From an uncultured Ruminococcus sp. (GTDB lineage: Bacteria > Bacillota > Clostridia > Oscillospirales > Ruminococcaceae), in the NCBI GenBank assembly GCA_902788785.1, contig CADALT010000016.1, positions 1-47,570 of the forward strand: a stretch of 47,570 nucleotides of DNA. Reading direction: 5' to 3'. This document shows positions 1 through 47,570 of the stretch, one piece after another. Position numbers and translations under genes: made by a program. The first letter of the stretch is position 1. Every line of letters begins with the position of its first letter. Under the pieces are notes generated by a model. That model saw nothing but the letters and a program-made list of their open reading frames with translations, ran no database searches and was not told the origin of the DNA.

Positions 1-8
1 TAGTAACA

Positions 9-37
9 ATTATAACACAGCATTGAAGGTCTGTCAA
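9..37 (-). promoter_or_regulatory. sigma-A promoter reading out of the window
   Basis: On the minus strand a TTGACA box (32-37) is followed after exactly 17 bp by TATAAT (9-14). It would drive a gene lying to the left of this window. The downstream gene cannot be seen. Confidence 0.6.
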
Positions 38-42
38 TAGAA

Positions 43-85
43 ACGCCATAGTACTTCTGACCTTACATCAGAAATACTATGGCGT
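43..85. terminator. long stem-loop, possible terminator
   Basis: Two 18-nt arms (43-60 and 68-85) pair with one C/A mismatch around a 7-nt loop. The outer arm GCCATAGT recurs in the terminator at 28268-28307. No strong T-tract follows on either strand, so it may be a transcriptional insulator between the leftward promoter and the rightward operon instead of a classical terminator. Confidence 0.45.
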
Positions 86-181
86 AAAACTTCTTTATGA
101 GTACCGTACTTAACGGACGGCTTTTTCTTTTTTATGTGACCTGCCACAATTCAGGCAGATCTATTTTGTGTGAAATGACGG

Positions 182-237
182 TTGACAAGAACGATATTCT
201 GTGATAACCTATAAACAGAACGATATTCGGTTTATAG
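182..237 (+). promoter_or_regulatory. promoter region with repeated TetR-type operator sites
   Basis: TTGACA at 182-187 has no good -10 box at normal spacing. The 11-mer GAACGATATTC occurs at 189-199 and again at 218-228, 29 bp apart. The second copy sits inside a larger palindrome at 209-237, with arms CTATAAAC and GTTTATAG. As a TetR-family gene is encoded in this operon, autoregulation at these sites is a reasonable inference. Confidence 0.5.
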
Positions 238-256
238 ACATAAAGGAGACGATCAC

Positions 257-1441
257 ATGATAAAGAGCAAAACGTATGAAAAGATCATAGGCAGCTTTCC
301 TGTGGGATATTTTGATTTCAGCAATATCGAAGCTATGAATTATCAGCTCAACCGTTATTATTCCTTCGGTCTGTTCGACCGTGACGAGCTTTACTCCATA
401 GGGCAGAAGGCTGACAGTTTTGAGAAGTGGATAAAAATATTCACAGAGCTGGGCGAAAAAGCCGAAGCCGAGGGCAATATCCTCAGAGCAGCGACCTGTA
501 TACGTGCGGCACATTTCTACACCCTCAGCGACGTTAAAGACACAAGCGGCAAAAGCCCGAAATCCAAACTTTACGAACGCTGCCGCAGCCTTTATGACCG
601 CTACTATGCGCAGTTTGAGGACCTTGAATATGTGAGCATACCCTTTGACGAATACGCTATACCCGTTTACTTTTCAAAGGCTGCCGACCCTAAAGGTACT
701 ATCGTGCTGCACGGCGGCTATGACAGCCTGATACAGGAATTTCTGGGGCTGTATTCATATTTCACGGCGCTGGGATATGATGTATATTTCTTTGAGGGAC
801 CCGGACAGGGCGAGGTGCTGATGAGGCACGATGTGAGAATGACCGAGAAGTGGGAGGACTGTACGGGTGCAGTGCTTGACTATTTCGGGCTTGACGATGT
901 TACACTGATAGGTGTATCTCTCGGTGGATATCTTGCTGCCCGTGCCGCTGCTTTCGATAAACGCATAACACGGCTGGTGATGTTCGACCTGATATACGAT
1001 TTCTACGGTGCGGTCATAGGCAAGATTGGCAAGCTGAAAGGCAAGTTTTTTGACTGCATGACGGGGCATCCCCACAGCTTTATCTGGAAGTATCTGGATA
1101 AAAAGCTGGATGAGAACTATTTTACCAAATGGCTGATGGGACAGGGCTACTCCATATATAAAGATGTGCACACCCCCTGCGAATATTTCAACTACATAAG
1201 GCGGTTCAATGCAAGGGATATCTCGAAGCTCATAACTCAGGATACTCTTGTGCTTGCAGGCGAGAGCGACCTGTATACCATCTACTATGATGAACAGCTA
1301 AAGGCGCTGACCAATGCAAAAAGCGTCACAGGGCGGCTCTTTACAAAGGAAGAAAATGCCGACCACCATTGTCAGGTTGGTAATATCGGGCTTTTGCTGA
1401 AAACTATAACGGATTGGACGGAGGAGAAGACCAATGGCTAG
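257..1441 (+). CDS. alpha/beta-fold hydrolase
   Basis: A 394-residue protein with an all-helical N-terminal part of about 140 residues and then an alpha/beta hydrolase core. Visible core elements are the oxyanion strand with HGGYDS near residue 152, the EGPGQGE segment typical of FrsA/DUF1100-like hydrolases, and the nucleophile elbow GVSLGGYL with Ser221. A likely acid (GESDLYT) and a His-His pair near residue 373 complete a triad. The family cleaves esters or C-C bonds of small molecules; the substrate is unknown. TAAAGGAGA ends 7 nt before the ATG. The gene overlaps the TetR gene by 8 nt, so the two are co-translated. Expression is probably set by the operators at 189-237. Confidence 0.85.
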   Translation: MIKSKTYEKIIGSFPVGYFDFSNIEAMNYQLNRYYSFGLFDRDELYSIGQKADSFEKWIKIFTELGEKAEAEGNILRAATCIRAAHFYTLSDVKDTSGKSPKSKLYERCRSLYDRYYAQFEDLEYVSIPFDEYAIPVYFSKAADPKGTIVLHGGYDSLIQEFLGLYSYFTALGYDVYFFEGPGQGEVLMRHDVRMTEKWEDCTGAVLDYFGLDDVTLIGVSLGGYLAARAAAFDKRITRLVMFDLIYDFYGAVIGKIGKLKGKFFDCMTGHPHSFIWKYLDKKLDENYFTKWLMGQGYSIYKDVHTPCEYFNYIRRFNARDISKLITQDTLVLAGESDLYTIYYDEQLKALTNAKSVTGRLFTKEENADHHCQVGNIGLLLKTITDWTEEKTNG

Positions 1442-1991
1442 AAAAGCAGTTTTAGAGGGCGGCAAGCGTGATGAGATAATCCGCACCGCCATGGGATTAT
1501 TTTTTGAACACGGCTACGAAGCGACCTCGGTGAGAATGATAATGGATAAGGTCGGCGGCGAGATAGGTATGTTCTACCACTACTTCAAATCGAAGGATAT
1601 GCTGTTTGACTGTGTGGCGGAATACTTCTTCAAGGATTTCAGGGAGAAGTGCGAAAAGACCGTATCGGAATGTACCTCGCCCGATGTATTCGCAGAAAAA
1701 TTCCTGCCCCTTTACGAGGAGGGTATGGCGCAGTTTGATAAGCTGAAAGGTCATATGCACTGGACGATACAGTTTGCGATGCACGCAAGGACAGTTGCAT
1801 CACTGGTGCCTTTCGGCATAGCGCTGATAGATAAATTCGGCATAAAAACAAGTGTACCCAAGGATATTCTGGCAGGTCAGCTTATCTATGGCATATCGGC
1901 TACGCTTCATTCCGAAAGCTTTGCCGGAATGGACGATGCCCAGAAAAAAGAATGCCTTATGGAGTACATAAACAAACTGCTTGACAAGTAA
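1434..1991 (+). CDS. TetR/AcrR-family transcriptional regulator
   Basis: A 185-residue protein with the TetR helix-turn-helix in the first 55 residues: RDEIIRTAMGLFFEHGYEATSVRMIMDKVG, then the hallmark FYHYFKSKDML. The C-terminal ligand domain is not recognisable. It starts inside the 3' end of the hydrolase gene and is followed after 16 nt by a nitrilase-family gene, so it most likely controls its own operon by sensing a substrate of one of these two enzymes. The repeated palindromes at 189-237 are the obvious candidate operator. Family is certain; ligand is unknown. Confidence 0.9.
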   Translation: MARKAVLEGGKRDEIIRTAMGLFFEHGYEATSVRMIMDKVGGEIGMFYHYFKSKDMLFDCVAEYFFKDFREKCEKTVSECTSPDVFAEKFLPLYEEGMAQFDKLKGHMHWTIQFAMHARTVASLVPFGIALIDKFGIKTSVPKDILAGQLIYGISATLHSESFAGMDDAQKKECLMEYINKLLDK

Positions 1992-2007
1992 AGCGAGGTG
2001 ACAGCTT

Positions 2008-2886
2008 ATGCGGATATTCGCACTGGAACTTGATAATGACATAAAGGGCATAGACAAACGCAAAGCCTATATCGAGGGGCTGATAGCTAAGCTTGATCGC
2101 CCTCAGCTGGTGGTGCTGCCCGAGCTTGCACTGTGCAGCTATATGGCAAGCCCGAAAATATGGCAGTATGCCGATAACTGCGGCAGGTATACTTCCGAAT
2201 GGGCAGCCGCAATGGCTGAAAAATACGGCACCTACATTGGGGTGGGATATCTTGACAAAGAGAACGGAGATTACTATAACAGGTACATGATAGCAGGCGC
2301 AGAGGGTGTCTGCGGAACGGTCTCAAAGTCCGAGGGCGAATCTGCGGTATTCAAGCGTGGAGATTTCCCGAGTGTGATAAATACGCCTTTCGGCAAGGTC
2401 GGTGTGGGGATATGTTTTGATTCGAGGCGCAGACATTTCTATGATAATGTCAAGGACGAGGAACTATCGCTGATACTGTTCCCACATGGTGCACCTGCCG
2501 ACCCGAAAGCCCCTGACAAAGAGCAAAAAGAAAACGATACACGCTGCTTGATGTATGCAAATGCTTTCGATGTACCTGTGGTTTACGTCAACAGCAAGGG
2601 CAGCCTAGAATATATGCCGGGTAAGATGGGCAGGATGATGGAACATAACGGCTTTCGCATGAACGGCATGAGCAGGATATATTATATGCACGGCAAAGAT
2701 ATCCCTGCCGCCATACCCGAAGCTGTCGGCGCAGATACCGACATCTCCCCGAAGCACAGAAAGGGTGAGATACGTTTTTACGGTCAGGATATCCTCAAAG
2801 GCAACTTTCTGTTTCGTCACCTTATACTCAAACCCGACACAAAGGCAGGCATAAAAGCATACGAGAAAATGAAAGACTCTGTATAA
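2008..2886 (+). CDS. carbon-nitrogen hydrolase (nitrilase superfamily)
   Basis: A 292-residue protein with the three nitrilase-superfamily catalytic positions: Glu39 in VVLPELAL, a lysine at about position 107 (VSKSEGE) and Cys136 in GVGICFDSRR. The superfamily hydrolyses nitriles, amides or N-carbamoyl compounds in the cytoplasm with a cysteine nucleophile. The lysine environment departs from the usual YRKxHL, so substrate class cannot be assigned. It lies 16 nt behind the TetR gene with GAGGTGA before the ATG and is the last gene of the operon. No strong terminator follows it. Confidence 0.85.
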   Translation: MRIFALELDNDIKGIDKRKAYIEGLIAKLDRPQLVVLPELALCSYMASPKIWQYADNCGRYTSEWAAAMAEKYGTYIGVGYLDKENGDYYNRYMIAGAEGVCGTVSKSEGESAVFKRGDFPSVINTPFGKVGVGICFDSRRRHFYDNVKDEELSLILFPHGAPADPKAPDKEQKENDTRCLMYANAFDVPVVYVNSKGSLEYMPGKMGRMMEHNGFRMNGMSRIYYMHGKDIPAAIPEAVGADTDISPKHRKGEIRFYGQDILKGNFLFRHLILKPDTKAGIKAYEKMKDSV

Positions 2887-3085
2887 CGTTTCTCCAATTA
2901 TTGGCTTTTAGGTCAATTTGTTAACTATTACCCTCTAGTTTCAATTATTGTTCACATAATTTTTACTAATCTTGATACAAAATATGTTATACTATTGATG
3001 ATTATTCCAGTACACAATTTCTTAACAAACAAAAGTGCAGGATCACAATGATGCAGAACAAAGAACTGTTTTAGGAGGCAGTAAT

Positions 3086-4384
3086 GTGAACGAAAAAAAA
3101 TTTGAAGAGTTAATGTTAGATGATGCCTTAGATATCTTCAGTAATGATATCGATGCCATCCTGCTGGCAGATGCTAAAGCAAATACCATCAGAACTCTGG
3201 TGAAGCGAGGGGTATTCTCGGACTTTATCGAAGACAGCTGGAAGTACACTGATCTTATCGAAAAGCTTTGGTATCATTTCAACAACAGTGCGGATGATAT
3301 AGACAAGGACTACCACGTTTTTCTTCCGACCTCGGGCAAATTTGTCGGCAAATACAGCAGACGCATAAACATCATGGTAAATGACATCATCCATGTGATA
3401 CAGATGATGATATATCCCGTGGGCGATGAACAGTACATGATACTTCTTGATGAACTGGACAAGAGTATGTTCCGTGATGAAGATATGACCAACAAAAAGG
3501 TCGATACCATACAGAACATCTACCTGTTCTCAATGTATATCGACATCGTCAAGGACACCACCAGCAGTATACGTGTCACCGAAATATCGGGCGAGGTCAT
3601 CAACCAGCAGCTGAAATATACCCAGTGGCGCATGATGATAGTCAATATGATATCACCCGAGTTCCAAACACTGTTTTTAAATGAAACAGACCCCGAAAAC
3701 CTGAAAAGAAAATATGCCCCCGGGCAGTCATCTTCATTTGACTGCCTGATGAAGAACCTTGAGGGCGAATTCATCTGGGTAAAGCTGATATTCAGCCGTG
3801 CCGAGACCAGCAACGATAACGACTTCCGTTTCGTATTCCTGGTACAGAATATCCACGAAAGCTTTGTATCGCTCCACCAGACACTGAAAAAATACGAGCA
3901 GATGGCTTCGATGGACTCACTGACTTCCATATTCAACCACGGCAGGATAGAGACCGAAATGTGCAACGCCATCGAAAAGCGCAGCCAGTCAGACAGGGAT
4001 ATATCCGTAATGATGCTGGATATAGACTTCTTCAAAAACATCAACGACAAGTACGGTCATTCGGTGGGTGATGATACGCTGGTACACTTCACACAGACCG
4101 CAGCTGACATGATAAAGGATAAAAATGCAGTTATAGGTCGCTGGGGAGGCGAGGAATTTGTCATAGTCTGTTATGATACCTCCATCGAACAAGCCCATGA
4201 ACTTGCAGAGAAAATAAGATGCACCATCGCAGATAAGGAATTTGATAAGATAAGCCGCATCACCTGCAGCATAGGCATCACTGAGATAACCGACAACGAC
4301 AAATTCGATACAGCTTTCGAACGCATGGATAATGCGCTTTACAACGCCAAATCAAATGGCAGAAACTGCGTTAAGGTAGGATAA
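3086..4384 (+). CDS. GGDEF-domain protein (probable diguanylate cyclase)
   Basis: The open frame extends upstream to a GTG at 3035, but AGGAGG at 3073-3078 lies 7 nt before an in-frame GTG at 3086, giving a 432-residue protein. Residues 1 to about 265 form a sensor region of unknown fold, partly PAS-like. A GGDEF domain of about 160 residues follows, with DIDFFKNINDKYGHSVGDD, the active site GRWGGEEF, and a C-terminal NALYNAKSNGRNCV. The domain makes cyclic di-GMP from GTP. The I-site RxxD is absent (KDKN at that place), so product inhibition is unlikely. No membrane segment is apparent. It is monocistronic, ending at the terminator at 4397-4423. Confidence 0.85.
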   Translation: MNEKKFEELMLDDALDIFSNDIDAILLADAKANTIRTLVKRGVFSDFIEDSWKYTDLIEKLWYHFNNSADDIDKDYHVFLPTSGKFVGKYSRRINIMVNDIIHVIQMMIYPVGDEQYMILLDELDKSMFRDEDMTNKKVDTIQNIYLFSMYIDIVKDTTSSIRVTEISGEVINQQLKYTQWRMMIVNMISPEFQTLFLNETDPENLKRKYAPGQSSSFDCLMKNLEGEFIWVKLIFSRAETSNDNDFRFVFLVQNIHESFVSLHQTLKKYEQMASMDSLTSIFNHGRIETEMCNAIEKRSQSDRDISVMMLDIDFFKNINDKYGHSVGDDTLVHFTQTAADMIKDKNAVIGRWGGEEFVIVCYDTSIEQAHELAEKIRCTIADKEFDKISRITCSIGITEITDNDKFDTAFERMDNALYNAKSNGRNCVKVG

Positions 4385-4396
4385 ACAAGACAACAC

Positions 4397-4423
4397 AATG
4401 CCCGACACTCAAAGTCGGGCATT
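4397..4423 (+). terminator. Rho-independent terminator after the GGDEF gene
   Basis: AATGCCCGAC (4397-4406) pairs perfectly with GTCGGGCATT (4414-4423) around a 7-nt loop; a short T-run follows. Confidence 0.7.
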
Positions 4424-4685
4424 TCTAATATATTCAGCTCGGATATTGCTCTTATCCTGAAAAGCCCGAATACCGAACCGCAGCTGCCGTCCAAACGGAT
4501 TATATCGTAAGATATGCGGTAGGAACGCCTGCTACAGCCTTTTCTCGTTCTGTGTCATGGACAAGTCCGACAAGAAAGATCATAATATCATACTATTCAT
4601 AGAAAACCGATAGGAAATTTTCCACAAATAGGTATATAATGTCGGGCAAACCTCTTGTACGAAATAATGAAATGCGCCGAAATCG
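4424..4685. other. intergenic stretch without a recognisable gene
   Basis: About 260 nt between the terminator and the next promoter. Codon-like texture is present on the minus strand around 4480-4580, interrupted by stops, which could be a decayed gene fragment. No start with a ribosome site and no RNA motif could be supported. Confidence 0.4.
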
Positions 4686-4714
4686 TTGACAGAATTGGGT
4701 ATATATGATATAAT
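4686..4714 (+). promoter_or_regulatory. consensus sigma-A promoter of the thiol operon
   Basis: Perfect TTGACA (4686-4691) and TATAAT (4709-4714) with 17 bp between them. Just downstream, near the expected start site, lies the short palindrome ATACTAAGTAT (4726-4736), a possible repressor site. A perfect promoter usually implies control by a repressor, and the operon encodes an Rrf2-family regulator. Confidence 0.8.
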
Positions 4715-4773
4715 ACCAATAAATCATACTAAGTATATCGGAAATATTGTATTAAAACAGGGAGGGTGATGAT

Positions 4774-6159
4774 ATGGAACAGGAAAAACTGGGTGAAGCT
4801 ATATATAAAAAATATATCGAGCCTACAAGCCGCAAACGCAGTACCTCCATAGGTGTGGAAATAGAGCTGCCTGTGGCAGACCTTACGGGCGGAGCTGTAG
4901 ATGAAGCTGTAGTGATTGGAGCAGCTGACAAATTCCGTGAGCACTTCTCTTTCACCGCAGATAGCACCGATGACAACGGAAACGTTAATTCCATGTCAGA
5001 CCCCGAAACAGGCGATAATCTTTCGTTTGACTGCTCATATTCAAATCTGGAGCTGTCACTTGGAAAAAGCGATGACCTGAATGTTATACATGAGAGATTC
5101 AAAGAATACTATAAGTATATCCGGTCACTGCTGGAGCCGCAGGGATACACTCTTACAGGCATGGGCATAAATCCGCACTATGATATAAACCACAATAAGC
5201 CCGTGCCGAATGAGCGTTACCGTATGCTTTATCACTACCTGCACTCATATCACAAGTATGAGGACACCATAAATATGCGTTTTCACGACCGTCCCGATTT
5301 TGGCACGTTCACCAGTGCATCTCAGGTACAGCTTGATGTCAGACAGGATGAACTTATAGATACACTCAACGTTTTCACCATGCTCGAACCCTATAAGGCA
5401 CTGCTGTTTGCAAATTCCTATCTGCCTGAATATCCCGAATATCTCTGTGCGAGGAATATGCTGTGGGAGCGCAGTATGCAGGGATATAACCCGCACAATG
5501 TGGGTATGTTCTCAAAAGTTCCCGAAAGCATAGATGAACTCATCGAATACATAAAATCGCAGTCGGTATACTGCACTATGCGTGATGGTAAATATATTGA
5601 TTTCAAGCCAACTGCGGTGCGTGACTTTTTCTCAATGAAAAAGGTCAAGGGTGAATATTTTGACGGCAGAAGGTATACTGAAACTGTTTTCACGCCCGAA
5701 GAAGCCGATCTTAAATATCTGCGGACTTTCAAATTCGAGGATCTTACTTTCCGCGGCACTATAGAGTACAGAAGTTCATGCACACAGCCCATAAAAGATG
5801 TCATGACTGTAGCTGCGTTCCACACGGGGCTTTCGGGCAGGATAGGTGAACTGGCACAGCTTATAAAAAGCGACCGCACCATTTACGCCCACGGATATAC
5901 CGCCGCAGAATTGCAGGATATGCTTTCAAAGCGAAATATACCCGATTTCATCGAGCGCAGCAGCCTTGTAAAACAGCTTACGGCGATACTCGATATCGCA
6001 TCACAGGGGCTTAAAGACAGGCACAAGAACGAAGAAAAGCTGCTGGGACCTCTCTATGAAAGGGCTCAGGCGCTGACTAATCCTGCAAAAGACATGGTAT
6101 GCGGTCTTGAGAACGGCATATCACTTATGAAATTTATAGAGAAATATTCTGAATTATAA
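4774..6159 (+). CDS. glutamate-cysteine ligase type 2 (GCS2/EgtA) family protein
   Basis: A 461-residue protein of the GCS2 family, the plant/actinobacterial type of glutamate-cysteine ligase. The family start motif is visible at residues 26-40 (IGVEIELPVADLTGG), with metal/ATP-binding Glu29 and Glu31. DCSYSNLELS near residue 90, GMGINPH near 133 and RGTIEYRSSC near 332 match the conserved strands of the fold. Members join the gamma-carboxyl of glutamate to an amine, classically cysteine, using ATP. It is first gene of a six-gene operon, 14 nt before a second, unrelated ligase. No glutathione synthetase is in the window, so the product may be gamma-glutamylcysteine or another gamma-glutamyl compound. 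GGGAGGGTGATG precedes the ATG. Confidence 0.8.
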   Translation: MEQEKLGEAIYKKYIEPTSRKRSTSIGVEIELPVADLTGGAVDEAVVIGAADKFREHFSFTADSTDDNGNVNSMSDPETGDNLSFDCSYSNLELSLGKSDDLNVIHERFKEYYKYIRSLLEPQGYTLTGMGINPHYDINHNKPVPNERYRMLYHYLHSYHKYEDTINMRFHDRPDFGTFTSASQVQLDVRQDELIDTLNVFTMLEPYKALLFANSYLPEYPEYLCARNMLWERSMQGYNPHNVGMFSKVPESIDELIEYIKSQSVYCTMRDGKYIDFKPTAVRDFFSMKKVKGEYFDGRRYTETVFTPEEADLKYLRTFKFEDLTFRGTIEYRSSCTQPIKDVMTVAAFHTGLSGRIGELAQLIKSDRTIYAHGYTAAELQDMLSKRNIPDFIERSSLVKQLTAILDIASQGLKDRHKNEEKLLGPLYERAQALTNPAKDMVCGLENGISLMKFIEKYSEL

Positions 6160-6173
6160 GAAGGGCATCAGAT

Positions 6174-7325
6174 ATGGATAACAAATTATTTTATAAAGGC
6201 TTTTACGGACTCGAACGTGAAACGCTGCGAGTTGACGAAAGCTACAGGCTGGCGCAGACACCTCACCCGTTTTCGGAAGAAAGTATTACCAGAGATTTCT
6301 GCGAGAACCAGACAGAGCTCATTACACCCGTCTGTCACAGCATAGAAGAAACTGTGTGCGAGCTGGAAAAGCTTGATAAAAAAGTAAGAGAAACTCTCGA
6401 TAAGCAAAACGAGAAGATATGGCTGTATTCAAATCCGCCCCATATCGACAGCGAAGATGAGATACCTGTGGCAAATTTCACGGGCAGACATTCGGGCAAA
6501 AGGGCTTACCGTGAACAGCTGGAACAGCGTTACGGCAAAAAGCTCATGCTGTTTTCGGGTGTGCATTTCAATTTCTCCTTCGATGACGAGTATCTTAAAA
6601 CGCTTTTTGGAGGCGAGGACTTTTCACGCCTGCGTGATGAATTCTATCTCAGGCTGTACAAACAGCTTTGCAGATACAGCTGGCTGTTACTGATACTTAC
6701 CGCCGCAAGCCCCCTGTACGACCGCTCGCTTTTTGAAGATGGTGCGGAGGGCGTTGTGCTCAGCGAGTATGCTTCTATCAGAAACAGCGAGAAAGGCTAC
6801 TGGAACAGCTTTGTGCCGATACTCAGGTTTGAAAGTCTTGATGACTTTGTAAAGAGTATAGAAGAATATGTGGAGAACGGTCAGCTGTTCTCCGCAAGCG
6901 AGCTGTATCTTCCCATAAGGCTCAAACCCAAGGGCACCAATCATATAAGCAATTTCAAAAACGGTGTGAGCCATGTCGAGCTCAGGATGTTCGACCTTGA
7001 TCCAACTTCACCGCTGGGCATAGATGAGCGTGACCTGGAATTTGCTCACCTGCTGATAATGTATCTTTCAACTCTGCCCGATCTTGAATATACGCCAAAG
7101 CTGCAGGAACAGGCTATACGTACCCACAAGGAGGCGGCTCGGTTCGACCTTGATAAAGTTTATGCAGATGGTGTGCCTATACTTCAAAAGGCAGAAGAAG
7201 TGATCGATGAAATGTCGGTATTCTTCGGGGATAACAGTCCGGTGCAGGATATACTGGCATACGAAAAAGATAAACTTACAAACAGGCTCTGTGAACGTAT
7301 AGAAAAAAACAGGACCTGCGGATAG
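6174..7325 (+). CDS. glutamate-cysteine ligase type 1 (GshA-like) family protein
   Basis: A 383-residue protein of the E. coli GshA type: YGLERETLRV at residues 11-20, ITRDFCENQTELITPV near 40, then NFTGRHSGKRAYRE and SGVHFNFSF. These correspond to GIERETLRV, TDFAE...ITPV, TGRxKxxYREGL and SGVHYNFS in known gamma-glutamylcysteine synthetases. It is shorter than E. coli GshA (518 residues), being trimmed at the C-terminus. It is unrelated in sequence to the ligase directly upstream; the two lie 14 nt apart. Either one makes gamma-glutamylcysteine and the other a different gamma-glutamyl amide, or they act in sequence. Activity is inferred from motifs only. Confidence 0.8.
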   Translation: MDNKLFYKGFYGLERETLRVDESYRLAQTPHPFSEESITRDFCENQTELITPVCHSIEETVCELEKLDKKVRETLDKQNEKIWLYSNPPHIDSEDEIPVANFTGRHSGKRAYREQLEQRYGKKLMLFSGVHFNFSFDDEYLKTLFGGEDFSRLRDEFYLRLYKQLCRYSWLLLILTAASPLYDRSLFEDGAEGVVLSEYASIRNSEKGYWNSFVPILRFESLDDFVKSIEEYVENGQLFSASELYLPIRLKPKGTNHISNFKNGVSHVELRMFDLDPTSPLGIDERDLEFAHLLIMYLSTLPDLEYTPKLQEQAIRTHKEAARFDLDKVYADGVPILQKAEEVIDEMSVFFGDNSPVQDILAYEKDKLTNRLCERIEKNRTCG

Positions 7326-7336
7326 GAGGAGAGAAA

Positions 7337-8092
7337 ATGTGCGAGCTGTTCGGATTTTCAGCGGCGAAAAAAACTGATATATCTGACTATCTGAAAGAGT
7401 TCTTTGCCCACAGCGACAAAAATCCACACGGGTGGGGAATGATGTTCGGTGAGAACAGGGAGATAGTCAAGGGTGCTGAAAAGGCGGCGGACAGCGAAAA
7501 ACTCCGCACAATGCTGGGCTCCTTTGCACCACAGTACACCACGGTAGCACATATACGTTTTGCCACGGTGGGCTCCATAAAACAGGTGAACTGCCACCCT
7601 TTTGAGGGTACTGATATATCGGGCAGGCTGTGGACGATGGCACACAACGGCACGGTATATTCGGCTAAGAACACCTACAGGTATCTTGATGCCCAGCAGG
7701 GCGATACCGACTCGGAAAGGCTGTTCATGGCTTTTCTCGAAATGATGAATGATAAGCTTGCCAAGGGCGATCTTTCGGAGCGACAGCGGTTCAAAGCGGT
7801 GAATGACTTCATCACCGAGAATGCCCCAAGAAACAAGCTGAACCTGATATTTTACGACGGTGACCTGATGTATGCCCACAAAAATCTTAAAAACACCCTG
7901 AGCTACAAACAGAGCGGAGACGGTGTATTTATCTCAACACACCCCCTTGATAACGGAGAATGGAAACCGTTCCCCATGGCACAGGTCATAGCATTCAGGG
8001 CAGGCAAAGAGGTCTACAGGGGCAAGCCGCACAAGGGCATATTCGTACCGACCCTTGAATATATCACAGCGATGGATGCGATGAATATATGA
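7337..8092 (+). CDS. class II glutamine amidotransferase-fold protein (YafJ/EgtC-like)
   Basis: A 251-residue Ntn-hydrolase whose Met is followed by Cys2 (MCELFGFSA), the expected N-terminal nucleophile. NPHGWGMMF near residue 29, HIRFATVG near 72 and MAHNGTV near 99 are the glutamine/glutamyl-binding motifs. There is no synthetase domain, so it is a stand-alone amidohydrolase like YafJ or EgtC, the enzyme that removes the gamma-glutamyl group in ergothioneine synthesis. Placement behind two gamma-glutamyl ligases fits a role in hydrolysing a gamma-glutamyl intermediate. Ergothioneine itself is unlikely because EgtB and EgtD are absent here. Its stop overlaps the HydE start (ATGA). Confidence 0.85.
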   Translation: MCELFGFSAAKKTDISDYLKEFFAHSDKNPHGWGMMFGENREIVKGAEKAADSEKLRTMLGSFAPQYTTVAHIRFATVGSIKQVNCHPFEGTDISGRLWTMAHNGTVYSAKNTYRYLDAQQGDTDSERLFMAFLEMMNDKLAKGDLSERQRFKAVNDFITENAPRNKLNLIFYDGDLMYAHKNLKNTLSYKQSGDGVFISTHPLDNGEWKPFPMAQVIAFRAGKEVYRGKPHKGIFVPTLEYITAMDAMNI

Positions 8093-9153
8093 TCGAAATT
8101 ACAAATACTGCCGAACAGCTTACAGCTAAACTTGCAGATACACATGACCTTACGGACGAGGAGCTTAAACTGCTCATAGAAAGCGATAACAGTGATGAAC
8201 TGCTTTTCAGCCTTGCGGACAAACAGCGCCGCAAGGTCTACGGAGAAGATGTATACCTGCGTGGGCTGATAGAGTTTACAAACTGCTGCAAAAACGACTG
8301 CTTTTACTGCGGCATAAGGCGCTCGAACCACAACACCGACCGCTACAGGCTGACCGATGAGCAGATACTTGAATGCTGCAAAACAGGTCACAGGCTGGGA
8401 TACCGCACATTCGTACTGCAAGGCGGTGAAGATGCTTATTTTACGGACGAAAAGCTGTGTACACTCATATCACGGATACGCAGCGAGTTTCCCGAATGCA
8501 CCATCACGCTTTCCATCGGTGAGAAAAGCCGTGAAAGCTATGAGCGGTATTTCAAAGCAGGTGCACGGCGCTATCTTCTGCGGCACGAGACTGCCGATGA
8601 TGCGCACTACAGAAAACTTCACCCCGAGACCATGTCGCTCGATAACAGAAAGCGCTGCCTGTATGACCTGAAAGATATAGGCTATCAGGTGGGCACGGGC
8701 TTCATGGTGGGCTCGCCATACCAGACTACCGAAAACATCATCAGCGACCTGCGCTTCATGCAGGCACTCGATCCTGATATGATAGGCATAGGTCCGTTCA
8801 TAAAACACAAGGATACGCCATTCTCGGACTGCGAGAGCGGCACATTGAGCGGTACACTGCGGCTCATAGGAATTATCAGACTGATGTTCCCCCATGCACT
8901 GATACCTGCAACAACTGCGCTGGGCTCTATCTCGCCCACAGGACGTGAGCAGGGTCTGAAAGCAGGGGCTAATGTCATAATGCCGAACCTGTCTCCCACG
9001 GAGGTCAGGGAGCTTTATCTTTTATATGAAAATAAGATCTGCACAGGCGAAAATGCAGAGCTGTGCAAAGGCTGTCTCGAACGGCGCATAAGCGGTGCCG
9101 GATATAGGATATCCTACGCATCGGGGGACGTTATAAGGAAAGGAGCAAGGTAA
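8089..9153 (+). CDS. hydE: [FeFe]-hydrogenase maturation radical SAM protein HydE
   Basis: A 354-residue radical SAM enzyme with the BioB-like HydE layout. Cys67, Cys71 and Cys74 (CKNDCFYC) bind the SAM [4Fe-4S] cluster, and RGLIEFTNCC plus GIRRSN are HydE hallmarks. Cys318, Cys326 and Cys329 keep the C-x7-C-x2-C spacing of the accessory cluster in characterised HydE. HydE helps build the 2Fe subcluster of [FeFe] hydrogenase. Here it stands in a sulfur-metabolism operon without HydF, HydG or a hydrogenase in the window. Start and upstream stop overlap by 4 nt, so it is translationally coupled to the amidotransferase. A recently diverged HydE paralogue acting on a thiol is an alternative. Confidence 0.85.
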   Translation: MIEITNTAEQLTAKLADTHDLTDEELKLLIESDNSDELLFSLADKQRRKVYGEDVYLRGLIEFTNCCKNDCFYCGIRRSNHNTDRYRLTDEQILECCKTGHRLGYRTFVLQGGEDAYFTDEKLCTLISRIRSEFPECTITLSIGEKSRESYERYFKAGARRYLLRHETADDAHYRKLHPETMSLDNRKRCLYDLKDIGYQVGTGFMVGSPYQTTENIISDLRFMQALDPDMIGIGPFIKHKDTPFSDCESGTLSGTLRLIGIIRLMFPHALIPATTALGSISPTGREQGLKAGANVIMPNLSPTEVRELYLLYENKICTGENAELCKGCLERRISGAGYRISYASGDVIRKGAR

Positions 9154-9154
9154 A

Positions 9155-9604
9155 ATGAAGATCTCAACAAGGGTAGAACTGGGTATAGTTGCCCTTGCGG
9201 ACATTGCCATGAATTCGCAGGAAGGAAATACAGTCTCCTCGGCGGAGATAGCTGCAAGACAAGGCATATCACAAAAATATCTGGAGCAGATAATAGTCGG
9301 GCTTCGTCAGGGCGGCTTTGTCAAAGGACAAAAGGGTCTCAGGGGCGGATATTTGCTGTCTCGGCCTGCAAGCAGGATATATCTTTCAGAGATACTAAAT
9401 GCCCTTGACAACACTATACTTGCCGATACCTATGAAGATACCGAAAACAGCGGCAATGATATACGCTCATCGGTGAACAGCTGTCTGTGGGATAAGTTCA
9501 ACGGCTATATGCGGCGTTTCACCGAACAGATGACCCTTGCAGACCTCATAAAGGAATGCAAAGAAAATTCCGATCAGAAAGCGAACTATATGTACTATAT
9601 ATAA
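9155..9604 (+). CDS. Rrf2-family regulator, CymR-like
   Basis: A 149-residue Rrf2 protein: winged helix in residues 1-80 with MKISTRVELGIVALADIA, GISQKYLEQIIVGLRQGG and KGLRGGYLLSRP. It lacks the three-cysteine cluster motif of IscR/NsrR; its only cysteines are in SSVNSCLWDKF and KEC. The C-terminal half (SCLWDKF...MTLADLI) resembles CymR, the cysteine-metabolism repressor that works with cysteine synthase. Starting 1 nt after hydE and followed by metAA, it probably senses sulfur status and controls this operon and perhaps the minus-strand transsulfuration/nitrogenase-like operon. Ligand and operator are inferred, not shown. Confidence 0.85.
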   Translation: MKISTRVELGIVALADIAMNSQEGNTVSSAEIAARQGISQKYLEQIIVGLRQGGFVKGQKGLRGGYLLSRPASRIYLSEILNALDNTILADTYEDTENSGNDIRSSVNSCLWDKFNGYMRRFTEQMTLADLIKECKENSDQKANYMYYI

Positions 9605-9626
9605 AATATAAAAGGAGGAAAGTAAT

Positions 9627-10529
9627 ATGCCCATCAGGCTGAAAGAAACACTGCCCGTCATCGAAAAACTCAAAAAGGAAAACATCTTTGCGATGACCGA
9701 AGACCGTGCGATACACCAGGATATAAGAGAGCTGAAGATAGCTGTGCTAAACCTGATGCCCGATAAGGAGAACACTGAGCAGCAGCTGCTAAGGCTGCTG
9801 TCGAACTCGCCTTTGCAGATAGATGTGACATTCATAAGGCTGGTTTCACACAAGTACAAGAACACCCCTGCTGCATATCTTCTGAAAAACTATCAGCCCT
9901 TTTATCAGATCGAGAACAAGTATTTCGACGGTCTGATAATCACAGGTGCGCCTGTGGAAAAGCTGGGATTTGAAGATGTGGATTACTGGGGCGAACTTAC
10001 CTCGATACTTGAATGGTCAAGGCTGCACGTTACCTCGACGCTGCACCTGTGCTGGGCTGCACAGGCGGGGCTGTACTATCATTACGGGGTGCGCAAGTAT
10101 GACTATGAAAAAAAGCTTTCAGGCATATACGAACACACCGTCACCGACCCGACCAATGAACTGGTGCGTGGCTTCGATAAGAATTTCTATGCGCCCCATT
10201 CACGCTATACAGGCATATTCCGTGAGGATATCGAAAAGGCAGATGGGCTCACCATAATAGCCGAGTCCGAAAAGACGGGACCCTATATAATATCCGACGG
10301 CGGCAGCAATATATTCGTAAACGGTCATCCCGAATACGACCTCTACCGTCTGGCAGAGGAATACATACGTGATACCGATGCAGGGCTTTCACCCGAGATA
10401 CCTGTGAACTATTTCCCCGATGACGATCCCGACAAGGAACCCGTCAGCCGCTGGATATCCGCTTCAAGCCTACTGTTCTCGAACTGGCTGAACTACTTCG
10501 TGTATCAGATAACGCCATATCAGTTCTGA
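9627..10529 (+). CDS. metAA: homoserine O-acetyltransferase (MetA family)
   Basis: A 300-residue MetA-type acyltransferase activating homoserine for methionine synthesis. Cys142 (LHLCWAAQAG) is the acyl-enzyme nucleophile and His234 with Glu236 (NGHPEYD) complete the active site. Residue 111 is Glu (ITGAPVE), the residue known to select acetyl-CoA over succinyl-CoA in this family, so the product should be O-acetylhomoserine despite homology to homoserine succinyltransferase. AAAGGAGGAAAG precedes the ATG. It is the last gene of the operon, ended by the terminator at 10543-10563. O-acetylhomoserine could feed the PLP enzymes of the minus-strand operon. Confidence 0.93.
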   Translation: MPIRLKETLPVIEKLKKENIFAMTEDRAIHQDIRELKIAVLNLMPDKENTEQQLLRLLSNSPLQIDVTFIRLVSHKYKNTPAAYLLKNYQPFYQIENKYFDGLIITGAPVEKLGFEDVDYWGELTSILEWSRLHVTSTLHLCWAAQAGLYYHYGVRKYDYEKKLSGIYEHTVTDPTNELVRGFDKNFYAPHSRYTGIFREDIEKADGLTIIAESEKTGPYIISDGGSNIFVNGHPEYDLYRLAEEYIRDTDAGLSPEIPVNYFPDDDPDKEPVSRWISASSLLFSNWLNYFVYQITPYQF

Positions 10530-10542
10530 TGAATATAAAATG

Positions 10543-10563
10543 ACGGCAGCTGCGTGCTGCCGT
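10543..10563 (+). terminator. Rho-independent terminator of the thiol operon
   Basis: ACGGCAGC (10543-10550) and GCTGCCGT (10556-10563) form a perfect 8-bp stem with a 5-nt loop, followed by a T-rich run. Confidence 0.85.
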
Positions 10564-10568
10564 TTTTG

Positions 10569-10597
10569 TTGACATTTTTTATGCTATCTGATATAAT
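10569..10597 (+). promoter_or_regulatory. sigma-A promoter of the HEAT-repeat gene
   Basis: TTGACA (10569-10574), 17 bp, TATAAT (10592-10597). Its position shows that the open frame beginning further upstream (GTG at 10554) is not used. Confidence 0.8.
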
Positions 10598-10631
10598 ACA
10601 GACATATCACAGCAGAGAAAGGAGAACAGCT

Positions 10632-12185
10632 ATGAGCGATACTTCAAAGAAAACGGGCTATGCCAAGCACATAATAAAATGCTATAACGAAGAGCTGAAA
10701 TACGGCATTTCAAAGAAACTGATGTACAAGCTGACTTATTTAGACAGCAGGACAAAGTATTACACAGACTCTCTCATGAAATACTGTGGCTTTCCCTATC
10801 TGTATTCAGCGCTGTTCCATGACCCTGATGCAGAAGATATAAGATATATAAGAAATATCGCCTATGATATCATGAGTTTTCATCACAGTGACCCTTTCTT
10901 TGCAGAGGTACTGATGAAGAAAGCCAATTACGAAAGTGGTTTTCCCGATTTTGATGAATGGGACAAGCTTGATCCCAAGGACTACTACGGCGGTGACCGT
11001 CCGCTGCTGGCAGCAGGCTCGGCACACCCGAACGGATATGTCCGTGAGCAGTGCCTGAGACGGTTCATAAAGCACGACTCCATGCTTAATTTCATCATAT
11101 ACCGCCTGAATGACCATGTACCTGAGGTGCAAAAAGCGGCTCGGGAAGTGCTGGAAGAATACCTGAAAAGACCCGATGCAGAACGGGCGCTTATCGAGGC
11201 TGCACCGACCTATGTGGAATGTGTCAGGCGAAGAAAACGTGTATCGGAGGACGAGTCATTCAGAACAGAGAAGCTAGACAGTCTGATACGCAAAGTTATC
11301 ACTGAAAATATCGCAAAGCTGCCCACAATGGTATGCTGTAAGGCCCTTGAGATATACCCCGATCTTCTTGACCGTGATGATCTTGCGAAGATCTTTCGCA
11401 GAGAAAGAAACGGTGAGCAGAGGGTAATGCTGGAAAGGACATATATACATTCCTCCCCTGAACCCATCCCCCGTGAAGAATTGGAGATGTTTATGGAGGA
11501 CGAATACGAGGGTGTACGCAGGGTCGCTTATGCATACCGCTTTGAACATGAGGGCATATGGGAAGGTTTTGAAAAACTGCTGTGTTCAAAATCACGCAGG
11601 ATAAGGAAGTTTGCGGAGCAGAAACTGAATGAAGTCGGCTTTGATATAGCTGCCTACTGCCGTGAACACCTACCCGATACAATGCTTGCCCTCTCCGATA
11701 CGGGCACAAAGGAGGATATACCCCTTATACGACCCTATCTTGATACTCACCCCTGTGAAGCCCTGACCGCACTTGTTCGCCTTAAAGCGGAAGACACGGC
11801 GAAGCTTGTATACGATCATATGCACAGCGAGGACAAAGTCGCCGCAAAGACAGCATACCACATTGCAAGAGATGTCGGGTGCTTTGACAGCGAGATACTG
11901 CTCAGCATGATAAACAGCGAAACAGACAGGGTGATACAGTGGCGAGAGATATGTCTGCTGACAAGGGAGGGTGTATGGCAGGTGATGCCCCACCTTATAC
12001 GTTTTGCAAGGAAGTATCCCAAACAGAACATAGATATCATTTATCTTATCAAAAAAAATCTGGGCAATAAAGTCAGGCTGCCTGCCGAGCTCAAAAATGA
12101 GATACAGCAGGCGCTTAGAGAAAGCCGAGGAAAGGGCATACCTACCGAGGTAAACAACCGCATATTCTTTGCTATAAGCGGATAA
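10632..12185 (+). CDS. HEAT-repeat protein of unknown function
   Basis: The ATG at 10632 follows AAAGGAGA and lies downstream of the promoter, giving 517 residues. The protein is almost entirely helical and charged, with repeated two-helix units of 30-40 residues, for example NGYVREQCLRRFIKHDS, DHVPEVQKAAREVLEEYL, EYEGVRRVAYAYRFE and KSRRIRKFAEQKLNE. These are HEAT-like repeats, which usually serve as protein-binding scaffolds. No signal peptide, membrane segment or catalytic motif is seen. It sits alone between two convergent sulfur operons, and no functional link can be claimed. Confidence 0.7.
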   Translation: MSDTSKKTGYAKHIIKCYNEELKYGISKKLMYKLTYLDSRTKYYTDSLMKYCGFPYLYSALFHDPDAEDIRYIRNIAYDIMSFHHSDPFFAEVLMKKANYESGFPDFDEWDKLDPKDYYGGDRPLLAAGSAHPNGYVREQCLRRFIKHDSMLNFIIYRLNDHVPEVQKAAREVLEEYLKRPDAERALIEAAPTYVECVRRRKRVSEDESFRTEKLDSLIRKVITENIAKLPTMVCCKALEIYPDLLDRDDLAKIFRRERNGEQRVMLERTYIHSSPEPIPREELEMFMEDEYEGVRRVAYAYRFEHEGIWEGFEKLLCSKSRRIRKFAEQKLNEVGFDIAAYCREHLPDTMLALSDTGTKEDIPLIRPYLDTHPCEALTALVRLKAEDTAKLVYDHMHSEDKVAAKTAYHIARDVGCFDSEILLSMINSETDRVIQWREICLLTREGVWQVMPHLIRFARKYPKQNIDIIYLIKKNLGNKVRLPAELKNEIQQALRESRGKGIPTEVNNRIFFAISG

Positions 12186-12190
12186 AAATG

Positions 12191-12221
12191 AGCTTCCGAA
12201 AACACTGAGTTTTCGGAAGCT
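12191..12221. terminator. bidirectional terminator
   Basis: AGCTTCCGAAAAC (12191-12203) pairs perfectly with GTTTTCGGAAGCT (12209-12221). A T-rich stretch follows on the plus strand and CATTTTTATC on the minus strand, so it can end both the HEAT gene and the nitrogenase-like operon. Confidence 0.85.
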
Positions 12222-12229
12222 TTGTTTTT

Positions 12230-12562
12230 TCAGACTATCCTGTCCGCTATGAACTTTTTCAGCACCCCGTCGATACTGCCGCTGACCTCAAACACACGCA
12301 CTCCCCTTTCGATGAGGTATGCGGCTGCACCCTCGCCGATCTTCTGCACAAGCACCGCATCGCAGTCCGAGAGCAGCTCTATTATCTTATCAAAGCGAGT
12401 GGTGTCATGTCCCAATGTCTGCTGACAGGCTGCCACTGCATCACGCACCTCGATGAAGTCATATCCGTCATTTGAGATGTCGTATACACGGAAGAATTTG
12501 GCATGACCGAAATGCTCGTTGACAGCAAAACCGTCGGATGTGGCTATAGCTAATCTTGACAT
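12230..12562 (-). CDS. NifX/NifB-C-terminal-like cofactor-binding protein (second copy)
   Basis: A 110-residue protein of the dinitrogenase iron-molybdenum cofactor biosynthesis family (NifX, NafY, C-terminus of NifB). The family start is clear: LAIATSDGFAVNEHFGHAKFF at residues 4-24, and the Rossmann-like core ends with VLVQKIGEGAAAYLIERGVRV. Such domains hold or pass on Fe-S cofactor precursors; His17 in NEHFG is the usual ligand candidate. It is the last gene of the operon and is separated from the component-1 beta gene by a terminator-like hairpin, so it is probably made in lower amount. It probably serves cofactor insertion for the adjacent nitrogenase-like protein. Confidence 0.85.
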   Translation of the reverse strand: MSRLAIATSDGFAVNEHFGHAKFFRVYDISNDGYDFIEVRDAVAACQQTLGHDTTRFDKIIELLSDCDAVLVQKIGEGAAAYLIERGVRVFEVSGSIDGVLKKFIADRIV

Positions 12563-12581
12563 ATTATCATTCCTTTCAAAA

Positions 12582-12606
12582 AGAGCTGCCGTATACCGAC
12601 AGCTCT
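12582..12606 (-). terminator. intra-operon terminator or attenuator before the last nifX-like gene
   Basis: On the minus strand AGAGCTGTCG and CGGCAGCTCT form a 10-bp stem (one G-U pair) with a 5-nt loop, directly followed by TTTTTG and then the AAAGGA site of the next gene. It should reduce read-through from the structural genes into the final gene, or protect the 3' end of the upstream message. Confidence 0.7.
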
Positions 12607-12637
12607 GTACAAGGCACTACAGTTGATGTTGCCTTTA

Positions 12638-13978
12638 TTATTTATATGTTGCAAGTGAGGTATTGTAGATGTCTTCAATGACCCTGAGTCCGCCTGTATA
12701 GCCCACATAGTTGGTGGTCAGTACGATGCGGTAGGGAGTGGGGCAGGCGATGGATAGGAAGTCTGCATCTATCTCCGCAGCAAGCTCCTTGTCCCAGCCG
12801 CTGCCGAGGATAAGTCCTCTGCCCTTGTGTTCAAGCCCTCTGATAACGTCCTGCATAGCACCTGCATCGGGGTCGAAATAAACAGGTATCTCACGCTTGT
12901 CTGATGCCGCTTTTATCTGTGCGGCGATCTCTTCCTGATACTTCTTGGGAACATTGTCCACGATGAACTGTTCCTTGGGTATAACACCTGTTTCGTGCAG
13001 AAGGAACTTGGTCAGACCTACCACATAGCCTGAATCATGAAGGATATGCGCATAGCTTGGCAGACCGTAACGGAACTCCAGCAAGAATGTCGCCAGATTA
13101 TCCAGCTCCTCATAGTATGCTTTTTCTTCCTCTTCGATAAATCTGCGTGCTTTCTTTTCATCTATCTCAGCGCCCTGTTCGAGAGCAAATTCCAACACGC
13201 CGTTCAAGAACTTTGTAGTTTCGTTTGCACCTATGGGCAGGTAGCCGAATTTGAAATAAGGCTGACCGTATCTTCTTTCGAGGTTCTTAACTATAGGCTC
13301 GCCGTACCAGGGAGAAACGAACACATTGAAGTTCGCCTTTGGAATGGTCTGCCACTCCTTCACGCCGCCCGAATGGGGTCCGAAAAGTATGTTGACTTTA
13401 AGTCCCAGACCTTCCAGCAGACGCTTGTATTCTTTAAGATTACCCTTCCAGAACTGATCCTGATAGGGTATTGATGCGATCACATTAACGAGGTTCTTCT
13501 CGCTGCGTGAGGGATTATCTTCCTCAAAGCGGCTCACATACTGGTCGATTATCGCATTTACCACAGCCGAATGTGATACATAGTTATTTGACTTGAAGCC
13601 CGAGGTCTCAACATGGACGATGGGTCTGTCTTCCTCAAAGAGAAATTCATCTGTGACGCTTGCCACATCATCACCCACGATACCTGCGGTACAGCCTGTC
13701 ACAACGACTTGCAGATCGGTATCGAGCACCTTGTAGGTGTTCTTGATTATGTTCCTTAGTCTGTCAGTTCCGCCGAATACAACTTCCTTTTCGCTGAAAT
13801 TTGTACATGGTGCGGTCTCGCCGCCTGCGTAGCCTGCCGAACGCTCAAAAAATCCCTTTATCATAACTCCGCAGCCGGGACCTGAGTGAAGTATAGGCAC
13901 CGCACGGGGTATAGCGACTACAGTCTGCAATGCGCCTATGGCACAGGTGTAGCGCTCCTGTTCAATTAGTCCTGCCAT
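12638..13978 (-). CDS. nitrogenase component 1-like protein, beta (NifK/MarK-like)
   Basis: A 446-residue protein of the nitrogenase component-1/oxidoreductase family. Cys12 (YTCAIGA), Cys36 (HSGPGCG) and Cys96 (VTGCTAGIVGDD) match the three P-cluster cysteines of NifK in spacing and context. It is shorter than NifK and lacks its N-terminal extension. It follows the alpha-like gene after 14 nt, so the two form a heterotetramer that takes electrons from the NifH-like protein. With nifB, nifH and alpha upstream the order is B-H-D-K as in methylthio-alkane reductase operons. Assignment to nitrogenase-like group is firm; the substrate is inferred from the sulfur context. Confidence 0.88.
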   Translation of the reverse strand: MAGLIEQERYTCAIGALQTVVAIPRAVPILHSGPGCGVMIKGFFERSAGYAGGETAPCTNFSEKEVVFGGTDRLRNIIKNTYKVLDTDLQVVVTGCTAGIVGDDVASVTDEFLFEEDRPIVHVETSGFKSNNYVSHSAVVNAIIDQYVSRFEEDNPSRSEKNLVNVIASIPYQDQFWKGNLKEYKRLLEGLGLKVNILFGPHSGGVKEWQTIPKANFNVFVSPWYGEPIVKNLERRYGQPYFKFGYLPIGANETTKFLNGVLEFALEQGAEIDEKKARRFIEEEEKAYYEELDNLATFLLEFRYGLPSYAHILHDSGYVVGLTKFLLHETGVIPKEQFIVDNVPKKYQEEIAAQIKAASDKREIPVYFDPDAGAMQDVIRGLEHKGRGLILGSGWDKELAAEIDADFLSIACPTPYRIVLTTNYVGYTGGLRVIEDIYNTSLATYK

Positions 13979-13992
13979 ATATTATTTCTCCT

Positions 13993-15462
13993 TTACTTTC
14001 CCAAGAATGTGTAGGGCTCCTGTTCAAGCCACCATTTTGTATAGGGGTTGACAGAATGCTTTGCAAGGTTCTTTACGAACTCGTCGTTCTCGATGGTCTC
14101 AAGAATACGCTCACCGTAAGCCACAAGACCCTCATAACCCATGCCGAAATGCTCATCACCCACCAGCAGCGAGGGTATGCCGAGCTTTGCGCCCCAGAGC
14201 GTCATGCCGCCGTGACGTGCAAGCAGTATATCGGGACGTATGCGGTTGAGTACGTTAACAAGCTCGAATTCCTGCTTGTTGCAGACATTGTAGTTTGGTA
14301 CATCGCCGTAATCCTGTACAGTGTGTTTGAGGGTATCTGCACGCTCATCCTCATTATCATATTCGGGATCGTGGTGGAATATAGCAGCGCCCTGCGTCTC
14401 CATGCCCAGCTCTTTAAGAAGTGCCAGCAGCGAATGTCCGTGAGATGCGCCTGCGGTGACGTAAGCGGTCTTACCCTTGAGCTTTTCACGCAGAGCCTCT
14501 ATCTTAGGCATATACTCGGCTTTCTTGCGGGCTAAGAATTCCTCGACCTCTTTCTCCTTGCCGAGTATCTGACCCAGTTCCCTGAACCAGCGGTCGGTCT
14601 GGGCGATACCGTAAGGAGGTGAATTGCGTATCTCGGGCACGCCGAAGGACTGCTCCAGTGCGGCACCCAGATATGAGCCCAGTGTGGAGCAAGCCTGGAT
14701 AGTCAGTGCTGCCTCGCTGGAGTAGCTCAGGCTGTCCACTGTAGCAAAGGGGGTTATATAATTTGGTTCGTAGCCGAATTCAGCGAACCATTCTCTGAAA
14801 ATATCGCTGCCCCAGAAGTTTATAACATTTATAATGTTGCTCTTTTGTCTTGCAGGCTTGATTATCTTTCTGGCGATGCCGTGATAGCCTGCATCAAAGC
14901 CCGATGTCCACATCTTTGAACGGAAGCCCTCGCAGAATACTGCGACCACGGGTATGCCCAGTTCTTTCTGTGCTGCGTTGGTGACACTCTCCACATCATC
15001 ACCGATGATACCTGCCGCACAGGTGGTTATGACGAATATCGCCTTGGGCTTGGCACGCTTGTATACTTCCTGTATGGCAGATTCAAGCTTCTTTGCGCCG
15101 CCGTATATGGTATCCTTCTCTTCAAGATTGGTCGAAAATATCTTGCGCTGAGTGGGGTGCTCGAGCTGTCTTAAATAAGCATTCACACGGTATGTGAAAG
15201 CAAATTCGTGCAGGCAGGTAGAGCAGCCCACCGGCCCGTGGGAGATTATCGCCGCATCCTGTATCAGGGTCAGGGTGCAGGCAGCGTTCGATGTTCCGCA
15301 GCCCAGGCACTGGCTGAATGAACGGCTCTTGTCCTTTATCTTGCCAGAGCACGCAGAACAGGCATCCACAAGTTCCTTGGCTGTTCCCTGAAATCCCGTT
15401 ATCGAACCCAGACGTATCTCTCGTATCTCGACCTCGGGTATATCAAGATTAACTTTGCTCAT
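13993..15462 (-). CDS. nitrogenase component 1-like protein, alpha (NifD/MarD-like)
   Basis: A 489-residue NifD-like subunit. P-cluster-type cysteines are Cys55, Cys80 (HGPVGC) and Cys148 (TTCAAGIIGDD). Cys258 (IQACST) and His438 (GDEHFGMGYEG) stand where NifD Cys275 and His442 hold the FeMo cofactor, so a NifB-derived cofactor can plausibly be bound. The FeMoco-side motifs otherwise differ from true nitrogenase. Unusual extra cysteines Cys35, Cys38, Cys52 and Cys62 lie near the N-terminus. Absence of NifE/N genes here suggests the cofactor matures on this protein itself, as proposed for minimal nitrogenase-like systems. It starts 12 nt after nifH. Predicted role: catalytic subunit of a reductive C-S cleaving or related enzyme. 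Confidence 0.88.
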   Translation of the reverse strand: MSKVNLDIPEVEIREIRLGSITGFQGTAKELVDACSACSGKIKDKSRSFSQCLGCGTSNAACTLTLIQDAAIISHGPVGCSTCLHEFAFTYRVNAYLRQLEHPTQRKIFSTNLEEKDTIYGGAKKLESAIQEVYKRAKPKAIFVITTCAAGIIGDDVESVTNAAQKELGIPVVAVFCEGFRSKMWTSGFDAGYHGIARKIIKPARQKSNIINVINFWGSDIFREWFAEFGYEPNYITPFATVDSLSYSSEAALTIQACSTLGSYLGAALEQSFGVPEIRNSPPYGIAQTDRWFRELGQILGKEKEVEEFLARKKAEYMPKIEALREKLKGKTAYVTAGASHGHSLLALLKELGMETQGAAIFHHDPEYDNEDERADTLKHTVQDYGDVPNYNVCNKQEFELVNVLNRIRPDILLARHGGMTLWGAKLGIPSLLVGDEHFGMGYEGLVAYGERILETIENDEFVKNLAKHSVNPYTKWWLEQEPYTFLGK

Positions 15463-15474
15463 TACTATCTCTCC

Positions 15475-16338
<864 letters not shown>

Positions 16339-16364
16339 TTACCTCATTTCAATTTTCATATATC

Positions 16365-16416
16365 AAATACCATATATAGTATTTCTTCTGCATATCATAT
16401 ATTTCATATGGTATTT
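16365..16416 (-). other. stem-loop in the nifB-nifH gap
   Basis: AAATACCATAT (16365-16375) pairs perfectly with ATATGGTATTT (16406-16416) around a 30-nt AT-rich loop, in the 83-nt gap between nifB and nifH. It reaches the nifB stop codon. No T-tract follows, so RNA processing or 5'-end stabilisation of the nifH message is more likely than termination. Confidence 0.5.
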
Positions 16417-17297
16417 CAGCCATGTGAGAATGTATCTTTTCTTGATAATCTTTTAAGGTTCGTATATATCCTGCTGCCATAGTCCTCGCCGCCGGGGATA
16501 CCCACAGCGTCCGCACGGCACCGCTGGCAATGTCTGAATACATCAATATACTTCGATGCTTTCAGCACTGCCCTCTCAAACTCCATGCAGTCGGGTTCAC
16601 GACAGTCTTTGAGCTTATGATTCGGTATCAGCGGGATAATATTGTATATATCCGCACCAGCCTCCGCCACGGTCTTAGCTACCTCTTCGATATGCTCCGA
16701 GTTTATATCGGGCACATACACTGTGTTGACCTTAACGGTAATGCCTGCCTCGCTTATAAGGCGTATGCCTTTCAGCTGCTGCTCGATAAGTATCTCTGCC
16801 GCCTCGACCCCTGTATAGTGCTTTCCATGCCATATGATGCCGTCATTTAGCTGCGCCTCTATCTCGGGATCGACCGCATTAACTGTCACCGTCAGCGAAT
16901 CAACGCCCACATCTATGACCTCCTGCGCCTTTTCAGCAAGCAGCAGTCCGTTGGTGCTCATGCACTTTACCAACTGCGGATACTTCTGCTTTATCAGCCT
17001 GAAAGTTTCCAGCGCATAAGGGCTTGCCAGAGTATCTCCGGGGCCTGCGATGCCTGCTACGTGTATATCGGGACATAGCTCCAAAGCCTTGTCTATGGCT
17101 TCGAGTGCTTCCTGCGGAGTTATTACCGTCGAGGTCACTCCGGGACGCTTTTCATATGTATTGAAGCTGCGCTCGCAGAAACGGCATTCGATATTGCAGC
17201 TGGGGCTTATGGGCAGATGCATCCTGCCGTTGCCGCTGTTTGGACCTTTAGCAAAGCACGGGTGCTTTGTAGTCAGTTCTTCGTATGAGATCGCCAT
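16416..17297 (-). CDS. nifB: NifB-type radical SAM cofactor synthase, short form
   Basis: GGGAGG lies 7 nt before the ATG at 17297, giving 293 residues; the frame continues to 17336 without a site. KHPCF at 11-15, GRMHLPISPSCNIECRFC at 24-41 with radical-SAM cysteines 34, 38 and 41, AGPGDTLA near 82, and the C-terminal CQRCRADAVG are NifB hallmarks. NifB fuses two [4Fe-4S] clusters with a SAM-derived carbide to make NifB-co. The NifX-like domain found at the end of many bacterial NifB proteins is missing here and is supplied by two separate nifX-like genes. Its presence implies the reductase uses a carbide-containing cofactor. Confidence 0.92.
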   Translation of the reverse strand: MAISYEELTTKHPCFAKGPNSGNGRMHLPISPSCNIECRFCERSFNTYEKRPGVTSTVITPQEALEAIDKALELCPDIHVAGIAGPGDTLASPYALETFRLIKQKYPQLVKCMSTNGLLLAEKAQEVIDVGVDSLTVTVNAVDPEIEAQLNDGIIWHGKHYTGVEAAEILIEQQLKGIRLISEAGITVKVNTVYVPDINSEHIEEVAKTVAEAGADIYNIIPLIPNHKLKDCREPDCMEFERAVLKASKYIDVFRHCQRCRADAVGIPGGEDYGSRIYTNLKRLSRKDTFSHG

Positions 17298-17644
17298 CTG
17301 TCCACCTCCCATTGTTTTTCTTCCATCAGCAGACAAAGTGCCTGCTCTATCGTCAAGGGGATCTGATATACCTTTATCCCCTGTTCTTCCATATATTTTA
17401 CAGCTCCGGGACCTGCCCGCTGAACTACCACTGCGCTGATACCGCCAAGTATCTCTGCGGTATCCCCAAAGGCTGATACCTCGTGTTCTCCGCCGTGGCA
17501 GGAGGGTGTCACATCAACATATCCGCCGATATCATAATCATCAAGCTCGGTATCTATCAAAGCCTTGTAGAACCGTTTTGCTCTGCCAAAATGTTCGTTG
17601 ACGTTCTCTCCGTCGCTGCTTGCAAAAGCTATTTCATATATCAT
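17273..17644 (-). CDS. NifX/NifB-C-terminal-like cofactor-binding protein (first copy)
   Basis: Start chosen at 17644, where GGAG stands 5 nt before ATG and the gene begins 10 nt after the cysK-like gene; this gives 123 residues. The NifX-family opening IAFASSDGENVNEHFGRAKRF is plain, and GGISAVVVQRAGPGAVKYMEEQGIKVY is the second conserved strand-helix pair. An additional His/Cys patch (CHGGEHE) near residue 48 might contribute metal ligands. It overlaps the nifB start by 25 nt, so it is coupled to NifB and probably receives its product. It differs clearly from the second nifX-like protein of the operon. Confidence 0.85.
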   Translation of the reverse strand: MIYEIAFASSDGENVNEHFGRAKRFYKALIDTELDDYDIGGYVDVTPSCHGGEHEVSAFGDTAEILGGISAVVVQRAGPGAVKYMEEQGIKVYQIPLTIEQALCLLMEEKQWEVDRWRSHTKN

Positions 17645-17654
17645 TTTTTCTCCA

Positions 17655-18563
17655 TCAGCCGAATAATCCCGTGCTGAAATATCTGTCACCTCTGTCGGGG
17701 AATACCACGACTATCACGCCCTTATCCAGTGTCTTTGCCAGTTTCAGAGCTGCCGCCATGGCTGCTCCCGAAGATGAACCTGCGATTATGCCCTCATTGC
17801 GTGCAAGCTGTCCCACTGCACCGAAAGCCTCTTCATCGTTCATCTTTATGACCTCGTCCACCAGTTTTATATCCATGGTGTCGGGAATGAAATCGTTGCC
17901 GATACCCTCAATGTTGTAGTCGAAGTGTTCGCCGCCTCCAATGGTCGAGCCTTCGGGGTCTGCCAGCACGCCCTTGATATTTGGGTCATGCTCTTTCAGG
18001 TATCGGACGATCCCCGTGTACGTTCCGCCGCTGCCTGCACCTGCCACAAGGTGTGTCACCCTGGTGCCGATGTCATCCCATATCTCTTTGCCCGTGGTCT
18101 CATAATGGGCAAGGGGATTATTCGGGTTTTTGAACTGCTCTAGTGATATGGAGTCGGGTATCTGCGCTTTCAGCTCTTCCGCCTTTCGCACAGCCCCGAG
18201 CATTCCCTCGGAACGTGGTGTATTTATTACCTCCGCACCCAGCGCCCTCATGAGCGCCTGTTTTTCTGCGGAGAATTTTGTGGGCACTGTGAATATTACT
18301 CTGTAGCCTTTACCAAGTGCTGCGAATGCTATACCCAGTCCCGTATTGCCTGCGGTAGCCTCGATTATGGTGCTGCCTGCTTTAAGTCTTCCCTCTTTTT
18401 CGGCAGCCGCTATCATATACTCGCCGATGCGGTCCTTCACGCTGCCCGAGGGATTGTACATTTCCAGTTTCGCATATATCTCTACTTCGGGGGAGACCCC
18501 CATATTGTTCAGCCTGACCAGCGGCGTGCGCCCGATCAGCTTGTGCATATTCTCATACAGCAT
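17655..18563 (-). CDS. mccA: cysteine synthase-family PLP enzyme, MccA-like (O-acetylserine-dependent cystathionine beta-synthase)
   Basis: A 302-residue fold-type II PLP enzyme: Lys43 in NPSGSVKDR binds PLP, TAGNTGLG binds substrate, and GSGGTYTG and SSSGAA bind the phosphate. FSAEKQALMRALGAEV and GSTIGGGEH...IEGIGNDFIP resemble B. subtilis MccA, which makes cystathionine from O-acetylserine and homocysteine, more than plain CysK; ordinary cysteine synthase activity cannot be excluded. It starts 1 nt after an MccB/MetB-like gene, the same pairing as in reverse transsulfuration operons, and is followed by nifX. O-acetylserine could come from the CysE encoded at 40458-41399. Symbol is a judgement between mccA and cysK. 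Confidence 0.82.
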   Translation of the reverse strand: MLYENMHKLIGRTPLVRLNNMGVSPEVEIYAKLEMYNPSGSVKDRIGEYMIAAAEKEGRLKAGSTIIEATAGNTGLGIAFAALGKGYRVIFTVPTKFSAEKQALMRALGAEVINTPRSEGMLGAVRKAEELKAQIPDSISLEQFKNPNNPLAHYETTGKEIWDDIGTRVTHLVAGAGSGGTYTGIVRYLKEHDPNIKGVLADPEGSTIGGGEHFDYNIEGIGNDFIPDTMDIKLVDEVIKMNDEEAFGAVGQLARNEGIIAGSSSGAAMAAALKLAKTLDKGVIVVVFPDRGDRYFSTGLFG

Positions 18564-18564
18564 A

Positions 18565-19722
18565 TCACTTTACCTCGCTTGATGCTATCGCCTTGTCAAG
18601 GTCAGCCAGAATATCGTCTATATCCTCGATACCGATTGACAGCCTTATCAGACCGTCGGTAATGCCGACTTTCTTCCTTATCTCTTCCGGTATGGACGCG
18701 TGGGTCATGCTCGAAGGATGGCACACCAGTGATTCCACACCGCCCAGGCTCTCCGCAAGGGTGATAAGCTCAAGGCTCTCAAAGAACACCTTTATATCGT
18801 AGTTGTCTTTCAGTTCAAAGGATATCATCACGCCGCCGTTCTTCGCCTGACGCTTATTGACTTCATAGCCCTTGTCACTTTCAAGTCCCGGGTAGTGCAC
18901 GCTCTTAACAGCCTCATGTTCCAGCAGATGCTTTGCAGCTTTCTCGGCGTTTGAAACGTGCCTGTCGAGCCTTACACCCAGGGTCTTTATACCTCTTATC
19001 AGCAGGAAGCTGTCAAAGGGTGCCAGCACACCGCCTGTGGAATTCTGCAAAAATGCCAGCTTTTCGGCAAGCTCCTTTGTCTTGACCACCGCAAGACCTG
19101 CCACCACATCGCTGTGACCGCCAAGATACTTCGTAGCAGAATGTACCACGATGTCAGCGCCAAGTTCAAGAGGTCTTTGCAGGTAGGGTGTCATGAAAGT
19201 ATTGTCAACTATCACCAGAAGACCATGCTTATGGGCTATCTCTGCAACCGCACGTATATCTGTCACCGTCATCAGCGGATTAGCGGGGCTTTCTATCAGA
19301 ACCGCCTTGACATCATCTGTTATATCCTTTTCAAATGAAGCAGGGTCCTCTGTATCAGATATAGTATAGTTTATGCCGAAGTGGTCGAACACCTGATTTA
19401 ACAGCCTGAATGTTCCGCCGTAAACATTTGAGGAAATGAGCACTCTGTCTCCCGTATTCAGAAGGCTGAGCACTGCTGTTTCCGCCGCAAGACCGCTGGC
19501 AAAAGCAAAACCTGCTTCGCCGCCTTCAAGCTCGGCGATAAGTGCTTCAAGGGCTTCTCTTGTGGGGTTGCCTGTTCTTGAATACTCATAGCCCCTCATC
19601 TTTCCAAGACCATCCTGTTTAAATGTAGATGTCTGGTATATGGGTACATTCACCGCACCTGTGCGCTCATCTGTTGATATGCCGCCGTGGATAAGTGCGG
19701 TGTCGATCTTCTTGTAACTCAT
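18565..19722 (-). CDS. trans-sulfuration PLP enzyme (cystathionine gamma-lyase/synthase family, MccB/MetB-like)
   Basis: The frame opens to 19770, but that codon lies in the promoter; AAAGGA stands 9 nt before the ATG at 19722, giving 385 residues. Typical Cys/Met-metabolism PLP signature: YEYSRTGNPT near 45, SSNVYGGT near 97, DNTFMTPYLQRPLELGADIVVHSATKYLGGHSD with PLP-binding Lys198. The family includes cystathionine gamma-synthase (O-acetylhomoserine plus cysteine), gamma-lyase and O-acetylhomoserine sulfhydrylase; they cannot be told apart by eye. Pairing with the MccA-like gene favours gamma-lyase, while metAA nearby would suit use of O-acetylhomoserine. It is first gene of the eight-gene operon. 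Confidence 0.85.
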   Translation of the reverse strand: MSYKKIDTALIHGGISTDERTGAVNVPIYQTSTFKQDGLGKMRGYEYSRTGNPTREALEALIAELEGGEAGFAFASGLAAETAVLSLLNTGDRVLISSNVYGGTFRLLNQVFDHFGINYTISDTEDPASFEKDITDDVKAVLIESPANPLMTVTDIRAVAEIAHKHGLLVIVDNTFMTPYLQRPLELGADIVVHSATKYLGGHSDVVAGLAVVKTKELAEKLAFLQNSTGGVLAPFDSFLLIRGIKTLGVRLDRHVSNAEKAAKHLLEHEAVKSVHYPGLESDKGYEVNKRQAKNGGVMISFELKDNYDIKVFFESLELITLAESLGGVESLVCHPSSMTHASIPEEIRKKVGITDGLIRLSIGIEDIDDILADLDKAIASSEVK

Positions 19723-19768
19723 TTCACTCATTCCTTTCATATTTTTCCTATTTGTTTGGTATGTATTC

Positions 19769-19797
19769 ATGATACATCAAAAACGCCTTATAGTCAA
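19769..19797 (-). promoter_or_regulatory. promoter of the transsulfuration/nitrogenase-like operon
   Basis: On the minus strand TTGACT (19792-19797) and TATCAT (19769-19774) are 17 bp apart. This places the 5' end near 19762, about 40 nt before the mccB-like start. No other convincing promoter is seen inside the operon. Confidence 0.75.
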
Positions 19798-19808
19798 TCG
19801 CAATATGT

Positions 19809-20020
19809 GATAACGTTATCTCATCTCCCCCCGACATCAGTGATTTTTCCGCCTCAAAAGTCCCAATATAAGTTTATCTCGGTAAATATTTTTGAACATC
19901 TTTTTAAATCTCCCGTTTGATTGATAACGTTGTCACGCCAAAAACACATATTTACGCCTTTTATGTCGGAAAATCATATCAATTTCTCCGATATCCGACC
20001 TCGTGTGCGGCAACGTTATC
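19809..20020. promoter_or_regulatory. three LacI/CcpA-type operator-like palindromes
   Basis: GATAACGTTATC at 19809-19820 is a perfect palindrome 11 bp upstream of the -35 box. GATAACGTTGTC at 19923-19934, within TGATAACGTTGTCA, fits the catabolite-response consensus TGWNANCGNTNWCA. A third, GGCAACGTTATC, is at 20009-20020. Centres are 114 and 86 bp apart. The rest of this roughly 360-nt gap (19723-20079) holds no gene. LacI-family proteins bind such CG-centred sites; the adjacent LacI gene or a CcpA-like protein are candidates. Confidence 0.65.
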
Positions 20021-20048
20021 ACAAGTAAACTTTTAAATGAACGCATAA

Positions 20049-20078
20049 AAACAGCCGATGCGGTAACATCGGCTGTTT
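20049..20078 (-). terminator. terminator of the LacI-family gene
   Basis: AAACAGCCGATG and CATCGGCTGTTT form a perfect 12-bp stem with a 6-nt loop; TTTTTAT completes it on the minus strand. It also shields the region upstream of the operon promoter from read-through. Confidence 0.85.
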
Positions 20079-20079
20079 A

Positions 20080-21153
20080 TCATATATAATATTCAGGCTC
20101 TGTCAGTTCTTTCAGAGGTCGGCAGCTTTCACGTATGACCAGTGTACCTTCTACTTCAAGCCTTGAAACTATCCTGTGACCTCCCCTTATCCTGTCAAGC
20201 AGCAGCATAAGCGCAAAGCGCACCATATCATTTTTCGGCAGCGAGATAGTAGTCAGCATGGGTCTTGTATACTGCGCAGCGTCTATATCATCGCTGGATA
20301 TGACTGAGGGCATATAGCCCCGTCCCCTGCGCCTGTTTATGGCTTTCAGCATACCCACCGCAAGTATATCGTTGGCACAGTATATCCCCGTGGGCGGATC
20401 ATCAAGTCCGCTGAAATATTCCATAGCCGCAATGCCGTTAGCCTCGTTGGGCAGGGTATCAAAAATATAATCTATATCCACCGCAAGGCGCTCATTTGTC
20501 AGCGCAGCCTGGTACCCCGAAAACCTCGATTCGTTATGGCAGTCGCCCACATAGCCTATCTTCGTATGACCGAGTTTTGCCAGATAAGCTATGGCTGTCT
20601 GCGCTATCCTGCTGCCGTCGCATAGAACCTCGTCCGCCTCGTAATTGGTGGAATTTCGGTTTATCGAAACTATATTCTTCTCCTTATTCTTCAGCATTTT
20701 CAGTGCTCTGCCCGTGACTTTGCCGATAACGATAAGCCCGTCCGAGTGGCGCTCATTATCGGGATAAAGGGAATCGACCAACTTTTGCAGCTTGTCAGTC
20801 CTGCTGAGTTTCTCATCGGAGAACTCCGCATTGTGCCAGACATTCCCCACGATGCACCCACTGTTTCGCAGTTCCTTCTCCAGTATCATCAGCAGTTCAT
20901 CATAGAAAGGGTCTGCTGCCTCGTGCGCAAATCTCGTAAGCAGTATATTGACATGGTATATCTTTTCTTCACCCGATGCACCCGTTTTTAACGAACGTGC
21001 GCTGGCATTGGGTATATAATTTATCTCCCGTGCTGCCTCCAGCACACGACGCTTGACCTCATCATTTGCACATTTGCGGTTCGGGTCGTTGAGTATACGC
21101 CCTACTGTCGAAACAGATACACCTGTCATCTGCGCTATCTTTTTAAGTGACAT
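20080..21153 (-). CDS. LacI/GalR-family transcriptional regulator
   Basis: GGGAGG lies 9 nt before the ATG at 21153, giving 357 residues. The N-terminal helix-turn-helix and hinge are textbook LacI: SLKKIAQMTGVSVSTVGRILNDP, then NYIPNASARSLKTG. A periplasmic-binding-protein-like effector domain follows (DGLIVIGKVTG, LGHTKIGYVGD, PTGIYCANDILAVG, ISSDDID, LTTISLPK). The effector is usually a sugar. No matching palindrome is seen in its own promoter, but three LacI-type sites lie just beyond its terminator, upstream of the mccB-mccA-nif-like operon. Control of that operon is a hypothesis based on adjacency. It has its own consensus promoter. Confidence 0.88.
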   Translation of the reverse strand: MSLKKIAQMTGVSVSTVGRILNDPNRKCANDEVKRRVLEAAREINYIPNASARSLKTGASGEEKIYHVNILLTRFAHEAADPFYDELLMILEKELRNSGCIVGNVWHNAEFSDEKLSRTDKLQKLVDSLYPDNERHSDGLIVIGKVTGRALKMLKNKEKNIVSINRNSTNYEADEVLCDGSRIAQTAIAYLAKLGHTKIGYVGDCHNESRFSGYQAALTNERLAVDIDYIFDTLPNEANGIAAMEYFSGLDDPPTGIYCANDILAVGMLKAINRRRGRGYMPSVISSDDIDAAQYTRPMLTTISLPKNDMVRFALMLLLDRIRGGHRIVSRLEVEGTLVIRESCRPLKELTEPEYYI

Positions 21154-21201
21154 ATGCCTCGCCTCCCTAGTATACCATAGTAAACATATCTTGTTAGTAT
21201 G

Positions 21202-21230
21202 ATTATAGCGCAGACTTCTCATTTTGTCAA
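21202..21230 (-). promoter_or_regulatory. sigma-A promoter of the LacI-family gene
   Basis: Minus-strand TTGACA (21225-21230) and TATAAT (21202-21207) with 17 bp spacing. Confidence 0.8.
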
Positions 21231-21287
21231 GATGTTAACTGTGAATTTTTTCCATTAACAAAGAATTTATAAACAAACAATAAAATA

Positions 21288-21316
21288 TTGACAACCAAAC
21301 AAACAAATGATATAAT
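21288..21316 (+). promoter_or_regulatory. sigma-A promoter of the first ABC locus
   Basis: TTGACA (21288-21293), 17 bp, TATAAT (21311-21316), divergent from the LacI promoter. Confidence 0.85.
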
Positions 21317-21366
21317 ATACTAGTCTAAAATATTTATATCTACAGTAGTGAAAGGAGATCCCCAAA

Positions 21367-21528
21367 ATGAACAGACACATTATTATAAGAGCGATAATTG
21401 CAGTTATATGGATAATCGCAGGTATAGCCCAGCTGGTATCAAAGGACAATACTATGATGGGCATAGTTTCGCTGGTACTCGGCGCTGCATTCGGTTACAG
21501 CGCATTTATGATGACAAAGAAAAAATAG
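21367..21528 (+). CDS. small membrane protein, 53 residues
   Basis: A short gene with GAAAGGAGA 10 nt before its ATG. The product begins MNRHIIIRAIIAVIWIIAG and ends in KKK. Two hydrophobic helices (residues 5-22 and 30-47) are joined by a short polar loop with KDN. It comes directly after a consensus promoter and 16 nt before an ABC ATPase gene, so it is a real first gene of that operon. It may be an accessory or stabilising subunit of the exporter. No family recognised. Confidence 0.7.
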   Translation: MNRHIIIRAIIAVIWIIAGIAQLVSKDNTMMGIVSLVLGAAFGYSAFMMTKKK

Positions 21529-21544
21529 CGCAGGTAAACGAAGA

Positions 21545-22264
21545 ATGGGAGAAATATTAACTGTAAAGGGACTAAAGGGCTGGTATACTGCCGATAAGCC
21601 CGTGCTGAAGGGTCTTGACCTTGATATAGAAGAAAACAGTGTCATCGGACTTATAGGTCTTAACGGCGCAGGCAAGACCACACTCATGAACATTATCTGC
21701 GGTCTGCACGACGGTTTTGAATGCAGCTCGGTAAAAATGCATGATAAGGCAGTCACTTTCAAGGATAAGGCTTTCATGAAAAGCCGCTACATAGTATTCT
21801 CGGAGGATGAGTCCTTCGGGTATTTCAACTTTGATGAGTATCTTACATATGTTTTTGGCTGCTACGGAAAAACTCCCGATGATGCATATGTAAACGAACT
21901 GGTGGAACGTTTCGGCTTTGGCGAACACAGACCCAAGCTGATAAAGGACCTTTCACTGGGCAACAGGCGCAAGGCATACCTTATCACGGGCTTTGCTTTA
22001 AGACCCGACCTGCTTTTGCTGGATGAACCCGTGAACGGACTGGATTTCAACAGTACAGAGACTCTGTACTCGCTTATCGCAGGATATAAGGAGTTCGGCA
22101 CGGTGCTGTTCTCGTCACATATCCTGGAGAGCGTTACACTTACCTCGGACAAGGTGATAGTGCTTGAAAACGGTGTCATCACCAAGACCTATACGGGCAG
22201 CGATATAAATGCCGAAAGCATCAGGGCTTCCCTGGGAACGGAGGTCAGTGAGGGCGATGTATAA
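21545..22264 (+). CDS. ABC transporter ATP-binding protein
   Basis: A 239-residue ATPase of an ABC-2 type exporter. Walker A GLNGAGKTT near residue 37, Walker B LLLLDEP near 160, D-loop NGLD and switch His in SSHIL are present. The signature is LSLGNRRK instead of LSGGQ, and the segment after Walker A is short. The stop codon overlaps the start of the membrane protein gene by several nt, so the two are coupled. Substrate unknown; it lies behind a promoter divergent from a LacI gene, without an adjacent biosynthesis gene. Confidence 0.88.
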   Translation: MGEILTVKGLKGWYTADKPVLKGLDLDIEENSVIGLIGLNGAGKTTLMNIICGLHDGFECSSVKMHDKAVTFKDKAFMKSRYIVFSEDESFGYFNFDEYLTYVFGCYGKTPDDAYVNELVERFGFGEHRPKLIKDLSLGNRRKAYLITGFALRPDLLLLDEPVNGLDFNSTETLYSLIAGYKEFGTVLFSSHILESVTLTSDKVIVLENGVITKTYTGSDINAESIRASLGTEVSEGDV

Positions 22265-23396
22265 GCTGCTTTCAAGAAAACTGCTGGGCGATGGTTACAA
22301 AAGTGCCATCAGGTCTGTGCTGGTAGCAGTAATCATATGGTTCTCGCTGCATAGTCTGGAAAAAACAATACCCATCGCACAGAAAGTCATCATAATAACG
22401 GGTATGTTCTATACGATGACCGTGATGATACAGACGCTTACCTCACAGGATAACGCCAAATGTCTCAAAGGGCTTTTTGCCATGCCCTGCGATGAAAAGC
22501 GTACTTTATGGGAATACACAGCGGTGGTCGGTATATATGCGCTCACCACAAAGACCTCGCTGCTGTTTGCACTGTTATTTGCATTCTGCAAGCCGGAGCC
22601 TTTGCAGATAGTCATACTGGTCCTGAGCGTGCTGTACTCTATACTGGGCACGATCGCAGGCTATGGCTCATTCAAAAAAATGCCAGCCGTTACGGGCGCA
22701 TTAGTGGTGGGTGGTATAGCCATGGCTATGCTGCTGCCCGAGGGCATGATCGCAGCGGCGGTGCTGGCTGCGGCTGATATCGTTGCAGCTGTGGTTCTTT
22801 CGCTGCAAAAGCTTGACAGCTACAGGGTCTCGGAAAATACAAAGGTCAAAGCTCACCGCACCAAGGGCAAGCCTAAAATGCTGTTGTGGCGCTATGTTAT
22901 GCGCTATCTTGCAGCACACAAGAACTATCTGCTGAGTACGGTCATCATAATCGCATTCAGCTGCTACCTTGCCATAAATTTTGACGATCAGGGCATGAAA
23001 ATGGGCTGCGGAATAGGTCTTGCAATGATCTCGCTGAATACTCCGATGGCTATAATCGTCAGCTCGAACAGAGGCTTGAAGCGCAAGCTCGAAGCCCTGC
23101 CCGACAAGACCCCAAGATTTTTTATCCCCTACGGTATCGTACTTTTTATTTTCTATATGATATGCTATGCGTTATTCCTGACAAGCTTCGGTATCTTCGG
23201 CGGAACAGTAGATCTGAAGGCATTCATAACAGCACCGCTTTTCGCAGCACAGGCTGCATTTGCAGCAGCACTGATGGAGGATAAGTTCACCATAACAAAA
23301 TGGAAGACCGAACCCGACATCTGGCACAACCCCAGAAAATATATCACACCCGTTGTACTGACGCTCGAAGCTGCACTGATATACATGGTATTCTGA
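22257..23396 (+). CDS. ABC transporter membrane subunit
   Basis: The ATG at 22257 overlaps the ATPase stop; the frame is open further upstream but inside the ATPase. The 379-residue protein has roughly ten hydrophobic segments, for example AIRSVLVAVIIWFSL, VVGIYALTTKTSLLFALLF, AAAVLAAADIVAAVVL and FFIPYGIVLFIFYMICYALF, with no large soluble domain. It is the permease partner of the preceding ATPase. Sequence does not resemble a named ABC-2 subfamily closely. The terminator at 23402-23439 ends the operon. Confidence 0.75.
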   Translation: MYKLLSRKLLGDGYKSAIRSVLVAVIIWFSLHSLEKTIPIAQKVIIITGMFYTMTVMIQTLTSQDNAKCLKGLFAMPCDEKRTLWEYTAVVGIYALTTKTSLLFALLFAFCKPEPLQIVILVLSVLYSILGTIAGYGSFKKMPAVTGALVVGGIAMAMLLPEGMIAAAVLAAADIVAAVVLSLQKLDSYRVSENTKVKAHRTKGKPKMLLWRYVMRYLAAHKNYLLSTVIIIAFSCYLAINFDDQGMKMGCGIGLAMISLNTPMAIIVSSNRGLKRKLEALPDKTPRFFIPYGIVLFIFYMICYALFLTSFGIFGGTVDLKAFITAPLFAAQAAFAAALMEDKFTITKWKTEPDIWHNPRKYITPVVLTLEAALIYMVF

Positions 23397-23401
23397 TAAT
23401 G

Positions 23402-23439
23402 AAAAGACACTTCTGAACTTTCTTGCGGAAGTGTCTTTT
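23402..23439 (+). terminator. Rho-independent terminator
   Basis: AAAAGACACTTC (23402-23413) pairs perfectly with GAAGTGTCTTTT (23428-23439), followed by TTTTTG. Confidence 0.88.
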
Positions 23440-23489
23440 TTTGTGCTTATCTCATATACGTACTATATGATGGTCTTAAATATAAAAAC

Positions 23490-23518
23490 TTGAAAAACTC
23501 ACGAAAATGTGGTATCAT
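23490..23518 (+). promoter_or_regulatory. promoter of the response-regulator gene
   Basis: TTGAAA (23490-23495) and TATCAT (23513-23518), 17 bp apart. A 17-mer GTACGGTGCTGCCTATA in the leader (23548-23564) recurs with one change at 24290-24306, after the gene. Confidence 0.65.
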
Positions 23519-23581
23519 ATTTGTTGGTCATAATTCGGCACTGCCATGTACGGTGCTGCCTATAAAAGGAGGACACAAAAA

Positions 23582-24244
23582 ATGCAAAACATATTGGTTG
23601 TTGATGATGACATATATATCGGTGATATGCTGGAGGAAACTCTGTCGGCTGAGGGGTACGGAGTCCTGCGTGCTTATTCGGGTACCGAAGCACTCTTCGT
23701 ACTGGGAAACCAAAAGCCCGACCTTATACTTTTAGACCTTATGCTGCCCGGGCTCAGCGGTGAAGAACTTCTGCCGAAGATAAAGGACATACCCGTCATA
23801 GTGGTCAGTGCAAAGGTCGATGTCAGCGATAAAGTCGCACTGCTGATGTCGGGTGCCTGCGATTACGTGACAAAGCCTTTCAACATTTCGGAGCTTCTGG
23901 CAAGGATAACCGTACAACTTAGGAAAGCGCAGGCAAGCGCCAATTCCGATACCCTGAAATTTTCAGACCTTACCCTGCACTGCGATACGCTCACCGCTGT
24001 TATCGGTGCGGAGGAAGTCAGGCTGACACGCACCGAATGTGCGATACTCAAACTGCTTATGCAAAATCCAAATTCTCCTGTGGGCAGGACGACCATACTC
24101 GATAAGATAAGCCTTGATACCCCCGACTGCACCGAACGTTCGCTGAAACAGCATATAAGCAATATGCGCAAAAAGCTCGAACTCGTCAGCGGCAAGGATT
24201 ATATCGAAGCGGTGTACGGCATTGGCTTTAAAATGAGAGGTTAA
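23582..24244 (+). CDS. OmpR/PhoB-family response regulator
   Basis: AAAAGGAGG precedes the ATG at 23582; 220 residues. The receiver domain (1-115) has the acidic pocket VVDDD, phosphoacceptor Asp52 in LILLDLMLPG, and Lys in YVTKPF. The C-terminal winged helix (about 125-220) has EVRLTRTECAILKLLM and the recognition segment ERSLKQHISNMRKKL. It activates or represses promoters by binding direct repeats. Four such repeats, TCTTGAC at 11-12 bp steps, sit just downstream before the exporter genes. The partner histidine kinase is almost certainly the one at 27386-28252, at the far end of the same cluster. Confidence 0.92.
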   Translation: MQNILVVDDDIYIGDMLEETLSAEGYGVLRAYSGTEALFVLGNQKPDLILLDLMLPGLSGEELLPKIKDIPVIVVSAKVDVSDKVALLMSGACDYVTKPFNISELLARITVQLRKAQASANSDTLKFSDLTLHCDTLTAVIGAEEVRLTRTECAILKLLMQNPNSPVGRTTILDKISLDTPDCTERSLKQHISNMRKKLELVSGKDYIEAVYGIGFKMRG

Positions 24245-24252
24245 AGACAAGG

Positions 24253-24306
24253 TATAGGCAACACTGCACAAAGGCTTTAGTCGGTGATCGTACGGTGTTG
24301 CCTATA
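24253..24306 (+). terminator. inverted repeat after the response-regulator gene
   Basis: TATAGGCAACAC (24253-24264) pairs perfectly with GTGTTGCCTATA (24295-24306) over a 30-nt loop. There is no T-tract, so it is a partial terminator or an attenuator placed just before the operator repeats. Confidence 0.45.
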
Positions 24307-24309
24307 ATA

Positions 24310-24366
24310 TCTTGACCAAATCTTGACTTTTTCTTGGCTGCTTTCTTGACCTTTGGGTGTTATAAT
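24310..24366 (+). promoter_or_regulatory. response-regulator binding repeats and promoter
   Basis: TCTTGAC-type heptamers begin at 24310, 24321, 24332 (TCTTGGC) and 24344, stepping by 11, 11 and 12 bp, that is one helical turn. A TATAAT box follows at 24361-24366 with no proper -35 hexamer; the last repeat takes its place. This is the expected layout of an OmpR-family activated promoter. Confidence 0.75.
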
Positions 24367-24445
24367 GATATCAGAAAAGGGGAACGGAACAAAAACATCC
24401 CCCACAAAACCAATAACTGATACTTATTTAACGGAGGTCTTTAAG

Positions 24446-24817
24446 ATGAAAAAGAACAATGCAAACAACAAAATGTTATTCGTAATGATGAACGCAGTGA
24501 TGGCTGTAGCAGCTGCCTTATCCGCATACGGTTTCTGCATGAGCAATGAGAGAGGCAACCACTGGGTGACTGCGGTGCTGATGCTTGGCATAATGCAGCC
24601 CATGAAAAACCTGCTCACCGAGAAACAGCAGAAGCTCAGCATTGCAGCGGCAGGCATAAGCGCTCTGATAGCAGCTGTGCTCGTTATCGCAAAGGTCGGT
24701 GCTTTGATACTGAACATCAGATACGCAGCTATCGTCTTCATGGCAGCAGTTGCAGTGCTTTCGATATCACAGGTAGTTTTCGCCCTCATGGGTAATAAAG
24801 ATAAGAAAACAGCTTGA
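24446..24817 (+). CDS. small four-helix membrane protein
   Basis: ACGGAGGTCTTTAAG precedes the ATG at 24446; 123 residues. A charged start (MKKNNANNK) is followed by four hydrophobic segments near residues 10-30, 36-52, 66-92 and 95-116, and a lysine-rich tail. It is the first gene behind the repeat-controlled promoter and precedes the ATPase gene by 51 nt. It may be an extra membrane component or immunity-type protein of the exporter. No family recognised. Confidence 0.65.
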   Translation: MKKNNANNKMLFVMMNAVMAVAAALSAYGFCMSNERGNHWVTAVLMLGIMQPMKNLLTEKQQKLSIAAAGISALIAAVLVIAKVGALILNIRYAAIVFMAAVAVLSISQVVFALMGNKDKKTA

Positions 24818-24868
24818 TGCTTAAACAAACTGACGTTATTACGACCAAGAAAAGAGAGGAAAGAAAAA

Positions 24869-25777
24869 ATGAAATACGCACTTAGAACAAAAGAACTTAC
24901 AAAAAAATACAAGAACTTCACCGCACTTAACGGTTTGACCATGAATGTCCCCCAAGGCTCTATCTACGGATTTGTCGGCAGGAACGGTGCAGGCAAGACC
25001 ACACTGATAAGACTGATAACAGGCTTGCAGCACCCGTCTTCGGGCACATTCGAACTGTACGATGTACAGAACAACGACCGCAGGATATCTCAGTCAAGGC
25101 GCAGGATGGGCGCTGTGGTCGAAACACCTGCAATATATCTTGACCTGAATGCCAAGGATAACCTCAAACAGCAGTACAGGATGCTGGGACTTCCCGACAT
25201 GAACGGTATAGATGAACTGCTGGAACTGGTAGGGCTTGCCGATACGGGCAAAAAGAAGGCAAAGAACTTCTCGCTCGGTATGAGACAGCGCTTGGGCATT
25301 GCTGTGGCACTCTGCGGCGACCCTGATTTCCTGGTGCTGGACGAGCCTATCAACGGTCTTGACCCCCAGGGCATCATCGAGATAAGAGAGCTTATACTCA
25401 AACTCAACCGTGAGCGCAATATCACCATACTCATATCCAGCCATATCCTTGATGAGCTGGCAAAGCTCGCCACACACTACGGCTTTATCGACCACGGCAA
25501 AATGGTCAGGGAGATGAGTGCCGAGGAACTGGAGCAGTCCTGCCGCAAGTGCGTAAGGATGAGCGTCACCGATACAAGCGTCCTTTCAAGAGTGCTGGAT
25601 AGCATGAACGTTGAGTACAAGATTCTTGATGACAAGACAGCCGATGTTTTCGCAAAGCTGAATTTTACTCAGATGGCTCTTACACTTTCCAAAGAGAACT
25701 GTGAGATAATCACCATGGAAGAAAAGGACGAGAGCCTTGAAAGTTTCTATATATCTCTGGTGGGCGGTGAAGAATAA
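24869..25777 (+). CDS. ABC transporter ATP-binding protein, BcrA/lantibiotic-immunity type
   Basis: A 302-residue ATPase. Walker A is GRNGAGKTT near residue 38, the signature FSLGMRQRLGIA near 134, Walker B FLVLDEP near 154, followed by NGLDPQG and the switch SSHIL. The C-terminal 80 residues form the extension typical of BcrA/LanF-like ATPases that work with two small ABC-2 permeases, exactly what follows. Such transporters remove peptide antibiotics from the membrane or export peptides. It is inducible by the response regulator through the repeats at 24310-24350. Its stop overlaps the next start (TAATG). Confidence 0.9.
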   Translation: MKYALRTKELTKKYKNFTALNGLTMNVPQGSIYGFVGRNGAGKTTLIRLITGLQHPSSGTFELYDVQNNDRRISQSRRRMGAVVETPAIYLDLNAKDNLKQQYRMLGLPDMNGIDELLELVGLADTGKKKAKNFSLGMRQRLGIAVALCGDPDFLVLDEPINGLDPQGIIEIRELILKLNRERNITILISSHILDELAKLATHYGFIDHGKMVREMSAEELEQSCRKCVRMSVTDTSVLSRVLDSMNVEYKILDDKTADVFAKLNFTQMALTLSKENCEIITMEEKDESLESFYISLVGGEE

Positions 25778-26547
25778 TGATAAATCTTTTAAGCGTGGGC
25801 TACTCAAAGCTTTTTAAAAATCTGGCATTCAAGGTAAACCTGCTGATAATGGCACTCATACCCATGTTCTTTTCAGCGGTCGCAGTGGTGAAAAATCCTC
25901 CGGACGGCGGACCTCTCAACGGGATATACAACACGGGCATGATATTCATAGGTATCATGATAGGCGCTTTTGTTTCCCTCTACATATCACAGGACTATAC
26001 CGAAAAGACCATAAACAATAAGATAATGGCAGGCTATTCAAGGATAGAGATATATTTCGCCGATCTTATCGTGACCCTCAGCGGAGCGCTCATAATGCAG
26101 CTTGTATGCATAGCAGCTGCTTCACTGATAGCGATACCTGCCTGCGGAATGTACACCGATGCCATCGGTGATGTGGTACGCTCTCAGCTGCTTTTGTTCC
26201 TTACTGCCACTGTGTATACGGTAGTGGCGCTCTTCATCTCGACCGCTATAAACTCAAAGGCTTATGCAGTTGCAGTATCGCTCATAACTGTGATGATAAT
26301 GCTAATGGCAGGTATCGGTGCATATGATGCTGTTACAAGGGCTGATGAAGTACCTGCGCAGGAAGTCACCACAATGGACAAGGTTTTCGATACGCTCTAC
26401 CTGGTACTTCCGCAGAGTCAGATGTATGCTGTGATGAATGAAGGCATACCTGCTGAATGCGCTGTGATGATGGGCTGTGATGCTGCGACTATAACCGTCA
26501 TGACAGCTCTGGGACTTATGATGTTCAAAAGAAAAGATATAAAATAA
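25777..26547 (+). CDS. ABC-2 type permease, first subunit
   Basis: A 256-residue membrane protein starting within the stop of the ATPase gene. Six hydrophobic segments are visible, among them VNLLIMALIPMFFSAVAVV, TGMIFIGIMIGAFVSLYI, ALIMQLVCIAAASLIAIP and AVAVSLITVMIMLMAGI. DYTEKTINNKIMAGYSR is the conserved cytoplasmic coupling segment of lantibiotic-immunity permeases. It pairs with the second permease, which has the equivalent segment EYKGGTIRNKLICGKSR. Together with the ATPase it forms an exporter; the substrate is probably a peptide, by family analogy only. Confidence 0.85.
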   Translation: MINLLSVGYSKLFKNLAFKVNLLIMALIPMFFSAVAVVKNPPDGGPLNGIYNTGMIFIGIMIGAFVSLYISQDYTEKTINNKIMAGYSRIEIYFADLIVTLSGALIMQLVCIAAASLIAIPACGMYTDAIGDVVRSQLLLFLTATVYTVVALFISTAINSKAYAVAVSLITVMIMLMAGIGAYDAVTRADEVPAQEVTTMDKVFDTLYLVLPQSQMYAVMNEGIPAECAVMMGCDAATITVMTALGLMMFKRKDIK

Positions 26548-26574
26548 TTTGACCGAAAAAGCGAGGAGATCACG

Positions 26575-27321
26575 ATGAAAGACATTTTTATGGCACATAT
26601 GGGAAGACTTCTGAAGCAGAAATTTTTCATTGCAGGCATGGTGCTGGCATTTGTTATAACATACTGGGTAACTGCAAATGTAGGCAGTATGGGTATACTG
26701 CATAATATATCTACGGATTTCGATTTTTCACTTTTAGCAAGTCTCGGTATACCTGCATTTTTCTCGGTTTTCACACCGCTGTTTTTAAGTGCTGAATATA
26801 AGGGCGGCACCATACGCAACAAGCTCATCTGCGGAAAAAGCAGGTCGTCCATATACTTTGCGACCTTGATCACAATGACCGTCGCAATGCTCATGATGAC
26901 GGCAGTCTGGGCAGCCGCTGCGCTTATTTCTGCAAAGACCCTGCCCGATGCAGGTTTTATAGTTGCAAGCATCGTAAAGATAATACTCTACAACACCGCA
27001 AACCTGGCATTTCTTGTACTTATCTGCATGAACATAACGAATGAGGGTGCTGTTACTGCCATAGATTTCATGTCGTTCCAGTTTTCGTTCACTGCTGTGC
27101 TTATGATGCAGATGATAATGGGCATGACATCATCCGGTGCAGGCAAAGTGATCGCTTACATCATAAACCTGATACCCATAGGACAATGGCTGAGCATCTC
27201 GGCTATCAGCGATGAGAGCACACATATCCCCGGGGCTGCACAGCTGATACTCTCCGTGATAATGATAGTGCTGATATCCGTTTACGGCAGCAGGATGTTT
27301 GCAAAGAAAGATATAAAATAA
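26575..27321 (+). CDS. ABC-2 type permease, second subunit
   Basis: A 248-residue membrane protein with a GAGGAGAT site before the ATG. It has the same plan as the preceding permease: N-terminal hydrophobic helix (FFIAGMVLAFVITYWV), large helix pair near residue 50, coupling segment EYKGGTIRNKLICGKSRSSIYF and three further helices. The closing motif MFAKKDIK matches MFKRKDIK of its neighbour, so the two arose by gene duplication. It is 27 nt downstream of the first subunit and 64 nt before the kinase gene. Confidence 0.85.
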   Translation: MKDIFMAHMGRLLKQKFFIAGMVLAFVITYWVTANVGSMGILHNISTDFDFSLLASLGIPAFFSVFTPLFLSAEYKGGTIRNKLICGKSRSSIYFATLITMTVAMLMMTAVWAAAALISAKTLPDAGFIVASIVKIILYNTANLAFLVLICMNITNEGAVTAIDFMSFQFSFTAVLMMQMIMGMTSSGAGKVIAYIINLIPIGQWLSISAISDESTHIPGAAQLILSVIMIVLISVYGSRMFAKKDIK

Positions 27322-27385
27322 TACGCCTGACAAGCTCACAGTAATGCTGTGGGCTTGCAGCCGTATCCACCGAAAGGAATGAACT

Positions 27386-28252
27386 ATGATATATGCTCTT
27401 CTGTGTGCTGTTATAGCGGCACTTATCATCAAGATAATAGTTTTAAAACGAAATGCGAGATCCATAGGCTCACAGTTTGAACAGAAGCTGAATGAAAATA
27501 CCAACACGCCTATCAGCGTAAATACCGTCGATAAAGATATGCGCAGGCTCGCAGGCAGTATAAATACCTCGCTCAGAAAACTAAGAGCCGAGCACAACCG
27601 CTATGTCTGCGGCGATGCAGAACTAAAGGCGGCGATAACAAATATCTCCCACGACCTGCGCACACCGCTGACTGCCATATGCGGCTATCTTGAAGTCATG
27701 AAAAAGGGTGAGTGCTCACCGCAGACTGCAAAATATCTTGATATAATCGAAGGCAGAGCGGAGCTTATGAAACAGCTGACCGAAGAGCTTTTCCGCTACT
27801 CAGTGATACTTTCCTCCGACGGCAGTGAGGAGACAGAAGAACTCTCTGTAAATCAGGTGCTCGAGGACTGCATAATGGGCTACTATGCCGCTTTCACCGA
27901 GAGAGGCATTATCCCTAAGCTGGAGCTTACCGAAGAAAAGGTCATAAGGCAGGTAAACAAAAATGCCCTCGCAAGGACATTCAACAACCTTATGAACAAC
28001 GCCCTGAAATACAGCGACGGCGATCTTTTCATCAGCCTTGATAAGGACGGCGAGATAGTGTTCTCGAACAGTGCAGCCGAGCTTACCCCCATTCAGGTGG
28101 AACGCCTGTTCGACCGTTTCTACACCGTAAGACAAGCACGCAACTCCACGGGTCTCGGCTTATCCATCGCCCGTACTTTCATAGAACAGATGAACGGCAG
28201 CATCAATGCCGAACTTTCGGGCGGCAGGCTGATAATAAGGATACGCCTGTAA
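27386..28252 (+). CDS. membrane-bound sensor histidine kinase
   Basis: A 288-residue kinase with one N-terminal membrane helix (residues 3-20) and no extracytoplasmic sensor domain. The H-box ISHDLRTPLTAICGYLEV carries phospho-accepting His89, the N-box is TFNNLMNNALKYSDG, the F-box FDRFYTV and the G-box STGLGLSIA. Kinases of this shape next to BcrA-type exporters often sense through the transporter itself. It closes the cluster opened by the response regulator at 23582, with the exporter genes between them. It ends at the strong terminator at 28268-28307. Confidence 0.9.
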   Translation: MIYALLCAVIAALIIKIIVLKRNARSIGSQFEQKLNENTNTPISVNTVDKDMRRLAGSINTSLRKLRAEHNRYVCGDAELKAAITNISHDLRTPLTAICGYLEVMKKGECSPQTAKYLDIIEGRAELMKQLTEELFRYSVILSSDGSEETEELSVNQVLEDCIMGYYAAFTERGIIPKLELTEEKVIRQVNKNALARTFNNLMNNALKYSDGDLFISLDKDGEIVFSNSAAELTPIQVERLFDRFYTVRQARNSTGLGLSIARTFIEQMNGSINAELSGGRLIIRIRL

Positions 28253-28267
28253 ACTGCATATATCAAA

Positions 28268-28307
28268 AAAGCCATAGTGATACCGAATACTGTATCACTA
28301 TGGCTTT
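28268..28307. terminator. bidirectional terminator
   Basis: Perfect 16-bp stem: AAAGCCATAGTGATAC (28268-28283) with GTATCACTATGGCTTT (28292-28307), between the convergent kinase and PPOX-fold genes; TATCTTTTT follows on the plus strand and TTTTTTGATA on the minus strand. Confidence 0.9.
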
Positions 28308-28316
28308 ATCTTTTTA

Positions 28317-28709
28317 TCAGAATGTTACCGTTCTCGGAGGAGCGGTAAAGGATGAGAATGTTGCCTTTGCGCCCTTGATATAGAGCACCTCGGTATTGTC
28401 ATCATCTGCGGAATACATAGCCTGCAATTCGGGATAGTTGGAAAGCATATGGCTCTTGGCTTCCTTGCGGTCATCACGTATAAGCTGACCTGCAACTCTC
28501 AGCCATACACCGTCCTTGAATGCGCATATCTCCGCCTTGGGATTAGCCTGTATCTGCTTGGATACATCCTTGGACTTACCCGTCTGGATATAAAGCTTGC
28601 CCTCAAATATGTCCACCGTACCGAAGGGGCGCACCCTTGGCTGGTCACCTTCAACAGTAGCCAGATAATAAGTACCTGCCGACTTCAGAAACTCATATAC
28701 CTCGTTCAT
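28317..28709 (-). CDS. pyridoxamine 5'-phosphate oxidase-fold flavoprotein
   Basis: AAGGAG stands 8 nt before the ATG at 28709 (a GTG three codons further out is also open), giving 130 residues. GTYYLATVEGDQPRVRPFGTVDIFEGKLYIQTGKSKDVSKQI is the typical start of the small split-barrel FMN-binding family, with LRVAGQLIRDD and the ending TFSSFTAPPRTVTF. Members bind FMN, F420 or heme; the reaction here is unknown. It is 55 nt downstream of the AIM24 gene on the same strand and may be co-transcribed with it. Confidence 0.85.
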   Translation of the reverse strand: MNEVYEFLKSAGTYYLATVEGDQPRVRPFGTVDIFEGKLYIQTGKSKDVSKQIQANPKAEICAFKDGVWLRVAGQLIRDDRKEAKSHMLSNYPELQAMYSADDDNTEVLYIKGAKATFSSFTAPPRTVTF

Positions 28710-28764
28710 CAAAAACACTCCTTTATATATTTTTACGCAATTATATCAAATGACAAAACACGCC

Positions 28765-29550
28765 TTATCCCAATACGGGTGCAGAAGGCTTTGCAGTAAC
28801 AGGTGCTACCAGTATGCGTCCCGTGCCACGGTAAACATTTACAAAGCCCTCGCCCGAAGCCGCTGAACCTATCAGTGACTTGGTGGACTTCTCCACAGTG
28901 AATGTCAGGCTCTGCGACCATGCGATAGCCATGTTTCCATCGATCTTTATGCAGTCGTTATCCAGATCGAACACCAGCAGTTCGTCCTTGGGCACGGGGC
29001 TTTCCAGTACAGCCACGCCCTTGCCTGTAAGGGTGCTGTTGAACAGACCTTCACCGCCCAGCATTGCCGATGACAGATTGCTCCTTGCAGTAACCTTCAT
29101 ATCCACCGTATCATCACAAGCTAAGAACAGCCCGTCCTCAATGGTCATTGCGCCGCCCCAGTCTGCCAGATCTTCGAGCAGTATATACTTATATGTAGGT
29201 TCAAGATAAACTATGCCGTTGCCCGTATATCTGGGTTTTACCGCAGATTCGCCTGTGACTCTGCTACCAACAAACTTTTTCATCAGGTCGCCTGCGCCTT
29301 TGATATTGGTGGCGATCTCCACATTGCCTGTAATGATCTGCATTGCGCCTGCCTGCAGGATCACGCCTCCGCCGTTTACCCTGCAAATGACCTGTCTTTT
29401 CCTAAGCCCCATCTTGGAAGCAAAATATTCCGTAACTGCCGATGAAGGTGTTACCGAGATATCCTTTGTATATTCAAGCACGCTGAAATTACCGACGCTC
29501 TCGGTTATCTGCCTTACTTCCGTAGGCTGAAAGATATTTGTCTGGACCAT
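28765..29550 (-). CDS. AIM24-family protein
   Basis: A 261-residue protein of the AIM24 family (beta-helical tryptophan-attenuator-like fold). Characteristic parts are NGGGVILQAGAMQIITGNVEI, GEGLFNSTLTGKGVAVLESP and IKIDGNMAIAWSQSLTFTVEKS, ending with GEGFVNVYRGTGRILVAP. Bacterial members are often near stress or membrane genes, but their molecular role is not settled. It has a consensus promoter of its own and is probably co-transcribed with the PPOX-fold gene. Confidence 0.88.
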   Translation of the reverse strand: MVQTNIFQPTEVRQITESVGNFSVLEYTKDISVTPSSAVTEYFASKMGLRKRQVICRVNGGGVILQAGAMQIITGNVEIATNIKGAGDLMKKFVGSRVTGESAVKPRYTGNGIVYLEPTYKYILLEDLADWGGAMTIEDGLFLACDDTVDMKVTARSNLSSAMLGGEGLFNSTLTGKGVAVLESPVPKDELLVFDLDNDCIKIDGNMAIAWSQSLTFTVEKSTKSLIGSAASGEGFVNVYRGTGRILVAPVTAKPSAPVLG

Positions 29551-29587
29551 AGTTTATCGCTCCTTTTTTTCAAAAAATCACACCTAT

Positions 29588-29616
29588 ATTATAACCTGTT
29601 TTTGGCAAATTGTCAA
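29588..29616 (-). promoter_or_regulatory. sigma-A promoter of the AIM24 gene
   Basis: Minus-strand TTGACA (29611-29616) and TATAAT (29588-29593), 17 bp apart. Confidence 0.8.
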
Positions 29617-29680
29617 CAGTCCACGAATAATTATTTGAATTTTTATGAGTATCACACAGTTTGATGTGAGGGTTATCTCC

Positions 29681-29747
29681 AAATGACAATTGTCATTTCA
29701 GAAAGTGACCACGCTCACTACACTTTTTCAGCGCAGTCTGTTATAAT
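29681..29747 (+). promoter_or_regulatory. operator-like palindrome and promoter of the third ABC locus
   Basis: AAATGACAATTGTCATTT (29681-29698) is a perfect 18-bp palindrome. A second imperfect one, AGTGACCACGCTCACT, is at 29704-29719. TATAAT follows at 29742-29747 with only a weak -35 (TACACT, 29719-29724). A dedicated regulator, not encoded nearby, probably binds here. Confidence 0.6.
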
Positions 29748-29795
29748 GTGTACAGTAAAGGAAATGTCGCCTAAACACAAACAGGAGGTAACACC

Positions 29796-30746
29796 ATGGA
29801 ACAGACTGTAGTAAAAATAGAAAATCTGGTAAAAAGATATAATGATCTGATAGCGCTGGATCACCTTGATCTGACCATAAAAGAGGGCGAGGTCTACGGG
29901 CTGCTGGGTCCCAACGGTTCAGGCAAGACCACGACCATGAACTGCCTGCTGTCTCTGCTGACCTTCGATAAGGGCAATATTGAGATATTCGGCAAGCCCA
30001 TGTCCCCCACAGCTTACGACATCAAGAAAGATATCGGTGTCATAATGCAGAATGTGGCTGTATACGACGAGCTAACGGTCAGAGAGAACATCGACTATTT
30101 CTGCGGACTTTATATCCGTGACAAGCAGGAGCGCAGGCGCTGTGTTGACGAAGCCATAGAATTCGTAGGGCTGGAGGACTTCACAAAGTTCTACCCCAAA
30201 AAGCTTTCGGGCGGTCTGTTGAGAAGACTGAACATAGCCTGCGGCATCGCCCACAAGCCGAAGCTCATTTTACTTGACGAACCCACCGTTGCAGTTGACC
30301 CCCAGAGCAGGAACAAGATACTCGAAGGCATTTTACAGCTAAACAAAAACGGTGCGACCATAATCTACACCTCCCATTACATGGAGGAAGTCGAGCAGAT
30401 ATGCACACGTATCGCCATCATGGATAAGGGCAGGAAGATAGCCGAGGGCACTAAGGACGAGTTAAAGCACATGGTCAAGAACACCGACACCATCACCGTG
30501 GAGATGAACGACCTGCCCGATAGTGTGCTCGGTCAGCTGAAAGAGATGCCACACGTTTACAGCGTCACCTACGAGGACGGCAAGCTGGTTGCAGCTTGTT
30601 CGGGCGGCAAGCACAACCTGATACGCATACTGGAAGTCTTGCAGAAAAACGACCTCAGTTTCGGCAGAGTATACTCCGAACAGCCCACCCTGAACGATGT
30701 GTTCCTCGAAATAACAGGCAAGGCTCTCAGAGATAAGGAGGACTAA
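29796..30746 (+). CDS. ABC transporter ATP-binding protein, DrrA type
   Basis: A 316-residue ATPase with ACAGGAGGTAAC before its ATG. Walker A GPNGSGKTTT near residue 40, signature KLSGGLLRRLNIA near 135, Walker B LILLDEPTVAVDPQSR, switch TSHYMEEVEQ, then a DrrA-like C-terminal extension of about 90 residues ending LNDVFLEITGKALRDKED. Such ATPases power drug or lipid exporters with ABC-2 permeases, and two permease genes follow directly. The 18-bp palindrome upstream suggests inducible expression. Confidence 0.92.
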   Translation: MEQTVVKIENLVKRYNDLIALDHLDLTIKEGEVYGLLGPNGSGKTTTMNCLLSLLTFDKGNIEIFGKPMSPTAYDIKKDIGVIMQNVAVYDELTVRENIDYFCGLYIRDKQERRRCVDEAIEFVGLEDFTKFYPKKLSGGLLRRLNIACGIAHKPKLILLDEPTVAVDPQSRNKILEGILQLNKNGATIIYTSHYMEEVEQICTRIAIMDKGRKIAEGTKDELKHMVKNTDTITVEMNDLPDSVLGQLKEMPHVYSVTYEDGKLVAACSGGKHNLIRILEVLQKNDLSFGRVYSEQPTLNDVFLEITGKALRDKED

Positions 30747-30748
30747 GT

Positions 30749-31876
30749 ATGTTCACTAACGATTATAAATATACGCTCCTTTCCACGTTGCGCAACAAGC
30801 GTCTTATAGGCTGGCTGATGATCTTTCCCATTGTGCTGAGCATACTTTTCAAAGTGACATTCTCGGGGATATATGACAAGCAGGTAAGCTTCGACCCCGT
30901 CCCTGCGGCAATCGTTGAAGATGAGCCGAACGAGGCTTTCAGTTCTGTGATAGACAGCGTTTCAAAGGGCGAGAACAGACTGCTGGATGTGACCTACACT
31001 AATGAGGAGGAAGCCCTTGAACTTCTGGATAAAGGCGATGTGTTCGGAGTGATCTACACAAGCGATATTAAGCTGACCGTAAACGGCACAGGCATCGAGC
31101 AGACCATACTCAAATCCTTTACTGACCGCTACCTGGTCACAGAGAAACTGCTTAACGAGACCGCCGCAAAGCATCCCGAAAAGCTGCCCGATGTCATAGC
31201 TTCCATGAGCGAGGATATCACTGTTATCGAACAGGACAGATTAAGTCAGGGCAACCCCGATGTATATATCACCTATATGTACAACCTGATAGCTATGGTA
31301 GCCGTATGCAGCTCTGTCACGGGACTTTCGACTGTGACCGAGACTCAGGCTGACTTCTCCGCACTGGGTGCAAGGAAATGCATATCTCCCACCCCCAAAC
31401 TGATAAACATACTTGCAGTGCTTTGTTCCTCCTGGACAGTTACAGCGGTATGCATGATGATAAGCGTGACATTTTTAGCTTTCGTACTGAAAATAAACTT
31501 CGGCACAAGACTTCCGCTTGTGTACTTAGGTGCACTGATGGGCGGCATGACAGGCGTATCCATGGGATTTACCATAGGTTCTTTGGTAAAGGGCAGCTAC
31601 GAGAAGAAAAACACAGCGGCAATGATAGTCTCTTTGTTCTTCTCGTTCATGAGCGGATTGATGCTGGGCGATATGAAGTACATCGTACAGGATCATATCC
31701 CTTGGTTCAATCTGATAAACCCTGCGGCAGTGATAAGCGACAGTTTCTATTTTCTCAATATCGACGAAGGCTACGAACGTTTCATATCAAGGCTTATCAT
31801 TATGGTCATCATGATAATAGTATTCACCTTAACAGGGTTCATTTTTACAAGGAGGAAGAGATATGCAAGTATTTAA
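30749..31876 (+). CDS. ABC-2 type permease with extracytoplasmic domain, first subunit
   Basis: A 375-residue permease starting 2 nt after the ATPase gene with AAGGAGG as its site. One helix near residues 20-38 is followed by an outside domain of about 130 residues (AIVEDEPNEAFSSVIDS, LLDKGDVFGVIYTSD), then five or six helices from about residue 170 with the GGMTGVSMGFTIGSLV and AMIVSLFFSFMSGLMLGD segments of the ABC-2 family. The last 14 nt overlap the second permease gene. Substrate unknown. Confidence 0.87.
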   Translation: MFTNDYKYTLLSTLRNKRLIGWLMIFPIVLSILFKVTFSGIYDKQVSFDPVPAAIVEDEPNEAFSSVIDSVSKGENRLLDVTYTNEEEALELLDKGDVFGVIYTSDIKLTVNGTGIEQTILKSFTDRYLVTEKLLNETAAKHPEKLPDVIASMSEDITVIEQDRLSQGNPDVYITYMYNLIAMVAVCSSVTGLSTVTETQADFSALGARKCISPTPKLINILAVLCSSWTVTAVCMMISVTFLAFVLKINFGTRLPLVYLGALMGGMTGVSMGFTIGSLVKGSYEKKNTAAMIVSLFFSFMSGLMLGDMKYIVQDHIPWFNLINPAAVISDSFYFLNIDEGYERFISRLIIMVIMIIVFTLTGFIFTRRKRYASI

Positions 31877-33011
31877 GCTTTTCATGAAGATACTGAAAAA
31901 GAAGCTGCTGTTATCGGCTGCGTGTGTTGCCTCCTTTCTGGCACTGTGCATCATTACTACAGTGACTAACAGCAGCGAGAAAACTTTCACCGATACCAAG
32001 ATAGATATATGCATATTCGATGAAGACAACACCCCCGAAAGCCAAGCCCTTGTGGACTATATCGCCGCAAGGCACAATATCAAAGAGATAGAGAATGACC
32101 GACAGGCAATAACGGATGCACTTTTTTACAGCAGGATAGATTATGCACTCACCATAAACAAAGGCTATGCGCAAAAACTCGCCGACGGTGAAACAGAGGG
32201 TATGTTCACCGACAGACATCTGAGCGAAAGCTACGGCACAGCCTATATGAACAACTTCCTTGAAGAGTACGTGAGCTGCATAAATACCTGTATCGCAGGA
32301 GGCGAAAGTCTAGCTTCAGCCATAGATACCACAGGCAAAGTGCTCTCGGAAGGGACCGATGTAGTTATGATAAGCAAGCCGCAAGGCTCGGGATTATCTG
32401 ACGGCAACGGATATTTCAGGTACCTTGCATATTTCATGCCTGCTGTTATGATAAGCTCTCTCAGCCCCGTCCTCATGACACTCAACAAAAGCGAAGTCCG
32501 CTTCCGCACCAACTGTTCGACCATACGTCCCGTATCCGCAGCTTTTCAGATCTTCGCAGGCAGCACCGTATTCGTGGCATCGGTATGGCTGTTGTTCATA
32601 ACGGCAGGTGTTTTCCTTAAAGGCGAATTCTACAGCGGCAACGACTGGTGGTGCGTACTCAACAGCCTGCTGTTCTCGGTCATATCAGCACTTATAGCAT
32701 TACTCGTTGCAATGCTGATGCCAAAGTCGGATATGCTGATGCTGGTCGCAAATGTGATATGTCTCGGCATGAGCTTTTTGTGTGGAGTATTCGTACCCAT
32801 GGAACTTCTCAGTGACAGCGTAAAGCGTGCAGGACAGTTCCTGCCTGCATACTGGTACACCATGGTAAACGAGATGATAAACGGCACAGCAGTATTCGAC
32901 AAGATAAAACTTGTGAGCTACATCGGTATCGAGGCAGCCTTTGTTGCAGCCTTTGCAGCAGTGGCACTGCTGCTCTTCAAGCTGAAATTCTCATCGGTAC
33001 GCCAGAGCTGA
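31863..33011 (+). CDS. ABC-2 type permease with extracytoplasmic domain, second subunit
   Basis: A 382-residue permease whose start, with AAGGAGGAAGAG, lies inside the preceding gene. Same plan as its neighbour: helix near residues 12-30, outside domain (DICIFDEDNTPESQALVDYIA, ALFYSRIDYALTINKGYA) and a C-terminal block of helices including SGNGYFRYLAYFMPAVMIS-like and NVICLGMSFLCGVFVPMELL segments. The pair most likely forms a heterodimeric channel for the DrrA-like ATPase. It is the last gene of the locus; a long inverted repeat and a terminator follow. Confidence 0.87.
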   Translation: MQVFKLFMKILKKKLLLSAACVASFLALCIITTVTNSSEKTFTDTKIDICIFDEDNTPESQALVDYIAARHNIKEIENDRQAITDALFYSRIDYALTINKGYAQKLADGETEGMFTDRHLSESYGTAYMNNFLEEYVSCINTCIAGGESLASAIDTTGKVLSEGTDVVMISKPQGSGLSDGNGYFRYLAYFMPAVMISSLSPVLMTLNKSEVRFRTNCSTIRPVSAAFQIFAGSTVFVASVWLLFITAGVFLKGEFYSGNDWWCVLNSLLFSVISALIALLVAMLMPKSDMLMLVANVICLGMSFLCGVFVPMELLSDSVKRAGQFLPAYWYTMVNEMINGTAVFDKIKLVSYIGIEAAFVAAFAAVALLLFKLKFSSVRQS

Positions 33012-33021
33012 TGACCTATAG

Positions 33022-33113
33022 TAAACGACATTAAAATTTCTACATTCGACACTCGTCGGAACTATGATACTTGTTTCGATGAGTGTGGAATGTACAGAAA
33101 TTTATGTCGTTTA
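33022..33113. repeat. long imperfect inverted repeat
   Basis: A 92-nt palindrome: TAAACGACAT with ATGTCGTTTA at the ends, then AAATTTCT with AGAAATTT, CATTC with GAATG, ACACTC with GAGTGT and TCG with CGA towards an 18-nt loop. About 32 base pairs with small bulges. It could be a miniature element or a structured RNA; no target-site duplication is evident. Confidence 0.65.
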
Positions 33114-33120
33114 ATATAAC

Positions 33121-33160
33121 TTCCCCCGAAGTCCGCATAAGGCTTTAGGGGGAATTTTTT
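33121..33160 (+). terminator. Rho-independent terminator of the third ABC locus
   Basis: TTCCCCC (33121-33127) and GGGGGAA (33148-33154) form the base of a stem, followed by TTTTTT. Confidence 0.8.
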
Positions 33161-33177
33161 TGCCTTAAATAAAATCA

Positions 33178-33206
33178 TTGACAATACGGGAGTTTTCGTG
33201 TAAAAT
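33178..33206 (+). promoter_or_regulatory. sigma-A promoter of the clostripain-like gene
   Basis: TTGACA (33178-33183), 17 bp, TAAAAT (33201-33206). Confidence 0.75.
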
Positions 33207-33258
33207 AGAAAGTGTATGGACATATTATGTCTAAAATGTATTGCGGAGGTTTTAGCAT

Positions 33259-35580
33259 ATGGATAATAATAACAGACCACGTGCCCGTGAGAAAAACTAT
33301 CAATCGGGCGGCAGCGGCGCTTACAGGAGAGGAAGTGGACTAGGTACAGGACCCGTAGGGCACTCCGGCGGAGGAAGTTCATCGGGCGGCGGCATAAACC
33401 GTGCAGCAATGGGCGGCGGCGGAACTCTGCTGCTGATAATAGCAGTCGTACTGTTCAATGTACTGGGCGGCGGAACTTCGGGCGGATCTTCCGTGGGTAC
33501 ACCCAACAACTACGGCACTGCGCCCTCCGGCTATAACGATACCGATCTCGGCGGATATACTGCGGCAAATACAGCCCAGGCTGATACTACCGTGGCTGCG
33601 GGCTCCCGTGAAAAGCGCACACAGATACTGGGCGGCGGTCAGGATAAGATCACTATGATGGTATATATGTGCGGTACAGACCTGGAGTCAAAGTATGGCA
33701 TGGCTTCCTCCGACCTTTCAGAGATGGCAGCTGCAAAGTACGGCGATGATGTGAACATCATCGTTTATACAGGCGGCTGCAAGGGCTGGAAGACCAAGGG
33801 TATAAGCAATAATGTAAACCAGATATATCAGGTGAAAGACGGCGGACTCAAACTGCTGGTGCAGGATGACGGCTCAAAGGCTATGACCGACCCCAACACA
33901 CTTTCAGCCTTTATAAAGTATTGCAGCCAGAATTTTCCTGCAAACAGAAATGAACTGATACTCTGGGATCACGGCGGAGGATCAGTCAGCGGTTATGGCT
34001 ATGACGAGAAGAACAAGTCAGGCGGTTCCATGGGACTTTCGGGTATCGACAAGGCACTGACAGACGGCGGCGTACAGTTTGATTTTGTGGGCTTCGATGC
34101 CTGCCTGATGGCAACAGCCGAAACAGCGCTGATGCTCAACGATCATGCGGATTACCTGATAGCCTCCGAGGAGACCGAGCCGGGTATCGGCTGGTTCTAC
34201 ACAAACTGGCTCAATAAGCTGGGCAAGGATACCTCGATGCCCACCGTTGAGATAGGCAAGAACATCGTTGACGATTTCGTGGCAGCCTGCGGCAGAAAAT
34301 GCCCCAGTTCCGCAACGACACTTTCCGTTATAGATCTGGCTGAGTTCTCCAACACTGTCCCCAAGACACTTTCGGATTTCTCAAAGTCTGTCAGCGCTAA
34401 GATAACTGCGCAGGACTACAAGTCGGTCTCCACCGCAAGAAATAATTCGAGAGAATTTGCAAAGTCATCCAAGATAGACCAGGTAGATCTGGTGGACCTT
34501 GCGGATAAGGTAGGCACTCCCGAGGGTCAGGCACTTGGCAAGGCTATCAAGGGTGCGGTCAAGTACAACCTTACTTCGCCCAGCATGACCAATGCTTACG
34601 GAGTTTCCATCTACTTCCCCTACAAACGCACATCCTTCGTGGATACAGCTTGCAGCACCTACAATGCCATCGGTATGGATGCTGAATATGGCAAGTGCAT
34701 AAGACAGTTTGCTAAGCTTGAGACCAGCGGTCAGATCGCCGCAGGCGGTACAGGCTCTCCTCTGGAGTCACTGTTCGGCGGTGTCAGCGGTGGTTCATCG
34801 GGCGATGTGGATATGATAGGCAGCCTGCTGGGCGCATTCCTCGGAGGTTCATCAGGCAGGAGCATTGACGGGCTTGACAGCGCAAATACAAGCTTCATGT
34901 CCGAGAATTCCGTAAGTGACGATGCTGCTGCAAGTTACGTGGCTGCAAACTATTTCGACACCGCAAACCTCAAATGGGAAAAGAACGGTGACAAGTACAC
35001 CATGGAACTCCCCGAAGACCAGTGGGAACTGGTACAGTCTCTGGATCTGAATATGTTCTATGATGACGGCGAGGGCTATATGGATATGGGTCTTGATAAT
35101 ATGTTCAGCTTTGAGGACGGCAAGCTTGTGGCTGATACCGAAAAGACCTGGATATCCATTGAAGGTCAGCCCGTGGCATACTACCACACCGACACAGTCG
35201 AGAACGGTGATGACTACACCATCACAGGCTATGTGCCTGCACTCCTCAACGGCAGCAGAGTTGACCTTGTGCTGAAATTCACTGATGAAGACCCCAAGGG
35301 TCAGGTCATCGGTGCTACGGACGCTTATGTTGACGGTGAGACCGATACGGTCGCAAAGGGCGAGATAGAGCTGCAAAATGGTGATACGATCGACTTCCTG
35401 TGCGATTATTACACCTATGACGGTCAGTATCAGGACAGCTTCATGATGGGCAATCAGATAACAGTCAACGGCGATCTGAAGATCTCCGATACCGATATAG
35501 GCAGCGGCAAGGTAAAGCTGACCTACAAATTCACAGATATCTATAACGAAGAATACTGGGCACCTTGCATCGAACTGTAA
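33259..35580 (+). CDS. clostripain-family (C11) cysteine peptidase, membrane-anchored
   Basis: A 773-residue protein. Residues 1-52 are rich in Gly, Ser and Arg; residues 55-71 (GTLLLIIAVVLFNVLGG) form one membrane helix, without a cleavable signal. After a Gly/Ser/Thr linker, the C11 peptidase domain starts near 125 (KITMMVYMCGTDLESKYG). Catalytic His238 is in ELILWDHGGGS and Cys282 in GFDACLMATAE. The family cleaves after arginine or lysine. Residues from about 520 form an extracytoplasmic beta-rich region (DMIGSLLGAFLGGSSGRS, then repeated acidic strands) of unknown role. TGCGGAGG precedes the ATG. It is a single-gene unit. Confidence 0.88.
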   Translation: MDNNNRPRAREKNYQSGGSGAYRRGSGLGTGPVGHSGGGSSSGGGINRAAMGGGGTLLLIIAVVLFNVLGGGTSGGSSVGTPNNYGTAPSGYNDTDLGGYTAANTAQADTTVAAGSREKRTQILGGGQDKITMMVYMCGTDLESKYGMASSDLSEMAAAKYGDDVNIIVYTGGCKGWKTKGISNNVNQIYQVKDGGLKLLVQDDGSKAMTDPNTLSAFIKYCSQNFPANRNELILWDHGGGSVSGYGYDEKNKSGGSMGLSGIDKALTDGGVQFDFVGFDACLMATAETALMLNDHADYLIASEETEPGIGWFYTNWLNKLGKDTSMPTVEIGKNIVDDFVAACGRKCPSSATTLSVIDLAEFSNTVPKTLSDFSKSVSAKITAQDYKSVSTARNNSREFAKSSKIDQVDLVDLADKVGTPEGQALGKAIKGAVKYNLTSPSMTNAYGVSIYFPYKRTSFVDTACSTYNAIGMDAEYGKCIRQFAKLETSGQIAAGGTGSPLESLFGGVSGGSSGDVDMIGSLLGAFLGGSSGRSIDGLDSANTSFMSENSVSDDAAASYVAANYFDTANLKWEKNGDKYTMELPEDQWELVQSLDLNMFYDDGEGYMDMGLDNMFSFEDGKLVADTEKTWISIEGQPVAYYHTDTVENGDDYTITGYVPALLNGSRVDLVLKFTDEDPKGQVIGATDAYVDGETDTVAKGEIELQNGDTIDFLCDYYTYDGQYQDSFMMGNQITVNGDLKISDTDIGSGKVKLTYKFTDIYNEEYWAPCIEL

Positions 35581-35594
35581 TAAATAATAAAGCT

Positions 35595-35630
35595 AAGCCC
35601 GAAGGCAGAGATAAAACTGCTTTCGGGCTT
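35595..35630 (+). terminator. Rho-independent terminator
   Basis: AAGCCCGAA (35595-35603) pairs with TTCGGGCTT (35622-35630), extended inside by GCAG/CTGC, and followed by TATTTTTT. Confidence 0.88.
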
Positions 35631-35640
35631 TATTTTTTCC

Positions 35641-35669
35641 TTGACAAATCGGGGCGGCTGTGATATAAT
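35641..35669 (+). promoter_or_regulatory. sigma-A promoter of the HAD gene
   Basis: TTGACA (35641-35646), 17 bp, TATAAT (35664-35669). Confidence 0.85.
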
Positions 35670-35703
35670 TGCTCTTAATATTATTTTGAGAGGAGAATAG
35701 AAA

Positions 35704-36483
35704 ATGCACAGGATACTTTTGTTTGACCTGGACGGAACACTGCTGAAAACTGACAAGACCATATCGGATAAGACACTGGCGGCGGTGAGAGCAAGCCGTG
35801 AAAAAGGCTGTATCATCGGCATATCCACCTCACGCAGCGAGAGCAACAGCCGCAAATTCACAGGTGCGCTCGCCCCGGATATCATCATTTCAAGCGGCGG
35901 CGCAATGGTCACACTAAACGGTGAAGTTATCGTTGCCGAGGAGTTTAGCGGCAGCGAGACCGCAGATATTATCTCCGCTGCACGAGAAATATGTGGTGAC
36001 CTTAACATCACTGCTGATACTGCTGACAAGAACGCAGAATATTTCATGAACTGCGAACTGCCCGAGGATGAACTGAAAAAAAGCTGGGGCAAAGCGATAT
36101 ACGACGACTTCAATGATTTTAAAAGACCTGCGCTTAAACTATGTTTCGAGATAGCAGATGAAAATAAAGCAAAAGCGCTGGCAGACAGACTTGACTATTG
36201 TGACTGCATACATTTCACAGACGGTGACTGGTATAAGTTCACCAAAAAAGGTGTCACCAAGGAGACCGCCATCGAAAAGCTGTGCGCTCACATTGGCATC
36301 ACTTCTGCCGATATGACCGCATTCGGTGATGACCTGGCTGACATAGGTATGCTGAAAATGTGCGGTACAGGTGTGGCAATGGGCAATGCGCTTGATGAAG
36401 TCAAGGCAGCAGCTGATGTGGTCATAGGCACAAATGATGAGGACGGTATCGCAGAATACCTTGAAACTATGCTAAGAAAATAG
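35704..36483 (+). CDS. HAD-superfamily hydrolase, Cof type
   Basis: A 259-residue phosphatase with GAGAGGAGA before its ATG. HAD motif I is LLFDLDGTLLKTD at residues 5-17 (nucleophile Asp8, acid Asp10), motif II ISTSRS near 40, a Cof-type cap domain in the middle, Lys in KKGVTKETAIEKL as motif III, and motif IV AFGDDLADIGML. Cof-type enzymes dephosphorylate sugar phosphates and nucleotides in the cytoplasm; the substrate is not defined. Single-gene unit, convergent with the phosphofructokinase gene. Confidence 0.9.
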   Translation: MHRILLFDLDGTLLKTDKTISDKTLAAVRASREKGCIIGISTSRSESNSRKFTGALAPDIIISSGGAMVTLNGEVIVAEEFSGSETADIISAAREICGDLNITADTADKNAEYFMNCELPEDELKKSWGKAIYDDFNDFKRPALKLCFEIADENKAKALADRLDYCDCIHFTDGDWYKFTKKGVTKETAIEKLCAHIGITSADMTAFGDDLADIGMLKMCGTGVAMGNALDEVKAAADVVIGTNDEDGIAEYLETMLRK

Positions 36484-36512
36484 GCATAAGTAAAAAACAG
36501 CACATATAAAAT

Positions 36513-36547
36513 CACCGCCTCCGCAGGACTATCCCGCGGGGGCGGCA
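36513..36547. terminator. terminator between convergent genes
   Basis: A GC-rich stem, ACCGCCTCCGCAGG against CCCGCGGGGGCGGC, followed by ATTTTTTG on the plus strand. It ends the HAD gene; on the minus strand the T-run is weaker. Confidence 0.7.
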
Positions 36548-36562
36548 TTTTTTGTATCACAT

Positions 36563-37465
36563 TTATCCTAGCTGTGCTAAAAGTCGGATTATATCTTCCC
36601 TCTTAGCGAGCCCTTCGGAGAACGCTGTTGCGCCGCCTGCGGCTGTACCGAGTTTCAGCGCATAGCCGTAGCCGCCCTCAGATACGCCTGCCACAAAGCC
36701 TGCTACCATAGAGTCTCCTGCGCCCACGGAGTTTTTCACCGTACCCGTGCACACTCCGCACCTATGCACTTTGCCGTTCTCATCTAACAGCATCGCACCT
36801 TTCTCCGCCATGGATACGAGCACATTGCGTGCCCCCATCTCACGGAGTTTTTGCGCATACTTCAAAGCATCGTCCATGTTATTTATCTTGACTGCGAACA
36901 TCTCGCCCAGCTCGTGGTCGTTCGGCTTTATGAGAAAAGGCTCATACTTCAGCACATTCATAAGCAGTCTGCCCGTGGCATCGACCACCGCCCTTATATC
37001 CCTGCCCGAAAGCCTTTCCAGTATACGTTCGTACACATCCTCGGGCAGGCTTGTGGGTATACTGCCTGCAAGTATCAGCGTATCGCCGTCATTCAGCTCA
37101 TCAAGCTTTTGGAACAGCTTTTCAAGTTCAGCCTCGCTTATCTCGGGACCCTGTCCGTTCAGGTCGGTCTCCTGCGCCGACTTTATCTTCACATTTATAC
37201 GTGAGTTTCCCTTTGCCAGCCTGACAAAATCGGTATCGATACCCATTTCTTCAAGCCCGTTCTCGATGGCTTCGCCCGTGAAACCTGCTGTAAAGCCCAG
37301 GGCTTTTGAGTCTATCCCCAGTTCTTTTAGCACCACCGAAACATTTATACCCTTGCCGCCGAAGAACATTTCCTCATGCTCCGAACGGTTTACCTGCCCC
37401 GTTTTCATATCACCGATATGAACCACGTGATCTATCGCAGGATTAAAAGTAACTGTATATATCAT
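36563..37465 (-). CDS. pfkB: 1-phosphofructokinase (PfkB family)
   Basis: A 300-residue PfkB-family kinase. MIYTVTFNPAIDHVVHI starts the protein, FFGGKGINVSVVLKELG (about 34-50) is the first signature, and the catalytic GTVKNSVGAGDSMVAGFVAG with the base Asp is near 250. Length and motifs match 1-phosphofructokinase (FruK), which makes fructose 1,6-bisphosphate from fructose 1-phosphate; tagatose-6-phosphate kinase is the nearest alternative. No fructose PTS or DeoR regulator lies beside it, which is unusual for fruK. It follows the GNAT gene after 11 nt and shares its promoter. Confidence 0.85.
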   Translation of the reverse strand: MIYTVTFNPAIDHVVHIGDMKTGQVNRSEHEEMFFGGKGINVSVVLKELGIDSKALGFTAGFTGEAIENGLEEMGIDTDFVRLAKGNSRINVKIKSAQETDLNGQGPEISEAELEKLFQKLDELNDGDTLILAGSIPTSLPEDVYERILERLSGRDIRAVVDATGRLLMNVLKYEPFLIKPNDHELGEMFAVKINNMDDALKYAQKLREMGARNVLVSMAEKGAMLLDENGKVHRCGVCTGTVKNSVGAGDSMVAGFVAGVSEGGYGYALKLGTAAGGATAFSEGLAKREDIIRLLAQLG

Positions 37466-37476
37466 ATTTTCCTCCG

Positions 37477-37923
37477 TTATTTCTTATCGAGAGTTTTCTC
37501 CATGCGTATGCAGTCGAAGGTCGCACCCTTTATGACAGTGCCGTCCGCAGCTGCGTAGCCAAGCTTTTCATAGAACCCCACTGCCGTTACTCTGCTTTCG
37601 ATGACTGCATTTTCATAGCCCAGTTCCGTGAGCCATTTTTCAGCCTCAGCCATAACACGGCTGCCAAGCCCCATACTGCGGTATTCGGGCAGTACCACAA
37701 CTCTGCCTATCATGGCAAACCCTTTCCCCAGCGGATAAAACCGACAGGTCGCCACGGGAAAATCCGCATCTGTCAGCACGATATACTTTGTATCGGGAGT
37801 ATCATGTTCATCAAATTCTTCACGCAGAGTAATGCCGTGCTGTTTTGCCATACCCTGTATGCGCACATAATATGCCCCTGCCTGCTGCCATGTCTCGCAG
37901 GCTCTTATTACCTGTATATCCAT
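37477..37923 (-). CDS. GNAT-family N-acetyltransferase
   Basis: A 148-residue GNAT. The acetyl-CoA binding motif is RVVVLPEYRSMGLGSRVMAEAEKW at about 73-96 and the C-terminal AVGFYEKLGYAA is typical of ElaA/YjcF-like members. Acceptor unknown. It is first gene of a two-gene unit with pfkB and has a consensus promoter directly upstream, with GGCGG/AGGATATG before the ATG. Confidence 0.87.
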   Translation of the reverse strand: MDIQVIRACETWQQAGAYYVRIQGMAKQHGITLREEFDEHDTPDTKYIVLTDADFPVATCRFYPLGKGFAMIGRVVVLPEYRSMGLGSRVMAEAEKWLTELGYENAVIESRVTAVGFYEKLGYAAADGTVIKGATFDCIRMEKTLDKK

Positions 37924-37948
37924 ATCCTGCCGCCTTTCCGTTTTCTAT

Positions 37949-37977
37949 ATTATACCACATTTCCCGCCTGCGGTCAA
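37949..37977 (-). promoter_or_regulatory. sigma-A promoter of the GNAT-pfkB unit
   Basis: Minus-strand TTGACC (37972-37977) and TATAAT (37949-37954), 17 bp apart. Confidence 0.8.
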
Positions 37978-38040
37978 TCAGGCAAAAAGGACTGCCGCAT
38001 AGACGCAGGTGCTATAAAGAAGTATCTTTGCATCACCTAG

Positions 38041-38160
38041 TGAATAGCCTGCTGAATGAATAACGAATAGTGAAAAGAAAAAGTGAATAGTCAAGGATCT
38101 CAATACATCGCCAAAGGCGATACCTTAACTATTCACTATTATTTATTCACTTTTCTCTTA
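38041..38160. repeat. repeat-rich intergenic palindrome
   Basis: AGTGAATAGTCAAGG (38082-38096) pairs with CCTTAACTATTCACT (38123-38137) with one mismatch, enclosing a smaller hairpin ATCGCC-AAA-GGCGAT (38107-38121). GAATAG/GTGAA units are repeated around it. It resembles small dispersed palindromic elements; it also lies downstream of the dockerin gene, where it may act as a 3' stabiliser. Confidence 0.55.
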
Positions 38161-38181
38161 GCTGCAGCAGTCCCGTGTTCA

Positions 38182-40266
38182 TCATTCTATCGAACCTATG
38201 ATGTAGTTCTGATTTTTTGCAGCCATCTCTTCCCAGTAAACATAGCCAAAGAATTTCCTGCTCATTTCGCCCATCATATCAAGCTTTGCTTTCAGCACAG
38301 GAAATCTTTTAAGATCATCAAGGTTATCATATCCGTCATATACCGAAAGCGAGGGTGCGGCATATTCCATTATCGTCGATCTGTCTTCACGCTCGTTCTC
38401 CATACTGTAATCACGTATGAATGAGATATCGTCCATATGGTTTGAATAATAGCCGTGATCCAGTATGTTGTCACGGTATCTGCTGCCATGGGCTTGCGTG
38501 TAGGAAAATCCCTCGGGCAGCAGTTTCGCCCACCTTGCACCATCTATCTCGCCATACATCGGCGCTGCAAGATATTCCACAGCGTGCCAGGTCTCATGGT
38601 CAAGATCGGAATAAAAGCTCTTATCATGAGACTTGCTGCTTATGGCAACATCTACATAGTTTATATCCCTAGTGGTCTTAGCCACAACATTCTCGCCCTC
38701 AAAGCCCCCTGCGAACAGCAGCCTGTAACCGCTTTTGTTGTCGGCTGTCTTAAACTTATCAAAGAAGCCCTCGGGGTAGGTCGAAAGCCATATCGAAAGC
38801 TCATTCAGCTGTTCATCGAGCTGTTCGGGATAGCCTGCATACATACCGTCCTCAGCCGATATCATGCCCTTGTAAGCATTCTTCACCTCGTCACCGATGA
38901 GTATAGTTATGCCGTACTTATCTTCCAGCTTATCCGCTTTTTCACGCTGTGTCCTCAAAGCCTCGCCGCAGGTAACAGGCTTGAAAACGTCCTCTATATC
39001 AGTGCCTTTTTCGGCATCTTCCCAGATAAGCCTGTCAGCAGCCACCACAAAGTTCTTAGCAACACCTTTGCCTGTCCTGCTGTTTTCTTCCGATATATTG
39101 ACTACCCATCTCTTATCATCAAGACATATGCCGCCTGTGACATACATATTCTTTATGCCCACATCGACCTTGCATGATTTGCCGCTTGCAGGGTCAAAGA
39201 ATGTTATATGATCCGCAGGCTGTGTCGTGGCGACCATACCGCAGTATGAATCATCGGAGAAGCAAAGCTTCGATACACTGCCTTCCACTTTATATACGCC
39301 TTTTTTCTCGCCAGTTTCAAGGTCAAAGCACCTTACTGCCGAGGTCTCGCTGCCATTATCCTGCGCTCCCAGTCCGTCACAGACCACCGCCGTGTTATCC
39401 GTGAAAGCTGCGCTGCCCGAATGCAGTACAGTTTCCCACAAGGTCTGCCCGTCGGCAAGCGATACGAAAGCAAGCCCGTTAAGACCTTCTCCGTCCAGGC
39501 ATACTGCGCCTATATTCTTTGAAAGCTCTATCCCCTTGAAAACAGCGCCGTCCACAGCCCTGTACTGTTCTTTGAGCTTTCCGTCGGGTCCTATAACATA
39601 TACCGCATTGTCCTTTACGCAATACAGCATATCATTCTTGTCATCATATTTTATATTAAGATAGTCCGCATCTGTCCTGCACTTTTCGGGATCGTTCCTG
39701 CCCGACTTATAAAAGTACAGCATATTCCCCTGTGCAGGGTCATTGCCGGACATTATCACAGTCCCGTCTTTCTTGATGCCAACAAACTGCAAATACACAT
39801 CGCTGACAAAGCTGCGCACCACCTTATCGGATGAGGTGCTTATAACCACATATTCTCCGCCGTTTTTCTTCTTTGCAGCACTCGTGCTGTTCTTCAGTGC
39901 CACCAGTCTGCCGCAGCCGCCGCCCAGCACACTTGCACCCGCAGCGCTTTTAAGTTCCCACGCCGCAGCCGACTTATCTCTTTCTTCATTAAGCGAGTTT
40001 ATGCCCTTTAACATACAGGATATCAGCGCAAGGTCTGTTACATTTACGCTCCCGTCCTCATTCATATCCAGTCTATTGACCGAATACTCATCAAGCAAAG
40101 CCGTACCTTTCATATACGACAGCATCATCGAGAGATCCGTAACATCATAATTCTTTTTATTGCTGCAGCTGCTGCCATTCTCCGCATATGCCGTAAGGAC
40201 ATTTGCTGCGATCATCACACCCATTACAGCGGCAGAGATCCGCTTAACGATGCCCTTATATTTCAT
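38182..40266 (-). CDS. secreted dockerin, beta-propeller and putative zinc peptidase protein
   Basis: GGAAGGAT lies 9 nt before the ATG at 40266; 694 residues. A signal peptide (MKYKGIVKRISAAVMGVMIA, cut after AYA) is followed by a dockerin-like domain at about 35-95. Its second repeat, DMNEDGSVNVTDLALIS, is a good calcium loop; the first is degenerate. Residues 100-430 look like a PQQ/WD-type beta-propeller (short DGxxLWE and FDLETGEKKG blades). The C-terminal 250 residues contain HETWH (from about 557) and 65 residues later NEREDRS, matching the HExxH and NxxED ligands of gluzincins. Probably an extracellular, cellulosome-attached peptidase; substrate unknown. Confidence 0.8.
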   Translation of the reverse strand: MKYKGIVKRISAAVMGVMIAANVLTAYAENGSSCSNKKNYDVTDLSMMLSYMKGTALLDEYSVNRLDMNEDGSVNVTDLALISCMLKGINSLNEERDKSAAAWELKSAAGASVLGGGCGRLVALKNSTSAAKKKNGGEYVVISTSSDKVVRSFVSDVYLQFVGIKKDGTVIMSGNDPAQGNMLYFYKSGRNDPEKCRTDADYLNIKYDDKNDMLYCVKDNAVYVIGPDGKLKEQYRAVDGAVFKGIELSKNIGAVCLDGEGLNGLAFVSLADGQTLWETVLHSGSAAFTDNTAVVCDGLGAQDNGSETSAVRCFDLETGEKKGVYKVEGSVSKLCFSDDSYCGMVATTQPADHITFFDPASGKSCKVDVGIKNMYVTGGICLDDKRWVVNISEENSRTGKGVAKNFVVAADRLIWEDAEKGTDIEDVFKPVTCGEALRTQREKADKLEDKYGITILIGDEVKNAYKGMISAEDGMYAGYPEQLDEQLNELSIWLSTYPEGFFDKFKTADNKSGYRLLFAGGFEGENVVAKTTRDINYVDVAISSKSHDKSFYSDLDHETWHAVEYLAAPMYGEIDGARWAKLLPEGFSYTQAHGSRYRDNILDHGYYSNHMDDISFIRDYSMENEREDRSTIMEYAAPSLSVYDGYDNLDDLKRFPVLKAKLDMMGEMSRKFFGYVYWEEMAAKNQNYIIGSIE

Positions 40267-40317
40267 TTTACCAGATCCTTCCAAAATTACACACATTTAT
40301 CTTTATTCTGTGAGGTT

Positions 40318-40346
40318 AGTATAACACACATTTTTTTCTTTGTCAA
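40318..40346 (-). promoter_or_regulatory. sigma-A promoter of the dockerin gene
   Basis: Minus-strand TTGACA (40341-40346) and TATACT (40318-40323), 17 bp apart. Confidence 0.8.
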
Positions 40347-40413
40347 CAAAGTCCCTGTTTTCTCAGTTTTTCATCACAATATTCTCATCTGCCCACACTT
40401 AATTGCAACAGAA

Positions 40414-40448
40414 AAAACAGCCCGACTGTCTTACGAGCTGTCGGACTG
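40414..40448 (-). terminator. terminator of cysE
   Basis: On the minus strand CAG-CCGAC type arms (CAGTCCGACAG with CTGTCGGGCTG, one mismatch) form a stem followed by TTTTTTCTG. Confidence 0.75.
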
Positions 40449-40457
40449 AAAAGCTTA

Positions 40458-41399
40458 TCATATAATATAGAACCACGCTGTATCTTCATCAGCATCGCTG
40501 TTTTCAATGGGCTTTGAAGTATCAAGGTCAGAGCTTAGCTGCTGATTTTTTACACTTATCTTCGCACCCTCGGGCACTGAATGGGTGATGAATGCATTAC
40601 CGCCCACAACTGCGCCCTTGCCTATGACCGTGTCGCCCCCAAGGATAGATGCACCTGAATATATAGTAACATTGTCCTCGATGGTCGGGTGACGCTTTTT
40701 GTTTTTAAGCGACTGACCGCCTCTTGTGGAAAGCGCACCCAGTGTAACGCCCTGATATATCTTAACATTATCGCCTATGACCGTAGTCTCGCCGATAACT
40801 ATGCCTGTGCCGTGGTCAATGAAGAAATATTTGCCTATCTGCGCCCCGGGGTGTATATCAATACCCGTCTGGCTGTGGGCATACTCTGTCATCATTCTCG
40901 GGATTATCGGCACACCCAGCACAAACAGTTCGTGGGCTATCCTGTTTACCAGTATTGCGAACAGTCCCGGGTACGAATAGATTATCTCGTCCTCGCTGTA
41001 AGCCGCAGGGTCGCCATCGTAAGCCGCCTGAACATCGCTCAGGATATACTCCCTTATCCTGCGCAGGCGCTTGACGAATTCCAGCGAGATCTCCATAGCC
41101 TTAGCCTCGGTATCTTCATTGCTGTCACTGTCATCAAGCACTATGGTCATCTGTTTTGTGAGTTTGTAAACCACATCTTCTATAAGCATGGTAAGGTTAT
41201 TTCTAAGGGTATAGACCTTCACGGATTTATTCTTGAAATATCCGGGAAAGATTATCTTTCTCAGACTGTATAATATATCTGTGATGACCTCCTTGTCGGG
41301 GTGCCTGAATATAGGGTCCTCGTGACTGCCCGACTTTTGTTCGCAGTCATCCAGCAGGTCGCTTACTATGCTGTTTATATTCTCTTCAAACGTACTCAT
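40458..41399 (-). CDS. cysE: serine O-acetyltransferase
   Basis: A 313-residue serine acetyltransferase making O-acetylserine, the carbon precursor of cysteine. A helical N-terminal domain of about 170 residues precedes the left-handed beta-helix: GIDIHPGAQIGKYFFIDHGTG carries the catalytic Asp-His, and IGETTVIGDNVKIYQGVTLGAL and KRHPTIEDNVTIYSGASILGG are hexapeptide coils. It is the longer clostridial (EpsC-like) form with an acidic tail. It has its own promoter, divergent from a radical SAM gene, and could supply substrate to the MccA/CysK-like enzyme of the nitrogenase-like operon. Confidence 0.92.
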   Translation of the reverse strand: MSTFEENINSIVSDLLDDCEQKSGSHEDPIFRHPDKEVITDILYSLRKIIFPGYFKNKSVKVYTLRNNLTMLIEDVVYKLTKQMTIVLDDSDSNEDTEAKAMEISLEFVKRLRRIREYILSDVQAAYDGDPAAYSEDEIIYSYPGLFAILVNRIAHELFVLGVPIIPRMMTEYAHSQTGIDIHPGAQIGKYFFIDHGTGIVIGETTVIGDNVKIYQGVTLGALSTRGGQSLKNKKRHPTIEDNVTIYSGASILGGDTVIGKGAVVGGNAFITHSVPEGAKISVKNQQLSSDLDTSKPIENSDADEDTAWFYII

Positions 41400-41440
41400 T
41401 CTACATCACTCCTTAATTAGTATTCCCATCAAACAAGTAT

Positions 41441-41469
41441 AGTATAACATATGAGCGCTTTTAAGTCAA
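41441..41469 (-). promoter_or_regulatory. sigma-A promoter of cysE
   Basis: Minus-strand TTGACT (41464-41469) and TATACT (41441-41446), 17 bp apart. Confidence 0.75.
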
Positions 41470-41490
41470 TAACCTGTAAAAAAATGTATG

Positions 41491-41519
41491 TTGCATTTTT
41501 TATGAACATATGCTATAAT
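41491..41519 (+). promoter_or_regulatory. sigma-A promoter of the radical SAM gene
   Basis: TTGCAT (41491-41496), 17 bp, TATAAT (41514-41519). It lies 22 bp from the divergent cysE promoter, so one regulator could control both. Confidence 0.75.
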
Positions 41520-41563
41520 CATACAAAAGCTAAAGCCCGAAATAATAAAACGGAGGTGGCTGT

Positions 41564-42670
41564 ATGAGTGAAAAATTTGATCTGCAAAACTACATGACCA
41601 AGGGTGTCGAAAGAGTCGTGGCAGAAGCGGTGAAGGCTACCCTGAAAGACCCGAAGGAAAGCGCATTTATGCTAAGATTTGCTGCCGCTAGCCGCAGCGC
41701 ATCCAAAAAGCGCCGCAAAGCCGAGGACAACGGCGAACATATCCCACCTTTTCTCATCGCAAGCATAACAAGCAGCTGCAATCTCCATTGCGCAGGCTGC
41801 TATTCAAGGTGCAATAACGCCACGACCGATACCGCCCCCGTAAAACAGCTGACAAGCGAAGAATGGCTCAGAATATTCGATGAAGCGCAGGAACTGGGCA
41901 TAAGCTTTATCCTGCTGGCAGGGGGCGAACCCATGCTGCGGCGTGATATAATCGAGGCGGCAGGTCAGAAACAGGATATACTCTTCCCCATATTCACAAA
42001 CGGAACTTATATCGATAAGCGCTATTTTGAGCTTTTTGAGAATTGCCGCAATCTTGTGCCTGTAATGAGTATCGAGGGCGGAAAAGAAATAACCGATAAA
42101 AGACGCGGCGAGGGCATCTACGATAAGCTTACTGCAAATATGGACAGCTTTAAAAAGCGTGGGCTTATCTTCGGGGCTTCGGTAACTGTGACTACCGAAA
42201 ACTACAGCCAAGTGACCTCTGATGAATTTCTTGACGGGCTATCATCAAAGGGATGCAAAGCCGTTATATTTGTGGAATATGTGCCTGTTACCTCCGAGAG
42301 CAGCACTCTTGCACCGACCGATGCAGAAAGGGAATATATCACGAACAGGATACAAATACTTCGTGAGGAACGTCCCGAAATGGTATACATATCATTCCCC
42401 GGGGATGAAAAAAGCTCGGGCGGCTGTGTTGCGGCAGGCAGAGGCTTTTTCCATATAAACTCCCACGGCGGTGCTGAACCATGTCCGTTCTCGCCCTACT
42501 CCGATGTGAATGTAAGGAACACTTCTCTGCGTGAAGCTATACATTCACCGCTGTTTGGTGCACTGCAAAGCGGTGATATACTGCTCGATGATCACAGCGG
42601 CGGATGTGTTCTGTATGAAAAGCGTGAGCTTGTGGAAGCGCTTATAAAAAAGTCCGCAGCCGCTGAATAA
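41564..42670 (+). CDS. radical SAM protein with SPASM-like C-terminus
   Basis: A 368-residue protein with ACGGAGGTGGC before the ATG. A helical lead of 60 residues is followed by the radical SAM core: Cys72, Cys76 and Cys79 (SCNLHCAGCYSRC), with LLAGGEPMLRRDI as the GGE motif and FTNGTYID. C-terminal cysteines in GGCVAAGRG, EPCPFSPYS and GGCVLYE suggest at least one accessory cluster, as in SPASM/twitch proteins. These modify peptides or proteins or act on heme precursors. No precursor-peptide gene is next to it. It is monocistronic and shares its upstream region with cysE. Function unassigned. Confidence 0.85.
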   Translation: MSEKFDLQNYMTKGVERVVAEAVKATLKDPKESAFMLRFAAASRSASKKRRKAEDNGEHIPPFLIASITSSCNLHCAGCYSRCNNATTDTAPVKQLTSEEWLRIFDEAQELGISFILLAGGEPMLRRDIIEAAGQKQDILFPIFTNGTYIDKRYFELFENCRNLVPVMSIEGGKEITDKRRGEGIYDKLTANMDSFKKRGLIFGASVTVTTENYSQVTSDEFLDGLSSKGCKAVIFVEYVPVTSESSTLAPTDAEREYITNRIQILREERPEMVYISFPGDEKSSGGCVAAGRGFFHINSHGGAEPCPFSPYSDVNVRNTSLREAIHSPLFGALQSGDILLDDHSGGCVLYEKRELVEALIKKSAAAE

Positions 42671-42678
42671 AACAAACC

Positions 42679-42708
42679 GAGGACACCTGCTTTCCTGCAG
42701 ATGTCCTC
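42679..42708 (+). terminator. Rho-independent terminator
   Basis: GAGGACACCTGC (42679-42690) pairs with GCAGATGTCCTC (42697-42708) with one mismatch; TTTTACTTTTTA follows. Confidence 0.85.
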
Positions 42709-42725
42709 TTTTACTTTTTATAAGA

Positions 42726-44456
42726 TCAAACGCCCCAGCCCATACTCTTTTGCTGTATATCGAAAAGTTTGCGGTAAATACCGTTTTTCTCCATAAGCTG
42801 TGGGTGTGTGCCCTGTTCTCTTACCTTGCCGTCATCAAGTACGATTATGTTGTCCGAGTCTACTACGGTCTTTAATCTGTGGGCTATCATTATGACGGTC
42901 TTGCCCCTGACAAGTCTTGCCAGCGCTTTCTGTATAAGCACCTCATTCTCGGGGTCAAGGGAAGCTGTGGCTTCGTCCAGCATTATCACGGGGGCATTTT
43001 TCAGCAGTGCCCTTGCTATGGATATTCTCTGACGTTCACCGCCCGAGAGCGTGCCGCCGTTCTCACCGAGCACTGTATCATAGCCCTGCGGCAAAGCTGA
43101 AACAAATTCGTCGCAGTATGCTGCCCTTGCCGCCGCATAGACCTGTTCATCCGTAGCCGTGGGCGAACCTATCTTGATGTTGTTGAATACAGTGTCGTTG
43201 AAAAGCGTAACATCCTGAAAAACAAAGGACATCTTTTTCATCACACTGTCAGGTGAAAGAGTGCGTATATCCTTGCCGCCCAGACTTATCCTGCCATCGT
43301 TCACGTCCCAGAACCTTGCCAGCAGCTTGGACACTGTGCTCTTTCCGCTGCCCGATGCACCCACCAGCGCAGTTACGCTGCCTTCGGGTATATCTATGGA
43401 CATATCCTTTATCACATCTTCATTGTCATAACCAAAGGTGACGTGTTTCATGGATATTCCGCAGCCGCTTGCCGCTTCTCCCTCGCCGCCCATGGCAGGA
43501 GTCGAAAGCAGAGTGCGCATCCTCGAGGTCACAACGCTCAGGTTCAAAAGAGATGAAAGCTGTGAAAGCACTGCCAGGAACGGGCCGTATATCTTAGTGG
43601 ACATAAGCAGGAACATCAGCAGTGTCAGCAGCTCTATCCTGCCATTTATCAGCAGCATCGTGCCGACAAATACGGTTATGCCCATACCTGCCTGCAATAT
43701 CATGCTTGCGCCGGACATGAATACGCCTACGCCCATCTCGACCTTTACCGAGGTCTTTCTCAGCCTTTGCAGGGCATTATCCAGTTTCTTGAAATGTGCC
43801 CCGTCCAGTCCGCAGGACTTTATTATCTTCATTCCTTCAAGATATTCCTGCACCTGTCCGCCTGCCTCAAGCCGAGCCTCGTTCTGTGTCTCAAAAAGCT
43901 GTTTCTGCTTGCGGCGGCTCAACAGTATAACTCCGAAAGCCAGCGGCACCGTACAAAACAGGCAAAGCGCCAGTCTTATGTCGAAAAATGCCAGCATTAT
44001 ACAGGTCAGCGTCACCGTGATGAGGTTTGCTATCAGCGGAGGTATCGTACTGCTGAGCATTGATTCCATGCTGCTGCAATCGCTCATCATATTAGTGGTA
44101 AGCTCCGAAAGATCCTTTGTATTGAAAAAGCTCATGGGCAGCTTTCTCAAGTGCTCCGCTATCCTGAGCCTTGTGGCGTTGGACTCTTGGTAGGAGGCTA
44201 TATAAGTCTTGCGGTAATCGTTCTTTGCGGCTATGAATACAAGCAGCGCCCCAACTAAGCCCACGCCCCAGAGTATCCAGAGCTTTTTAGTATCAAGCTC
44301 TCCGCCTGTCAGCGGTCTTATGAGTTCGCCGAATATCATAACAGTTACCCCGAAAGGCAAAAGCATGGCAAGATTAGTGAGCGTGCAGGCGATTATCGCC
44401 TTTTTCAAGTCATTCCAGCCCTTGTCCGATAGATAAAGCTTTTCTTTTAAGTTCAT
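42726..44456 (-). CDS. ABC transporter, fused permease/ATPase (IrtB/YbtQ-like half)
   Basis: A 576-residue half-transporter. Six membrane helices fill residues 1-300 and the ATPase starts near 335 (ISMKHVTFGYDNEDVI). Walker A GASGSGKST, Q-loop FVFQDVTLF, signature LSGGERQRISIARALL, Walker B VIMLDEATASLDPENE and switch AHRLKTV are all intact, so both hydrolysis and drive are expected. It overlaps its partner gene by 4 nt; the two form a heterodimer. The layout AraC regulator plus two fused ABC proteins is that of siderophore-related YbtPQ/IrtAB systems, in which such exporter-fold proteins import. Direction and substrate are inference. Confidence 0.87.
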   Translation of the reverse strand: MNLKEKLYLSDKGWNDLKKAIIACTLTNLAMLLPFGVTVMIFGELIRPLTGGELDTKKLWILWGVGLVGALLVFIAAKNDYRKTYIASYQESNATRLRIAEHLRKLPMSFFNTKDLSELTTNMMSDCSSMESMLSSTIPPLIANLITVTLTCIMLAFFDIRLALCLFCTVPLAFGVILLSRRKQKQLFETQNEARLEAGGQVQEYLEGMKIIKSCGLDGAHFKKLDNALQRLRKTSVKVEMGVGVFMSGASMILQAGMGITVFVGTMLLINGRIELLTLLMFLLMSTKIYGPFLAVLSQLSSLLNLSVVTSRMRTLLSTPAMGGEGEAASGCGISMKHVTFGYDNEDVIKDMSIDIPEGSVTALVGASGSGKSTVSKLLARFWDVNDGRISLGGKDIRTLSPDSVMKKMSFVFQDVTLFNDTVFNNIKIGSPTATDEQVYAAARAAYCDEFVSALPQGYDTVLGENGGTLSGGERQRISIARALLKNAPVIMLDEATASLDPENEVLIQKALARLVRGKTVIMIAHRLKTVVDSDNIIVLDDGKVREQGTHPQLMEKNGIYRKLFDIQQKSMGWGV

Positions 44457-46264
44457 GCCTGTACCGCCTTTCCGCCTAACTTCCAGTCCATGGAGCTTGT
44501 ATAGTCAGCCCAAAGTACAGCAAATCTGCCGCCCTTTGCCAACAGCTCGGAATGTCTGCCCTCTTCAGTCTTATGACCCTTATCCATGACTATGATCTTA
44601 TCGGCGTTCTTTATGGTCGAAAGCCTGTGGGCTATCATGATGACCGTCTTATCCTTCATCAGCTTCTCGAACGCCTTCTGTATGAGATATTCGTTCTCGG
44701 GGTCGCTGAATGCTGTTGCTTCGTCCAGCACGATGATGGGCGAATTTTTGATTATCGCCCTTGCTATGGCGATACGCTGTCTCTCTCTCCCCGAAAGATG
44801 CACGCCCTTTGTGCCAATGACCGTATCGTAGCCGTCAGGCAGCTTTGTTATGAAATCGTGGCACTGTGCTGCCTTGGCTGCGGCAATGACCTGTTCCTTT
44901 GTGGCATCAGGGCAGCCCATACGTATATTATCAAAAATGCTCTGCTTAAAAAGGAAAATATCCTGGAAAACAAAGCTCACCCGTTTTGTCAGTTCCTGCT
45001 GTGAAATATTCCTTATATCTGTACCGCCTATCTTCACGCTGCCATCGGTAACATCCCAGAAACGTGAGATAAGATTTGCAATGGTGCTTTTACCGCTGCC
45101 CGATGAACCCACTATGGCGGTGGTCGTGCCTGCCTTTGCTGTGAAGCTTACTCCGATTACCGCCATATTCTCCGCATCTCCATTATATGAAAAGCTCACA
45201 TCCTCAAATGTAACATCGTTCGAAGCAGGCACGACGGGTCTTTCTGTTTCGGGCAGGACGGGTATATTCAGTATCTCGTCCATTCTTGCAACGTTTGAAT
45301 CTATCTGCATGAAACTTTCAGACACGTACATTATCTTATTGAGTATACCCGCAGCCGCAGGCACAAAGATAAGATAGAACAGGAAAGTCATCGCAAAACT
45401 CCTGTAATCTTCGGTGTGCATCGCCCTGATTATTCCAAAGGGCACCAGCAGCAGGTAGATATTGTTGATTATTGTTGTGAACGCAGGCATACAATTCTGC
45501 CAGCCCAGCGAGAATTTCAGTACCCATTCGGTATAAGCTTTAACAGACTTCGAGAATTTCTCGAATGAACCTGCGCTCTGTCCGAAAGCCTTTACCACAG
45601 GCATACCACGGACGTATTCCACCGAAGCATTGTTCATATCCTCCAGAGCCGTCTGATAGTTTGCCATATTATCCTTCATCTCTTTGCTGCCGTAGCCCAT
45701 GAACTGAACGAAAAACGCCAGTATTATCCCGACTACAGTACACAGCCCGAACTTCCAGTCCGCTATAAGCAGCAGTATGACCATCACCGCAGGTGCAGTG
45801 ACTGATGCCACAAAATCAGGGAACTGATGGGCGATAAAGCCTTCAACGCTCTCGATGTTCTCATCCATTATCTTCCTCATCCTGCCGCTGCCAATGGTCA
45901 GGTGATAGCCCAGCGGTATGTGAGTTATGTGCTGCGCAAATTTCAGCTTCAGCTCGTAAAGTGTACCGAAAGCTGCGATATGCGAACAGAATATCGCTGC
46001 AAAATAAAGCAGGATATTCGCTGCGATGCCTATGAGTGCCAGCCACGCATAGCCCCATATCTCTGCGCCGTTGACCTTGGGATAGCCCGAAACTATCTCA
46101 CGCACTATCAAGTATACCGCAATGTACGGAACAAATGAAGCTACAGCCGCCAGTGAAGACAGTACAGCTGAAAAATACACAAGCCCTTTCCTGTCCTGCG
46201 CAAGCTCCATGCATCTTGCCAAGCCTGTTTTGGGCTTGGGTGCTTTTGCCTTTGACATTTTCAT
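44453..46264 (-). CDS. ABC transporter, fused permease/ATPase (IrtA/YbtP-like half)
   Basis: A 603-residue half-transporter, first gene of the pair, with GGAGGTAAG before the ATG. Six helices in residues 25-320, ATPase from about 355 (VTFEDVSFSYNGDAENM). Walker A GSSGSGKST and Walker B IIVLDEATAFSDPENEY are intact, but the signature is LSGRERQR, with Arg in place of the second Gly, so one composite ATP site may be weak. EATAFSDPENEY is characteristic of the YbtPQ/IrtAB group. It follows the AraC gene after a hairpin. Confidence 0.87.
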   Translation of the reverse strand: MKMSKAKAPKPKTGLARCMELAQDRKGLVYFSAVLSSLAAVASFVPYIAVYLIVREIVSGYPKVNGAEIWGYAWLALIGIAANILLYFAAIFCSHIAAFGTLYELKLKFAQHITHIPLGYHLTIGSGRMRKIMDENIESVEGFIAHQFPDFVASVTAPAVMVILLLIADWKFGLCTVVGIILAFFVQFMGYGSKEMKDNMANYQTALEDMNNASVEYVRGMPVVKAFGQSAGSFEKFSKSVKAYTEWVLKFSLGWQNCMPAFTTIINNIYLLLVPFGIIRAMHTEDYRSFAMTFLFYLIFVPAAAGILNKIMYVSESFMQIDSNVARMDEILNIPVLPETERPVVPASNDVTFEDVSFSYNGDAENMAVIGVSFTAKAGTTTAIVGSSGSGKSTIANLISRFWDVTDGSVKIGGTDIRNISQQELTKRVSFVFQDIFLFKQSIFDNIRMGCPDATKEQVIAAAKAAQCHDFITKLPDGYDTVIGTKGVHLSGRERQRIAIARAIIKNSPIIVLDEATAFSDPENEYLIQKAFEKLMKDKTVIMIAHRLSTIKNADKIIVMDKGHKTEEGRHSELLAKGGRFAVLWADYTSSMDWKLGGKAVQA

Positions 46265-46283
46265 CTTACCTCCGAAAAATAAA

Positions 46284-46319
46284 ATATGCTGTGGTTATTC
46301 AAAACTAACCACAGCATAT
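46284..46319 (-). terminator. hairpin between the AraC gene and the ABC pair
   Basis: ATATGCTGTGGTTA and TAACCACAGCATAT form a perfect 14-bp stem with an 8-nt loop. ATTTTATTTTT follows on the minus strand, so it ends the AraC message. It lies only 20-55 nt ahead of the ABC start, so read-through from the AraC gene may be the way the pair is expressed, making it an attenuator. Confidence 0.75.
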
Positions 46320-46359
46320 ATTTTATACTATTCGGGATAAAAAATCCACTCCGTTCCTG

Positions 46360-47340
46360 CTACTGCTGCTCCAAAACAGCCCGTTCCTGCTTTTTAGTTC
46401 TGCGGTAGTCCTTGGGAAGCATACCGTACACCGACCTGAAAGCCGCAGCAAATTTGCTGGCATTGCTGTATCCCAGTTCAGCCGCAATATCCAGCACGCT
46501 GTCATCGCTTTCCGCCAACCGCTGCGCAGCTATATCCATCTTATACTTTTTGAGATAGGCATAGGGCGTTTCACCATATACCTGCAAAAAAATACTATGG
46601 AACGCAGACACCGAAATATGGGCATCTTTCGCCAATTGCTCGACCGATGCCCTGCCCTGGGTATCAGCTATGAGCCTGTTTCTTATATCCTTGACTTTCG
46701 AGATCTGGTCACGGCTGTAATATTTCATCTTATCCGCAGGTACATTTTTCAGCCTGGAAATAAGCGCAAGGATCTCCAGCGCTTTTATGCGCATTATGGT
46801 GACATCGGAATTTTGCTTGGCTTCATATATCTGCGAAAATACAAGGCTTTCTTTTTCACCTATCGGAGCGATGAACCAGCCATATTTCAGTCCAAGGTCG
46901 TCGATTAGGCGGTCTATATCGAAATTCAGCGCCCTGAGCATAAGCATAAAATCTTTACCGGCTTTACTGCGGTCGATGACAATGCTTACCGCATCAAACT
47001 TTCCAAGCGGAAACGAAAAAGTTTCAGGCAGACAAGCCGTCTCCTCAACTGCAACACTGCCCTCGGGAAGATAAGAGACTCTATGATCTGTAAATTCACA
47101 TTCATATCTGCCATATCTACAGTAAGTAAGCTGTATCACGTCATCAGAAAAAATCTGCGAATGGAACTGCTCCGATGTATCGCAATCCATAAAACAAAGC
47201 TGTACACCCTCAAAAAGATCGTAAACTGTTATTATGCCCTTGCCTTCACAGCCATAGTCGATCACAGTACGATCCTCATCATTTGAAATGAGACTTGCTT
47301 TGCTGCCGTACCAATCCCTGTTAAAACTGAAATTATCCAT
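46360..47340 (-). CDS. AraC-family transcriptional regulator
   Basis: The ATG at 47340 (MDNFSFNRDWYG) follows AAAGGCGG; 326 residues. The N-terminal 210 residues are a ligand-sensing part without recognised family. The C-terminal AraC domain (about 225-315) has both helix-turn-helix units: ASVEQLAKDAHISVSAFHSIF and SVLDIAAELGYSNASKFAAAFRSVYGMLPKDYR. It resembles PchR/YbtA-type regulators of siderophore uptake, which use their substrate as activator. It stands directly upstream of the ABC pair on the same strand and most likely activates it. Confidence 0.88.
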   Translation of the reverse strand: MDNFSFNRDWYGSKASLISNDEDRTVIDYGCEGKGIITVYDLFEGVQLCFMDCDTSEQFHSQIFSDDVIQLTYCRYGRYECEFTDHRVSYLPEGSVAVEETACLPETFSFPLGKFDAVSIVIDRSKAGKDFMLMLRALNFDIDRLIDDLGLKYGWFIAPIGEKESLVFSQIYEAKQNSDVTIMRIKALEILALISRLKNVPADKMKYYSRDQISKVKDIRNRLIADTQGRASVEQLAKDAHISVSAFHSIFLQVYGETPYAYLKKYKMDIAAQRLAESDDSVLDIAAELGYSNASKFAAAFRSVYGMLPKDYRRTKKQERAVLEQQ

Positions 47341-47389
47341 AAGCACCGCCTTTCTCAGATGTGGTATAGAACATTTATATATAACAATA

Positions 47390-47418
47390 AAGTCCGCAAA
47401 CAAAACGTTTACGGACTT
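47390..47418 (-). terminator. terminator of the rRNA/tRNA operon
   Basis: On the minus strand AAGTCCGTAAAC and GTTTGCGGACTT make a 12-bp stem with one G-U pair and a 5-nt loop, followed by TATTGTTAT. It comes right after the tRNA 3' end. Confidence 0.75.
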
Positions 47419-47420
47419 AA

Positions 47421-47496
47421 TGGCGCCACCTGTTGGACTCGAACCAACGACCCTGCGGTTAACAGCCGCATGCTCTACCGACTGAGCTAAGGAGGC
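47421..47496 (-). tRNA. tRNA-Asn (anticodon GTT)
   Basis: A 76-nt tRNA with encoded CCA. D-arm AGCTCAGTCGGTAGAGC, anticodon loop CTGTTAA in a GCGG/CCGC stem, and T-arm GTTGGTTCGAGTCCAAC are all well formed. The acceptor stem GCCTCCT/AGGTGGC has a U-U mismatch at position 4:69. It lies about 40 nt after the 5S rRNA end, as a tRNA at the tail of an rRNA operon. Confidence 0.93.
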
Positions 47497-47502
47497 AGAT
47501 AA

Positions 47503-47528
47503 GCCAAAACACTCCGAAGAGTGTCTGG
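47503..47528 (-). other. spacer stem-loop between 5S rRNA and tRNA-Asn
   Basis: ACACTC-CGAA-GAGTGT (47509-47524), flanked by GCCA/TGGC pairing, forms a compact hairpin, probably a processing signal of the primary rRNA transcript. Confidence 0.5.
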
Positions 47529-47536
47529 CACATATA

Positions 47537-47570
47537 TGTCGGCGACAACTTATTTTCCCGGGCGGTCGCC
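47537..47570 (-). rRNA. 5S rRNA, 3' end only (partial)
   Basis: The minus strand reads GGCGACCGCCCGGGAAAA and then TAAGTTGTCGCCGAC, which matches the 3' part of clostridial 5S rRNA (helix IV and the closing stem). The 5' part is outside the window, so the rRNA operon continues to the right. Exact 3' end is uncertain by a few bases. Confidence 0.65.

Follow-up and report, generated by a model that had tools for sequence, protein, structure and literature searches.

A Group IV-A nitrogenase-like operon with transsulfuration-type genes in a rumen Ruminococcus, a candidate assimilatory C–S-bond reductase

The window considered here is a stretch of 47,570 nucleotides from an uncultured Ruminococcus sp., a rumen bacterium of the Ruminococcus albus group whose assembly is 90.6% complete. 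Eight of its genes form one tight operon on the minus strand, in the order CGL/MccB-like, CysK/MccA-like, NifX-like, NifB, NifH, D, K and NifX-like. Open reading frames and family-model matches bear out the initial annotation for this gene set, its strand, order and range; the description of the nitrogenase-like genes as "fused" to transsulfuration genes holds for a common operon, not for a gene fusion. The features of the locus are as follows.

9627..10529, plus strand: homoserine O-acetyltransferase MetA, nearby on the opposite strand (NF047918 438 bits, cut-off 460.5)
12230..12562, minus strand: NifX-like (TIGR02663 59 bits, cut-off 112)
12638..13978, minus strand: catalytic subunit K (three P-cluster Cys; trees)
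13993..15462, minus strand: catalytic subunit D of the Group IV-A (Nfa) clade (PF00148; trees; site residues)
15475..16332, minus strand: NifH-like reductase component (TIGR01287 460 bits, cut-off 394; Cys99, Cys134)
16416..17297, minus strand: NifB-like radical SAM protein lacking a NifX domain (TIGR01290 269 bits, cut-off 344)
17273..17644, minus strand: NifX-like, resembling the NifB C-terminal/NifX domain (reading frame open from 17689)
17655..18563, minus strand: cysteine synthase/cystathionine beta-synthase family, CysK/MccA-like (TIGR01136 351 bits, cut-off 344)
18565..19770, minus strand: CGL/CGS family PLP enzyme, MccB-like (NF005810 552 bits, cut-off 594)
19809..19820, no strand: palindromic operator-like site GATAACGTTATC (sequence comparison with relatives)
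19923..19934, no strand: second operator-like site (sequence comparison)
20009..20020, no strand: third operator-like site, degenerate, one mismatch (sequence comparison)
20080..21222, minus strand: LacI-family regulator, directly upstream of the operon (RbsR/PurR-type matches below cut-off)

The more likely starts of the first NifX-like frame and of the NifB frame, which is open from 17336, are the ATG codons at 17644 and 17297, respectively. The NifB-like protein carries CNIECRFC and HCQRC motifs and, like D, K and both NifX-like proteins, matches its family under the nif equivalog cut-off. The best PDB matches of D and K are MarD (445 bits; next match 141) and MarK (386 bits; next 69), and the D model compares with MAR 9fmg_A at a TM score of 0.91 and with nitrogenase alpha chains at about 0.64–0.72. 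For the CysK/MccA-like protein, the CysKM subfamily is the sole model above cut-off and PDB matches include CBS and CysK chains; the MccB-like protein has the MccB-type model as its best, below cut-off, and cystathionine gamma-synthase/lyase chains as best PDB matches. By family models and PDB matches, the former may be MccA or CysK and the latter CGL or CGS. A later ATG at 19722 is also possible for the MccB-like gene. The Bacillus-type mccAB genes of reverse transsulfuration are likewise a pair of a CysK-type and a CGL-type gene; the pair in the window differs in sharing an operon with BHDK, and its specificities are predicted only. Species genomes yielded 577 confirmed related stretches, of which the best 80 were retained, so the operon is not a chance arrangement.

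The BHDK core had been taken for a methylthio-alkane reductase (mar) operon, an identity that the trees of D and K do not sustain. Both proteins fall outside the Mar (IV-C) clade, in a well supported sister clade of MarD/MarK (D tree: window clade 99/98, Mar clade 100/100, union of both 93/88), which rules out plain Mar membership. This clade, Group IV-A or "Nfa", includes Heliophilum NflD1 and the D proteins of Endomicrobium, and the NfaBHDK systems of these bacteria (NflDK1 in Heliophilum fasciatum) share the D and K clade and the ligands of the window, whose D is 64% identical to that of Heliophilum and up to 73% to that of Endomicrobium. NflD1 was equated with the D protein of locus L095 because the latter adjoins H and B genes, matching the description in PMC9147875; Endomicrobium is represented in the tree by two genomes, E. 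proavitum being absent from the five genomes of the genus that were searched. With Rhodospirillum rubrum MarBHDK, the window shares the BHDK set, six P-cluster cysteines, Cys270/His429/Arg428, Trp195, Phe199 and His375, but it belongs to the sister clade, its D is 41% identical, and MAR His194 and Gln74 are replaced. R. albus 8 and Heliophilum are among those whose genomes hold both true Mar and Group IV-A, and a methylthio-alkane substrate is therefore not to be assumed.

Site residues were surveyed in 51 D proteins (dereplicated at 88%) and 87 K proteins (without dereplication). The MAR cofactor site (P-cluster Cys, Cys270, Arg428-His429, Trp195, Phe199) is kept in all 51 D proteins, and MAR-type ligands are present in 87/87 K sequences. 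The window has all six P-cluster cysteines, three in D and three in K, and C258, R416 and H417 stand for MAR Cys270, Arg428 and His429; this last site is found in 8/8 D proteins of an outer group as well and is hence not Mar-specific. MAR His194 is Ile, Val or Met in the clade (His in 0/51; M184 in the window), and the Gln74 position, T63 in the window, retains Gln in 14 of the 51 members. The N2-essential NifD residues V70, Q191 and H195 are Cys, Trp and Phe in 51/51, Endomicrobium and Heliophilum included (Cys62, Trp185 and Phe189 in the window). The initial annotation was therefore right that this is no classical nitrogenase: the residues at its P-cluster and [Fe8S9C]-type sites are those of MAR, and D has lost the ones that N2 reduction requires.

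It was also right about NifE, NifN and NifV, none of which exceeds its cut-off in the own genome (90.6% complete). The best TIGR01283 (NifE) match reaches 182 bits against a cut-off of 505, and the best NifV match 141.5 against 462.9. None of the genome's PF00148 proteins lies above the nifD, nifK, nifE or nifN cut-offs, a seventh, sub-threshold match on C20 being left out; the other DK-like proteins are distant hyd/hyp-linked paralogs only, and those on C2 score far under the nif cut-offs. D and K do not lie inside true NifDK, nor was nifEN found elsewhere in the genome; a classical nitrogenase (Groups I–III) is ruled out by the missing NifEN/NifV and NifD residues.

The neighbourhood of these operons points to sulfur. 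MetY, CGL, CysK or organosulfur-type transporter genes were found in all 34 loci that had 4 kb of flank at either end and in 51/62 dereplicated loci overall, against 0/18 control stretches (from one genome). SsuABC-like transporters adjoin many relatives' loci, and sulfur genes or such transporters also adjoin the Nfa loci of Heliophilum and Endomicrobium. A Pfam search of 89 of the 157 unlabelled neighbours, selected from the plus strand of each locus, revealed no nitrogen-gene neighbourhood, with no family in more than 4 of the 89; one glutamine synthetase was among the neighbour families listed (25 of 116). The link, which had been suggested to be a new variant, is not new in kind, since the association of nitrogenase-like genes with O-acetylhomoserine sulfhydrylase or cysteine synthase in Firmicutes was published in 2012 (PMC3464626) and that of Group IV-A with such sulfur genes in 2023 (PMC10418091). 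The latter work describes non-selenium type I mlp clusters in which IV-A HDK stand with MetY, CysK and methionine genes, and proposes a methyl-sulfur role; a scan of the main ORFs of the window up to 31.9 kb showed no mlp-type gene. In the open-access literature, no paper on the Ruminococcus operon was found by title or abstract start.

Regulatory sites add to this picture. Unlike the Nfa systems of Heliophilum and Endomicrobium, the R. albus form is led by CGL and CysK genes behind putative LacI-type operators. Such a site precedes the CGL gene in 16/17 R. albus-type loci; 7 of these, probably 8 judging by orientation, also have one before a MetY-like gene, and a LacI-family gene adjoins the operon in R. 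albus relatives. In the own genome, the operator search was weak (3 sites against 2–3 in a reversed control, not clearly above chance), and the two MetY genes have no operator in the flanks scanned. In two Clostridium relatives (L115 and L117), a T-box with a UGC specifier, of the tRNA-Cys type, lies upstream of D. Scanning 14 relatives' loci at Rfam gathering scores gave L115 and L073, the latter with a Trp specifier upstream of trp genes; a motif scan picked up the T-box of L117, and the specifier reading was calibrated on a UGG T-box upstream of trp genes. At the same scores the window holds no SAM riboswitch and no T-box, its single match being a tRNA. The word T-box occurs once in version 3 of PMC10418091 and is absent from version 4.

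Judging from these sequence features, it is fairly probable that the operon encodes a Group IV-A (Nfa) assimilatory C–S-bond reductase that feeds methionine and cysteine synthesis. NifB would make an [Fe8S9C] cluster, which D would bind through Cys258 and His417 (MAR Cys270/His429) without Mo or homocitrate, and NifH with ATP would pass electrons to a P-cluster common to D and K. At the active site, the C–S bond of an organosulfur compound would be split reductively to a thiol or sulfide. The thiol may then be captured on O-acetylhomoserine, which the nearby MetA would provide, or on O-acetylserine, by MetY encoded elsewhere in the genome (two genes, none beside the operon) or by the CysK-like enzyme of the operon, and the CysK/MccA-like and CGL/MccB-like enzymes would transfer sulfur to cysteine. 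The tie to sulfur amino-acid synthesis that had been proposed thus finds backing in synteny, T-box and operator; the methylthio substrate considered with it does not. The substrate probably differs from that of MAR, because the pocket His194 is Met, Ile or Val in the clade. The failure to find a sulfite reductase in the own genome fits this reading. Against it, the own locus has no T-box, no organosulfur-type transporters of the kind present in relatives and no adjoining MetY, the operator does not clearly exceed chance across the genome, and NIR_SIR proteins do occur in three of seven other Nfa genomes. To our knowledge, no activity is known for any clade member.

A plain methylthio-alkane reductase, which would convert 2-(methylthio)ethanol or dimethyl sulfide to methanethiol and a hydrocarbon, is rather unlikely. 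MAR is the nearest solved structure, with identical cofactor ligands and the BHDK gene set, but the clade is distinct from MarD/MarK, both kinds occur within one genome and His194 is lost. Moreover, mtnA is missing from both the own genome and R. albus 8, which makes self-made methylthioethanol via the MTA route unlikely, and this supply was set aside.

It is improbable that the operon fixes N2 with an all-iron, NifB-made cluster, the sulfur genes being incidental or serving Fe-S cluster demand. Published work reads Nfa as a nitrogenase or putative nitrogenase, where we read that of the window as a sulfur enzyme. A point for fixation, which counts against a C–S reductase, is the diazotrophy reported for E. 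proavitum, which takes up 15N2 with IV-A as its sole nif-like genes (PMC9147875); Group IV-A of Endomicrobium is described as a functional nitrogenase (PMC11257099), NflDK1 of Heliophilum, also a member of this clade, has been predicted to act as one (PMC9147875; PMC11257099), and on NifEN/NifB the L-cluster is intrinsically reactive towards N2 (PMC13245594). The replacement of all three NifD residues in every member speaks against it, as do the lack of NifEN/NifV in the own genome, the tRNA-Cys-type T-box of two relatives and the clade-wide sulfur synteny; MAR, with the same ligands, gave 15NH4 not above background.

Release of sulfite by a sulfonate reductase like IsrBHDK of Rhodobacter capsulatus is very unlikely. 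That system has a BHDK-type set and a proposed role in assimilatory reductive C–S cleavage (PMC11423573), and the SsuABC-like transporters beside many relatives would suit it. However, IsrD lacks two P-cluster cysteines, keeping one, and IsrB is BciD-like rather than NifB-like (PMC11423573), against three cysteines in the window D and a NifB-family match. A search of the own genome (90.6% complete) gave no sulfite reductase, and NIR_SIR proteins are missing in 4/7 other Nfa genomes tested and present in 3/7, the completeness of these genomes not being given; on residues, NifB type and the lack of sulfite reductase in the own genome, Isr-like reduction was set aside. A role purely in cofactor assembly or electron transfer, in which no substrate is turned over, is suggested by NifEN-like ancestry and the NifX-like genes but is scarcely credible for a D with MAR-type ligands in a genome whose only other DK proteins are the distant hyd/hyp-linked paralogs.

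The C–S-reductase reading may extend to the whole clade, though here the balance tips slightly the other way: Group IV-A would be a separate class of cysteine-starvation-controlled C–S reductases with their own substrates, and N2 fixation in Endomicrobium and Heliophilum would be misassigned or a side activity of the [Fe8S9C] cluster. If the clade does cleave C–S bonds, it would add another enzyme with a nitrogenase-type cluster to those that make use of organosulfur compounds; the nitrogenase assignments in these two genera would then have to be revised, as would nifH- or nifD-based diazotroph counts in which such genes are included. Carriers in culture are R. albus 8 and C. beijerinckii, whose strain HUN142 has a tRNA-Cys-type T-box, and the Group IV-A question is therefore directly testable.

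The minus-strand operon of the window reads, as the initial annotation had it, CGL (MccB-like), CysK (MccA-like), NifX-like, NifB, NifH, D, K and NifX-like, D and K being the nitrogenase-like catalytic subunits. Directly upstream is a LacI-family gene, after which the sequence shows a terminator-like hairpin; MetA is encoded on the plus strand 1.7 kb past the operon's other end. The host genome (2.95 Mb, 90.6% complete; the window is its contig C16) is assigned to an R. albus-group bacterium because its D is 97% identical to one D protein of Ruminococcus albus 8; many of the closest relatives among the matches listed are rumen MAGs. Another gene run adjoins the operon:

Window 4774-10529, plus strand: two glutamate-cysteine-ligase-like genes, EgtC-like amidotransferase (below cut-off), HydE (over cut-off), Rrf2 regulator (nearest models CymR and IscR, below both cut-offs) and MetA.

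Against the PDB, methylthio-alkane reductase (MAR) is by far the best match of both D (445 bits, next 141) and K (386 bits, next 69), and the predicted D structure (pLDDT 84.5, alignment of 25 rows) matches MAR 9fmg_A at TM 0.91, with nitrogenase alpha chains next at about 0.64-0.72. An alignment search of species genomes with D gave at least 577 confirmed stretches, and the tree rows taken from the best 80 of these come from Bacillota, Spirochaetota, Synergistota, Elusimicrobiota and Actinomycetota. In a quick D tree of 69 rows and a careful one of 39, window D groups with sequences from Heliophilum, Paenibacillus, C. beijerinckii, Acetobacterium, Treponema and Endomicrobium (support 99 and 99/98, respectively). 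The sister group of this clade is the Mar clade with R. rubrum MarD; the two join at 95 and 93/88, and the Mar clade itself has 100 and 100/100. The K tree agrees (clades 99 and 100), with a sister relation of only 80 and long branches flagged among outer rows. The proposed affinity to mar operons therefore stands as a sister relationship, outside the Mar clade proper.

Heliophilum and R. albus 8 each contribute a second D to the Mar clade (81% and 56% to MarD, respectively), joined by copies from Paenibacillus sinensis, genome G033 and UBA7013, and each of these genomes carries both kinds of D; the second D of C. beijerinckii is 75% identical to MarD. Mar-type and window-type DK adjoin each other, with CysK and CGL, in UBA7013 (L054) and on contig L102. 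No Mar-type DK was found in the window's own genome, unlike R. albus 8, in which a true Mar-type DK (L177, G300:C129; 56% to MarD) has a LysR regulator and genes resembling SsuA/SsuC (25-26% identity) as neighbours.

Heliophilum has five named NflDK pairs; in PMC9147875, NflDK1 adjoins the organism's only nifH, has nifB and nifX in its locus and groups with E. proavitum NfaDK in Group IV-A, and NflDK5 groups with MarDK in Group IV-C. The Heliophilum D of our search (L095) adjoins H and B genes, which fits NflDK1, and because the window D clade includes this copy, the window enzyme is, judged by sequence, a Group IV-A member. In the Endomicrobium genus of locus L069, two of five genomes searched (2.0 and 2.3 Mb) had D matches, one 1.6 Mb genome was without a PF00148 protein, and E. 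proavitum itself was not found among the five. Two Endomicrobium loci (L069; L175, G302:C43) have two tandem D genes with an SsuA-like gene between, those of G302 being 72% and 66% identical to window D.

With the MAR structure paper as reference (PMC12552129; MAR numbering), Cys66, Cys91, Cys158, Cys73, Trp195, Phe199, Cys270, His375, Arg428 and His429 are kept in all 51 D proteins of the clade (a set dereplicated at 88%, membership taken as at least 57% identity to window D). Since these MAR-type residues are kept throughout, NifD Val70, Gln191 and His195 are replaced in 51 of 51. The MAR His194 position holds Ile (26), Val (21) or Met (4), and Gln74 is kept in 14 of the 51. An outer group of eight D proteins also keeps the Arg-His pair, which is therefore not specific to MAR. 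Cys32, Cys56 and Cys121 of K are kept in 87 of 87 proteins (window included, near-duplicates retained).

Sulfur genes surround the relatives' loci. Among the 62 loci left from the best 80 of at least 577 after removal of 18 near-duplicates, the O-acetylhomoserine (OAH) sulfhydrylase MetY, CGL or CysK lies within 9.5 kb in 42, a transporter gene of SsuABC- or MetNIQ-like type in 40 (some of these labels rest on 22-30% identity) and one or the other in 51; all counts are lower bounds, as gene calling was simple and overlooked some genes. In each of the 11 loci with neither label, one flank or both is shorter than 4 kb; in the 34 loci where both flanks reach at least 4 kb, the counts are 30, 28 and 34. 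None of 18 evenly spaced 18 kb control stretches, all from genome G008, had these labels (five held an ABC ATPase, one a LysR match). The MccAB-type pairing on which the initial annotation dwelt recurs in part, CGL and CysK occurring together in 16 of the 62 loci and 14 of the 34. A Firmicutes coupling is not new in kind, as the association is partly in print: Dos Santos 2012 (PMC3464626) has it in C. beijerinckii and others, and the mlp preprint (PMC10418091, version 4) links IV-A genes to MetY and CysK. SsuABC-like genes occur in both Endomicrobium loci, and L069 has a MetY-like gene (448 aa; TIGR01326 489, cut-off 495). In locus L061 (1400-3256), a Cys/Met-metabolism PLP domain and a GNAT acetyltransferase domain share a single open frame.

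T-box leaders precede D in two close Clostridium relatives, C. beijerinckii (L115) and Clostridium sp. LS (L117), and their specifier position reads UGC, cysteine. The reading of this position is calibrated only by the L073 T-box, where it reads UGG and tryptophan synthase genes lie downstream. Of 17 R. albus-group loci with a LacI gene, 16 (all but L052) have the palindromic LacI-type operator-like site RAYAACGTTRTC ahead of CGL, and seven have it ahead of a MetY-like gene, as by orientation L111 probably does too; these MetY-like genes are 33-37% identical to window CGL, and three were confirmed as MetY-like. L041, L046, L112 and L052 have a MetY-like gene on the LacI side without the exact site. 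The own genome has three sites, two in the window operon region and one within what is presumably, by eye, an aspartate-semialdehyde dehydrogenase-like gene, against 2-3 for the reversed control pattern. A leader RNA-like short element, with core UGACUGG..CCAGAG and a terminator-like stem, was also seen before D, MarD, H, NifX, NifB, MetY, CysK or MetN-like genes:

L115:8892-8950, leader RNA-like element
L117:8897-8955, leader RNA-like element
L104:8894-8960, leader RNA-like element
L101:1376-1446, leader RNA-like element
L174:2292-2350, leader RNA-like element
Stretches of L064, L099, L105, L106, L109, L072, L116 and L102, leader RNA-like element

Such a gene lies within 500 nt in 10 of 13 non-seed matches (E<0.035; two L107 copies excluded). 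The element had no match in a 324 kb control or in the window, and Rfam scans of 15 loci (L117 in part) gave nothing at the gathering threshold and a single microRNA match below it.

The sequence evidence agrees with an assimilatory C-S reductase that would supply methionine and cysteine synthesis. The own genome has two OAH sulfhydrylases over cut-off; mtnA was not found there. As no NIR_SIR sulfite reductase was found in it (90.6% complete), this organism would gain nothing from sulfite freed from a sulfonate; among seven other genomes with the window-type clade, NIR_SIR is absent in four and present in three. The active-site residues, the sulfur-gene synteny and the Cys-type T-boxes of the two Clostridium relatives weigh against N2 fixation. 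It keeps a low probability, because E. proavitum is reportedly a diazotroph (an account attributed to Zheng et al. 2016, as cited elsewhere) and because the L-cluster has intrinsic N2 reactivity (PMC13245594).

The absence of NifE and NifV claimed earlier is borne out in the own genome (90.6% complete), where neither has a match over cut-off (best for NifE 182 bits, cut-off 505). Its seven PF00148 matches comprise window D and K, four on contig C2 and one on C20; the first six were scanned and none passes the nif cut-offs, the seventh being below the Pfam cut-off. On C2, at 78.9-90 kb (L118), two NifH and DK-like sets lie within a HydE/HypF/HypD hydrogenase maturation cluster, so the genome holds a second HydE besides that of the window. 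A like arrangement of NifH/DK-like genes with hydrogenase maturation genes is mentioned for Coprococcus catus by Dos Santos et al. (PMC3464626).
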